A DNA stretch of 64,000 nucleotides from Magnolia sinica. Taxonomy: Eukaryota > Streptophyta > Magnoliopsida > Magnoliales > Magnoliaceae. The DNA is taken from NCBI RefSeq assembly GCF_029962835.1, contig NC_080582.1:77310177-77374176 (forward strand), written 5' to 3'. Position 1 is the first letter of the stretch; each line of letters opens with the position of its first letter. Below the pieces are notes generated by a model. That model was not told the origin of the DNA. It was given only the letters and a program-made list of their open reading frames with translations, and did not search any database. Shown here one piece after another: positions 1-64,000 of the stretch. The position numbers and the translations under genes are program-made.

Positions 1-539
1 AAATTCAGATTGTTCTTTGGTTGGGTTTATTTGTGTGATTGTGTTTACTTGCTTGATTCCGCTTTGTGTGCTTCGGTAGTTCCCAACAAAGAAATGCTCC
101 AGTGCTTTTAGAGCACTGTAAGTTATAGTGCTCTTATTTGTATTTATCCACTTTCACAATCCAATAGCTCAATCCCATTTGTCCATTAAGTTCGGAACAA
201 AGTCCATAGCCTAACGATGTTCCAATCCATCATTTTTGGCCTTATTTCATACCCAGTCTTTTTCCAAGACATGGTGGAATGGTTATGCTTGCTTAACAAA
301 ACTGATTCTTTAGAGTAAAAAGTAATCCATGATGGTCCCTACCCTGCAAATGGATCAAGTTGCTTATTGGATCTATTTTTGTTTGAATGACCTTGATCAT
401 CTATATTCAAGACCATTAATGAAATGGTTAATAATATTTGTCAGATTGACGTAAATTTTTTCATGGAAATGTGAGTTACACCTAATGAACAGTCAAGATC
501 AATGGATTACAGTGTCCAAGTGTCCCAAAACAACTAGGA
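1..539. repeat. Repeat-derived non-coding DNA
   Basis: I see no gene here. Bases about 75-345 (starting near AAATGCTCCAGTGC and ending in a stretch about a mutated ATTCTTTAGA motif) recur in diverged form at 11148-11440, so this is the left part of the segmental repeat that fills the first 11 kb. The remainder is AT-rich and unrecognised. Confidence 0.5.
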
Positions 540-1686
540 ATACTTATAGCTTATAGTGCTCTGGGAGCACCGGAGCATTTCTTGTGTATGTCGAGGGATA
601 CAAAGAACATGCTACTTGAGTTATTACCTTGAAAAGAGGTTTACTGCCGTATGTCCCTTGTTGTTGGACAAGCAACTTGATCATATATAGTTGTGGGATT
701 GATCTGGTGAATATTTCATGGATCCAAAACGTTGTTCTGACGAGATACACAGCTGATGGTGGCCTACCTGAAAATTTTTATGATTAAAAGATGGTAAGGG
801 TTGAGATAATTTTCTATGAGAGTTTTTCTTTTAGATATCCTTGACGTGCTGTGAGGCCCCTCACATTAACCCCTGAACTATACGGTTTAAGTGGGTTCAA
901 TACAACCAACGATGCTTCTAGTGTGGTTTAATCCAAACCGTATGAGGTTTAAAGAACCACCCAAATGTTACCGAGATCATAGAAACCAACATGAATGAAC
1001 GGTAAAGATTGGTGGTTTAATCATATATAGTTCAAAAACTTAGAAACCAGATAAACCAAGTTGATGGCCTGGGTTGACTCTGTTAAAGAGTAGGATATTT
1101 ATATATTACACATGTATATGGAAAGATACAGATGGATAGATGTCTATCTGTTAAGATTTTCCATGATCATACTTAAAGAATCAATATTTTATAAATAAAG
1201 ATGAAGGCATAAACATTGTGATGCATCTTTAGACAAGATCCATGTACTGTTCATTCAGAAAACTATCTATTTGACCTTATGAGATGGTTTGGGAACTTAA
1301 AAAGTATGCGGTTGGAAATGGAATCCTTCTCTATATTTATTTATTGCATTTGAGATCTTGGAAAAGGTTAGAAACAATTTCCAATTGGAAACTGGTTCCA
1401 ATAAAAAGATTGCTTTTGAATATTTATTGAAGGCCAACTCCAGGTACTGTCACCTGCTTGTAATTTGCACTTTACACGTGTAGTGTACAGGCATGAAGAT
1501 ATTGCACATAATATTTCACTTAAGGTGATTGTTCACACAGAACATGCATTTGCACGAGACCAGTGCCGCATGCTCTTCCATGGAAGATGTATTTATGCAA
1601 ACAAGCTTGTAGATGCTTATACATGAGCACATTGTAAGTATTGTGGGCCTGTTTGGATGTCGCCCAAATCCATATTGGATTATGTA

Positions 1687-1722
<36 letters not shown>

Positions 1723-2454
1723 ACACGAGAGAGCACGTTTTAGGTGTGACTGTGGGTCCCACTAGGGGACAGTAATTCGTACATTTTTTACGTAACTGTG
1801 GGTCCCACTACTAAAGGACGGGAAATCTAAATGCACCTATATAACTCATCCTCATCATGAAGCGATTTGATACTCTGACAGCAAATGGTGCTTCATACAC
1901 AGGCACTTAGACATTATATATGTGGCATAGGCTAGTTCAAATTAAACTGTCGGAACTGTGGAAACCACCGTTACTAACTCATGGTCCAAAAAATCAGAGT
2001 AGTTGAGCAATCCTAACCTCAGATGATCGATGGACTTGTTGAAGCAGGACCATTGGGTAGTTTTCATCTTAAAACTCTTTTATTGGGTAATAAGTATTCT
2101 TTATTATTATTATTTTTTCATGATACATCTAAATGGCATTTGACTAGTTTAATTTGAATTACTTGCATGACATATGCCCAATTTCTAAGTAATTTGGAAG
2201 TACTTGTGTATCATCCTCCACACTCTACCAGAGTATCAAAGTTTTTCCCTTGTGAAAATACATGGATGTGCATATGTAGACGCACTACTCCATCAACGTA
2301 CACATCCACTCATATTTCGGCAACGTACTGGGCCATACCTTGGGTTGTGTATGGCCGTTGTTTTCGCCGGACAAATTAGACTTTTCTCTTGTCACTTAGC
2401 AGGCGTTAACGAGAAAATGGACAACACTTCCTTTACTGTCATGGACACGCAATG
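540..2454 (+). repeat. Segmental repeat, copy 1
   Basis: This stretch is collinear with 3183-7425 and 8693-10476 once inserted elements are removed. Shared landmarks, in order, are the block around GATTAAAAGATGG, the block with CTTGGAAAAGGTTAGAAAC, GATACTCTG followed by GGTGCTTCATAC, TTCTAAGTAATTTGGAAGT, and GTGTATGGCCGTTGTTTTC. No convincing protein is encoded: the short open frames are not conserved between copies. Because the copies are old but alignable, they supply empty-site sequences that date later MITE insertions. Confidence 0.65.
1688..1720 (+). repeat. Poly(A) tract, 33 bp
   Basis: A run of 33 A lies inside segmental copy 1. The aligned position in copy 2 (about 5755-5770) is a short imperfect A-rich run, so this looks like slippage growth of an ancestral A-rich spot and not a retroposon tail. 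Confidence 0.8.
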
Positions 2455-3177
2455 TGATGTAGAGTGGGTCGTTGCGGACACTTTCATGGTCAAGATGGAC
2501 CAAAGAAGGCCCGATCTAAGGCGGAAGTGATCAGGACCGTCAAAATCTTAAAACGGTCACATCTCACAAATCAGAATGAGTTTTTCGACATACCGTATAG
2601 ATGTACCATATATGATTTTAGGGTTGGAGAAGCTACTTTAGCCAAATAACCCCGCTGCACCAGGTTGCCCATGCCGGATTTGCGAGATTCCATCGAATCA
2701 ACGGTTGAAAGTTTATTTTATTTTCATTTTTACTATTTATAGTAAGTTTCATAACTTTTGATCCTTTAAATTTTAACAATCGTGCCCAACATGAAAATGA
2801 CTTGAAAATTCTAGAAGAATATCTTGGATAGGCCAAATTGGGCACTTACTATTTTTGTCCGAAAACCATAAATTCTAATCGAAATCATGACAGTCTATAA
2901 GTAATAAATTTATTACTTATAGCAAGTCACATTTTTAGGTTGTTTGATTTTGATTATGAAACTTCTTCTTAGGTTTGACATCACTATTTAAAGGATTATA
3001 AATTTTTTTTTTTTCATCAATTAATTTCTTTTTGAATTTAGAATTTATTTATATTTTCTATTTTTCCTCCTGTATTCAATGAATCTCCGTGAGTAGTGCA
3101 AAAGAGTTTCGTGGATTCAGAATAATTATCTTCTGTGCAAGACGGTGATTGACCTCATCATGTCCATCCCCAAGTCA
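2455..3177 (+). repeat. LTR-like repeat X, copy 1 (likely solo LTR)
   Basis: It begins TGATGTAGAG and ends near AAGTCA, so it has TG...CA ends. It is flanked by CAATG and CAATA, a 4/5 match to a 5-bp target duplication. Diverged copies occur at 4493-5169, 10477-11147 and, inverted, 28747-29436. Shared internal marks are a block around ACTATTTATAGTAAG and a 3' block containing AGACGGTG followed by GACCTC. There is no coding capacity. A solo LTR of a small LTR element fits best; its internal region was not seen. Confidence 0.6.
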
Positions 3178-4155
3178 CAATACTAATAGTTATGGGATCT
3201 TGTGTCATATTTCATAGATCCAAACGGTTGATATGATCAGGTACACAGTTGATGGTCGCTTAGAAAATTTCATGATTAAAAGATTCTACTGCTTGGCCGA
3301 CATTACAATAGTAAGAAAGACAATCTTAAATCAAAGGAAAAGATTTCATCTGAGAGTTTTCTTTTAGATATCCTGCCATATAAATCCCATAACCATAATT
3401 TTGTTATCAGAACTATGCGGTCCAAGTGGGTTCAATGAAAACCAAACGCTCCTTCTGGTTCGGCTTAATCCAAAATGTATGAGGTTTCAAAAACCACCCA
3501 AAAGGTATTGAGATGATAAAAACTAGCGTGAACCAAAGGTAGGTGGTTAAACCAAAGTTTGAAAACTTGGAAAGTGAATCAACTTGAAATCAAGCGGCTC
3601 AGGTTGCCTTTGTTATAGGATATGTATGCACTGTACATTTATATGGAATGATATAAATAGATACATGTATATTTTTTAATATTTTTCATTATCTCCCTCC
3701 TTATCTATATATTCATATCATTCTCAATGAAATATGTAACAAGCAACAATCTATAATATAGCCTTTAATTAAATCAAACTTACAGATTCAATATTTTATG
3801 AATAACTAATGAGATGACTTACACTATGTATAAGACTAGCATTAGGGCAATTTCACCCCTTAATTAGTCCAAAGGAAGGTTGTAAACTTTTGATTTAAAA
3901 TAGGGATGACCAATTTCCACAACTAGGGCATGAACTTTGTGATGCATCTTTAGATAAAATCCACGCCGGTGTAATTATTTGTCGATCCAAAAAAGCCAAG
4001 TAATTTACTGTTGGAGGTCGTTTGGCAACTTGAGAAAGTACCCATATAGAAATGGAATCCTTTTCCGAAGTTGTTTCTTGCATTTGAAATCTTGGAAAAG
4101 ATTAGAAACTGATTCCAACAAAATGACTACTTTTGCATACTTGATTGAAGGGTAA

Positions 4156-4328
4156 GGGCCTGTTTGGGTGCCACTTAAAAATGAGCTTATCTCATTATTT
4201 AATCATAACTGTATGGACGCCGTGATTGTTGGTTATCAAAATCATTTTTGGTCCTTCCCGAAAAGAAAGCATGACATCTTCTGAGGTAAATTGAAATGAA
4301 CTAAATTTTAAGTGGCACCCAAGAGCCC
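4156..4328. mobile_element. Short MITE, PIF/Harbinger-like
   Basis: A 173-bp element with terminal inverted repeats: the left end starts GGGCCTGTTTGG followed by GTGCCACTTAAAA, and the right end carries TTTTAAGTGGCACCC followed by AAGAGCCC. The left flank is TAA and the right flank GAA, a degraded 3-bp target duplication. The terminal motif and 3-bp TSD suggest PIF/Harbinger, but hAT-type ends can look alike. Confidence 0.65.
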
Positions 4329-4330
4329 GA

Positions 4331-5361
4331 AAGTGGATTGTTGTCAACCAGGGGATCTTGTTGGGCCTACCATGATGTATTTGTTTATCTATGCTGTCCA
4401 TCCATTTTCTTGCATCAGTTTAAAGTATGAGCCCAAAAATGAGGCAGATCTAACACTCAAGTAGATCACACCAAAGATGACTCTTACATATATGATGTAG
4501 AGCGGGTCTCGGACAGTTTCATGGCTAAGATGGACTAGATAAGGCCCGATCGGAGGCAGAAGTGATCCAGACCGTCAGAACTTAAAACCGATGTGTCTCA
4601 CAAACCAGAATGAGTTATCTGACGTGCCATGTATGATTTTGGCGTCAGACGAGCTACTTTATCCACCCAACCACCAAATTGACAGCCAAATTCCTATTTT
4701 CATTTCATTTTTACTATTTATAATAAGTTTTAATTTGAGTATAACTCTTCATCCATTGGGCTTTAAGAGTTGCACCTAACATGAAAAGTTGTTAGAATGA
4801 TCAGGAGAATCAGACGATTGAGCCAAATGAGACACTATTTTTGGCCGAAAATCATGCGCACTAGCAGAAATCATGATCATATATAAATGGTAAGTTTACT
4901 AATTATAGTAACTCATGATTTCTAGAAGTTTTAGTTGTAGTTTAATTTCGAAACTTCTTCTTAGAATTTATGTTATTACTTAACAGGTTGTAAGCTCGTT
5001 TTTCATCATCAATCAATTTATTACGAATTTTAAGAAATTATTTTAATTTTCTTATTTTCCTCGTGGATTCGAAGCATCTCTGTGGAGTCCAGAGAAGTTC
5101 TATGGATCCGGAATAATTATCGCCTTGAGAAAGACGGTGCTCGACCTCAATATGTCCTTCCTTGCGTTAATTAATTTAATATAACCCAAGCTTACCATAT
5201 ACACTTAAGCATTGGATTTGCCTCATTTTTGGTCTCATACTTTAAAATGATCTAAGAAAATGGATAGACAGCACAGATGAACAAATATATCATGGTGGCC
5301 CCACAAGAGGCGTTGGTCGGATGAATTATTGTCCAGGGTGGGGGGTGGACGCAATCCGCTT
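4331..5361. mobile_element. MITE of the AAGCGGATTG family, split by repeat X copy 2
   Basis: The left half starts AAGTGGATTG and reads through the usual core (CCTACCATGATGTAT, then ATGAGCCCAAAAATGAGGC). The right half (from about 5170) carries the inverted complement, ending GCAATCCGCTT. The halves are separated by repeat X at 4493-5169, which therefore inserted later. Confidence 0.6.
4493..5169 (+). repeat. LTR-like repeat X, copy 2
   Basis: It starts TGATGTAGAGCGGGTC and ends in the block AGACGGTGCTCGACCTC followed by about 25 bases. It aligns throughout with the copies at 2455 and 10477. The exact 3' end and the target duplication are not clear. Confidence 0.55.
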
Positions 5362-5439
5362 GAACTGAGTCCTAGGTTACAAATTGTAAGTAATGTAATA
5401 AATTCCTTTGGAATTGGCATTTTATTAATTTTTAGTTTG

Positions 5440-5480
<41 letters not shown>
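5440..5480. repeat. (TA)n microsatellite
   Basis: About 20 uninterrupted TA units, directly visible. Confidence 0.95.
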
Positions 5481-5482
<2 letters not shown>

Positions 5483-5878
5483 TCCAAGCATATTTTGTGA
5501 AATTACATAATCACATTTCCAATGCCCAAAGTATCCCTTAGGTGCAAATACATGTACATGCACATCCCAAGCATGCCATCCAACTCCTGACACTGTCACA
5601 TGCTCCTAATATTACACTTTAAGCATGCAGCGTGCACACGCAAAGATCTACTTGAAGGTGATTGTGCACACAAAGCATGTACTGGCACTAGAACATTGAT
5701 CATTCGTTCTATCTGGCCTGGCAGTGGCCGACTTTTAAAGCAATGATCCGTGAAAGAAAAAAAGAAAGAGCACGTTTTTGGCTTGACTGTGGGCCCTGCT
5801 TAGGGAAAACCGGGAATCTAACCCCACCCTTATTTTTCATCCTCATCATGAAGTAATTTGATACTCTGGCAACGGATG

Positions 5879-6464
5879 GGGAAGCGAATTGGCTGATGTA
5901 CCACACATCAGCTATATGGTATAATGACGTTAGCAAGTTCTGTGAGTCTCAACATGAGGTATGTGTTATATCCAAACCGTCCATCCATTTGGAGAGATCG
6001 TTGTTAGGCTTGAGCCTAAATATAAGATAGATATAAAGATCAAGTCTACCACACCCAAAAAGCAGTAGGAGATTGAATGTCTACCATTAAAACCCTTATG
6101 TGGGTCAAGGGAAGTTTTGGATCAGTGTGGTATTTATTTTTCCTCTGTGTATGTGACCTTATAAACAGATTGGATGGAAAATAAACGTTATGGGGGAGGA
6201 CTTACGAATATTTTAACAGTGAAAATCATTCTCCCCACTATTTGTGGACATATGATTTATTTTTTAGCTTATGATCTAAAATGACCTCAAAGAATGGATT
6301 AGCGGTGTGGATATAATAAATACATCATTCAGGCCCATGTAAATTTGATCTCCTTTGAACCTTTGTACAACTCGGAGCCCGAGGAGTGTCAGCAATCGTC
6401 TTCGCACGACACGTACCCACACTAGCTATATCGCTAGTTCGTGCTACACCAGCTAATCTGCTTT
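5879..6464. mobile_element. Mutator-type MITE with 9-bp TSD
   Basis: A 586-bp element starting GGGAAGCGAATTGGCTG and ending in the inverted form (CAGCTAATCTGCTTT). The flanks are CAACGGATG and CAATGGATG, an 8/9 target duplication. The related segments at 1861-1890 and 8940-8970 read straight across this point, which gives the empty site. A 9-bp TSD with longer TIRs is typical of Mutator-like elements. The interior is the recurrent palindromic core with no coding capacity. Confidence 0.8.
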
Positions 6465-7822
6465 CAATGGATGGTGCTTCATACACAGGCACTCATAAAT
6501 TATACATGTGGAGCCCACTATCACTAACTCATGGTCCCAAAATCAGAGTAGGCGACCAATCCTAGCCTCCGATCCATAGACACTTATTCGTTGAAGCAGG
6601 ACCATTGGATACTTTCATCTTAACCTTCTAGGCGTGTAATCAAGTATTCTCTATTTTCGGTTCATCACACATCTAAAACGCATAGTTTTGACAGTTTAAT
6701 TTGAATTACTTGTCTGACACGTGTGCGATTTCTGAGATATTTAGAAGTGCCAGTGTATCGTCTTTCACACGCTACCAGAGTATCAAAGTTTTTACTTCAG
6801 GAATCAGGGATATACATGCACGTGCATCTGCAGATGCACTATTCAATAGAGTGCATATGCCGCGCATCAACGTACACATCAACTTACATTTCCGTGATGT
6901 TCAGTCGGCCATATCTTTGGGTGCGTGTGGCTGTTGTTTTCACTGGTCAAAGTAGATTTTCCTCTTAGCAGCCTTTAATGGGAGAATGTACAATAAGAAC
7001 CATCCGGTCGAAAGGACTGGGCCCCACCGGATGCATGTCCAACCTACCGCTCACATCCATCACCATCTCTACAGCCTCCACAGCACATGCGACAAGGTGA
7101 TGCATCAATCAATGTCGTCCATCTAATCTGCCTAACATGGATTGGCTGTTCCAAAAGCTAAGGTAAAGAGAAACTTATTAATTTCCTTTTCGCTTTTTTA
7201 AATTTAATGTTGACAATTAACTATATTTTTCTAACTAGTGTACCGATCGGATGGATATGATCATCTTATAAATGTATATTTGTAACATTTTCCATCTACA
7301 CCTCAGGAAACTAGATGAACGGTATAGATTGAGTAATCACTGTAATAGGTATTTTTAAAGAGAGACGGCTGTACCATATCCCGGTTCGACCTGCTCTACC
7401 ATATCTGGAGTGAAAGCTCCCCACTGACGCGGATTGGCTACGTACATACGGTATGTCTGACAGGTTGAGTAGCTAGACTCGCTACTGGAGTGACGTCACC
7501 AAGTTTTGTGGGTCTCACCATGATGTATGTGTTGTATCCACAACGTCCATCCATTTTTAGAGATCATTTTAGGGTGTGATCCCAAGAATGAATCAAATCC
7601 AAAGTTATAGTGGGCAGAAAAAAATTATATGGAGTGATGCCCACCATTGAAACCTTCCTAAGGTCCACCATGATGTTTATTTGAGATCCAACCTACTCAT
7701 AAGTATTTTTTTAAAAAATTTATTTTATTACACATACACACACGCCACCAAACATTCATGCTATGGTGGGATTTCACCACCTATGGGTACTCGAACCCTC
7801 AACCAGGTGTTGAAACTCCTAA

Positions 7823-8376
7823 GGGCCTGTTTGGCAGGCAAATCCCATAGGATTGGGAGGAATGGGATGGATTTTAAGGTAATGATGGTGGTGTTAGTGG
7901 ATTGGTTTAAGATCCATGGGATTGTTATATCCCAGGACTAATTCACCGGGTCTGTCTAGCATGCCAGCATATCTCGAGATTTTACCTTCCAATCCGTCCA
8001 ATCAAAGAATGAGATCAATTTTAAAGTAATGATGGTGCTGCCACAAGCCAGTTATCCCTGTGGTAATTTTTCTGACATCTCTAACTTCAAATCCCAAAGG
8101 TCTAAATGATCGATAGGCCACGCTTTTACGGTTCGTATTCGTACTGGAAATCAGAATCAAACGAGCTTTTACCCTTTTGTTCCACACGAGATTTCTGTTT
8201 TCGTTGAGCTCATCTTAGGACACCTGCGTTATGATGTCAGTGAATTGTTTTCAAATATATGGGATTGCTTATATCCTGGGACCGTATACGGTTTTGTTTG
8301 GCTCGTCATGCATATCTCAGGATATCGCGATCCCATCCCTCCTAACATAGTGGGTTCGGTGTGGCTAAATAGGCCC
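7823..8376. mobile_element. MITE (PIF/Harbinger-like) carrying an rRNA fragment
   Basis: It starts GGGCCTGTTTGG and ends CTAAATAGGCCC, with TAA on both sides (7820-7822 and 8377-8379), a perfect 3-bp target duplication. Length is 554 bp. Two internal segments, around ATGATGGTGGTGTTAG and ATGATGGTGCTG, are related to each other. The second is interrupted by a 26S rRNA piece at 8037-8232. Confidence 0.75.
8037..8232 (-). rRNA. 26S rRNA gene fragment (partial, displaced)
   Basis: The minus strand reads through highly conserved large-subunit rRNA sequence near the peptidyl-transferase region (domain V). Visible marks include TAACGCAGGTGTCCTAAG at the start and ACAGGGATAACTGGCTTGTG at the end. 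About 196 bp is present. It carries several substitutions relative to the conserved rRNA, so it is a dead copy. It is not a functional rRNA gene: it lacks the rest of the subunit and sits inside a MITE. I recognise this from the well-known conservation of the region; no alignment was run. Confidence 0.9.
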
Positions 8377-8692
8377 TAAGGGTCTACCACAGGAGTAAGA
8401 GTAAGGACCCCTATTTATAAGTTAACACAGACATTAAAGAAGAGAAAAAAAAAACTTTTGTGGCCCTTAGAAGTTTTTAATGGTGGGCCTCACTCTCTCC
8501 ACTGTTTTCTGTGGTGGGGTCCACTTGAGCTTTGGATCTGACTCATTATTTGTATCATGCCCTAAAATAGTCTCTCCGAATGGATGGACGGTGTGGATAC
8601 AAAAATATGTCATGGTGGGACCCACGGAACTTGGTGACGTCACTTCAGTAGCCAGTCTCGCTGCTCGACCTGTCGGTAGCTAATCCGCGTCC

Positions 8693-10476
8693 TGATTGTA
8701 CATGCTCGTACATGGCACATCATATTAGTGTAAGGCTCGTTTGGACATCCCTAAATTGTGATTTGGATCATATACAATTCAGCATAACCAGATGAACATT
8801 CGTCCTGTCTTGTCAGTCGTCCATCTTTAAAACTTTGATACGGAAAAGATAAAAGTGAGTTCATTTTCGGCTACACTGTGGCAGGGACAGCGGGAATCCA
8901 AACACACCTTTATGTTTCATCCTCATCATAGAATGATTCGATACTCTGGCAGCAGATGGTGCTTCATACGCAGGCACTCAGAAATTGTACATGTGACACT
9001 GTCACAAATGGTCCCAAAATCGGCATAGTTGAGCAATCGTAACATCCGATCCATAGACACTTATTTGTTGAAGCTGGACCATTGAATACTTTTCATCTTA
9101 ACCGTCTAGTTGGGTAATCAAGTATCCTGTATTTTTTTATATTCATGACACATCTAAAGTGCATAATTTGGATAGTTTAACTTAAATTACTTTTATCATT
9201 CGTGTGCAATTTCTAGGTAATTTGGAAGTGCCTGTGTATCATCCTCACCACTCTGCCAGAGTATCAAAGTCTTTCCCTCGTGAATATGTGGAAACGGATT
9301 GGCCACTCCCCTGCCACCAGCCTGGTGGCTGTTGGTCTGCGTTCCGTGGGCCCCACCATGATGTATGTGTTTCATCCATTCCGTTCATCCATTTTTACAG
9401 ATCGTTTTAGGGTTTTATTACAAAAATGAGAGGGATATAAATCTCATTTGGACCATGCCACAGGAAAACAATAGTGATTGGATATCCACTATTAAAAACC
9501 TCCTGAGACACTGTACTGTTTATTTGACATCCAATCTGTTGATTAGGTCATACATACCAAGATGAAGGGAAAAAAAAAAAAAGAAAGATCAGCTTGATCC
9601 AAAACTTTTATGGCCCCCAATTTTTTTTTAATGGTCGACATTTATTCAACACTATTTCATGTAATGTGGCCCACTTGAGATTGGGATATAGATCATTACC
9701 TCATTTTTGGTATCATCCCATAAAATGATCTATAAAAATATATGGACGACATGGATGAAACACATACATCATGGTGGAGCCCACATAGCACCGGCCACCA
9801 CCCATGGGCTGGTGGCAGGGGGAGTAGCCAATCCGTTTCCTGAATATGCATGGATGTGGATCTGCAGACGCACTATGCTGTCGAGTGCACATCCAGAGCA
9901 TCAACGTACACATCCACTCATATTTCCTTGATGTTCAGTGTCCCATGTCTTTGGGTGTGTATGGCTGTTGTTTTCACTGGACAAAGTAGATTTTACTCTT
10001 GTAACTGCAAGGCTTTAATGGGAGAATGGACGTACAACACGCTCAATCTCAATCGGGTGGAAAGGACTGGCGCTGCCCGAATACATGTCCACCCTACCAC
10101 TCTCATCCATCACCATCTCTACGGTCTCCACAGCACGTTGTAAGGTGTTGCATCAATCAATGCCATCGATCTAGTGATGCTTGCCATGGATATCTTTTTC
10201 AAAAGCTAAGATATAGAGAAACTTATCAAGTCCTTTTCACTTTTTTAAATTGAATGTTGACCATTAATTGGTTTTTTTTTTTTTTTCAATGCTGACTGAA
10301 CCGATCAGATGGATGTGATCATCTGATGAATGTCTATTTGTAAAATTTCCATGTACACTTCACTAAACTGGATGAACGGTATGGGTTTAGTCACTCTACT
10401 GGATGCTTGTAAGGAGAGATGACTGTATCATACTCCGGTTGCTCTGTCATATTTAGATTGCAAGCTTCTTACCTTA
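8693..10476 (+). repeat. Segmental repeat, copy 3
   Basis: It is collinear with copies 1 and 2: GATACTCTGGCAGCAGATGG, TTCTAGGTAATTTGGAAGTG, TGTATGGCTGTTGTTTTCAC and the block with AAAGGACTGG occur in the same order. A 551-bp MITE interrupts it at 9290-9840. No protein is supported. Confidence 0.65.
9290..9840. mobile_element. Mutator-type MITE with 9-bp TSD
   Basis: A 551-bp element starting GGAAACGGATTGGCCACTCC and ending in the complement (GAGTAGCCAATCCGTTTCC). The flanks are TGAATATGT and TGAATATGC. The related segment at 2241-2290 reads continuously across the same point, confirming a clean insertion into segmental copy 3. The interior is the palindromic core, with both halves visible around 9350 and 9770. 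Confidence 0.85.
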
Positions 10477-11147
10477 TGATTTAGAGCGGGTCCGGATATT
10501 AATTTCGATGGACCAGAAAGGCCTGATCGGATGTAGAAGTGATCCGGGCCATCGGAACTTAAAATGGGCATATCTCACAAGTTTTACCTGACATACCATA
10601 TATGATTTTGGAGCAGGACGAGCAACTTTTGCCACCCAACCCTGCTATGCTGGGTTGCCCATGCCAAATTCATTAGATTTCATTGGATCGAAATTCTTAC
10701 TTATTTTCATTTTTACTATTTATAGTATGTTTTAGTTTGATTATAACTCTTCATCCACTGGGCTATAGGAGTTGCATCCGACATGAAAAGTGCTTAGAAT
10801 AATTAGGAGAATAGCACGGTTGAGCCAAATAGTTCCTATTTTTGGCCGAAAACCCTAAGGTCTAGTGGAATTCACGACCAATAGTAAGTCGCGATTTTTA
10901 GGAGTTTTAGTTATATTATGATTCTAAAAACTCTTACTAGGGTTTATCTTATCATTTAAGAAATTGTAAGCTCGTTTGTCATGGTCAATCAAATTATTAA
11001 GAATTTTATTAGATCTATTTTCTATTTTCTATCTCTCGTCATAGATTCGAGCATCTCTTTGAGGAGTGCATAGAACTTTCTATGGATTCGAAACAGTTAT
11101 CTCTGAGGAAGACGGTGCTCGATGTCTACACATCCTCCCCTGTATCA
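10477..11147 (+). repeat. LTR-like repeat X, copy 3
   Basis: It starts TGATTTAGAGCGGGTCC and ends with AGACGGTGCTCGATG followed by CCCCTGTATCA. It aligns with copies at 2455, 4493 and (inverted) 28747. No clear target duplication is seen. Confidence 0.6.
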
Positions 11148-11440
11148 GCTTGTTTATGCTGAGAAATGCTCTGGTGCTCTCAGTTGAACTAGTAGTTGCA
11201 ATTCTCTTCGTTGCAATTTTTTTCTAATAAATAGTTGGACAGTTCAATCAATCGATTTGAACTATCCATTAAGTTTATAACACATTTCATGGGCTACTAG
11301 GTTAAAGGTACACTGATTGGATGATCCAGTCTGTCCCTAATTTAGCCTTATTTTTTTTATAGCCATTCAAGCCATCGATGGAATGGTGGTGATTAACTAA
11401 AAAAGTGATTCTTTAGAATCATAAGTAGTCCATTGTAGTC
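11148..11440 (+). repeat. Partial segmental repeat (second copy of bases 75-345)
   Basis: It shares GAAATGCTC(C/T)(A/G)GTGCT and the later block with GATTCTTTAGA and AGTAGTCCAT-like sequence with positions 75-345. It breaks off near 11440, where an AT-rich repeat begins. Confidence 0.5.
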
Positions 11441-12000
11441 TCGAATCCATAAAGAAAGATAGGAACTAGAAGTAATTCTAGAAATCAAAATTTCATTAAT
11501 AGATAATTGTCTTCTATGTATGTCCATATTACATCATTAATATAAAAAAAAACTCAAAATTTGTAATTAACAAAAATAGTAAAATTTTAACTCTAACAAA
11601 AATCCTAATTCTACTAAAATTCTTTTAAAACCTAATTTCTAAAAATAAAAATTCAAATAAACGCTTGCTAGAAGAGTCCTAACATGGTTACAAGTTAATC
11701 CTAAAAAAAGAAGAAAATCTAAAACTTTAAAAATAAAAATATTAAAAAATTTTAAAATACTAAAAATATTAATTTTTCTTTAAAATTTGTTTTTGAGCTG
11801 AGAGTGTGTGTTTTCTGACGAAATAAATAGATGCGATCCACCTTATAGGTCGATTCACCTCAGATGATTCGTTTCAGTAAAGATTGATAGGTTGTGCATC
11901 CCGTAACGATACTCAGATCAAAAGTTATGATCAATTTATAGTCTACCTTCTTTTAGCCCAATCATGTTAAGAATGTAACTGTGACACGTTCTACATCACA
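11441..12000 (-). repeat. AT-rich LTR-like repeat related to X
   Basis: Read on the minus strand it begins at 12000 with TGTGATGTAGAACGTGTCAC, close to the start of repeat X, and ends near 11450 in a block with GATTCGAG. The middle (CCAAAAATAGTAAAA-like) also resembles the reverse complement of 42760-43060. It abuts the copia gag remnant at 12000 and seems to truncate it. The exact family is unknown. Confidence 0.45.
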
Positions 12001-12564
12001 TTTTTTCTTTTTTCATCACTTTTCCATGAAGGGTCGAGATAATGATATCAACGCTAAGGGTTGATTTACCGGTGCATAACGAGCCACTGAATGACTCATA
12101 CGAAATTGGAAGATAATTCAATAGGATGCATACCTGATCCTCATCATTCATTGTTTCTTTCATGTATAATAATTTGCAAATCATCTTGTTAAAGTTAATA
12201 ATGTGGGCCTCAACATCACCTCCCTCTACTATCTTTAAATTGAACAACTGAAGCTTTAAGTACATGCAATTTTCAAGAGATTTCTTCGCATATATGTCCT
12301 CTAATTTAGCTTATGTACTTGTTGCAGTTTTCTCTTTCATGACATTGTAAATGATCTCATCCGTTAGACATAATTGGATAAAGGTTCTCACTTTCTTATC
12401 CATCTCGTTTCATTCATCATTTGTCATAGATTCCAGTCGCTTATCAAGGTGTGTATAATCCAATCTTTGCTGAACTAGGTGACTGATAATCTTGATATTC
12501 CATAATTCAAAGTTATTTTTTTCCTAGAATATTTCTCAACATCGAACTTATGATTAAAAGACAT
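12001..12564 (-). pseudogene. Copia gag remnant
   Basis: The minus-strand frame starts with ATG at 12564 and encodes a Ty1/copia gag core of the UBN2 type: FDVEKYSRK near the start, then LCLTDEIIYNVMKEK, the stretch MYLKLQLFNLKIVEGGD and ILLNYLPISYESF. Gag packages element RNA in virus-like particles. The frame is broken by a shift in an A-run near 12516 and by two stop codons, and it is cut off at about 12000 before any zinc knuckle. It lies directly downstream (minus strand) of the LTR at 12619-13313, as expected for a 5' LTR-gag start. Confidence 0.75.
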
Positions 12565-12618
12565 TGATCATATGCTTTCAGATTCAGCCTGCGCTCCAAC
12601 GTTATGCCTAGTATTACT

Positions 12619-13313
12619 TGTTGGGGGACCACAGAAGTACACAGAGATGAATCAAGTAAAGTAATCCAATCACAACGATCAAGCCCAATAACACGCTCCG
12701 AATTTAACATGAAAAAATCCTTATGGAAAAAAACCACGGCACAAAGCTACAAATATGCATTATGAAAGCAGAAAATTACAAGATATAGAGAATACCTTAT
12801 TCGAACAAGCTTCAAATCACCCAAGCTACACCCTTGAAACCCTAAGAACAAATTAGAAAGATCTTGATTCTGCCTATTCTCGATTGCACCCATATATATA
12901 GCCTATAGGTGAATCACAATCGAAATAGGAAACAAATCCCGTAGTTACGCAACTCTGCGTAATTTCTGTGCTATCATTCGATGACATTAACACACTGTCG
13001 GTGGCATCAAACCTCTTCGATATTATCAGACAAAACACCAAAATATTCCAGCGATTAAATATGAATTTTTCAAATTTTCTCAATGACACTTCAATGGGAT
13101 TTCAATGTCATCGACGGTTCGTCGATGGCATTGAGCCTTTTTCAATGGCATCGAGCAGGATACCAAAAGTGTCTAGCAACCAATTATGAAAATATAAAAT
13201 TTTTTCGATGGCATCGAGCTAGACTTCAATGGCATCGACGTCTGCTCGATACCATCGAGTTGTTATCGACAGATAGTTGATTTACATATTTAAGACATCA
13301 ATCAGCAATAACA
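12619..13313 (-). repeat. 5' LTR of truncated copia element
   Basis: It has ends TGTTGGGGG and CAATAACA (TG...CA with TGTT/AACA inverted ends). On the minus strand a TATA box (CTATATATATGGG, near 12895) lies downstream of an array of imperfect palindromes of the type TCGATGGCATCGA (about 12975-13260). The segment GGATTTGTTTCCTA near 12930 is shared with the LTR at 24343-24943, so the two families are related. Only one LTR and gag remain, so no target duplication can be tested. Confidence 0.7.
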
Positions 13314-13414
13314 TCTGCTTCTGACCACTCCCAGCATCATGGTTCAAACTGGTGACATGTGCTAGACTTCCTTGTAGTTCACTGCCATTTTCAAAAAGGC
13401 GGTGATTTATTTTC

Positions 13415-13963
13415 GGAAGCGGATTGGTAAGTGTAGATGTGAATGTTGGTATTGGTCGGTGCTCTGCGGGCTGCAACATGATGTATGTATTTTATCCATA
13501 CTGTTGATCCAGTTTTTTAGGTCATTTCAGGGCATGGCAAAAAATGAGACAGATCCAAATCTTAGGTGGACAACACCACAGGAAACCATGGTCATTGAAC
13601 GCTCACACCAAATTTTTTTGTAGGGCATATTATAATGTTTATTTTGCATCTAACCTGTTTATTAAGTTGTAGAGACGAAGATGAAGGGAAAATACATATA
13701 TCAGCGTGATTAAAAAAGAAGAAGACTTCTGTACCCTCCAGGAAGTTTTAATGGTGGGGTTCAATCACCGCTGTTTCATGTATATAGTGCAGTCCATCTG
13801 AGATTTGGATCTGCCTCATTTTCCAGCTCATGCCTTAAAATGAGTTGAAAAATGGATGAACGGCGTGGATAAAACACATATATCATAGTGGGACCCACAT
13901 AGCTTTTACAACAAGGGCTAGCACCGAACTAGTACTGGAGGGTTCACTACCAAATCGGAGTCC
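13415..13963. mobile_element. Mutator-type MITE with perfect 9-bp TSD
   Basis: A 549-bp element. It starts GGAAGCGGATTGGTAAGTG and ends in the complement (TTCACTACCAAATCGGAGTCC, shortened here to its key part CCAAATCGGAGTCC). TTTATTTTC is perfectly duplicated at 13406-13414 and 13964-13972. The interior is the palindromic core (AACATGATGTATGTA and its complement). It has no coding capacity. Confidence 0.9.
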
Positions 13964-13972
13964 TTTATTTTC

Positions 13973-15792
13973 CTCACATGTGGCATACTCCTGTGAACTA
14001 CAGGAGAATTGTCCATATTTTCAATTGATGGCAACCAAATAAATAATTCTGATTTTACAGTGGTCCAAGCTTTGAAGGACCAAAAAGTAGATGTTTAGTA
14101 TCATCTGGCAGTCATTTTCTTTCTGAATTTATGGTCTATTGACAATTGGGTCAGTGGTTAGGGTGGTCCTGATTGCTGCATTTTGCCACGTGTGCACTTG
14201 AAGGGTCACCATCATCAGACCCTTTACACTTTGTTACCTCCATTATCCATAAAAAATGAAAGAATAAATAATTATTTCCACTAAATGTTTAATTATTATA
14301 AAATATGAAGTTTGTTGAGCTGCATGCGAGGGGAACAATGGCACACATGTGGATCCACTTCCAAGAAAAAGATCCAGACACGTTAGTAGAAAACAACTAT
14401 TCAACAATATCATGTAATTGAAATGTTGCAAGCTCAGTAAATGATAAATTTTTTTTTTTTTACTTGCCTTCATGTTGGTAATTACACAAACTCCTCAAGC
14501 TTCTAGTTGTTGTATTTGTGGGTTTGTATCAGCTGGGCTGGTAGCTGGTAAGGTCGGCTTTCTGAAAAAAAAGGAAAAAGAAAATAGAGAGACAAGGAAC
14601 AGGTTGCCCGAATGGTGTAGAAGCAATCGGTAAAGAGAGTCTTTTAGCCAATTCATTTCTTGTGATGTTAGCATAAGCAGAAGAGATAGATCTAAGAAAT
14701 CCGGTGCTAGACTATGGGTTCCTGTTAGTGTTTTTGCTTTCCTAATTATATGATAGGCGAGGCCCGATTTTGTGACGCCCACCTGAAATCTTCGTTAAAA
14801 TTAAAAAAAAAAAGAGTATGAGCAAAGACATCCAATCTGAAAGTGCACAAGCATTGGAAAGCATGACAGAAGAAACCGAATTAAGGACATTTTGTGAGAG
14901 TGAAGATCCCGCGTCTGTGGGCCCACATTGATGCATGTGTTTTATCCATGCCATACATCCACATACACTCGGCTCATCCGACTCTTGGATTGGCCTGATT
15001 TTTGGGTTTTATGGTGACTACAAGATGGCATTTTGATGCATGTTTGGTATCCAAAAAAATACATTGCGATGGGCGGACAGTACAATTTGTCCAGGAATCT
15101 CTGTCCAATCTGGGAGACTTTGGGTAATGGCCCATCCACGGTAGGACTTAACAACAGTCTCAATTATTAAACCATGAGCCTCACTTTCTAAATTGAACAC
15201 ATGCATTTACTGTACAAATTAAGCCACGAGTCACATATCCTAAGCCAAACATGATACTCATTTACCCAGACTTGATTTTATGCGACCCACTGAAGATGGA
15301 GAATGGAAGATTCTAACCATCTATATTTGGTCTTTTTGGACCATTGTCATAATTTTCAACTCTGTTTGTGAGCCACTGGTCAAACTTAGCTGGTAAGGTC
15401 AGGACCAGAAGGCCTGGTCAAGAAAAGAAAGAGTTTATGCTCAGGTCTAAAGCTCATAATTAATATGGAGATAAACTCGTATGAGTAAATCGGTCGGGTC
15501 TTAAAAAAACTCGACTGCAATTAGGCTTTTCATCAGTTCAAACCCTCATCTTATTGAGTTGAGTAGCTCCTTTTAACAAATACATAATGCTGCATCAGAT
15601 TGCATTCTAATGCATCAAAACTTCATAAATCATCTTGTCCCAACATATCATACGACTGAAAATACAGCAGCTAGCATTGGCCTTTTACTGCATGAAAATC
15701 AAGTTCTCAATCAAAACGAGAAATAAAGCTGTAATGGCAAAAAAATATTATAAAAGAAAAAATTCATGTCATTCCTACTGCTTATTATAAGG

Positions 15793-15836
<44 letters not shown>

Positions 15837-16427
15837 TTGCTGAGATTTTATTTTATCTTTTGATGAAATTATTCTTACAGCATAATTTTACAATAGCTAG
15901 AAGTATAATTATCTTGGGCATAGACAACTTAGAGAAAAGTTGATGAAAGATTGCACTTGAGAAAATTCATTCAATTAGATTGTGCCAAAGGGTAAAGCCG
16001 TAAAGGTAATTTTCTGCAAGTACAAAGATTTTCAGGCTAAAAATAAATGCGAATATCAAGATTTACATGCATAAATACACTAATTATATGAATATCAAGA
16101 TTTGTATGTGAGTTGTGCATTCCTATCAAATGTCAACAGGATATGCTGGCTGCAACTTGTGCGTGTCAACCCAAACCTGACTGACACAACCCACCCAAAC
16201 CTGACTGACACAACCCATGTTTGGATTGGGTCAGGTCAGGTTTTTAGGGTCCTCGAGTCAGGTTTGGAAAAGAAAATTCAATTCAGGTTTGGAATAATCA
16301 CATATATTTAGGTTGGGTTGGGTTGGGTCCGTTCGAGTTAGCTAGTGTTGACTATAAAGGGATTTGTGTTGGGCACCTTGGGTTGGAATTCGGGTCGAGT
16401 CAGTTTGCATGTTGGTCCTGTTGACGT
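13973..16427. other. No gene recognised; scattered repeat pieces
   Basis: I found no supported gene here. Contents are a half-copy of the dispersed core near 14915-15060 (GGGCCCACATTGATGCATGTG region), a CT microsatellite at 15795-15833, and AT-rich DNA. The minus-strand open frames at 14243-15206 have no recognisable motifs and are low complexity. Confidence 0.5.
15795..15833. repeat. (TC)n microsatellite
   Basis: An uninterrupted TC run of about 38 bp, directly visible. Confidence 0.95.
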
Positions 16428-16436
16428 CAAGTTGAG

Positions 16437-16561
16437 GTTTTTTTTTTTTTTTGAAAAGGTGGAAGCACGCCACCTAATTTTATTAAAGAAAGGATCAAAC
16501 TGGACAACTCTTCAGGCGGGCTCCCACAAAAAGGAAAGGAGCCCCACCTATCATATAGACC
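16437..16561 (-). mobile_element. Short non-LTR retroposon end (5'-truncated LINE or SINE)
   Basis: On the minus strand it ends in a run of A (the T run at 16438-16452), preceded by GGTGGCGTGCTTCCACC and TTTAATAAAATT. CAAGTTGAG occurs on both sides (16428-16436 and 16562-16570), a 9-bp target duplication. Length is only 125 bp. The stem-like GGTGG...CCACC before the tail is typical of plant LINE 3' ends, but the family was not identified. Confidence 0.65.
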
Positions 16562-16755
16562 CAAGTTGAGCTTGGCTTGATCGACCCAATCTGACCAAGT
16601 TACAACTCTACTGGTTATATAAGGCCCAAACCCATTAAATATGATGGTGAATTTATAGACCCAAGTTGAGCTTGGCTTGATCGACCCAATCTGACCAAGT
16701 TGCAACTCTACTGGTTATATAAGGCCTAAACCCATTAAATATGATGGTGAATTTA
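16555..16755. repeat. 100-bp tandem duplication
   Basis: Two adjacent copies with a period of 100 bp (starts 16555 and 16655) differ at only about two to three positions, for example TTACAACTC versus TTGCAACTC. Both begin ATAGACCCAAGTTGAG. The first few bases lie inside the retroposon end, so the duplication probably followed that insertion. Confidence 0.85.
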
Positions 16756-16874
16756 TTTCCAAAACGGATGTACATTCCTTTATCATATTTTGTGTATTTC
16801 GACTGCATTATTCAAATCTATATTATTTCCACATATCAGCATAACATGTGCTAGTTATGTAATGCATATGCATC

Positions 16875-17450
16875 ATTTAGAGGTGGGCACGGGATGACTC
16901 GATCCGGCTAACTCAACTCGTCCGACTCGTTTAGATCCGACTCGACCTGAACCGAATGGGTGAGTCAGTCTGAACCGCATAGGCTTTGCCCAATCCGTAA
17001 CTCAAACCGAGTCGAGTTCGAGTTGCCCAGTAACTCAACCCGAAACTCGATCCTGTTAGACTCAACTCGATCTGAAACCCAACTCGACCCGACTCTGTAA
17101 CCCTACCTGCCGCACCCTAACCCAACCCAATCCCAAACTCTCTCTCTCCCTTCCTCATACTCCTCCTCTTCCAAGCTCAGCAACCACCCACGACCATCAC
17201 CCTCCTCCTCCTCCTCGCTCTCCTCTCACTCCCTCCCTCCCTTATCTCTCAATCCGACTCAGTGTCAACTCGACCCGACTTGGTACTTTTGAGCAGATTG
17301 GACTCGGTCCGGGTCAGTCCAGGACAGACTGAAACTCAGATCGAGTCAGGCATGCTGGACTCGGTATCAAGTCAAGCCTATTTCAAAATTGATCAAGTCG
17401 AGTCAGTCCTAACTTGGTCCCACTCGGCTCGATGCCTAGCTCTAACAACA
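16875..17450. mobile_element. hAT-like MITE rich in CTCGACTCGG motifs
   Basis: The left end TAGAGGTGGGCACGGG and the right end GGCTCGATGCCTAGCTCTA are imperfect inverted repeats of the TAGRGGTGGGCA type common in hAT elements. The interior is a degenerate array of CGACTCG/CGACCCGACTCG words on both strands. No clear 8-bp target duplication was seen. Related words occur at 16150-16400 and 25545-25740. Confidence 0.45.
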
Positions 17451-17668
17451 TTCTATGTAGATTAGATCACTCCTGTAGGTGTCATGGGAATTTGACTAGT
17501 ATATTTGGGAAAAAAAATTTAGTATGTAATGTTGGTTGGCTTACTCATATCTCCAGTAATTACTGATGTGTATGGCCATGGTACAGAGGATCAAATAAAC
17601 AAGCAGGGAACTCATAGCAGGCATATACACTCTCTATGACCCATCATAAGTTTCACAAGCAGATGTCT

Positions 17669-17800
17669 GAGTTAGGGATAAACACACGAGGATAGTAAAC
17701 ATATAGAGTTCCTGCCTTTCCATGTAAAAGATGCATCAAACTCCAAAAACTTGCGAGTCTCTGCCTCAATGAAGATCCTCATGGTATATCTACTGATCAG
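17669..17800 (-). other. Possible exon remnant
   Basis: On the minus strand a stretch after an AG (TTCACTGATCAG) reads without stops as about 40 residues, including MRIFIEAETRKFLEFDA and FTWKGRN, before a stop. The composition is protein-like and unlike the surrounding repeats. I do not recognise the family and see no matching second exon. It could be chance. Confidence 0.2.
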
Positions 17801-17897
17801 TGAACATGATATCAATGGCAAGGGTAGTGGTAGGATAAAACGTCAGCAAGTTTCAATGGATGTTGGACCAGATGTCGTTGACCACTTAGCTCCAACC

Positions 17898-18529
17898 TGT
17901 TGCGCAGCACGCCAACAACGCAGTGAGCCTAGATCCAAACTCAGGCCTCACCCACAAACGATAAACAAGAAAAAATATAAACTAGAAAAAGATCAAAGCA
18001 ATCCAAACAAACCACAAGACAAGATATATGTGAAAAAACTCCAAACTAGGGTAAAAAACCACGGATGCAAACTTCCACTATAAAGAATGAAGATTACAAG
18101 GCAATATACTAACCTCTCCCTTGGAAGAATATAGAAAATCCCTCGCCCACACCTTAGAAATATTTTCCAATATTCACCTTTTAACCTTAGAATAGCCCTA
18201 GGGACCCCAATTTATAGTTTTGGCAACTTCCCTTTCGCACCCTTGCGAAAGGCGACACAGAAATCCGCAATCCACATCAGATTCGGAAATGAATCTGCGT
18301 AACCACGACCGGTCGAGCAGACTACATGACTGGTCGAGCGGACCCTACGACCGGTCGTGCATGGCCCATGACCGGTCGAGCACCTCGGACTCAAAAAACT
18401 GATGCTCACTGGAGTTCGAGTCGTGCTAGTCTACGACTGGTCATGACCGGTCGAGCGGGTTCCACGACTGGTTGAGTAGGGGCCACGACCGGTCGTGCGC
18501 AGCCCCAGATGTGGCTATACTTCTTAACA
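17898..18529 (-). repeat. Copia 3' LTR (632 bp)
   Basis: Ends TGTTGCGC and CTTAACA. It matches 22511-23079 along its length but is 63 bp longer. The extra length lies in two places within an array of CGACCGGTCG-type palindromes (about 18300-18500). A TATA-like CTATAAATTGG is present on the minus strand near 18215. Confidence 0.95.
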
Positions 18530-18545
18530 ATCTCCCACTTGGAGG
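18530..18545 (-). promoter_or_regulatory. Polypurine tract
   Basis: The minus strand reads CCTCCAAGTGGGAGAT immediately before the 3' LTR, the usual copia form. It would prime plus-strand DNA synthesis. Confidence 0.8.
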
Positions 18546-18600
18546 CATATCGCCGTAAACCTTTGTCTTCTTCATCCGGAGTGCACTACCTCCCTATCTT

Positions 18601-21600
18601 CAAGCCTGAAGACTAATCAAAGCTGAATAGAGCTTCAACTTCTCCCGTGTGACCGCCTTAGTCAACATATTCGCAAGATTCTCACTTATATAAATCTTCT
18701 CTAGAGCAATCGATCCATCTTTCAGTAACGAACGTATGAAGTGATATCTGATGTCAATATGCTTGGTCCTTGAATGAAAGGCTGAATTCGTTGCCAAGTG
18801 TATTGTACTCTGACTGTCACTGTACAGCTTGCAATCTACTTGCTTCTTACTCAACTCTTCCATGAAACCTTGCATCCACACCATCTCCTTGCACGCTTTT
18901 GTGGTCGCAACATATTCTGCTTCTGTCGTACTGATAGATACTATCTTCTGTAACTAAAAGACCTAACTGACTGTGGCACTACCCAGAGTATAAACATAAC
19001 TTATAGAGCTTTTTCTGCTGTCAATATCTCCTGCCAAATCTGAATCCATGTAGCCTTGTAGCTTGATTTTCAATCCACCATAGCACAGCCCTACATCCTT
19101 AGTACTCACCAGATATCTAAGAATCTACTTCACAGCTTTCCAATGTTCCTTCCTGGGGTTGTTCATGAACCTGCTAACAACTTCCACTGCTTGAGCAATG
19201 CCCGGCCTCGTGTTCACCATAGCATACATGAGACTCCCAATAGCTGACGCATATGTGATTTTAGTCATGTAGTCCCGTTTCTCCTGCGTCTTTGCCCCTT
19301 GCTCTTTAGATAGCTTGAAGTGGTTGGCTAATAGAGTGCTAACCGGCTTAACACATCCCATATTGAATCGATCAAGTACCTTGGCTATGTACTCTGCCTA
19401 TGACAAAACTAGTATCTTGTTTTTCTTGTCACGCTTTATCCTCATGCCTAGGATTTATTTTGTAGCTCCTAAATCTTTCATGGCAAATTCTCTAGACAGT
19501 TGTCTTTTGAGATCTGAGATGTCCTTCATGCTTGAACCGGCCACAAGCATATCATCAACGTACAGAAGAAGGATGATATACGACATATCAAACTTCTTCA
19601 AGTAACAACAGTGGTCTGCATGACATCTCCTAAAATAGTTTCTCGATATGAAACTGTCGAACTTCTTGTACCACTGCCTCGGGGTCTGTTTCAGGCCATA
19701 TAGACTCTTCTTCAGTCTGCACACCTTGTTTTCCTTTCCTGGTGTCATGTACCCTGTCGGCTGATGCATATATATCTCTTCTTCAAAGTCCTCATGAAAA
19801 AAAGCTGTCTTAACATCTACCTGCTCTAGATGTAAGTCTTCTGTAGCCACTATACTCAAGACCATGCGAATCGTAGACATTTTCACCACAGGTGAAAATA
19901 TTTCAGTGAAATCGATACCTGCCTTTTATTAAAACCCTTTCACAACCAATCTAGCCTTGTACCATTTCGAACCATCATGCTCCTCCTTCAGTCTGTAAAC
20001 CCACTTGTTATGAAGAGCTTTCTTACCCTTGGGTAGAGTGACTAGCTCCCATGTACGATTGGACTCAAGAGAGTCCATCTCCTCATCCATGGCCTGCTCC
20101 CACTTAACCTGTGTATCTGACTGTAACGCCTCTTCAAAACATTCTGGTTCACCATTATCTGTCAGCAGTAGATAATGTAAGGAGGGTGAGTAACGGACCG
20201 TGGATCTCTTCTCCCGAGTAGACCTCCTTACAACTGGTGTATGTGGCTTTACCTCATAACGCTCCTATGCATAATCATCTTGTGGCGCTGTAATACCCAT
20301 GTCCTGTAACTCTTCCAAATCTATGAATTCTTTCTCCTCGACCTTATTTTCTTATACACTGTCCTTATACATCACTTTTTCATTGAAGACTACGTCCTTG
20401 CTTCTGATGATTTTTCTGTTTTTTGTATCTCGAAACCTGTAGCCAAAATCATGCTGCCCGTAGCCTATAAACGTGCACCTCCTGGACTTCGCATCCAGCT
20501 TGTTTCTATGCTCTGCATCAATGTGAACATATGAAGTGCAACCAAACACTCTGAGATGTGCAAGGTTCACTTCTTTCCCAGTCCACGTTTCTTCTGGTAG
20601 CCCACCATCCAATGGTGCTGAGGGACTTCTATTGATGAGATATGCAGAAGTATTCACAACATCTGCTCAAAAAGTTTTAGGCAACCCTGCATGTAACCTC
20701 ATGCCCCTAGCGCGCTCAAGGATGGTCCTGTTAATGCGCTCAGCCACACCATTCTGCTGTGGTGTCCTTGGAATCGTTTTTTGATGTTTGATTCCATTTG
20801 CTGTATAAAACTCCCCAAACCTCTTATCACAGTATTCTCCCCCATTATCAGATCTGAGATATTTTACTGTTTTACCTGTCTCGTTTTCTACTATAGCTTT
20901 CCACTTCTTAAATACATCAAATATATCAGATTTATGCTTTAAGAAATAGACCCACGGTTTTCTACTAACATTATCAATAAAAGAAACAAAATAACATGAG
21001 CCACCAAGAGATAATACCTGTGTCGGTCCCCACACATCAATGTGTACAAGGTCCAACAGATGCGTCTTTGGAGCGCGTCCCGTCTTCTTGAAACTTACCC
21101 TCTTTTGCTTTCCACACATGCAGTCTTCGCAGAATTCTAAGTCAATAGACTTCAGCCTTGGTAGCTTCCTTTTTGACAATAACACTTTCATCCCTTTCTC
21201 ACTCATATCTCCCAACCTATGATGCCATAACTGCTCATTCACTCCAGTTGATGTGACTGCGAGTGAACTATATGATCCTGAAGTCACGTACAAAGTACCT
21301 TCCTTTTTGCTTCGAGATATCACCAAGGCACCTTTTGTGATCTTCCAGGAATCACTGGTAAATGTCGTCACATAACCGGTATCGGCCAACTGCCCCACTG
21401 AGATCAGATTCCTTCTCAAACTCGGTACATGTTTGACATCCTTCAATTTCAACGCCGTTCAGTCTTTCTGATTTATATGAATGTCTCCCTTTCCAACAAT
21501 ACTGCACGACTCATCTTCATCCAGGTAGACTCTCCCAAAGTCACCTGACACATAATCACGCAGAACTTCTTTACATGAGATGGCATGAAACGAAGTACCC

Positions 21601-21712
21601 AAGTCTATAACCCAAGACTCATTCCTCGCATCAAGAGACAAGATCAACGCCTCTGTGTCACTCTCCTCAGATAGATTCACTGAATCCTTCCCTCCTTGAG
21701 AGCTTCCATCTT
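18601..21712 (-). pseudogene. Copia pol (protease, integrase, RT, RNase H), decayed
   Basis: Domains in order on the minus strand: protease with WVIDLGTSFH, where the usual D-S/T-G is D-L-G; integrase zinc region with WHHRLGD and CEDC, where the second histidine is replaced by aspartate; catalytic core with HIDVWGP, RSDNGGEY and VAERINRT, so D, D and E are all present; reverse transcriptase with VDVKTAFFHEDFEEEIYMH and YVDD; RNase H with YSDSQSTIHLA and RTKHIDIRYHFIR, ending near 18601. Stops occur near 21457 (TGA), 20658 (TGA), 20354 (TAA), just upstream of the RT motifs near 19927-19932 (two TAA) and in the RNase H region near 18953. Several are TGG-to-TGA changes, as expected from decay of methylated DNA. 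Confidence 0.9.
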
Positions 21713-22471
21713 GTTTCTTGAGCGCCCTGCAATCACATTTCATATGTCCATTCTTGCCTCAATGCCAACACCCGTCTTTATCTTTCGGTCTCTTGGACTT
21801 CTTCATCGACTTAGAACACCCGTGTTTATTGCCTCCTTTGTTCAGTGATCTTCCTCTTCCTTCAACGTTTAGAGTATTTCTTGAATCTCCTGAAACTCCT
21901 GATGCCTTTCTTCTAGATTCTTCGCTGAGAATTAGACCGGCTACATCATTAAATTTCAGCTTTGTCGACCTTGAAGAATTGCTCACAACAATCACCAAAC
22001 CATCCCAACTGTCTGACAAATTGGACAAGATCAATAACGCCCTGACCTCATCCTAAAAAACAATGCCAACGGATTCTAACTGGCTCGTGACTGTATTGAA
22101 CTCGTTTAGTGTTCAGACACGCTCCCACCATCTGACATCTTCATATTGAATAACTGTTTTATAAGATGAATCTTGTTGGATGCTGAGGGCTTTTCATACA
22201 TGGTGGCTAGGGCTTTCATTAATTCTTTTGTAGTTTTCACCTTCGATATATTGAAGGCGACGCTCTTAGACAAAGAGAGTCGGATCGTTCCTAAAACCTT
22301 CCTATCCAGTAAAAACCATTCATCTTTTGTCATCTTTTTTGGTTTCTTCTCTTTTCTTCCTAGAGGAATATAGAGGTCCTTCTGATACAGATAATCCTCC
22401 ATCTGCATCTTCCAGAAGGCAAAGTTTGAACCATCAAACTTCTCAATTCTAGTTTTTCCTTCTTCTGTCAT
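21713..22471 (-). pseudogene. Copia gag with zinc knuckle, decayed
   Basis: Starts at ATG 22471 (MTEEGKTRIEKFDGSNFAFW), a typical copia gag N-terminus, followed by the UBN2-type region (KMTKDEWFLLDRKVLGTI and LIKQLFNMKMSDGGSVSEH). A frameshift follows SVSEH near 22108, and an in-frame TAG lies near 22048. Near the C-terminus is a CCHC zinc knuckle (CWH, then GKNGH, then C) in which the second cysteine codon is TGA, at about 21757. The knuckle normally binds element RNA. The upstream open frame continues into the LTR but is not coding there. Confidence 0.85.
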
Positions 22472-22496
22472 CGCTCCCAATAGAACTAAACCAATA

Positions 22497-22508
22497 GCTC
22501 TGATGCCA
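22497..22508 (-). promoter_or_regulatory. Primer-binding site (initiator tRNA-Met type)
   Basis: The minus strand reads TGGCATCAGAGC two bases after the 5' LTR. The usual plant copia site complementary to the 3' end of initiator tRNA-Met is TGGTATCAGAGC, so there is one mismatch. This is where minus-strand cDNA synthesis would be primed. Confidence 0.85.
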
Positions 22509-22510
22509 GT

Positions 22511-23079
22511 TGTTGCACAGCACGCCAACAACACAGTGAGCCTAGATCCAAACTCAGGCCTCACCCACAAATGATAAACAAGAAAAAATATAAACTAGAA
22601 ACAAATCTAAGCAATCCAAACAAACCACATGACAAGATATATATGGAAAAAACCCCAAATTAGGATAAAAAATCACAGATGCAAATTTCCACAATGAAGA
22701 ACAAAGATTATAAGGCAATATAATAACCTCTCCCTTGAAAGAACATAGAAAATCCCTTGCCCACACCTTAGAAATATTTTTCAATATTCACCTTTTAACC
22801 CTAGAATAGCCCTAGGACCCCAATTTATAGTTTTGGCAACTTCCCTTTCGCACCCTTGTGAAAGGCGACACAAAAATCCGTAGTCCGCATCAGATTCGGA
22901 AACGAATTTGGGTAACCACGACCGGTCGAGCGGACCCCACGACCGGTCGTGCATGGCCCACGACCGGTCGAGCACCTCGGACTTAAAAAACTGATGCTCG
23001 CTGGAGTTCGAGTCGTGTCAGTCCACGACTGGTCACCACCGGTCGTGCGCGGCCCCAGATGTGGCTACACTTCTCAACA
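22511..23079 (-). repeat. Copia 5' LTR (569 bp)
   Basis: Ends TGTTGCACAG and CTCAACA. It carries fewer CGACCGGTCG-type units (about 22915-23050) than its partner. It is directly followed on the minus strand by a 2-bp spacer and the primer-binding site. Confidence 0.95.
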
Positions 23080-23084
23080 CAACC

Positions 23085-23859
23085 CTCATAGCATATTTAA
23101 GTCATTTAAATAATTGATCTACATTGGTGGTGAGCTTTGATTGAGTATGAGACCACATGCTTGTTGCAGACATAATATGAATTGTACAATCCACATTCAT
23201 GGCTAACCCAACGAGTGTGCTGATCTGATTTCTAAGCTGCTACCCATTCGCTGATGGTCACCCCAATGAATGGCTAGTTCTCCACACACGTGACACTTGA
23301 CATCAATTCTCAAATACAAAAAAAATGCAAGAAAATAAAAAATAAAAAAAAAGAAAAAAAAATCAGTTATTGAAATCCTAAAATGAGTGATCTTAGCAAT
23401 TAAAAAAAATGAAACAAAGAAGATTCTCAGAGAGATATAAGCAGATCTGATGGAAAGAAAATGGAGGAAATAAAATGAAAAAATGATCAAAAATGAAATT
23501 TGAAAAGAAGGAATTATCTTCGTCCGTACTAGTGTGTAGGAATCTTCAACAAGGGCGAAAGCCCGAGCAGTTGAGGAGGGTATTTTGGTAAATTCTTCAA
23601 TCTTTTTTTGTTTATATTTCCTTCTGGTTTCTCCTTCCCTCTCATCTAGGGGGAAGTGAAAAATGACGGTGGATTTATGTAAAGGTATCTCATCCAACTT
23701 TTAGATCATCAAATCGAGTTGGGATCGGGAATGGGAGAGGGAGAGGGAGAGGGAGAGAGAGGAAAGGGAACGAAGCTAATTAGGTTATGTGAATTCAGAC
23801 TATACAAGTCAACTTCTAGTTCCTCGTTTGTATAAGCGGGTGGAGCGATGTCATTAGAT
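23085..23859. other. No gene recognised
   Basis: This is the right flank of the copia element. It contains an A-rich stretch (23320-23420), a block GAGGGTATTTTGGTAAATT near 23576 that resembles Mutator-type termini, and a GGGAGA-type simple repeat at about 23730-23765. A minus-strand open frame (23203-23697) is low complexity and without motifs. Confidence 0.4.
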
Positions 23860-23875
23860 ATCGAAGTTTCAGTAT

Positions 23876-24223
23876 ATGGTTGCTCTTTCCACGATAGAAT
23901 TTGAGTATATGGCAGTGAAAGGGGCTTTTAAGGAAGGTTTTTGGTTAAGAAGAATGATAAATCACCTTAAGCTTCAGCAGGAGGCCATGCCCGTTAAATG
24001 CGATAGTGAATGCATAATTAATTTGGTAAAGAACTTGGTTTACCACCCTTATATTAAACATATTGATGTTTGTCATCATTTTATCCGGTAGATACTTAAG
24101 GAAGGCGGTGTTACTCTAGAGAAGCTCCACATTAGTGTGAGCTGGGCCGACATACTTATGAAGGTTGTTCCCACAGAGAAGTTCCAGTTCTATTCGACTT
24201 CTTTGGGTTGGGCAAAAAGTTGA
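23876..24223 (+). pseudogene. Copia RNase H tail (truncated)
   Basis: The plus frame reads MVALSTIEFEYMAVKGAFKE, then VKCDSECIINLVKN, YHPYIKHIDVCHHFIR and, after one TAG at 24092, LEKLHISVSWADILMKVVP, ending at TGA 24221-24223. This is the C-terminal part of a copia RNase H, on the opposite strand to its neighbour at 17.9-23.1 kb and from another family. Everything upstream (gag to RT) is missing. It is followed 120 bp later by its likely 3' LTR. Confidence 0.8.
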
Positions 24224-24342
24224 TAAAGACAAAGTATGCACAAAAAGCGATGATGATGGTGAAGGCCATGATGGAAGGCGATTGGAGTTGGTGATGACAT
24301 GGTAGAGTAACGAACCCTGAAGATTGAATCCATGGTAGAGAT

Positions 24343-24943
24343 TGTTGAATGGATGTCTTCAAAATGTGCAAAAACAAGGGCATCGATCAATTGCCTTGCT
24401 CGATCGATTTGACCTCTTCGGAATTAGATAAATTTCTCACTAGATAATTTGGACCATGTTTGATCAGGTCGATTGATCGACAATATTCAGAAAATCCCAA
24501 TTAAATCTTTGGACAATTTTGTGTATGTTCGTTAATCTAACATGCCGGCTCAATTGACCGAAGGAAGCTCGATCAATGACGATTGATTGATGATGCACGT
24601 AGTTTTGCGTAAGTGTAGGATTTGTTTCCTACTCCGGGCGTAACGCTATATATAACGGGTGTAATTGGGATTATGATATTTTAAGATGTTTCTAAGGGTT
24701 TGAAAGAGGAAAAACTAGGTTTTTTTTTTTTTTTTTTTAAGAAATTCGAAGGGGGTTCTCATCATTGTAAGTGATCTATCTCTTTTATATTTCTTTTATA
24801 TTGTTTGTTGTTTTGTGCTGTGGTTTTTTTTAGCGATAGTTTTCCACATAAGATTTGTGTGTTCTTTGTGTACTTGGAATACGTTTGATTTCCTTTTGTT
24901 TGATTCAAATTAAGTCGGGTTTGCTTCTGCGCTTCCTCCAACA
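24343..24943 (+). repeat. 3' LTR of truncated copia element
   Basis: It starts TGTTGAATGG right after CATGGTAGAGAT (polypurine-like) and ends CTCCAACA. It holds palindromic TCGATCGA/TCGATTGATCGA words (24380-24600), a TATA box CTATATATAACGGG near 24648, and GGATTTGTTTCCTA just before it. These last two features are shared with the LTR at 12619-13313. The 5' part of the element is gone, so no TSD can be tested. Confidence 0.7.
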
Positions 24944-26497
24944 AAAGACATATCCACGGGCTTGCACACATCCATAGCCACAACCAAGGCTCGACCTAAT
25001 GAAAATTTTGAAATACCAATTTATTTTTTAAAACATTAAAATACAACACGTACCACTTGGATTATATGTCGCATCTATGCGCCATGCCATCACATGTGTG
25101 GTATATACACGAGCTTTATTGCACACCCATGTGCCCTAAACAAAGCTCTCGTAATTTGATATATGAAATTGGGTTCTTTCCCAAGGTCAGAAACGGTCAC
25201 ATACTTTGTATTGTACCATCTTTCCCACCAATATGCCACTTTTGTAGGACATCCATGCGAAGGAGATGGCAGTCCTCACCCTGAAGATCAGCTGACAAAA
25301 ATTAAGCCGTTCCACTCATCAGGTTGGCCACACCTTTGGATTAATCAACGAATATCCGATGGTCAAATTCAATCATGTAGGTGTGCCCAACCTAGTAAGT
25401 GGATCAAACATGATGTTCGAGAGGATTAAACCTGATCTTCAGGATGCGTTCTATCGTTCAACCAGCTCTACTGTATCATTGCCCTTGCCATTTTTGCCAA
25501 TAGCTGACATTTGTGGAACTTGAAATTGAGGTAGGGACATGATTAGAAGACCCGGGATTCGGATGAACCCTTCTGGCCTTGAGTCGAGCTGGGACTCATT
25601 CGAGTCGGGCTGACTTGCCTGAGTCAGAAGTGAATCGTGGTATCGAAATCTGAACTATATTGGGTACTACCAACATCTGAGTCGACTTGGACAATTGGAC
25701 TCGTCTGAGTCTTAAAACGATGGGTGGGGAAGATTATAACCTTTAAATTGTTTACCTACAAATAGAACGCGGTGGATGTCTAGATTCACGGAGGAAAAAA
25801 GGGACAGATCAGAGGATGTCCATGAAATAAAATGGAAAGATCAGTGGACATAAATCTTTGAATTTGAGAAATTTTAGGGCCAACCCCATTTATAGTAGAC
25901 CCATATATCACAATATTAGTCCACATGTACTAAATGGCAAACATTTACTTGAGCTGAACACCTTTTTCCTACTTTGGTGCTATTGTATAAATTAGAAAGG
26001 TTATTATTATTCAACTGGAATGGCTGTGAAATGAATACTAAACCAAGGCAGCTGGTAGGATCCACCAGAAAGATTTGAAGGTTAAGCTTAACTTACAACA
26101 AACTCACCTGGGAAACTAGGGCACACACCGTGACGCGTTCATGACCTAATCCATCCATTATGTGTGCCCCATCATGTTCTCATAGGTGTCCGAAAATCAG
26201 GCCACCATTAAATCATTTGGGGTCCACTAAAATCAGGCCCTTTTGAGTAGGTTGCACCTCATGATTTTAGAGTTTTCAGGCATGACTATACATGGTGTGG
26301 TCCAATAGCATATGAGTTGGCCTGAATTTTACTTGCCGAGGAGATCATGAGGGGACGCAAATGATGGACGGAGTGGATGCCATGAAAACAACGAGGTGGG
26401 CCTACACTTCTGCGTTTAACCTACAAAGCTTTCTACATTTCCCAAGGATAGTGGGAAGCGGATTAATTGGGTAGTAACTCACTGTGGTTGGGCATGT
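24944..26497. other. No gene recognised
   Basis: I see no supported gene. A patch at 25545-25740 is rich in GAGTCG/GACTCG words like those at 16.9-17.4 kb. 26110-26450 is a foldback-like GGGCC-rich region related to the dispersed MITE core (GGACGGAGTGGATGCCATG). 26455 starts with GGGAAGCGGATTAATTGG, a MITE-type terminus without its partner end. Confidence 0.4.
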
Positions 26498-27052
26498 TTG
26501 ATTTTTCGGTGTAAAGGTAAATGCAGGGGATATGGGCAATAATTATTTTCCTGTGTTATTGCCGCACCGTTTGCTATGGTTGATTTGATTCTTACTTTTT
26601 CGAACGTTAAACTCAAGGATGCTGCCAACTATATGTGGGGCCCACCGTGATGTATGTAGATTATTCACATCGTTCATCCATCATGCCTAATGAATTTAGG
26701 GCATGAGCCAAAAAATGAGGTAGATTCAAAGTTCAAGTGGACCACACCATAGTAAAAATGGATTCAAACACTCACTGTTAAAAACTTCTTAGACCCACTG
26801 TTTACTTTGGTGTGGGCTACTTGAATGTTAGATTTGCCTCATTCTTTGGCTCATGGGTCGTTAAAATGTTTTGGGGAAATGGATGGACGACACGGATATG
26901 TCGTATACATGATGATGGGGCCCACAAATTTATGTCAGTCATTTTAGACTATTTTTCGAAGCAAAAATACCATCGTAATTTCAAACTGGTAAAATTGTAA
27001 TAATTAATTATTTACAGGGCATTTACACTGAATTTGAAAAATCAAACAAGCC
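26498..27052. mobile_element. MITE with TGTTTGATTTTTC terminal repeats
   Basis: The left end GGGCATGTTTGATTTTTC, followed by GTGTAAA, is matched by the right end TTTACACTGAATTTGAAAAATCAAACAAGCCC (key part AAAAATCAAACAAGCCC) in inverse orientation. The interior is again the palindromic core with GGGGCCCACCGTGATGTATG and its complement. The TIR differs from the CGGATTGG family. Confidence 0.6.
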
Positions 27053-27795
27053 CGCATGTTTGTTTTCCTATTTACCACGGTAAATTGTCGTAAATAGGTA
27101 ATTATAATCTATTCCCATTGTTTGGAAGTGGGGAAATAGAGAGGATAATTATGCATCGATTTTCGAAATTTACTTTTTGAAAAAAAACGGGTGGAAACCA
27201 GTGAGTGAAATTTGTGAGTCTCACCATGATGTATGTGATCGATCCACACCATCTATCTATTTTATTAGATCATTTTAGGGCTTGTGCCAAAAAAATTAGG
27301 TAGATTATAAGCTCAAGTGGACCACATTGCATATTATTGACGTCCATCATTGAAATATGAAACCATCTGTGGGTCCCACATTAATGTGTATCTATGATCC
27401 AACCTGACCATATGATCACACAGACACACAACTGAAGGGAAAATGCAAATGTCAGCTTGATGCAAAACTTCTATAGCCCACGAGAAGTTTTTCATGGTGG
27501 TGTCTAATCCCTCTGTTTCTTGTGTTGTGGTCCACTGCCACGATTTTGAGTTCATGCCCTAAAATGAGTAGTTAAAATGATAAATATATATCATAATGTG
27601 CCCCCACAAAAATTTAAACTTTTTCCTTGGTATTAATATCAAGTCAAATTGAAGGTCACTGTGTATGGTTGGCAGCCATCGGCCAATTAAAGATCACTGT
27701 GTGGTCGGCGGCCGTCGGCCATGTATTTCACGTGGAAAGTAATGATTATTTATTTACTTCTATTTCCAATTGCAAATAAGAAAACAAACACTCTA
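27053..27795. mobile_element. MITE with TGTTTGTTTTC terminal repeats
   Basis: The left end ATGTTTGTTTTCCTATTTAC is matched by the right end AAATAAGAAAACAAACAC in inverse orientation. The core at 27215-27600 includes CTCACCATGATGTATGTG and the opposite half. It abuts the preceding MITE, so one may have inserted next to the other. Confidence 0.5.
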
Positions 27796-28300
27796 TTGAG
27801 TAAAGTCTACGAGGTCCACTATGATTTATCTATTTTATCCGTTCGGTCCATCCATTTTAATTGATGATTTTAGATCTTGAGTCTAAAAATGAAGTATACA
27901 TAATGTTCAAATGGACCATACCACAAGAAACAGTTACATTGAAAATTTACCGTTGAAATTTTTTTGGGGCTACAAGTTTTGGATCAAGATTATATTTGTG
28001 TTTTCCCTTCATCATATTTATATGATCTTATGAACAGGTTAGATGATAAATAAAAATCACTGTGGGGGCCTAGAAAGGTTTCAACGGTGGAAATCATTAT
28101 CCCCACTGTTTCTTGTAGTATGATCCACTTGATATTTAGATTTGCTTTAATTTTGGGCTCAACCCCTTAAATTAGATGGAAATATGGATAGACGGCGTGG
28201 ATGGACCACATGCATTCAAGGTGGGCCCAACTGAGTTTACTCAGTACCATAAGAGCCGATGAGTAACCCAGTACGCAATCCGATTTTCAGGACAGCGGGA
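27796..28300. mobile_element. Palindromic core MITE copy
   Basis: The two halves are visible around 27810-27900 and 28130-28235 (GGTGGGCCCAACTGAG). The right terminus has TACGCAATCCGATTTTC, of the CGGATTG type. A similar right half stands alone at 48890-49050. The left terminus is unclear. Confidence 0.45.
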
Positions 28301-28400
28301 TTTCTCTCACAATAATGACAGAATCTTTAAAAGCTTCTTTACCAATGTACGGAAAACAGGGAAAAATGAATTTTTTTTTTTTTTTTTTTTATAAAATGTC

Positions 28401-28408
28401 TATAAAAC
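28401..28408 (+). promoter_or_regulatory. TATA box of repeat-peptide gene
   Basis: TATAAAAC lies 65 bp upstream of the first ATG at 28466, a normal distance for a plant core promoter with a short leader. It is just downstream of a T-rich tract (28370-28390). Confidence 0.55.
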
Positions 28409-28465
28409 CAGTTCTTTAACCATAAGAAACCTCACCCCTCTTTAACGAAGACACTCTCCTGTATC

Positions 28466-29505
28466 ATGAAAGACTTTCCTCATCCCATGAAGACTAAGAA
28501 AACTCTTTCGGTCTTCACTATCGTCATCCTTTACCTTGCAATATCTTGCATAGTAACTGCAACTCAAGCAAGAAGAATTCCTGGTGGTAAGATCTCTACT
28601 TCCTTTTACTCATTTATTGATTTATTTATTTGTGCATGTGTGTGTGTATATGTACATGCATGTTTGCATAAGACTTTTGCACATGTACGCTTATGAAGAG
28701 ATTTATAACTTCCCCCATCTAAGAAAAATGTAATTACATGGGAAAATGACACGGGAAAGGACGCGAGGTCGACAACCGTCTTCCTTAGGAGGATAACAAT
28801 TCTGAATCCACGGAACTTCTCTACACTCCTCAAAGAGAAACCCGAATCCATGAGGAGAAAAATAGAAATAATTCTAAGAAATTCGAAATAATTTGATTAA
28901 TGATTAAAACGAGATTACACCCTTTTAAATAGGGATACTAAGCAATGAAAGAAGTTTCAGAATTAAACAATTGAAGTTCCTAGAATTCATGACTTACTAT
29001 TTATAGACCGTCGTGATTCCTACTAGTGCGCATGATTTTCGACCAAAAATAGTAAGTGCCATATTTGGTTGAACCATGATGTTCTCTTAATTATTCTAAG
29101 CACTTTTCATGTTGGGCGCAACTCCTAAAGCCCAACGGATGAAGAGTTATACTAAAACTAAAACTTATTCTAAATAGTAAAAATGAAATTAAAACATGAA
29201 TTCGACTGTTGATCTTATGGTATTTCGCAAATTCGGCGCAGGCAACCTGGTGTAAGGGTTGGGTGGTTAAACTAGCTCGTCCTAACCCAAAATCATATAT
29301 GGTACGTCCGATAACTCATTCTGGTTTGCGAGAGACATTTGTTTTAAGTTCTGATGGTTTGGATCATTTTTGTTGTCGACCAGACCTTTTCCGATCCATC
29401 TTGACCATGAAACCGTCTGTGACATGCTCTACATCAAAAATATGATTACTTCTCCTTACTTTTTTATTTTTTATTTTTTATTTTTAGGAATGTTACAAAA
29501 GCCTC

Positions 29506-29537
<32 letters not shown>

Positions 29538-32500
29538 TATTTTTACATAAGTTTCTAAAATCTACTTGAGTGTTAGATATTTGCTAAAACCTGCTTAACT
29601 TTGAAAATTAGTTATTCGAGGTTTGCTAAGCCTTCTCCCAAGTTGCATGGTTTGCTAAACCTGGTGCAAGGAATGACATCTGCATGCCACCTTATGTGCT
29701 AGAGGGGTGGGTGGACTGTGCCAAGTTGGGCCATGAAGATGTTCTCATTCAAAAATCAGCCTGCTCCGATCATTAGGTGGGACACGTTGTTAGAAACCAG
29801 TAAACAGCTTAAGAAAAAACTTCAGCCAATTGATCTTCAACCATACATTTGTTTCATGAATTGTGGCCTGCTTGATTAGGCATAGAAAACGATCTCAATA
29901 TCCAGAGACATATTTCCCTCACTTAGATTTTTTGGGAGGTTTTCAAATTTTCCAATACCCTTAGTAGTGGCTTAGTATTAGCCCTTCAGCTAATTTAGCT
30001 CTTCAACCATCACCAGAGAATGTTTGGAAATGTTTAATAAGCTGAAAAGCTAATTCCTGTGGATCGAATGTCTATTTTCTGAGCTGCCACGGTAAGTTGA
30101 TAAAGCAGCTTCATTCGGTGTTGAACTATGAATCACAAGTTAATATTTTTATTATTAGGAAAATTTAAAAATTGCCATCTTATTTAGTTTTGTTTTTCAA
30201 AAAGGTTTTCAGTAAGGTACCCTATTAATTTAAATTATCATCTCACCACTGTTTCATTAGATTTCTTAATGAAAGTTAGAGTTTGGCCATACAAGTAAGG
30301 GGTGGCAGCTTAGGTGGGCCCCACAATAATGTTTGTATGAAATCCACTCAGACCACCACATGTGTCACCCATGTTACCACAGGGCTAAACAATCAGCCCC
30401 ATCCACGATTCAGGTGGAGAACACAAATGGAAAGTCTACAGGGCAACACTCACCCTCCACATTGTTTCCCTTGGTGTAACCTACCTGGATCACAAATAAG
30501 ATTGATTTTCAGACCCTATGTCTAAATTTTGGTTTGAAATCTAATGATAGGGGTGGATTTCATATATTCGGCATGGTATGCCCTATAAAAATAAAGGGCG
30601 GATGTTTCTCTCCCAACTATTTCCTTTAGTGTAGCCTACCCAAATCATATGGCAGCCTAATTTTTGTCCCAAGACTATCTGGGATTACATGTGTACTTAT
30701 CAAAATGGATCTTGTATACACATCCATGTGGAGCCCATTAAAAATCAAGGATGGCCTGCCTAAGTTGTGTTTTCTTTTAAGAGAATGTGTCTAGTCCAAC
30801 CAGGTGGACCATGAGTTATGATCCACCTCGAGGATAACTTCCAACCTATTAATCGAACACATCTCACACTTCTAATAGGTTAGCCTTACAATAAGGATCG
30901 CCTATTGAAAAATCAGTCCCATCTAATCGTCCACTGGGCTAAATCATTGAGAATAATTTCTATCGCTGATGAATAGAAAAATACACGTAAAGGGCAATGA
31001 AGTAGTAGATGTGACTGATTTTTTGTATGAAGAAATCATCAAGGTGAATCCAACCTACTTAGATGGGTTTGATGTTGACAAATATGAAATGTTGGAAGGT
31101 ATCTTTTGAATATGGACCATAAATTATGGTTCAACTGGCTAGATGTGAGACCTCTTTTAGGAACAATTTGGAGATAGTTCACCTTTATTGATTTTTTAAG
31201 GGACCCACCTTACTGTATATGGGAAATCCACTCCAACCATTAGATTTGCAATCCCATCTTAGGTCCAGTACAAAAAAGAAAATAGAAAAAGACTAACCTG
31301 TGATTTCAAGTGGGTCAAACCAAAGCAAATAGCTGAGATTGAGACATACACCCTTGATTTTTACTGGGCCCACCATGATAATTATATAAAAAATACTTCA
31401 ACGATTAGATTCCAAACAAAAATTTAGGCCTTGGACTCAAAAATCAAACTTATCAATTATTCAAGTGGGCCACACAAAGGAAAACATTTTAGAGGTGTGC
31501 ATTGCCTTGTACATTGTTTCTAATTATGTGGTCCACTCGAATCATGAATGAGGCTGTTTTTTGAAATCTAAGCCTAACATGGGGTGATGTAAGTGATGCA
31601 AGTGATGGTAGTATGCTGATAATTATTTAAATTAATAGGGTACCTTACTGAAAGCATTTTTTTAAAAGGTAACAGGATGTGAATTCCAAACTAATGACAT
31701 GGTCATTTGTAAAATTTCCTGATTATTATGCTATACTTGTGGATGACATAATAATATACTTGTGTATATTACTTAGCTAGAATCTCATTTACCATCTTTT
31801 CGTCTCTTTTTTCTCATCTTCTTCCCAAATTGAGATTTTTGGGCGTTTTTAGGGTAAAGTTGTGGGTGTTTTGTATTCTTCGAGTGTTGTAATTGGTTGT
31901 TCTTTTGACCAGTCATCTTTGGTCATTGTTGTCCTTGTCGTCGTCACCACCACGACCTACTTCTTCTCAAATAAAAATTTTAAGAATTTCTTCCCTAATC
32001 TCGACTTTCCCACATGAATTTCTGTATCCATTGCATTGGGGTCTTCATCATCATCAACTGCTGCTACTTTATGTATTTTTCGTTTGGATTTCCTGGAATA
32101 AAATATCAACTCCTTACAAGAGATATCCAGTCAATCATTACAGAAGTTTAAAATCTTTATTTTTGTTGGCTCTTTATATTGAGAAACTTTCATTCGAAAC
32201 TTCTACCAGCAATGGGGTTCCAGTCCTTGCCCGAGTGGTGGACTCTGAGGAGTTTCAACATGAGGTCTTGGGTTCGAAACCCAATGGTGGTGAATTCCCA
32301 CTACTGCGTGCGTGGGTGTGTGTTAAAAAAAAAAAAAAAAAAAAAACCTTCTACCAGCATCTAATGGATAAAAATCTCAAAGCAAATCAAGTGGGTTTTC
32401 GACATTAAACTTAAAATCAAGCCGGGTATTGGCAATTTTTCTTTTCTTTTATTGCTTTTATTTTTGTTCCATCGATGGTTATGACAATGGAATTGCAGAT

Positions 32501-32932
32501 GCTATGGAAAAGGGGATTATGATCATAAGAAGCTACGTAGGCCGTCCATCTTATAAACCTCCACCACCGAAAGGACCAACACCGATCGTTCCCTCAAGAG
32601 ATTTGGATTCTCCAAAAGGACCAACACCAATCGTTCCCTCAAGAGCTTTGGATTCTCCAAAAGGACCAACACCAATCGTTCCTGCAAGAGCTTTGGATTC
32701 TCCAAAAGGACCAACACCAATCGTTCCTGCAAGAGCTTTGGATTCTCCAAAAGGACCAACACCAATCGTTCCTGCAAGAGCTTTGGATTCTCCAAAAGGA
32801 CCAACACCAATCGTTCCTGCAAGAGCTTTGGATTCTCCAAAAGGACCAACACCAATCGTTCCCGCAAGAGATTTGGATTATCCAGTATGGCCTGAGCCGC
32901 CAGCTTCTACTCAGCTTCTTCTTGAAGAGTAA
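28466..32932 (+). CDS. Predicted secreted tandem-repeat proline-rich protein (two exons)
   Basis: I do not recognise a named family. Exon 1 is 28466-28586 and exon 2 is 32499-32932. The donor G|GTAAGA and acceptor TTGCAG| join in phase 1 to give a GAT codon and a 184-residue protein. Residues 1-35 form a signal peptide: a basic start MKTKK (an alternative ATG is at 28487), then the hydrophobic stretch SVFTIVILYLAISCIV, then a likely cleavage near ATQA. The mature part starts RRIPG and has GRPSYKPPPP, followed by seven units of 15 residues with core KGPTPIVP and spacer SRALDSP/ARALDSP, then YPVWPEPP and an acidic end LLLEE. It has no cysteine outside the signal and no membrane anchor, so secretion to the apoplast is inferred. 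The layout resembles plant multi-peptide precursors such as hydroxyproline-rich systemins, or a small cell-wall protein; neither is shown. Three transposons lie in the intron. Confidence 0.7.
28747..29436 (-). repeat. LTR-like repeat X, copy 4 (in intron)
   Basis: The minus strand starts TGATGTAGAGCATGTCAC and ends CCCGTGTCA, 690 bp, aligned with the copies at 2455, 4493 and 10477. It sits inside the intron of the repeat-peptide gene, opposite to it in orientation. Confidence 0.65.
29437..30157. other. Intron sequence, no feature
   Basis: AT-rich intron DNA with an (ATT)n microsatellite at about 29509-29538. I see nothing else. Confidence 0.5.
30158..31719. mobile_element. Non-autonomous Mutator-like element in intron
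   Basis: A 1,562-bp element. The left end starts GGAAAATTTAAAAATTGCC and contains CAGTAAGGTACCCTATTAAT; the right end is the inverse (ATTAATAGGGTACCTTACTG, then AAATTTCC). The flanks are TTATTATTA and TGATTATTA, an 8/9 target duplication. The interior is made of GGGCCCAC-rich segments without any transposase. Confidence 0.75.
32212..32347 (+). mobile_element. tRNA-derived SINE with 12-bp TSD
   Basis: It has an RNA polymerase III A-box-like stretch (TTGCCCGAGTGGTGGACTC), a B-box (GGGTTCGAAACCC), and a poly(A) tail of about 23 bases. CTTCTACCAGCA is perfectly duplicated at 32200-32211 and 32348-32359. Length is 136 bp. A second copy is at 7704-8414. It inserted about 150 bp upstream of the exon 2 acceptor of the repeat-peptide gene. 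Confidence 0.9.
32566..32880 (+). repeat. Seven 45-bp coding repeats
   Basis: Seven in-frame units of 45 bp encode the KGPTPIVP repeats. Units 3 to 6 are identical at the nucleotide level by eye. Unit 1 and unit 7 differ by a few bases and carry SRDLD or ARDLD in place of ARALD. This is a recent in-frame expansion, with the older variants at the edges. Confidence 0.95.
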
Positions 32933-33044
32933 TAGCCCGCTCATCTTATCATCCGACCGTGTGGAAGATGTCCTAAGTGATCGATGATGAAAACCCACCA
33001 AAGTTTCTAATAGTTATGCATGAAGTGTTCGATGACTCTGATTA

Positions 33045-33164
33045 AATAAACTCTTTTAGGTTTGAGTGTTTAATAGCTATGTTAGTGAGTGTTTAATGAC
33101 TAAGACTGTACGCTACTTTCTAATAGTTATGTTTGTGAGTATTTAATGACTTTAATTAAATAAA
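33045..33164 (+). terminator. Poly(A) signals of repeat-peptide gene, duplicated
   Basis: AATAAA occurs at 33045-33050 and 33159-33164, each within GATTAAATAAA/AATTAAATAAA. The surrounding 3' region (33006-33165) is about three diverged tandem copies of a ~55-bp unit starting TTCTAATAGTTATG. This suits the end of the transcript that starts at 28.4 kb. Confidence 0.5.
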
Positions 33165-33924
33165 TGGGTCTGGATATTAGCTATTGCTTCTTGTTTTTAT
33201 TTTATTTTATTTTACGCCGTATTTGCATGTGAAAAATAACACTGGGATTTGGAATATCTCACAATATTTTCTCAAAAAGTAGCGAAATGGTATCAGCATA
33301 ATAACATTGAAAGATTTTGAAAGGCACTTTCAAATTTTACCTGTGATATCATGATATTAAAGTGAAAATTTATTAAAATATTTTAAACCAAGTCATCATC
33401 ATCTAAACCAACTTTTCTTGTGCTGCTGTGGCATTATATGATAGGGGCGGGCTGTATTATTTTGTGGGGAATTTTTATCAAAATGACCCTAAAGTATGGT
33501 CATCAATTGTAAAAGAATAGCCTCCCTTTTTATTTCTTTTCTTCATTATCTTAACAACTTTTTAATTTTTATACAACAAAAATGTCATTGCCTTTATGAG
33601 CTGCGACCAAATCTTCTCTTGCTTCCAGGAGAAGCTTTGTAGTCCAAATCAGCATAACGTGGAATTCACATGGTGACCATTGGGCCCACTTGAAGTCAGA
33701 TTCAATTCATTCATTTTCTTCGTGGCCAACCATTTCAGTGGGAATACACTAATTTCAGTATGACACAAGCTTTTTGTGTTCCACAACAACCGATAACAGT
33801 AGTTGTACACTCTCAACCATTACCTTGTGGTGTGGTCCACCTTATCTGCGAATGTGACTTTCATTCTTTGGTCCATGGCCTTAAATTAAATTATTAATTT
33901 AACGGACATAGTGGATTTCACAAA

Positions 33925-34245
33925 CCCTATGGTACGCCACACAACCCTTAACATATGACAACCAAGACCCTTAATATACGATAACCACGACCTTTAAAAC
34001 ATGACAAAATAAACCCTTAACACATGATAAACACGACTTAAACCCTTAACACATGACAACCACAACCTTGACCCTTAACACATGACAACCACAACCCTTA
34101 ACATACAACAGCCACAACCTTGACCCTTAACACATGACAACCACAACCTTTAACATATGACAACCATGACCCTTAACATATGACGAGCATTAAGTGCCCA
34201 TAATGACAACCTCGACCCTTAAAAGATAACCTTGACTCTTGACCT
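33925..34245 (-). repeat. Minisatellite array, CATGTGTTAAGGGT type
   Basis: About 13 imperfect units of 21-25 bp of the form CCCTTAACACATGACAACC (plus strand). The complementary form GGTTGTCATGTGTTAAGGG occurs at 43210-45245 and a variant at 54155-54440. Confidence 0.85.
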
Positions 34246-35266
34246 ACGATGTGGCACATATACATTTCTAAAATGGCTGGACCCAAAGAAGGCCAAACAG
34301 AAGCAGTAGTCTGTCAAAATCGGGCCTAGTCCTACGTAGGGCATGATGTAATTGGGCCACAGGCATATCCAGTTTGAAGAAATTCAATCCAGATAGAGAG
34401 AAATTGTTGTTTGAAGTGTAAATCATAAATCGACTATAACTTTTGATCCGGGTATCTTTATGGGACATATTGTAAGACCCGTGTCTTGTCTGTACCATTC
34501 CGTTGGCTTCCGCGGTCCTTCCGGTCGAATTCCGACAACCTTCACACTGTATCCGATGTTTGCGCGCGATCCTAAACCAGGTCCCGTATACCGAAGTCGG
34601 TTCGAACTGAAACCTTTATCATAGCGACCGCGTCATTGTCGCTTTTCCAACGCCGCGACTCGTGCACCGAACCGATACCCAGGTCAGGAGATGTAGGCCA
34701 GCGTTTGTTTCGAAGAAACACCGCGCGTTGTGAATATTGAGAGAATCTCTATGATATGTCCCATCAATCAATCAATCAAGTACACTCCATACCTTAAGTA
34801 CAAGTCAAGTACAACCACCCCACTCCTCCTTTTCCTATAAGTCAAACCTCTCTCTCCCTTACCATCCCTCTTTTACCCATTTTTCAAACCAACCATACTT
34901 CATAAATTACACCCACCACTCCACCCATCCCTTCATTCATTAATTCTTCATTTCCCCTTATTTCTTAAAAACTCTCTCCCAAGCAACAACACTCACACAC
35001 GTCCAAGCTCTCTCCCTCCCAAATGCCAAGTGTGGCCCACTTTCCCTAGTCTCTCATCTCCCATCTCAACCGTTGATTCATCATCTACCACCATCAAAAG
35101 AGAAGATAAGGAGCTTAGAAGACCAAGGAAGCATGGAGAAGGCCTAGAGGTGGGTGATCCACCGTTGATTTCAACTTTTGGGCCCACTTGTTGGTGGGAC
35201 CCATTATGATGTATGTATTGTGTTCATGAGGGGCCCATAGTGGCGGGGCCCCAATCTGTCTCACCG

Positions 35267-35270
<4 letters not shown>

Positions 35271-35302
<32 letters not shown>

Positions 35303-35315
35303 TCTCTCTCTCTTT
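35271..35315. repeat. (TC)n microsatellite
   Basis: A run of TC with one TTCC and one TTTC interruption, directly visible. Confidence 0.9.
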
Positions 35316-35637
35316 CTTTGTATAATGGTGATGATGAATGGGTGTGTGACCCATCTGTTGTGTGTGTCCCACCATGAAGTTTAAATTTTATCCATGCCAT
35401 TCACCTTCATGTGGGACCCACCTAACGGATGTGTTGGATCTACACCATCCAGCCCATTAGCGGGCCCGGATGGAAGGGAGAATGCAAGTATTAAGCGATC
35501 CAAACGGGTGGGCCACGTACGTGTGGGACCCACCATGATACCCTGTTTGTCCATGTTGTCCAGCGTCTCTGGACACTGGACGTGCTAAGGGAGTGGCTGC
35601 TTGGAGGGCGTGTACTGGCAGGGTGTGTACTTACAAG

Positions 35638-35639
<2 letters not shown>

Positions 35640-35710
<71 letters not shown>
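35640..35710. repeat. (TA)n microsatellite
   Basis: About 35 TA units, directly visible. Confidence 0.95.
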
Positions 35711-35714
<4 letters not shown>

Positions 35715-36193
35715 TTTTTATGGCCAAATTGCTTTAGGCGTCCCTTGCCTTGATCCTGGTGGGTGCGCATTTCTTCCTCAGATCATTTTAGGCATTGGGC
35801 CGAAAAATAAATAGAATCTGAGTTCCTAGCGGCTCATAACATTGAGAATAACAATGTTTGCCGTTGAAATACACCTCGATGCTTATGTACACCGAAATAT
35901 ACCTAATATTGGGCTTGATAGGTGTGTATGGGGACATGGAGACCAATGGCGGGGTCCGATTTTCCTGATGCAGGCCCACCTATGTAAAACCTTAGGAAAA
36001 CCTCAAATCAAAAAGCAAAAAAAAATATATGAGAAGGTAGCGCTGACGTTGCTGCTGCAGACGTAGGCAGCGCCTGCGCCTGACGGATGGGCAGTTTGGG
36101 CTAACCTTCACGGCCCAGATGTGAGCTCCACCATGATGCGTTTCGAACATCTACACCATGCATTTGATGGGTCCCCTCGGTCCGGGTGGCTGC

Positions 36194-38490
36194 TGTTGAG
36201 GGTCAAATATTGTATATCAGACCCAGTTATTGCATGGATTTACAAGCATGATACCGTTTAATAGCCTGATTTAATCGTGTTTGTGATGCAGAGTGTATTT
36301 ACAAGCATGAACTGAAAAAGGGTGCTTAAACCATGGATTTAATGCTCTGATGACACCCAAGGCAAGGGACGGACTCCAGGGGACCAAGATCGATGGAATT
36401 ATGCATCAAGGATCTGAGGAAATCAGGCCATTCACGTTAAAGAGGCCCGAAATTGGTGAAAAATGCAAGATCACATAGTTCTTGCCATCTGATTGGCTCA
36501 AAACTTCATACATGGCCTGAGGGCCATAAATTAACTGTACATATCAAATTTCAGCCCTCGGATCACTATAGAAGCACCCTAACTGACAGATCAGCCCATA
36601 AACCATTAATTCTGGCCCGCCTGATATCTGGATATACTTCAATTTTGGTCTCAACCCATTAAATTAGATGGGAAACCAGATGGACGATGTGGATTTATCA
36701 AAAGAAGCAAGGTGGGTCCCACTTTACGCGTGTGTGTGCACAGCACACGTAGACCCAAGCCGCACCGAGCCAACAAACGCGGGTCAGCAGCGCTGACCCG
36801 TGTCCCCTTCCCAAATACGGCAATTGCCGTTTCACGTGCAAAATGAATGGACGCTATCCGTTTTTTCAGACGCTAGTGAGCCCCACACATTGTCCCAGTG
36901 GACAATCCAAACCGTCCATCGTGTAGAGGGCCTCGACTACTACAAAAACTTGCTGAACTTTTGGACTCATGCAAGCACACGTGCACGATACAGAGGCCAT
37001 AAACAGGTGGTCCTGCGACATTCAAAATAATTTTTGAGGTGATTTCTTCTCTGGGCCGCGTCAATGGACGTTCAAAACCACCCATTCTTGACTGAAATTT
37101 CATCCTGAATCTAATGGACGGGGTGGATTTCTCCAAAAATACCTCTGTGGGGCCCACCGAACACGTCAGCGCCTTTGCGTATGCCTTACGCGCGTTCGGG
37201 AAAATCGGAAGTTGCGGGAAGTTGCGGGCCGCCGTCCGTGAAAGGATCAGCGATCCAAGCCGTCCATTTGATCATACAAGGGGTGCTTACACTCGCCACG
37301 CTGCAGATTTCAAAGAGGGGAAGACTCCTCCTCTCAAACTGAGTCCAAACGTAAACAGTTAAGCGTTTCCTGTTGCAGAAGCAGAGTTTCGCAAGGAATC
37401 TGCCGCGAAGGATTTTGCAATCCGGCCAGGCCTCTCCTACACAGCCCCTGGCACCTATAAAGAGAGAGAAGAAAGAGAAAAAAGGGAGGGCTGGAAGCTG
37501 GAACGTGAGAGGAAGAGGAGAGAAACCGTGTGTGTGGTTTTTCTGCTGGACATGGCTGAAAGGAGGAGACGTGAAGGAAGGGAGAGAGAAAGGGAATCAG
37601 AGAAGACAGCGAGGAGGAGGCTTTGCTGCTGCACAGTGGCAGCGTGTGGAGGGGTGCTAGAAGACAGGGGCAAATGCTGGACGTGTGCTCGGTTTTGTTT
37701 GGCTGTGAAGCTGGGACGTGGGAGAAAGAGAGAGGAGCCGGGTTTTTCTCTTCTTTTCCTTTATATTTCCTTTATTTTTTTTATGTTCAGCCCATTCATG
37801 TGTGGCTAATCCTCTTAGCTAGGGCTAAGAGGTGAAGCCTGTAGCGAGATGGGAGACGCTATCTCATGCGTTTAATTTGAATTTATGAACTGAACTTGGT
37901 TTTAAGTTGATTATTAAAAGAATGTTTTCTCAGTCTTTAATGGTCTGTTGTGACTGAAATTACAATGGGTTTGCAATGGCTTTGAATATCTCTTTTTCTC
38001 TTTTGATGTTTATGACGTCAGGAGGCCTTGTTGTTCACCATCGTCTCCTGGGCATGGTTGGATGATAGTACCCTTCCTAACCTTCATAGCATGTTGATTG
38101 GTTGGTGATTAGTTTAATTCTGTTGTTAACTTTGTCTCCTAGGTATGGTTTGGTGATGGAATCCATTCTAATTCATATACCATTCATCTCGAAAAGCCTA
38201 AATCAAGTAAGTTCAGTTTGATTTCCATGATTCCTGATGCAAGCATAAGATCTCCCTGATCTCTACAAGTGGATCCTCTGAATCCCTAGTTTCCTTCCTC
38301 TGAATTCCTTAAAGTTTTAGATAATTATTCCACAATTATTTCTTAAATTCTATTTGGTTTAGATCACATTTTAGTCTAGTTATAGTTCTACTTGGTTTCA
38401 GATAACGTACAGGTATTAGTCCCTGTGGATTTGACCTCGGTCTTACCGAGTTTATTACTACATCACAACCCTATACTTGGGGAGTGAACA
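36194..38490 (+). repeat. Solo LTR of a Ty3/gypsy element, perfect TSD
   Basis: A 2,297-bp unit starting TGTTGAGGGTC and ending GGGAGTGAACA, with GCTGC duplicated at 36189-36193 and 38491-38495. Near the 3' end is CCCTGTGGATTTGACCTCGG followed by CTTACCGAG, a signature I know from the ends of Tat/Athila/Ogre-type gypsy LTRs. A TATA box CTATAAAG is at 37456. The GC-rich open frames at 37373-37835 are part of the transcribed LTR and not genes. A solo LTR arises by recombination between the two LTRs of a full element. Confidence 0.9.
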
Positions 38491-38679
38491 GCTGCCCTAA
38501 AAATCAGCTATATACGGAACTCAGGTGGGCCACACCATTTAAAATCATGTGAAGACATGCCTAAACATATAAAAGCACTTGGTGGGGCCTACCTGAAATT
38601 TGGATGTGGCTGAAACTTTGTCTGAACCCTCAGTTAAGTGGGACACACATAATGGGTGGACTGGATTGGCGAACCACAT

Positions 38680-39140
38680 TACAGTGGACCCCTAACCGTG
38701 ACCCTATGAACAGTTTAGGTGGCAAATAAACATCCCAGTGGGCCCCCGTTTTCCCCAGGTCCGCGTGACCTTTTAAACAGGTTGGATGTCAGATAAATAT
38801 CACGGTGGGCCCCACGTATACGTTGGATGGCAAATACATATCACGGTAGGCCCAGGTCCACGTGACCATATGAACAGATTTGATGGAAAATAAATATCAC
38901 AGTGGGAGCTACCAAGGTCCACGTGACCTTATGAATATATTGGATGATAATGAACATTAAGGTGGGCCCCCTGGTCCACGTGACCTTACCAACAGGTCAG
39001 ATGATAAATAAATATTATAGTGGGCCCTAGGGCCATGTGATCCTATGAACAGTTTGGTTGGAAAACAAACATTACAGTGGCCCCAAGGTCTGTGTGACCT
39101 TATTCACATATTGGATGGAAAATAAACGTTTATGGTGGGC
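38680..39140 (+). repeat. ~60-bp tandem repeats inside long LTR
   Basis: At least seven diverged units are built around GTCCACGTGACCTTATGAAC, GGATGGAAAATAAA and a GTGGGCCC block. They are within the long solo LTR. The copy at 54.8-58.2 kb lacks this array. Confidence 0.7.
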
Positions 39141-39179
39141 CCATACAGGACCCACTAATGTGTGTTTTGTATTCACACT

Positions 39180-40820
39180 GTTCATTTATCTTGTGGGGTC
39201 CACCCTATTTATGTGCCCCAAATATGGGCCACCCTAGGTAAGCCCACCGTGATGACTGTGTCGGACCTTCTGTCCTTCTAATTTTACCAATCATGGGCTG
39301 CCATATGAGGCCCATGTGACTAGGCCTATTTTGATGTATTTATGGGCCGTCCATTGAGGCCCACTTTGATTTGTATAAGGCCATTAGTTGAGGCCCATCT
39401 TAATGTATTCATGGTCTCCCACTAAGGCCCACTTTGATATATATGAGACCATAGTTTGAGGTCCATATGATGGGGCCCACATGCTTGAATCTGAGGCCCA
39501 TGGGCAAGACCCATTGTGCTATGTATAAGGCCCATTGTAATGTATTTGGAACCCGTGAGCAGAACCCATCTCATATTTCCCACCCTAACCATCTAGGTCA
39601 TATAGGGCCAGCCTCGATGTACGTTTTACTCACACCGTCCGTGGGATGTGTGACCCACTAGATGTATGCATTCTATATCCACACTAACCATCTAATGGGG
39701 CCCATCTGCTGCATGTGCAGGGCCTACCTATTGTGCATTTGTGTGGCCCATTGATGCAACCCACTTGATGTGCATGAGCCCCAATAGTGCGACTCATTGA
39801 TGCAAGGCCCGTTATGATATGTTAGAGGCCCACGGTTGAGGCCCATTAGGATGTGTTTATGGCCCATTTGGTAAGGCCCCAGAGATGTATTTTCGGCCCA
39901 TGGATTGAGGCCCATTGTGACGTATTTTCGGCCCGTATGTCGTGTCCCATTATGATTGTTTCCAGCCCAGTTATCGAGGCCCGACTTGATGTGTATAAGG
40001 CCTATCAGTGCAGCTCACTGATGCGGCCCACTTGTTGGATTGACGCCCATTGATGCGGCCTAATGTATCGACCCACCGTGATGTGTAGGCCCACGCGCTA
40101 CATGTGTAAGGCTCACTTGTGATAACTATTTGAGGCCACCTGTTGGATATTTGGGCCCACCTTATGTTTGATTCTATATGGGCCACTACTTGGGAGCAAT
40201 GTTGGTTAAATGTCCACTTTGATGGGCGATGATGGTTGAATGTCCATATTATGACCTTCCCATAGGCCATGTTCGACCAATCAACGAGGCTGATTATTGA
40301 TCGATTCTGATTGACGTGCCTGATTACCGATTATGATTGTTATGGCTGATTGACTGATTATCAATCGAGGTTGATTATCGTGGCCGATTGTCGTGGCCGA
40401 TTGACCGATTATCGATCGAGGCCAATCATCGTGGCCGACTGTGGATTTCGATTGTGATATATATTTTGCCCATGGGTTGAGGCCCATTTCGATATAATCG
40501 GGACCCCTGGGTTATGCCCATTGTGATGTATAAAGGCCCATGCGCGTGGCCCATTGTGATGTATATGTAACCCATGTGATGCGTATTAGCCCCATATGAC
40601 GCGGCCCATTATGATTATACGAAACCCATTGTGGTGTATTTGAGGGCTAGGCTGTGGAGCTATTGTGGTGTATGTTAGGCCCATGTGAAAGGCCATCGTG
40701 ATGTGTATTAAGCTCTTGAGAGAGGCCTATGGTGTTGTATATTTGTCCCTTGTGTGAGGTCATGGGTCCACTATATGTTAGGATCTATGTGGGCCATTCC
40801 TTGGGGGCAATGTTGGTTAA
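39180..40820 (+). repeat. ~28-bp GGCCCATTGTGATGTAT tandem repeats
   Basis: Many imperfect units of GAGGCCCATTGTGATGTAT plus TTATGGCCCATGG-type sequence. They are broken at 40258-40450 by a patch of ATTATCGATCGAGG and CGTGGCCGATTG words. A short version is at 56740-56890 in the second LTR copy, so the array has expanded here. Confidence 0.7.
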
Positions 40821-42008
40821 ATGTCCATATTGTCGAGGTCGATTGTCGATGCCGGTTATTGATACCGGTTATGAGTATATGACAGCATAACATCATGATA
40901 CATGCCCACACGCATCATCTGCATGTTTGTTATGAGATGTGGTTGATCATTCATAGTCATTGAGCATGTTGTTATGAGACTCCCTGATAGGCGGAGGTTA
41001 TCTCACTTAAGCACGCAGTATACACAGGATTGATGCATGACTGGATTATATGACTCATGCATCTTGCATTGTGTGCCCTAGCGACATCAAGGCTGTAGCC
41101 TCCACAGGTATATCGTGGATGGCCAGACGGGACACCGAAAATCTGTTCTACATGGGGTGCTATAGATATCCCTGGTTGAAAGTCTCTAAACCCTCTTGGT
41201 TCCAGAGGTTGCTCCAACGTCTAGACCGAGTGGATGCATGAGCGCATGAGGGCTGTATACCATTAGGTCGCATCTCCCACTGTGTCGTGGTCGGTTGGAA
41301 GGGGGTACGGCCTTACCTGCCCGAGAGGAGGGGGCAATGCTAGGCTAAGTCTGACCAGCTCGAGGAATGGGTCCGCTATCGACGAGCCGGGCCCGATATT
41401 GGCAGGCGGATAGTGAGGTCTCTTCCACTCACCTTGTTGTGCGTGATGGGGCGGCAATCTGGTTTGGAGTGTAATAGACCCTGGTGATTTTCAGAGAGGA
41501 ACCGTACTGATATGTGGACTTATTGAGCATGAATTATATACTCATTCATTCACTATCCACTTGGGCTGGTGGTGCGCAACTATTTATTACGTATACCTTC
41601 ACATGGCCAGGTTTTCGGTTGGGCGCACGACTAACCTGAGATTAGGAGTTTACCACATGAGGTCTGACTATCCAAATTTAGGTATGAGACTGGTTTGGAT
41701 AGAAGTCCCTTGTGATGGACCCCTTAGCTTGCGATACTACGTACTATCATCCTAACTTCACACTCTAGCATGGTCATTCCATTCTCACCGCATATTGTAT
41801 TACATCCGCGACATATGACATTTTGGGTTACTGTGTTTCTGCAATTATATGGTCTAGATATGGCTGATGCTATTCGTGAACTCATTAGGAATTGCATATT
41901 GCATCGCATCCTCGGCATCTAATATTTAGCTCTTTAGGACTCCTCATTTACATAGTTGTTTTCTATTACACATTCTGATATTGATTGACTCATGGACTTG
42001 TCCGTATT

Positions 42009-42190
42009 TCCGTTTACTCTATTATCGGATGATTTATGATTTTGTCAGTATTTCTGCTTACTCTGATAATTCATGATCTTGTTAGTATTTCTGCTTACTC
42101 TGATAATTCATGATCTTGTCAGTATTTTTGCTTACACTGATAATTCATGATCTTGTCAGTATTGCTGCTTATTCCGATTATGTATGATTT
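42009..42190 (+). repeat. 37-bp tandem repeats in long LTR
   Basis: Units start at 42046, 42083, 42120 and 42157 (CAGTATTTCTGCTTACTCTG then ATAATTCATGATCTTGT), with partial units on both sides. They are absent from the other LTR copy. Confidence 0.85.
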
Positions 42191-42647
42191 ATGGATTACC
42201 AGTATTTCCGGTATTGTATGATGATGGCATTGTATTGAATACTTGGCACTTACCTTGTGCACACACTTACACCGCCCTCTAAGCTTTCTATAAGCTTATG
42301 CACGATAGATGCGTGCAGGTGATGTTACGTTATTGCAATGTTGAGCTTGGAGCGTGCGGCGGTCTGCTGGGGCTTGGTTTTTTTTTTTAATGTATTTCCT
42401 TCCAGCATTGTACTCAACTGATTATACTAGTGGATATGTGATGATGATGTTGCCTTTGTGAATTAGGTAATCTTGTGGTTATGTTTATTGTGAGTTAAAC
42501 AAAAAAAAATCCTCCTTGTAGGATCCCAGGATCGGAATCTGGCGTATGGACGCTGGGAGCCGAAAATGGGGTACTACGGAGGCTGTCGGCACTGGATTCA
42601 GCGATCGGGATTCCTGTGAATCCAATTTTAGGGTTTGAGGCGTGACA

Positions 42648-43190
42648 CATGTGACCTATCAATCTTTACAGTAATGGGCCATCCTTGGTCAACAACCCAC
42701 TTTCTAGGTCGCGCCTGCCTATCTTGCAAGAAAATGCATACTTCCAGTTCAAAAATAAAAATTTAGAGAAAATTTATTATTTTTAGTAATTTCAATTTTT
42801 ATCGTATTTCTTTATTTTTAGAGTTTTAGATTTTTATTTTTTGGAAATTACTTTTAATCGTACTAGGACCCCTCTAATAAAAGTTTATGTGGACTTTTTT
42901 ATTTTGGAAAAAATTAGGCTTTAGATGAGTTTTACTATTTTTGGTAACTTTTAATTAGGGTTAGGATTTTACTATTTAGGGTAATTTCGAATTAGATGTT
43001 TTTTTTTAGTAGTGTAATAGAGAAATCATACACATTACAATTAGCCATTATTTAATAAAAATATTCGAGTATTTCTCTTATTATTTTTTGTAGATTCAAG
43101 AAACTACCTTGTGAATTCAAGATTTTGCTTACCTGAGGAAGTCAAAGATCTTTCTCATTATTATTTCATGCTCCTCTCTGTGTCAACCCT
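42648..43190. other. AT-rich repeat related to 11.4-12.0 kb (inverted)
   Basis: 42760-43060 (TTTACTATTTTTGGTAAC, TAGGACCCCTCTAATAAAAG) resembles the reverse complement of 11560-11760. No gene is seen. Confidence 0.45.
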
Positions 43191-43204
43191 CATATAGTGA
43201 AAGT

Positions 43205-44148
43205 CTTGATTTTTATGTATTAAGGGTCATGGTTGTCATCTGTTAAGGGGAGGAATGTGCACTCGACCCGATTCCTACACTAGAGAATGGCATGCTCCAC
43301 CAGAGAATAGAGTGTAGGATAGTAGTAGTGGGTCCCACAAGTCATGGTTGTTATATACGAAATTGTCATTTTTTAAAGCTGAAGTGAATAAGAATGCCAT
43401 ATGCCAGAGAACATGTTGCTAGTAGTCATGCATCGAAAAAAGAACCCCGTCAGAGGGTGGTGGTGGTTCCTATGGAGGAAGGTTCCAAAGGAAGATGAAG
43501 AGGCTTTGTAACAACAACTCAAAATGGTCCTTTCACCAACTTGGCCCCATCTATGGGTTTTCAGACACCGTCTGTGGGGCTCACCATTGGGTACGTGTCG
43601 AATCCACTTCATCCATTGGAGTTAGAATTTCATAAAAGGCCATGGGCCAAAGAATGTGTCATATTCACAGATAAGGTGTACCACACCACAAGAAAATAAT
43701 TAGGAGTGAACAGCTACCATTATCAATTATTGTTGGTCATAAAGAGCTTGTATCTAGATGAAATAAGTTCATTCTCATTGAACTAGCTAGCCACCAAGAG
43801 AATGAATGGATATGATCTGCGTTCAAGGGTCCAATAATCACGTGATGGCATTGGGATTGGGCTTATGAATTTTCTCCAATAAGCAAAAGTAGATATGAGA
43901 ACAATTTTAAAAGGCAATGGCATTTTAGTCCTGTAAAAACTAAAAAGCTATCAGTTGGTTAAAAAAATGAAATGAAAAGGAGGCTACTCTTGAAACTGCC
44001 ATACCTTAGGGCTATTTTGATAAAAATATCAATAAAACACCCACTTGAAAATCCATACATAATTGTTTTCACAAATTAACAGAGGTGATGTGTTCTCACC
44101 TTTCTTTAAAAAATAATAATTTATCATCTCCATCAACTAATTTATTAG

Positions 44149-44180
<32 letters not shown>

Positions 44181-45245
44181 TTTTATGAAAAGTTTCACAA
44201 TAATATCATGATAAAAATAATTTTATTTTTTAATATCTCTCGATAAATTCCCACACTGAAAAGTTCCCGATTGGATGATTGATTGATTGGGAATGGTCAC
44301 ATGCATTTTTATTTTATTTTTTTGGATTTTGACCATACGAACCTTATAGTATTGACAAAAGCCCCAAAAGACTTACCTCTCAAATATATTATTTGGTCGG
44401 CCTTCTGATCACATTTTGGAGAATTAGTGGATGAAAATGCCCCTGCTGAATGTATTTTTCGGCGTATGTTCACCGCCATTAACTTCTCTAATGTATGGGC
44501 ACCACCAACAACTTCTAACACCCTTAAAAAGTTTTACTTTTGCTCCGACGACCACATGTCTTAGAGATAGAATAAGCTATTGATACATGGAAGACATTTT
44601 AAATTGATTTTTTTTATTTTATTTTTTGTATAATAACATTTTCTTAGAGATGGAAGCTACTTTTGGTTGTGGATAGAGATGGATGGTCATGATTGTTGTC
44701 GTGGGGAGAAGTGATTGTCGGAAAAGATTTGAGGTAGAGAAGGATGGTTGTGGTTGTCATGTGGAAGACAAAGGAGAGAGAATTTGAATTTTATAATATA
44801 TTACTTTAGTTGAAGTGGTTGTTGTGTGTTAAGGGTCTGAGTTGTCATGTGTTAAGAGTCTAGGTTGTCATGTGTTAAGGATTTAGGTTTGGTTTTTTAT
44901 GTGTTAAGAGTCTTGGTTGTCATGTGTTAAATGCCTAAGTTATCATGTGTTAAGGGTTTGGATCATGGTTGTCATGTATTAAGGGTCTAGGTTGTCATGT
45001 GTTAAGGGCTTGGGTTGTGGTTGTTATGTGTCGAAGGTCTAGGTTGTCATGTATTACGGTTCAAGGTTGTCATGTGTTAAGGGTCGAAGTTGACACACAA
45101 TAACCTAGGCCCTTAACACATAACAACCTCGACCCTTAACACATGACAACCTTGACTCCTAACAGCCTCAACTCTGATAACCTAGACCCTTAGCACATGA
45201 TATCATCAACTCTTAACATATGACAACCTTGACCTTGACCCTTAA
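43205..45245 (+). repeat. Minisatellite units, main array with strand switch
   Basis: Two isolated units lie at 43226-43260 and 43340-43360. A main array runs from 44815 to 45085 as GTTGTCATGTGTTAAGGGTC units, then flips near 45085 to the complementary form CCCTTAACACATGACAACC until about 45245. The array is thus a long imperfect palindrome. Confidence 0.85.
44149..44178. repeat. (TA)n microsatellite
   Basis: About 15 TA units, directly visible. Confidence 0.9.
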
Positions 45246-45249
45246 CACT

Positions 45250-45545
45250 ATATGGACATTGTCTGTGGGACCCACTATCGAGTATGTATTAAGGGTCGAG
45301 ATTAGTTGTGAGGCCCACCATAGGATATATGTCAAATCTATTTTGCCCATTGAATTCAGAATTTAATTTAATGCCATGTGCCAAAGAATAAATTACATCC
45401 AAAAATTTTATGGCCCCGAAGAAGTTTTCAATGGTAGGTTTTCAATCTTACTATTTTCCATGGCCAAAGAATAAGTTACATTCATAGATGAGGTGGACCC
45501 CGCCACAAGGAAATAATTGGGAGTGAACTACCACTGACCATTGTT
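45250..45545 (+). repeat. Partial extra copy of the foldback right arm
   Basis: GACATTGTCTGTGGGACCCA and the block ATGAGGTGGACCCCGCCACA, with GGGAGTGAAC, match 43565-43720 in the same orientation. The right arm therefore has a second, diverged partial copy. Confidence 0.55.
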
Positions 45546-45549
45546 ATTA

Positions 45550-46022
45550 GTTGTAGTAAGCCATCGTAATGTATATAATTTATCCACGCCATCTATATAC
45601 CTTAATAGAACAACTTAGAACATGAGCCCCAAAAGGAGGCAGATCAAAAGCTTAAATGGACTACACTACAAGAAACAATGGTGATTGAACTCCTACCATT
45701 GAAAACTTCTTAAGGCCCATCGTGATGTCTATTTGCCATCTAACCTGTTCTAAAAGTCACATAGACCTATATGAAGGGAAAACATGAATATCATCTTGAT
45801 CTAAAAATTATGTGGCCCTTAAGAAGTTTTTAATGGTAGGTTTTCAATCTCACTGCTTTATATGGTGTGGTCCACTTGAGCCTTTGATAAGCCTCATTTT
45901 TGGGCTCATGCACTAAAATGATCTTTCAAAATGGATGGATGACATGGATAAAATATATGTATATTATAGTGGGCTCCATAGAACATCTAACAGGTCATGC
46001 TGGGGCGGTAGCCAATTAATCC
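45550..46022. mobile_element. Palindromic core MITE copy
   Basis: The left half (CATCGTAATGTATATAATTTA, key part ATCGTAATGTATATAA) and the right half (ATATTATAGTGGGCTCC) are inverse to each other, folding around about 45775. The right terminus GTAGCCAATTAATCCACG is of the CGGATTGG type. The left terminus was not found. Confidence 0.55.
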
Positions 46023-46044
46023 ACGTCACGTCTCATCACATGGG

Positions 46045-46418
46045 TGCGGATTTCTAGCGAATGCTTTTTGCAGGAAGTTATTGGCATCAGAAGCTGTGTT
46101 GGGCCCACCATGATGTTTGTCAGAGATCCACTCCGTTCATCCATTTTTTTTGGATCATATTAAAACATGAGACAAAAAATCAGGTACATCCAAAACTCAA
46201 GTGGGTCCTACGACGGAAAACACTGGAAAGGGGTTGTCTACCATTCAAACCTTTCTGGGCTCAACCATGATGTTTATATGTAATCCAAATCATTGATAAA
46301 ATGACCCAAATGTTCATAAGGTCATTACCACTAGGATAAATTGAAAAAAATAAAAATATTAGCATGATCCAAAGCTTCTATTGCCCCATGAATGTTTCAA
46401 CCGTGGGCATCAACATCC

Positions 46419-46492
<74 letters not shown>

Positions 46493-46640
46493 GTGGCCCA
46501 CTTGAGCTTTGGATTTGCCTCATTTTTGGGCTCATGCCATAAAATGATTTGGCCAAACATATGGATTGGGTGGATTTCTTACAAACACCATAGTGGGCCC
46601 TATAAAGTTTACCCAGCATGCACAATCTGCTTCAATGCCC
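46045..46640. mobile_element. Palindromic core MITE copy with TA expansion
   Basis: GGGCCCACCATGATGTTTGT at 46100 and AACACCATAGTGGGCCC near 46585 mark the two halves. The ends TGCGGATTTC and AATCTGCTTC are degenerate. A (TA)n run of about 70 bp at 46421-46490 lies in one arm. Confidence 0.5.
46421..46490. repeat. (TA)n microsatellite
   Basis: About 34 TA units, directly visible. Confidence 0.95.
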
Positions 46641-46649
46641 TAACGGGCG

Positions 46650-48310
46650 TAGCGCTTTATGCATGGGGGCAATTTCAAGGGTAAATATGTTTGATTTTTT
46701 TTTTTTTTTTAAAGGTGTCAGGAGGCTAGATATGGCATTTGTTTAAGCTTACCAATTTTGGGGGTGTTTGGCAATATCATGGGGCTAATACGGTTAAAAT
46801 CCATATATTCTGTTGTATCCTATTTATGGCTATTCCGGGAAATCCAATAGGAGGGCGACATGTGACATCGTTTGAGGAATAAGAAGTGGATGAAAAGATC
46901 TTCAAGATACTCGAAGTACTTTTTGCAGGATTATGGTTGACTTAATTTCAGTTTTACATATCAGGGGATGGTCGACAGAGTGTTTTGGTTGAGTTATGAG
47001 CGAAGAGAGAAATATGGTCGAACTATTCAAAATACAAAAGGCGCGCGCGACCAAGAGGAAGAAAGTTTTGGCTGATAGAAGAGAAATCGTCATAAAAAAA
47101 ATGTAATAAAAGAAGGATTTAGATAAGAGAATGATCTATAAAGACTTTTCAACTATCGTAATCGTTATAGTATTGGAAGAATGATTTGAAAGAACAAGTT
47201 GCAACGGAACTCTATAAATATTAGATGAATCCAACACAACAAAAAACACAACACAAAAACCATTCAAACAAAATTTATCAACTTATCTTTTATCTCAACT
47301 TATTCTACGAATAGCAATAATCCAATAGCGTTAATTCTTAACTGTGCTCTTTAATTATAATCCAAATATATGCTCATACATTATATTTGTTATTTATATT
47401 ATATTACACAATTCTTTCAAGAGACATTTTTACAATTGATACTAGTGACCAAAGCACTGACATTCTAAAAGTCCTTTCTTGTGGATGGTACAAGGTAATC
47501 CATCTACCCTCCGACTATCACCTAATCATGATCAAATTTTATGAGTGGCCGAGTAAGCAATCAAAATCTGGACATATATATTAGATGTATTTGCTTATTT
47601 TAATGAGTGGAGTCGAAGTTGATCGATATAGAAGAAGCCACTACATTTGTTCAGGCATGCCTAGAGCAATACAAGTGACCAAAAGCAAACCGTACTTTAA
47701 ACATATTCGGCTTAGAAGAAGGCCAAATATTCCATCGATGACAGTGCATGGGGCCATACACAGGTAGACCCGTCAAATCCACGGACTTGGACCAGTGAAA
47801 AATGGGCCCCACTGGTATAAACTGAAACCCTAATTACCGTACAAACTCTCTGCTCGGGCACTTACATGAGGTAGACAAAAAGCAAAGCAAAAATATAGCT
47901 ACTTGCATAAAGAACGGGCTTTGGATGGAAAAAGTTAAGAGTGACAAGGTATTATTCCAGAACACTCACTATTGTGCTTTTGATTATCCATTTTACAAGC
48001 GTTGCAATGCCTCATTTAGCAAAGGAAAATGATCAGTGGCCTAAAAACACACGTAAAATGAGAATCGCTCGATTTAATCCAACGGTTGTTACTATTCATT
48101 CACTCCAACACCCATCTTTCTGTAAAACCGGACTAACGATTGCAACCTTAAAAAAAAAACAAAAAAAAAAACACGAAAGACAATCTTGATGAGAGGGACA
48201 GCAGGATTTTTGGGTTATAAATGTTCACCGTGCACCTACCCAATGAACGGACAGGATCTCTCGTGCCCGTGAGAAGATTGTTAACGTTTCACCATTGAAA
48301 TATTTTGTAC
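46650..48310. other. No gene recognised
   Basis: Mostly AT-rich. CTCTATAAATATT at 47211 looks like a TATA box, followed by an A-rich leader-like stretch, but no open frame follows. An open stretch at 47941-48189 has a hydrophobic start (TIVLLIIHFTSVAM) but begins at GTG, has a stop just upstream and runs into poly-lysine from an A-tract, so I do not call it a gene. Confidence 0.4.
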
Positions 48311-48322
48311 GGAGAAAATTAC

Positions 48323-48432
48323 CGCTGTAGACGCCACCTTTTATCCAGCTTCTTTTATGGGCGGTTCAAAACTTAACCTCTGTAGACGCCACCTTTTATC
48401 CAGCTTCTGTTATGGGCAGTTCAAAACTTACC
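48323..48432 (+). repeat. 55-bp direct duplication
   Basis: Two adjacent copies of a unit starting with CTGTAGACGCCACCTTTTAT and containing ATGGGC(G/A)GTTCAAAACTTA, differing at about three positions. It lies upstream of the ULP-like gene, next to GGAGAAAATTACCG, a possible element terminus. Confidence 0.8.
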
Positions 48433-49259
48433 TTCCCAACTTAGACCTTTCAGGTATGGCTACACGGGGTGAGCATTTGAGGACGAAAATACCCCTGCTC
48501 TTCACTGCCGTTGATTTCACTCATGTTGTTTTCACTCCATTTCCTCGCTCCATTTCCACTAAGAAAGAGACAAAATCCTTTTTTCCGGCGCAAAAATCCC
48601 TCCATTGGATCGCACCATTCTCCCGTTAGATTGCATCCTTTCCAGACATCAGCATTTTCTCATTTTTTGAAAATGGTCAGTCTACTGAAGAAAGCACGCA
48701 CCACAGGTATATTTTAATATATTGCCCTAAACGGAGTAAATTTTTTGTGGGCAATTAAACTGTTGGATGAAGCTAGCATCTGGGTTCTTGGTTCATCTAT
48801 GTATACATCATCTGATGAATATGATAGATTACAAATAAAACATCATTGTGGGGCACAACAAGCTTTCTACGGTTGAATCACTGTTTCATTTTGTATGATC
48901 CACCTAATATTTGGATATGCTACGTACGATTTTGGGCTTAAACCCTTAATATAGATGGAAAAATGGATGAATGTCGTGGATAGTCCACATACATTCAAGG
49001 TGGGTCCAAAGCAGTTAACTCAGTACAATAAAAGCGTACTGATCAAATTGATTTCCAATTTCAAGAGTTCTTGGTCTATTTGACGTATTTCTCGGCATTA
49101 TGCTCAAGTTGTCGCCGACATTCCCGGTTCATGATTGGTTGAATTCCTTGAGTAGTTCATGAATTTGACAGACAAATGATAAAGATATGACCAAGAACAT
49201 CCACAGATTCATATGATGTAACGGAAAATCTATGAACCGCTTTGTCATTTTCAATAATT

Positions 49260-49960
49260 GCTCGGTCAACTTCACCGAAGTACCCATTGAATTTCATGTG
49301 AAGCTTGTTCAATTATGTATTAGGCTAGTTCAATTTCATTTCAAGTTCATTGAAATTCATGTTACCCTCACCGAATTTCATGTTAGCATCGCTGAATTTC
49401 ATGTTTCTCTCGCTCAATTTCTAGGTTGCCTTGCTCAAATTTCAGTTTGTCTCGCTCAAATTTCAGTTTGCCTCGCTCAATGTTAATTAAGTTTGCCCCG
49501 CTCAATTTTCAGTTTACCCCGCTCAATTTCTAAGTTTCCCCACTCAATTTCTAGTTTGCCCCGCTCAATTTCCAGTTTGCCCAACTCAATTTCTAGGTTG
49601 CCTTGCTCAAATTTCATTTTGCCCCGCTCAATTTCAAGTTTGCCCCGCTCAATTTCCAGTTTCCCCCACTCAATTTCCAGTTTGCCTCGCTCAATTTCAA
49701 GTTTGACCCACTCAATTTCCAGTTTGCCCTGCTCAATTTCATGTTTGACCTGCTCAATTTCCAGTTTGCCCCGCTCAATTTCCAGTTTGCCCAGCTCAAT
49801 TTCAAGTTTGCCCTGTTCAATTTCCTATTTGCCCGGCTCAATTTCTAGGTTGCCTCGCTCATTTTTTCAAAATTTCTCTTTCAATTTCTAGGTTGCCTCA
49901 CTCGATTTATAGGTCGCCTCACTCATTTTCTAGTTTGCCTTGCTCATTTTGATAGTTTGC
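49260..49960 (+). repeat. 21-bp tandem repeats in intron 1
   Basis: About 30 units of CTCAATTTCCAGTTTGCCCCG with substitutions, tight from 49490 to 49860 and diverged on the left side. Because 21 is a multiple of three, long open frames appear on both strands (for example SLPRSIS repeats); these are by-products. Confidence 0.95.
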
Positions 49961-50179
49961 CTTGCTCATTGATATTCAAGATAAACATCTCCATCCCATA
50001 TTATCTTCCGCTTAATTCCAAGTTTTTTTTTTTGCAAATCTCTCAAACTCTACTGTCACCGCACCAATAAATTCATTGACGAACATGTTCTCCCCAGGTC
50101 CATATAACATTATGTTTGTGATGGTGCCGTTAGGCAATAAAATTTGGAACTTGAACACTTCCTCTCCCGCTCATCTGAG

Positions 50180-50480
50180 GATTCTACTTTGCCCCGCTCA
50201 ATTTTAAGTTTGCCTCACTCAATTTCAAGTTTGCCCTGCTCAATTTCTAGTTTGTCCCGCTCAATTTCCTGTTTGCCCCGCTTAATTTTAAGTTTGCCCT
50301 GCTCAATTTCCTGTTTGCCCTATTTAATTTCTAGGTTGCTTCGCTTATTTTTCCAGTTTGCTTCACTCAATTTCTATGTTGGCCCGCTTAATTTATAGGT
50401 CGCCTCTCTCATTTTTTAGTTTGCCTTGCTCATTTTGATAGTTTGCTTCACTCGTTTTGATAGTTTGTCTTGCTCAATTT
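50180..50480 (+). repeat. 21-bp tandem repeats, second block
   Basis: About 14 units of the same CTCAATTTC/GTTTGCC repeat, separated from the first block by about 220 bp that lacks it. Both blocks are within the first intron of the ULP-like gene. Confidence 0.9.
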
Positions 50481-53400
50481 CTATCTCGATTTCATATGAA
50501 GCTTGTTCAAATTCATCTAATGCTATATTGTTTTTAATTATGTCTTATTTCGTACATTATGATTCACTAAGTATCTTGTGAGCTTTATGTTTGATATGTT
50601 TTCCAATTCATGTTTGCAGGTGACAAATCTTCTGCCGGAATCCCAAACCCAACCTCTAGGTGTATACTGAAATGGTGGTTTGACAAGGTCAAGGGTAGAG
50701 TGGAGAAGCATGATAGTCGGCTAAATTTGTTTACCTAATCCCCATTTTCTTTTTTATTGCATATTTCATCATTTATATTTATAGGGGCTTTATTTCACCT
50801 TCTTTTTCTAAGATATAAAAGTGATCTGGTATTTAAGATTAGGGGGAGACGATTGCAGTTCACGGAGATAGACTTCGCCCTTATTACAGGGCTTAAGACT
50901 GGAGAGCTTACAATACCGAAAAATCGTCCCACTACGAGTATATTAAGAGACAAATACTTCAAAGAATATCCAATTTTAAAGAAGCACTTAATGTATGTGT
51001 TTGAAAGATTAGTTGACACCTATAAGTATGAGGATGTCGTGAATGTTGCCCTACTTATGATTGTGGAGTGCTTTGTTAGGGGAACCAATCCGAAAACCAT
51101 GTGTAGCATGGATTATATTCACTTGGTCAACTCACTAGATGATTTATATAGCTATCCTTCGGGTAGTTTTGCCATACTATATAATGTCACAAGGAGTTGA
51201 AGTTGGCATTGTCGCATCAAGTGCTTCTCGTTACACTGTATATGGTTGCGTCCTTCCTCTACAAGTAAAAACACTTCTTATTTTCTACATGATTACAATT
51301 TATAGTCAATTGTGAATTTTTAACCTAGTGCAACATCATGACAAATATGGGCAGTATAGAGAGTACCGGCCCTAAAAGAGTGTTGTTTCGTATGTTCCTT
51401 ATTAAATTCCACGCGTCATTCAATATCGAGGCTGAAAGGGTTGGAGGTACAACAAAATACATGCTATTTTCGAGAGTAAAGCTGTAAGTATATATATTTC
51501 TCTGACATTTAATTTGTTTAATTTGACATATACACTTTTTTTTTTATTAACATTAGTCTTTCTTCTTTTACAGATATTGGTAGTAATGACCTTAGAACCC
51601 ATCCTGTGAGAATAGAAAACGGACGTCATTCGCTTGGTCCGTGATAGTTTCCAGGTGAGATGTTATGAAAATTGAACTATATTTTTACTGCTTTAATTCG
51701 ACCGGTCCGTAATTCCAATGCCATTATAAAAGTATCCCAACTCTTACATATCCACTGATACATTTTGTAGGTTATTGAAACCCAGGAAGATGAGGAGGAG
51801 AGTAATGAAAATGATTATGAGGAGGATGATGGAGTAGATGAAAATGATGAAAAAGATGTGGAGGGAGAGGGACTGAGGGGGGATATTATGAAGCATGTTC
51901 TTTTTATGGATGAATTCAGGGTTGAGAGGGAAGAGTTGAAGAAGGAGAGAGATGAATTGAAGGAGATGGAAGAATTGAGGAAATTAAGAGAAGGAAAGAA
52001 GAAAGGCTCGATGAGAAGGAGGCGTTGCTGAAAGAAAAAGAAGCATTGAAGATGGAGAGAGAGGAGTTGAATGAGAGAGCGCAATTGAAGAGGGAGAAGA
52101 AATTATTATTTTTAAGGAGAATGAAAAGTTAGCGAAGGAGAGAGAGGAGTTCATTAAGGAGAAGGAAGATTATTGTACATAGAGTGTGCATTTTATGAGG
52201 GAGGAGGGTGAGGAGTTGAAAAAGAGAGGGGAAGTAGATGATATTGAAGAGAAAGAACATGGACATGGGGAGTTGGAGGTGCAATCGTATAGTACTACTG
52301 AGGGTAATGATTGGATGAAGCACCCATTTCTCATCCCGTTTATCGAAGGAGAACTAAAAGGGTACTGAAGCTATTATATTATAAGGTTTCTCTGTACTTG
52401 TCCTTGTCTACATTTGATACAACCCCTGCTTTGGTTTCCAAACCTGAGCAAGCAACAACTTTTACTACTTCTCCGATACCATTTTCTGTACAAATGGATC
52501 CATTCAGGATGCCATCAACACAGGAATTGAAAGAACTATAGGACTGGTATGAAGTGAACAAAGATATGACAATGGGTTATAGGTTCAATACCATATGGGT
52601 AAAGGATGCGTGGGTTGATAGTGTGATAAACATTACTAATTCTGATGTTATATGCATTGATTTACATATATTTATTTCTTATATTAAATTATAGCTAAAT
52701 CATACTATCCTATGGATTAGGCTATCGATAAATATATTGATTTCCTTGAGAAAAGGCAATCTGACCTTTCAATATTATATCCTCAGGATTGCAAGTTTTG
52801 TCCCACATATTTTACAGTAATTGTTTAATTCAGACAATCTTTAATCTATTTTCATTTTTTATTTTCTTACTTGTATTGATCTTTGATCATGTTTGTAGCA
52901 GCAATGCCTTGAGGCAAGTTTGCCAATTTTGATCGCATACTGGGACTCTAAGTCAGCGTTGGAACGTGCCCCGCTAATAGACGAGATAAGCACAGCCTAC
53001 GTAGTTGCTAAGCAGCGGGATAAACCATACGCCAAGGCGATTTGGTGTTATAAACGGGTAATGCATTCGTCACAAAACATTAACTGTGGCTGTAATGTGT
53101 TCTCTCATGTTTTGACTAATATATTATTTTATGAATCATGGACAGGTGTATGCGCCCGTGAACCATGATAATTCGCATTGGTTCTTAATGGTCATTTATC
53201 TTAGAGAAAGAGAGATTGTTATCGTGGATAGTTTCCACACAAATGCATTATTAAAGTACAAGGAGAAGATCAAAGCGATGACCGAGGTGCTCCTCATTAT
53301 CTTCTATGCCACTGGAGACAACACTACGCTTAAAGGGAAGAAGTGGACCACCAAAGTTGATAAATCGGTACTGAAGCGGGACAATAGTTATGACTGCGAC

Positions 53401-53805
53401 ATATTCGTAATGAAATTCATCGACATATTGTGTAGCGGTCTCACCTTGACGGGAACAAACATGCAAAAATTCACCACCGTTTGGAGGAAGTTTTGTGAGA
53501 TGTTGTATTATATACATTGTTTGATACATCTTGTACCATTTTAACTGAATAAAATTTATAATCAATAAATATTTATAACCTGTAATTATTCCCCACTCAT
53601 GTTGTATTATCCATTTCCGAAGGGTCGTGGTTGTCATACCCCGTGTGTATGACAATCATGACCCATTGTTCGTCATATCTATGATCCTTCCCTTCAGAAT
53701 TAGCGCGACCCTTCAGAATCAGCACTACACTCTTTTTCAGGAAATCACATTAATGTCACTACTTTCCCATAATCACTTCGGAATCAACGCGACCCTTCGG
53801 ATTGT

Positions 53806-54045
53806 TTGACTAGCCTATAAAAGTGGTACTTGGGTTTCAAATTACTTTCACAAGCTAATCGAGTCATTCTCGCGTTCTTCCTTTATGGGTGATCCCTTCC
53901 CTTTCCTTAGGGATGTTGACGATCTTCTGGAAGATTAATGGCCTCCATAGGAAATTCTGAAGGAACTTTCTCAACAGAGTTTTTCAGCTCGCTGGGTGCT
54001 TATTAAAGAGAATTGTTCTTCATATTGTATTGTAGTTATGGTCAT
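53806..54045 (+). other. Promoter-like segment with a short broken ORF
   Basis: CCTATAAAAG at 53814 is a good TATA box. 72 bp later an ATG (53886) opens MGDPFPFLRDVDDLLED, then a stop. The same frame continues past a second stop as EILKELSQQSFSARWVLIKE and further. Pieces of the latter part recur at 54422-54640 (inverted then direct) and 58231-58319. It may be the start of a second, broken gene of the same element. No family was recognised. Confidence 0.3.
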
Positions 54046-54154
54046 GTTTGTCAGCAGCTTTATCTTCTCTTCTGCCAGTGATAGAAGTGAGAGTGCAGCT
54101 TTAGCTTCTCTTTTAGCAGTCACAGAAGTGAGTGTAGTTTTAGCTTCTCTTCTG

Positions 54155-54440
54155 GTAGTGACTGTGTTATATGGGTTGTGATTTGCATGGGTTGTAGTTG
54201 TCATGTTATATGGGTCATGGTTGTTACATTATATGAATCGTGGTTGTTATGATATATGGGTCGTGGTTGTCATGTTATATGGGTTGTGGTTGTCATGTTA
54301 TATGGGTTGCGGTTATTGCATGTTCACCACGACCCGTATAACATGATAACTACAACCTATATAATTAACGTAATAACCACGACCCATATAACGTAACAAC
54401 CACAACTCATATAACATGACAACCACAACCATAATTACAA
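54155..54440 (+). repeat. Minisatellite array, GGGTCGTGGTTGTCATGTTATAT type, with strand switch
   Basis: Units of about 22 bp (GTTATATGGGTCGTGGTTGTC) run to about 54315 and then invert (ACCACGACCCGTATAACATG) to about 54435. The GGTCGTGGTTGTCATG core is shared with the arrays at 33.9-34.2 and 44.8-45.2 kb. Confidence 0.85.
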
Positions 54441-54640
54441 TATAATATGAATAATAGTTCTCTTCAACGGGCACCCAACTAGCTGAAAAACTCTATTGAG
54501 AATGTCTTATTTAAGCTTGATCTTTTCAACAAAGTTTTTGGTTAGGCTAAAACAAGACATTCTCAACAGAGTTTTTCAACTCGTTGGGTGCCCATTAAAG
54601 AGAATTGTTATTCATATTGTATTGTAATTATGGTTGTAAA
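54422..54640. repeat. Inverted repeat (~85-bp arms)
   Basis: AACTCTATTGAGAATGTCTT (54491) is the near-complement of AAGACATTCTCAACAGAGTT (54554). The similarity extends outward through GGGCACCCAAC/GTTGGGTGCCC and CAATATGAATAA-like sequence. The loop is about 45 bp, so the transcript or single strand could fold into a long hairpin. Confidence 0.85.
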
Positions 54641-54751
54641 GGACAACTCTGTAGCTCAATGACAGAAATGGTACGCCCCTGGTCATCAATGGGAAATCCC
54701 ATGGATCGTGGTTGTCATAGATCGTAGTTACAATGTAATATGGGGTCGTGG
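54552..54751 (+). repeat. 200-bp direct repeat, left copy
   Basis: Identical by eye over 200 bp to 58230-58429. It starts ACAAGACATTCTCAACAGAG and ends TATGGGGTCGTGG. The two copies bracket an LTR fragment. Confidence 0.95.
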
Positions 54752-57700
54752 CTTGCGCAGAACCGATACCCAGTGCAAGAAGATGCCGATCGCGTTTATT
54801 GAGAAACACTCCTGATTTGAGGAATCTCTACTATTAGTCCCATCAATCAACCATCAAAGCACCCCATACCTCAAGTACATCAACCCATCACCACCTTTTA
54901 CAAAAGTCCACCTTTCTTTCCACCTCACCACTCCTCTTTTCCAAATTTCAACAACAACCATACCTCTTTTTACCATTTTCAACCCAAACCATCCCCCATC
55001 ACTCCATCACCCTATCTCACTCCCTCTCTCTCTCTCCCTTACAAGTCTCTCTCTCATTCAAACTCTCCCATAGCAAGTCCCATACGTATGGTCCTCCCAT
55101 GGTGAGAAAACTTCCTTTGTGAGGTCCACCTTTCCCACCCCTTCATCTCTCATCTCAACCATCCATTTCCCATCTTCCACCATCAAAGGGTAGTACAAGG
55201 AGCTAAGGAAGCCTAGGGAGCAAGAAGATCAAGTGGTGGGTGCCTTGATAGGGTAGATTTTCATATTTTTAAGATGGGCCAAGTGAGGCCAACCGATCAA
55301 TGGTTTGGATCTCACTTTGGACCCTAAGATGTGGCCGATGGCCCACTTGGATCATCATGATCATTCCATGATGGGGCCATTCTCCATGGACCCCATCATG
55401 ATGTTTATTTTCTTGTATATTTAGGGTCATCCAGACCGTTTAATTTGGTGGAGAAGGGATCTCCACCGTTGGATTTAATTTTAATGGGCCACATAAGATG
55501 GGACCCACTTGATGTATGATTTAGTGCAAGGGAGGGCCCATAGTGCCGGGGTCCCTCCATCACACGGTCTCACTCTCTATATCTCTCCCTTTTTGTTTTA
55601 TTTTTATTTTATTTTATTTTTATAAGGTCGTATGGCCTGCTTGAATGGACCCCACCATGCAGTAAGTATTTTATTTGAGTGGGGCCCACCTTATAAGTAT
55701 AGTGCCCATGCCACTCATCAGTGGTGGCCCACCTGAACAGGCCCGCCTCAAATGGTAAGACCGTCCAGCGTCCCTGGACGCTGGACGTTTAAATGGGAAA
55801 AACATAAATATATTATTTTTTTTAGGCCTTGGAGTGGTCCACTCATGTAGGCCCCACCTTGATGTATGTATTAAATCCGTGCCGTTCATTCCTTTCCTAA
55901 GACGATTTTAAGCGTTGAGCCAGGAGGTGGGATCCATCAGACCCTCAGGCGGGCCATACCATACCAAAAGGTGGTTTTCACCATTGAAACCTCCCCTGAT
56001 GGGTTGTACGTTGGAACATGTCCAATATTGGACTTGTTTTGCTCGTAGTGAGCCATAGAAGAACAATGGACGGAGTGGATTCACTTGACGCGGACCCCAC
56101 CTATAAAAATTCTTAGATTTTCAAAAAAAAAGCTACCTGCGCACCAGTGCTCGGGCGAGCGGGCGGGCGTCAGCCACCCACGGCTGTAGCCGTGGGCCCC
56201 ACCTTGGTGTTTATATGCTATCTAAACCGTTCATAGGGTGGGCCACTACCTGACGTGGGCCCACCCCAAAAATCATACTGATCCAAGACTCGGGTGGCCC
56301 ACATCAAAGGAAACAGTGGGAATTGGACTCTACCGTTGGAACTCCTCTTGGGCCCACAGAAGTTTTGGATCCGGGTGGAAATTTGTGTCCACCCTTCATC
56401 TAGGCCTATGTGGCCCTATCAACGGGTGGGATGGTATGTAAACTTTAGGGTGGGCCCCACATGGAGCCCACAATGATGCATGTGTTTTGGGCACCGTCCA
56501 GGCAGACGGTGGGGCCAGCTTTGATGTTTGTGTTTTTCCCCACCGTCCAGGGACGGTGGGCCCATGGGCACGTGCGTGTGTGGTGCGTGCAGGTGTGGTG
56601 TGTGCGTGAGTATATTTATATATATATACATATATATATAATATTATATGATATATAATATTATATGTACTGTATGTACATTATATATATATATATATAT
56701 ATATTTTTATTGGCATGGGAGGACCATTTCATTACTTGTGGCCTATGGTTGAGGCCCACTTTGATTTATATATAAGGCCCATGGGTCGAGGCCCATTAAA
56801 ATGTAATGGGACTAATGGGTTGAGGCCCATTTGATGCACGTATGGGGCCCAATTGGCGGGGCCCATTTGATATATATAAGGCCCATCCCTACACAATTTA
56901 TGTAATGATGTTTACGTCAGGGCTATGCCTTGGGAGCAATGGTGGTTCGACGCCCACATTGCAAGTATAGTGTGGTTAAATGTCCGCATTATGACATTCC
57001 CTAAGGCCCATTGTTAAGCTCGTGCGTGTTATGTGTAGGCCGTCTAGGCCCACCTTTGTTATGTACATCATCCATCCTATATAGCATGTTTAATTCCATG
57101 ATTCATGATCATATGCATCATACGTATGCTTGATATGAGGAATGACTGATCATAGCATATGCCTTTGGGCAGATTGTTTAGGGGCTCCCGTACAGGGGGT
57201 GTTGCCCTACATGAGCGCATGATACGCGCAGGATTGCTGTATGACTGGATAGTGTGATTCATGCATTCGCATTGTGTGATATGGTTACTATACGCCCTAG
57301 CGACATCAGGGTCGTAGCCTCCACAGATGTATCGTGGTTGGCGGGATTGGATACCGGAAAATGCTGTTCTACATGGGGTGCGATAGATATCCCTGGGTGA
57401 AAGTCCCTAAACCCTTATGGTACCAGGAGGTTGCTCCAACGTCTAGACCGAGTGGATGCATGAGCGCTGATTGCCGATTACCAGACGGTTGCGTTTTCCA
57501 CTGTGTCGTGGTCGGTTGGAAGGGGGTGCGGCCTTACCCGCCCGAGAGTAGGGGGCAATGCTAGGCTGAGTTTGACCAGCTCGAGGAATGAGTCCGCTAT
57601 TGACGAGCCGAGCCCGATATTGGCAGGCGGATAGTGAGGTCTTTTCCACTCACCTTATTGCGCGCGATGGGGCGGCAATCTGGCTTGGAGTGTACTAGAC

Positions 57701-58229
57701 CCCGGTGATATTCCAGATTTGAGCCGTATTGACATGTGGACTTAGATGAGGATTTGTATGCTTGACTTTGCATTGCATGGCCTTGGTATGGCCGACATCA
57801 TTCTTTGCACCGCATGGCCTTGGTACGGCTAATGGGATTCTTAGCATTCATCAGCATGTTCCGCATTACTCTGATACTGCATGACTACATTATCACCTTG
57901 AGCATACACTTTCACCACCCTCTAAGCTTTCTATAAGCTTATGCACGACCGTTGCGTGCAGGTGACGTTGGATCGCTGGACGCGTGGCTGATCTTCTTTT
58001 GGAGTTTTGGTCTATCTTCATTGTATTTCCCTTATGCTCATTGTACTTGGAAAGTTTTTGATTATAGTGGAAATGTGATGGAGTTTTTGGTTGTTGTTTG
58101 TGGGTTATGCCTTTGGTTATGCTTATTACGAATCAAACTGATGTACAAAATCCTCCTTGTAGCATCCCAGGATCGGAACCTGGCGAATGGGCGCTGGGAG
58201 CCGAGAATGGGGTTCTACGGAGGCTGTCG
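54752..58229 (+). repeat. Interior fragment of the long gypsy LTR
   Basis: The left part (GAACCGATACCCAG, CCCATCAATCAACCATCAA) matches 34671-34800 onward, and the right part (GACGAGCCGAGCCCGATATT, CTACGGAGGCTGTCG) matches 41380-42590. The first ~200 bp and last ~60 bp of the LTR are missing, so it did not insert as an integrase-made LTR end. It includes MITE-core-like segments, a TA-rich stretch (56605-56705), and the conserved CTAAGCTTTCTATAAGCTTA at about 57923. Confidence 0.75.
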
Positions 58230-58429
58230 ACAAGACATTCTCAACAGAGTTTTTCAACTCGTTGGGTGCCCATTAAAGAGAATTGTTATTCATATTGTAT
58301 TGTAATTATGGTTGTAAAGGACAACTCTGTAGCTCAATGACAGAAATGGTACGCCCCTGGTCATCAATGGGAAATCCCATGGATCGTGGTTGTCATAGAT
58401 CGTAGTTACAATGTAATATGGGGTCGTGG
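58230..58429 (+). repeat. 200-bp direct repeat, right copy
   Basis: Partner of 54552-54751. To its right the minisatellite-like sequence (GGTCGTGGTT, TTGTCATGTTAAATGGG) continues, as it did before the insertion. Confidence 0.95.
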
Positions 58430-59199
58430 TTCTCATGTTATATAGGTCGTGGTTGTAATGGGTTGTCGTTTCCATTGGTCATAGTTGTCATGTTAAATGG
58501 GTCATGGATATGACACTTTTCCCTATGATGTGATACAAATGACTATTATATTTAAATGAGATTTATGATACATGGTGAAAATATGATTCCATGTCAGATG
58601 GATGGAATGGATCATGTTGATATTTGGCCCCTAAAATGACACGACAAAAAAGGATGGGCGGCATGGTCCCAAAAAGTCCTGGCCTAGAAAGTTTCAACAG
58701 TGGGTTCCATTGTCACATTTTTTTTCCTATTATGTGACCCACACGAGCTTTGGATCAGGTTGATATTTGGGCCCTAGCCCTAAAATGACATGGCAAAAAG
58801 GATGGGCGGCATGGATTATACACATACATCAATGTGGACTCCACGAGTTTGGTCCTTGCTCATGTGCAAAAAAAAGGTTCCGTACACATCACTTTCTTGG
58901 TATTAAATACGATTGTAACTTTTTATTCCCTAGAAAACTGTACAACTACTGAAACAAGGACAAGGGCATTTTGGTCCAAGTAATTTTTGAAAGCATGTCA
59001 GGCCACTCTTAGGATATATGGAATGTTGTAGCTTTCTAAGTAATTTGCCCAAACTTCAAGGTTAGTACGGTCAATTTCCCTTTGAACATTCGTTTCGTCT
59101 TTCAAAGCGTAAAGCGTAAGAGGAAATCTCTGTTTCCAAAGGACTTAAACAATCTGTTATAAAACATGGCACCTACAAAGTAGGGGTGTATGCGTTGCG
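58430..59199. other. No gene recognised
   Basis: It contains half-copies of the dispersed core (58720-58850) and a segment GGCATTTTGGTCC...GGTCAATTTCCC (58963-59082) resembling an inverted Mutator-type terminus. That segment could be the right end of the element carrying the ULP-like gene; this is speculative. Confidence 0.35.
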
Positions 59200-59353
59200 A
59201 AACTTTCTTGGCCCGCCCTAATGTATGCGTGTTATCACACGGTCGATTCATTTTATTTTATTTTTTCCCGATTACTTTAGGGCAAGAGCCTAAATAGCCT
59301 AAATATGAGCTAGATCCAATGCTCAAGTTGACCATACCAAAGGCAGTGATGAT

Positions 59354-59973
59354 GGGAAGCGGATTGGCTGGTGTACCTCACACCACCTATATAGCTGCTG
59401 TATTGACGTCAGCAAGATATGTGGGTCTGATCATGAGGTATGTGTTATATCCAAACCATCCCTCCATTTTCCGAGCTCATCTTAAGACTTGAAACAAAAA
59501 ATAAGACAGATCTAACCATCAAGTTGACTACACTGCAAAAAGCAGTGGGGGATTGAACGTCAACCATTGAAACCCTTTTTGGGGTCATAGAAGTTTTGGA
59601 TCAATATGAAATTTGTTTTTCCTCTTCATTCAGGTCTTTGTGACCTTATGAACAGATTGGATGGAAAATAAACGTTATGGTGGGCCCTAAGAATTGTTTA
59701 ACGGTGAAAATCATTATCTTCGCTGCTATTTGTGATGTGGTCCAGATGATCTTTGGATATGATTCGCTTTTTGGATAATGCTCTAAAATGATCTCTAAAA
59801 AGAAATGAACGATGTAGATATAATAAATACATCACGATGGAGCCCATGTAACTTTGATCTCCATTGAACCATTCGTACAACTCGGAGCTCGAGAAGCGTT
59901 AGTGCTCATCCTCACACGACACATACCTACATCAACTATATAGCTGGTGTGTGGTACACCAACCAATCTGCTT
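59354..59973. mobile_element. Mutator-type MITE, left of a tandem pair
   Basis: A 620-bp element starting GGGAAGCGGATTGGCTGGTG and ending ACACCAACCAATCTGCTTC. The left flank is AGTGATGAT and the right flank TGTGGTGAT, a degraded 9-bp target duplication. Same family as 5879-6464. Confidence 0.75.
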
Positions 59974-59982
59974 CTGTGGTGA

Positions 59983-60640
59983 TGGGAAGTGGATTGGTTA
60001 GTGTACCACACACCAGCTATATAACTGATGTATTGACGTCAGCAAGTTCTATGGGTCCCATAATGAGATATGTGTTATATCCAAACCATCCATCCATTTT
60101 GCGAGCTCGTAGTAAAGCTTTTGACGACATCCATTTTGTGAGCGCATAGTAAAGCTTTTGATGAAAAATAAGATATATCTAACGATCAAGTGGACCACAC
60201 TGCAAAAGGCAGTGGGGGATTGAACGTATACATTTGAAACCCTTTCAAGGGTCACAGAAGTTTTGGATCAATACGAAATTTGTTTTTCCTTTTAATCCAC
60301 GTCTCTATGACCTTATGAATAGATTTGATGGAAAATAAACGTTATGGTGGGCCCTACGAATTTTTTAACTATGAAAATCATTATCTCCGTTGCTATTTGT
60401 GGTGTGGTCTAGTTGATATTTGGATATGATTCATTTTTTGGATAATGCTCTAAAAGGATCTTGAAAAATGGATGAACGGTGTGGATATAATAAATACATC
60501 ATTGTGGGGCCATGTAACTTTGATCTCATTTGAGCCATTCATACAACTTGGAGCTCGAGGAGCGTTAACGCTCGTCTTCGCACCACAAGTACCTACACCA
60601 ACTATATAGCTTGTGTGTGGTACACCAGCCAATCCGCTTT
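59983..60640. mobile_element. Mutator-type MITE, right of a tandem pair
   Basis: A 658-bp element starting GGGAAGTGGATTGG and ending CCAGCCAATCCGCTTT, flanked by a perfect TGTGGTGAT (59974-59982 and 60641-60649). It contains a ~36-bp internal duplication with AGTAAAGCTTTTGA at 60110 and 60149. Confidence 0.85.
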
Positions 60641-61130
60641 TGTGGTGATGCTAGGCACCTATACTGTAGAAACCTTTCTAGAGCCCATAGTGATGTTGAT
60701 TTTCATCGAGGGATGTTGGGATCCCGGATCGGAATTGACGGAGGCTGCTTCCTCCACAGGTTACCTCTTACCTCTTTTAGGGACTTTGCACTATGATTGG
60801 TTGATTAGGTCTGACTAAAGTCATCACTGGCTAATTTTTTCATCTCTACAGCCTGATAAACACTATAAAAACGTTAGAGTATGGATATGACGATTTCCAA
60901 CCCTAAAATGAGTCTTTGGTTTTATGATTAAAGATTTTGAATAAGAAATTGCATTTACAAAGATGGAATGTATTATAGGCACCCACTCTTCCGGCACAGA
61001 TGTACAGTTTCTACTTCACAGGATCTATTTGTTCTTGAGGCTATGATTCAGTTCTTGCATATATAGGAATGTATACAAGACTTGTGACAAATTTTGAAGT
61101 AATTGGTAGTTTTTTTTTTTTTTTGGGCAG

Positions 61131-61238
61131 GGTCCAATTAAATCAGCAAGCTCCAGAGTATACTTCCGAACCAATATGGTGCAAAGTGTGTTGAGTGATG
61201 AGATGAATGTTGCGCTATGCAAAATGTTATATGATTAG
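61131..61238 (+). other. Possible terminal exon of an unknown gene
   Basis: After a T15 tract and GGGCAG (a good acceptor) the frame reads 35 residues, starting GPIKSASSRVYFRTNMVQSV and ending CKMLYD, then TAG. The composition is protein-like, but I recognise no family and see no convincing upstream exon. The T tract could also be retroposon-derived. Confidence 0.25.
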
Positions 61239-61700
61239 ATGCAACTTGATTGAAAAATGGTTGGGTAGACAGTAGTGTCACAAAAATCATATCGAGTTGC
61301 TTAGATTGAACTAGGGTAGACTCAAGAGGCTAGTGTTAGGGTTGGACCTAATCTAGACTCTCTTCCTCACTCTCACTCTCCTTGGTATGATGGATGCTTG
61401 ATTATGGATGGGTAAGGATGTTGTGGATTGGTATGAGTTGATTGTGAGATGCTTCTTGGATGGTTGAAATGTGAAGGGGATAGGGTATTTATAACCCTCT
61501 AGCCTAGTTTTTTGAAAAATTTTGCAAGGCTCGAGGGAGAGGTATTAGAGTAATTGTCGAGATTTTTCACATGCATGAAATATACAGGGAGGAGAACAAT
61601 GCATGAGTAGGCAACTAACTAAAGTACAGTCAGTGCCATGTGGTGAGTGGCACCCTAAGTGTCGTTCGTCCTTCCTTTTTTACTTGTGTGTGGTACACCA
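61239..61700. other. No gene; possible LTR piece
   Basis: The minus strand has GGGTTATAAATACCC near 61494, a TATA-like site as in LTR promoters. It could be a remnant of the gypsy element's LTR, but nothing else supports that. Confidence 0.3.
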
Positions 61701-61704
61701 GTCA

Positions 61705-62081
61705 ATGCACATTCTCCAACCAGTAGTAACTCTTGTTGGCACGAGTTCATTATTGGCATTGGCTACGATGGTGATCCCAGACTTCTTAGGAACCACCTGA
61801 GTTGGACTCACCCATTGACTATCGGATATGGGGTATATGATACCCACATCCAATAGTTTAAGAACCTCGGCCTTGACTACTTCCCTCATGTTTGGATTTA
61901 GTCTACGTTGTGATTGCCGAGTGGTCTTCGCATTATCCTCAAGATATATATGGTGAGTACAAATCGAGGGGTCGATTCCCTTGAGGTCCGCTATTGTCCA
62001 TCTAAGGGCTCCCTTATGCTCAATGAGAGTAGATATAAGCATACTCTCCTGTTCTTTCTCCAGGTGGGCAGAGATCACCAC
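61705..62081 (-). pseudogene. Gypsy reverse transcriptase, N-terminal part
   Basis: The frame reads KGIDPSICTHHIYLEDNA, QRRLNPNMREVVKAEVLKLL, GIIYPISDSQWVSPTQVVPK and GWRMCID, the start of the RT domain. It stops before the catalytic YxDD region because the element is cut at about 61700. Confidence 0.9.
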
Positions 62082-62091
62082 CGGTTATGTC

Positions 62092-62859
62092 TCATCTTGA
62101 CCTAAATAGACATTTTAAATTAGAGGGCAAGGGTTTTAGGTCAAGCTTCAGCGACTTGAGGTTAGACGGTAGAGGCACTACATCAATTTGAGGCAACTCT
62201 TCAAATTGTGGCCTCCACCGGTTAACTTCAAGTACCAGTGTAGTATCAAGCAAGGCACACGTCTCCCTACTCATGTCATCATCAAAATCATGGGAGTGGG
62301 CAAGACACGTCTCTATAGGGTCAGAGGATAAGGTCAGAGGTGTCGTATCTTCTACTAAAGAGTCAATCATGTTAATGTCGTGGAAATCGTCATCATCCTC
62401 TAAGTTTTTGCCATTATTGAAAAAGATGTTTGACTCTAATGTCATATTCTCAAAAAACATAGTCATGAAACCATTCCTGCAATTGATAATTGTGTTTGAA
62501 GTGGCAAGGAATGGGCGACCAAGAATGACGAAAATCTGAGTGCTCATGTTATTGATAGGTTCGGTGTCTAGGATGATAAAATCTATAGGGTAGTAAAATC
62601 TACCAACTTGGACCAACACATCCTCAATTATCCCTCTTGGTACACGAACATTGCGATCAGCAAGTTGTAGTGTGGTTAGGGTGGGTTTTAATTCACCCAA
62701 ACCTAACTGTTTGTATACCAAGTAGGGAATTAGATTGACGCTCACTCCTAAGTCAAGAAGTGCGTGATCAATTCGATGGTCCCCGATTACACATGATATG
62801 GTTGGGCTACCGGAATTTTTGAATTTCTGTGGCACGTCTTGCTTTAGGATGACATTCAC
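62092..62859 (-). pseudogene. Gypsy aspartic protease domain
   Basis: The 255-residue frame has the retropepsin motif ALLDLGVSVNLIPY (catalytic aspartate in D-L-G) near residue 36, followed by YKQLGLGELKPT and VILGRPFLATS, typical of plant gypsy proteases that cut the polyprotein. A frameshift and a TAA near 62090 separate it from reverse transcriptase. Confidence 0.85.
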
Positions 62860-63138
62860 TTTCTCGGTTAAAAAGATCTTCTTTTGAATACTTTACTGTT
62901 GTTTGGTCGTGCATAAGTTTTTTAGGAATTTGGCATATGAAGGTATCTGTTTTACGACATCAAGCAGAGGAATGTTGACTTTCACTTGTTTCAACACCTC
63001 TAAGATATCCTAAGAGTTAGAGAGAGGTTTTGTTGCAATCAACCGTTGGAAAAATGGAGTAACTGGCTTTTCTAGAAGTTCCGGTTCTAATTTTTGTGGG
63101 GCCTCACTAGATCCATCATTGTTGTCCTCTTCTAGTTC

Positions 63139-64000
63139 TTAAGGCTTTTCGGGCCTAACTGGAAGGGTTTTATCAATGATCTTCCCACTCCTAAGAGTGG
63201 TGATGAATTTAGCGTGCTCCATTTGATTTGAAGAGCTGGGATTACTTATCTCGTATTGTGGTTTAGGATTGGGGAGCAGTTGTGCAGGAAGCATCCCCTT
63301 TTCTATAACCGTCATACGTGAATCCATCTTTTGTATAAAATCTCGCATTGCCTGGGTCAACTCTTGCATGGAATTTTGAATCGGTTCTTCTTGAGGTTTC
63401 CCTTGATTTAGATTTTGATTGAAGAAACTTTGAGGGGTAGCATTGTCCATTTCTCCAACTAAAGTTTGGATGATTTTTCCAACCAGGATTGTACGTATTA
63501 GAGGTCGATCTATTGAAAGGTCTTTTATAATTATTTACTGCATTGGATTGTTCATTCAACACTTCTCGAAAGGTAGGACAATTTTTAGTTGTATGAATGT
63601 TGCAATCACAGATGCCGCAAACACTTTCCTTAGCCTTATCCTTATTTCCTTTCATGGCCTCAAATTTTCTTATGAGCGTAGTCACCTTATACTTGAGATT
63701 ATCTTCTTCTTTCAAGAGATACAATCCACCTTTCTCCTTAGATTGAGTCGGCCTAGACGTGGTATTCGATTTTGGGTAATAATCTCATGATTGTGTTTTT
63801 TCAGCAAGACTATCGAGGTAATCCCATACCTCGTTGACATTTTTATTAATGAATTCTCCATTACACATTGTCTCGACCATTTAGCGCATGGAAGATGTCA
63901 GTCCATTGTAGAAAAAATTTATGATGCGCCACGTTTCAAAGCCGTGTTGTGGGCATGAACTGACCAAATCCTTGAACCTTTCCCAACATTGGTAAAATGT
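63139..64000 (-). pseudogene. Gypsy gag, partial and frameshifted
   Basis: From the right edge the frame reads FYQCWERFKDLVSSCPQHGF, then WRIINFFYNGL, a retrotransposon gag domain. Stops lie near 63882 and 63787. A CCHC knuckle, CGICDCNIHTTKNC, is at about 63615-63575. A frameshift near 63455 moves the frame from GWKNHPNFSWRNG into a glutamine/asparagine-rich linker (SFFNQNLNQGK), which then runs to a stop at 63139. Gag forms the particle and binds RNA. Confidence 0.8.

Follow-up and report, generated by a model that had tools for sequence, protein, structure and literature searches.

In a 64,000-nucleotide stretch of DNA from Magnolia sinica (the window), a two-exon gene whose second exon carries seven near-identical proline-rich units had been predicted from the letters alone. 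This raises the question whether the locus is a real gene and, if so, whether its product is a precursor of secreted peptide signals or a protein of another kind.

The gene and its repeat array

Its sequence makes it very probable that the locus is a genuine gene with two exons, coding for a small secreted protein. Its features are:

28401..28406, + strand: TATA box TATAAA, with a second TATAAA at 28390
28487..28586, + strand: coding part of exon 1 from the conserved ATG, predicted signal peptide MKTKKTLSVFTIVILYLAISCIVTATQA followed by RRIPG
28587..32498, + strand: phase-1 GT-AG intron of 3912 bp, GTAAGATC...TTGCAG
28765..29414, no strand assigned: intronic dispersed repeat; a copy on the opposite strand, about 2.3 kb past paralogue B, is 76% identical
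30193..31667, no strand assigned: intronic segment bounded by 50-bp inverted ends that are 88% complementary
32499..32932, + strand: exon 2 including the stop codon, no stop inside the frame
32510..32536, + strand: family block KGIMIIRSY, with I-R-S-Y invariant in all six members
32570..32884, + strand: seven 45-bp units KGPTPIVP(S/A)R(A/D)LD(S/Y)P, 97% matches, no indels
32885..32932, + strand: C-terminal tail VWPEPPASTQLLLEE and stop, PPASTQLLLE being common to the window gene and paralogue A
33045..33164, + strand: two AATAAA poly(A) signals, at 33045 and 33159

The predicted TATA box and the two poly(A) signals were both recovered, and the TATAAA of 28401, contained in GTCTATAAA, is conserved in the DNA alignment with paralogue A, the closest paralogue (see below). 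Exon 1 reads as a signal peptide according to hydropathy and the -3,-1 rule, on which the assessment was based, with cleavage probably after QA. The originally predicted start at 28466 probably needs shifting: this upstream in-frame ATG is ATC in paralogue A, whereas the ATG at 28487 is conserved there, such that 28487 is probably the true start and the protein would then comprise 177 aa. An alternative GT donor 3 bases earlier (after 28583) likewise preserves the frame. When both strands of the window were passed through an exon filter (ATG, hydrophobic core, cleavage-like site and GTAAG), whose thresholds were chosen after exon 1 had been seen, exon 1 was the sole match, at its two nested ATGs. 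The mature part of the protein contains no cysteine and 25% proline, P+A+S+T accounting for 68 of its 149 residues (46%), and is probably disordered. Its C-terminus ends with QLLLEE and has no hydrophobic stretch for a GPI anchor. Within the intron, 30193..31667 is a probable transposon insertion. Elsewhere in the window, Rfam matched one family, away from the gene, and no tRNA was found.

The repeat units are 15 residues long and the four middle units are identical. Their predicted number, length and KGPTPIVP core were correct, but one residue had been omitted from the spacer, the unit being KGPTPIVP-(S/A)-R-(A/D)-L-D-(S/Y)-P. Each unit provides SP, GP, TP and VP contexts as well as an R-x-L-D site, which is not present in the paralogues; dibasic sites between the units were not found in the window protein. 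In the array, all three forward frames are open, as is one reverse frame, and its open frame is therefore by itself no evidence for coding. The window is rich in tandem arrays (26 rows at a score of at least 100, overlapping rows and the present array included). A search of the genome with the repeat gave three matches, every one at the locus of the window gene.

A tandem cluster of paralogues

The genome search revealed four further complete genes (A to D) and one orphan second exon (E), located on the same strand of the same chromosome within a distance of 260 kb. All five complete genes have a predicted signal peptide ending with QA, an intact frame and GT-AG ends, and they share the predicted phase-1 intron, which lies at the identical position directly after the signal-peptide exon. 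In the paralogues this intron measures 1981 (A), 91 (B), 490 (C) and 431 bp (D). The intact frames of the complete members span 73-177 aa, those of the four paralogues 73-125 aa. Proline makes up 12-22% of the mature part in these four, and C and D each contain one cysteine there. Promoter, donor, acceptor and 3' UTR of the window gene align with paralogue A. The prediction of one coherent two-exon gene with a signal-peptide-like start and a proline-rich, cysteine-free mature part is supported for the window gene. At the DNA level, exon 2 and the 3' UTR matched, besides themselves, paralogue A, a single 31-bp piece on C1 and nothing else; exon 2 is therefore not a high-copy element.

In the second exons a VIRSY-type block precedes a stretch rich in proline, which is single-copy in the sister genes and degenerate in one of them. 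Among the family members found, the seven-fold repeat is confined to the window gene. Relatives with a signal peptide and the second exon, by which the original prediction was to be checked, do exist in this genome, namely the four complete paralogues; none of them has the repeat.

The IRSY block is the best conserved part of the protein (amino acid identity 0.63), followed by exon 1 (0.57) and the proline-rich part, which is the least conserved (0.39). In the IRSY block, differences are most numerous at the third codon position (41, 21 and 55 at positions 1, 2 and 3); exon 1 (96, 71 and 102) and the proline-rich stretch (146, 112 and 164) show a slight excess at this position. For nine of the ten member pairs dN/dS was 0.34-0.76. 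The closest pair, the window gene and A, had a value of 0.97 and shows no sign of constraint.

Profiles built from the members gave 64-76 bits for exon 1 and 61-98 bits for exon 2 when scored on these same members, i.e. on the training set. The best non-member stretch read by the profiles reached 7.6 and 10.3 bits, respectively. Protein searches of the genome additionally returned 12 weak places outside the cluster (E 0.99 to 9.64), nine of which were read by eye and all of which were scored against the exon profiles; their E-values are not independent, because the places were chosen by similarity. The best exon-1 score among them was 8.0 bits. For exon 2, C3:23333567 scored best with 15.8 bits, which corresponds to E 0.00087 in this small set, above the HMMER inclusion line, and concerns the proline stretch only; C8:10811460 scored 10.9 bits with an RSYVGRP-like match that contains two stops. 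Members score at least 61 bits for exon 2. The 12 places were not counted as members, though a remote relative may be among them. Overall, the cluster has the appearance of a plant peptide-signal family that has not been described before.

Comparison with known families

In line with the prediction, none of the named-family motifs tested fitted. The window protein had no Pfam family at E 1; at E 10 there was none for B, C and D, and three sub-threshold matches for A (11.7-12.6 bits versus cut-offs of 22-27). Among solved structures the repeat had no match at E 1 and paralogue B had one (E 0.99, 13 bits). Pattern stretches in viral contigs (19) and in bacterial and archaeal genomes (28) included no confirmed case, as expected for a plant gene. 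In open-licence full texts, figures and supplements being outside this scope, KGPTPIVP and overlapping strings were absent, and VIRSY-type and other family strings occurred in unrelated papers only. Titles and abstract openings of the literature searched named no family with a VIRSY- or KGPTPIVP-type motif, and nothing decisive came from passages of two reviews (PMC11756074, PMC10741408).

By analogy, the layout of the window gene resembles that of the PROSCOOP genes of Arabidopsis (Brassicaceae), which encode precursors of the SCOOP phytocytokines, perceived by MIK2. According to PMC6382344, these genes form tandem clusters, the larger ones with transposon remnants, have two or three exons, and encode precursors of 72-117 aa with a signal peptide and no cysteine. 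In most of them the first exon encodes the signal peptide and the second the motif, as described in PMC9784617. The five complete Magnolia members share the two exons with a signal-peptide-like first and a motif-bearing second one, the short precursors and the tandem arrangement, and some PROSCOOP members are described as having more than one motif. Both PROSCOOP10 peptides carry hydroxyproline (PMC9784617); the second PROSCOOP10 motif is attributed to exon duplication, in contrast to the tandem repeat within one exon of the window gene. SCOOP differs in being described as specific to Brassicaceae, and its S-x-S motif is not conserved here: it occurs once each in B, C and D (three of six members), at different places, and not in the window gene. 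HypSys (hydroxyproline-rich systemin) precursors have a signal peptide and release several hydroxyproline-rich peptides of 15-18 residues (PMC11371470). The predicted signal peptide and seven proline-rich units of the window gene, from which such peptides might be released, can be likened to them by description, but HypSys is described from Solanaceae and Convolvulaceae, and the tomato precursor gives three peptides versus seven near-identical Magnolia units.

Other motifs did not fit either. The RALF cleavage site RR-x-L (PMC11371470) was found in none of the six members. The same held for the patterns of CEP (end P-x-S-P-G-x-G-H), PIP/PIPL (S-G-P-x-x-G-x-G) and PSK (Y-[IV]-YTQ). The DY sulfation site of PSY/RGF/CIF occurred in one of six members, the window gene, where it lies in the seventh unit; this was judged insufficient for these families. 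IDA/IDL peptides are characterised by PIPPS and KRHN. PKG-PTPIVPS resembles the IDA region but the likeness breaks at the KRHN end, and PIPPS and KRHN were each absent from all six members; IDA membership was rejected.

The CLE domain has 12 residues, R-x-x-P-x-G-P-x-P-x-H-N. A CLE protein with multiple domains is a very improbable identity for the window gene, although the P-x-G-P-x-P core matches seven times, once in each unit, a loose P-x-H-[NH] pattern occurs twice in E (one of six members), and precursors with several near-identical proline/glycine motifs exist (rice CLE75/76, wheat CLE30/31, MtCLE14). In rice CLE76 the motifs even continue with ITSDPPP instead of His-Asn (PMC2254619 Table 2), and the tandem domains of MtCLE14, 12 residues long, come with two leading residues and one trailing residue (PMC4526924). 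Against this, the full pattern, with a loosened end, is found in none of the six members and the core in only two, the window gene and A. CLE membership was rejected, as the core is not conserved across the Magnolia family and the units have neither R1 nor the H-N end.

A proposed secreted peptide precursor and its rivals

On balance we favour the window gene as the preproprotein gene of a small family of secreted, proline-modified plant peptide signals; secretion, proline modification, cleavage and the signalling role are what we infer from sequence. Exon 1 would provide an ER signal peptide, and exon 2 a short proprotein whose core combines a K-E-x-x-V-I-R-S-Y block, often with R-P-S next, with a subsequent proline-rich part containing PP-x-T-P. 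Where they stand in SP, TP, AP or GP contexts, prolines would likely be hydroxylated and glycosylated. Subtilases could release peptides of roughly 12-25 residues, which would act in the apoplast, presumably via receptor kinases. Tandem duplication of the 45-bp unit would have amplified the proline-rich half of the window gene seven-fold, which could yield more copies of this half or a longer hydroxyproline-rich tail.

Cutting of the protein into seven identical signals was not established: the paralogues have no repeat, and the invariant I-R-S-Y lies upstream of it. What the array multiplies is just the distal, less conserved half of the core of exon 2, and with IRSY outside, each unit may fall short of a complete copy of the family's signal. 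For the array itself, and compatible with the peptide precursor, we give nearly even chances to a neutral minisatellite expansion in a non-essential tail, the signal being IRSY...PP once per precursor. Units that are 97% alike with four identical ones in the middle are as recent slippage would give, and tandem arrays are frequent in the window. The frame, which stays open through the array and on to the tail shared with paralogue A, speaks against neutrality, but weakly, because a 45-bp period preserves the frame anyway. We hold it a rather unlikely possibility that an undescribed family of secreted signalling peptides with a VIRSY block and a proline-rich end, so far known only from one tandem M. 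sinica cluster, includes in the window gene a seven-copy dose amplifier, whose KGPTPIVP peptides would be cleaved at R-x-L-D sites that came into being together with the repeat.

The main rival to a peptide precursor is a small hydroxyproline-rich cell-wall or arabinogalactan-type glycoprotein, in which the uncut repeats would serve as glycosylation modules. Arabinogalactan proteins are recognised by high P+A+S+T and a GPI signal. The proline and P+A+S+T contents of the mature part, the SP, GP, TP and VP contexts in each unit, the signal-peptide-like start and the missing dibasic sites agree with such a protein. We nevertheless consider it unlikely, since the four complete paralogues are short, their mature parts have 12-22% proline and at most one proline-rich stretch, IRSY rather than the prolines is the most conserved block, and the hydrophobic C-terminus for a GPI anchor is absent. 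Still less probable is a pseudogene, or a relic that is not expressed, whose frame is open by chance: the dN/dS of 0.97 relative to A, the repeat-enlarged intron and the uninformative frame openness of the array would fit it, but frame, splice sites, TATA box and 3' UTR are intact, as are all five complete members.

To our knowledge, few signalling peptides of magnoliids have been studied, and the window gene and its sisters, if expressed and processed, would constitute a new peptide family in this group. Sister genes with one proline-rich stretch next to one gene with seven units provide a clean comparison, which allows testing how multi-copy peptide precursors originate and whether extra copies change the dose or merely lengthen the tail.

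Gene structure and the signal-peptide exon

The two-exon structure originally predicted for the window gene was recovered: a signal-peptide-type first exon, a phase-1 GT-AG intron and a second exon with seven units, i.e. 15-residue repeats KGPTPIVP(S/A)R(A/D)LD(S/Y)P encoded by 45 bp each.

Features of the window gene (window positions)
28466 and 28487: two ATGs opening the same frame of exon 1
28586: end of exon 1, directly followed by GTAAGATC
32498: last base of the intron (3912 bp), which ends in TTGCAG
30193-31667: intronic stretch with inverted ends of 50 bp
32499-32932: exon 2, ending at the stop
32570-32884: tandem array, period 45, 97% matches, 0 indels

Counted from the ATG at 28487, the spliced protein comprises 177 aa, in the order MKTKKTLSVFTIVILYLAISCIVTATQA, RRIPGDAMEKGIMIIRSYVGRPSYKPPPP, seven units and VWPEPPASTQLLLEE. 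In an alignment with the sister gene A the ATG at 28487 is kept, while that at 28466 reads ATC. An alternative GT 3 bases upstream of the exon 1 donor would keep the frame as well.

That the array can be read through in an open frame supports a gene only weakly: with a period of 45 bp, every frame free of stops continues from unit to unit, and in the array this holds for three forward frames and one reverse frame. The window contains many tandem arrays (26 rows scoring at least 100, overlapping rows and the KGPTPIVP array counted in). At 49390-50481 we observed 21-bp minisatellites, the first of which holds a frame open on each strand (113 and 134 aa), such that open repeat frames can occur without an evident gene. 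Three places, 33944-34184, 44817-45092 and 54187-54314, carry dispersed minisatellites whose units are related (ACCCTTAACACATGACAACC and its reverse complement). The exon 1 signal is stronger evidence than the open frame of the array: a filter for an ATG, a hydrophobic core, a cleavage-like site and GTAAG, which was written with the exon already seen and is thus biased toward it, matched on both window strands solely the two nested ATGs of exon 1. We consider it very probable that the window gene is real.

Relatives on the same chromosome

Whole-genome protein searches (1,838,573,281 bases, 127 contigs) with the window protein and members A to E as queries found clear relatives at one place only, contig NC_080582.1 (C10) 77,174,811-77,434,594, all on the + strand. 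The searches were run exon by exon with the best candidates alone scored, such that remote members may be missed, and the sequence read includes only a minor part of C10 77.18-77.31 Mb.

Family members besides the window gene
C10:77174811, exon 2 at 77176888, +: A, complete paralogue
C10:77393739, exon 2 near 77394271, +: D, complete paralogue
C10:77396301-77396510 (given as 77396319), +: E, orphan family exon 2
C10:77417019, +: B, complete paralogue
C10:77433886, +: C, complete paralogue

Identity to the shortened window protein was 68% for A, 45% for B and 38% for C. Some single links were weak (E to D 0.12 to 0.26, C to D 0.055 to 0.26, B to C 0.037 to 0.089); these links are supported by agreement in position, strand, exon structure and the shared block. 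Profiles built from the members scored these at 64-76 bits for exon 1 and 61-98 bits for exon 2, with 7.6 and 10.3 bits for the best other stretch; as the members are the training set, this demonstrates separation rather than discovery. Twelve weak places outside the cluster (E-values 0.99 to 9.64) reached at most 15.8 bits on the exon profiles, compared to at least 61 for members. Apart from its own locus, the DNA of window exon 2 plus 3' UTR matched A and a 31-bp piece on contig C1, and nothing else. No exon 1 belonging to E was found in a profile scan of the stretch between D and E. The phase of E fits joining to exon 1 of D, and E may be an alternative second exon of D or a relic.

In all five complete genes the frame is intact and a phase-1 intron, bounded by GT and AG, lies at the same position. 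Their predicted signal peptides (5/5) carry QA at residues 24-29, preceded by a 12-residue core with a mean hydropathy of 2.6 to 3.5. Intron sizes are 3912 (window gene), 1981 (A), 91 (B), 490 (C) and 431 bp (D). Insertions probably account for part of the length of the window intron, since a dispersed repeat and the stretch with inverted ends sit in it. The promoter and exon 1 of the window gene align with those of A, as do the two splice sites, the intron 3' end and the 3' UTR. A single proline-rich stretch is present in A (PPKGPPPHTP), B and D (both PRRNPPITP) and E (PHHNPPTSP), while that of C is degenerate.

The repeat array and the kind of precursor

Read by eye, the seven copies differ at 2 silent and 3 amino-acid-changing sites, and units 3 to 6 are identical. 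A genome search for the array scored 7 candidates and gave 3 matches, all at the window locus. The array is most simply read as a recent addition inside one gene, since the proline-rich stretch occurs once in A, B, D and E and the array was found at the window locus only. The sevenfold copying affects only the distal half of the family core; IRSY, part of the upstream KExxVIRSY-type block, lies outside the repeat.

The window gene belongs to a small tandem family of proline-containing precursors with predicted secretion, for which the sources searched gave no matching named family. A signalling-peptide precursor is the best reading, which we hold with modest confidence; the main alternative, a wall glycoprotein, seems rather unlikely. 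The original proposal was right on structure and is probably right on the kind of gene, while that of seven equal signals was too quick: the units omit IRSY, which is invariant in 6/6 members, and the sisters have no array. If the active peptide of the family requires IRSY, the seven units would not be seven copies of it; if the proline-rich half is active by itself, they would be. A separate matter from the kind of gene is the status of the array, for which a function and a tolerated expansion are about equally likely.

The nearest analogue in layout is Arabidopsis PROSCOOP. There, 14 genes form two tandem clusters, of which the larger contains transposon remnants; they have two or three exons, 72-117 aa, a signal peptide and no cysteine (PMC6382344). 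In most, exon 1 encodes the signal peptide and exon 2 the motif; PROSCOOP 6, 7, 10, 11 and 15 have a third exon bearing a second motif, and two PROSCOOP10 peptides from apoplastic fluid contain hydroxyproline within AP, TP and GP contexts (PMC9784617). The S-x-S motif of SCOOP, however, is not conserved among the Magnolia members. Several peptides per precursor are described for HypSys (PMC11371470) and have been suggested for CLE genes with several domains (PMC2254619, PMC4526924). A pattern test on the six members gave no full CLE, IDA, CEP, PIP, PSK or RALF match; DY occurred once and a loose CLE-end pattern matched twice in E. The CLE-like P-x-G-P-x-P of the unit is confined to the window gene and A. 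Membership in any tested named family was rejected on these patterns.

R-(A/D)-L-D is present in every unit, and R-x-L occurs 7 times in the window protein and never in the sisters. R-x-L-x is a relaxed version of the site-1-protease motif. The RALF cleavage motif, given as RRXL in PMC11371470, is absent from the six members in the pattern test. As the match is this loose and RRXL is absent, cutting between units is only a guess.

Selection and other elements in the window

Nei-Gojobori dN/dS was computed with the window array reduced to one unit, on pairs that are not independent. The window gene paired with A gave 0.97; the remaining nine pairs lay between 0.34 and 0.76. Counts of differences by codon position (first, second, third) were 96, 71 and 102 in exon 1 (amino-acid identity 0.57), 41, 21 and 55 in the KExxVIRSY block (0.63) and 146, 112 and 164 in the proline-rich stretch (0.39). 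By these values the family evolves fast; constraint is clearest in the IRSY block, and the closest pair, the window gene with A, shows none.

Elsewhere the window holds the following elements.

8079-8255, -: large-subunit ribosomal RNA gene fragment (146 bits)
18600-22594 and 61680-63784, -: open frames resembling Ty1-copia and gypsy-type retrotransposon pieces (by eye)
53116-53544, +: frame resembling an Ulp1-type peptidase piece (by eye)

Ulp1-type peptidase pieces are carried by some plant transposons.
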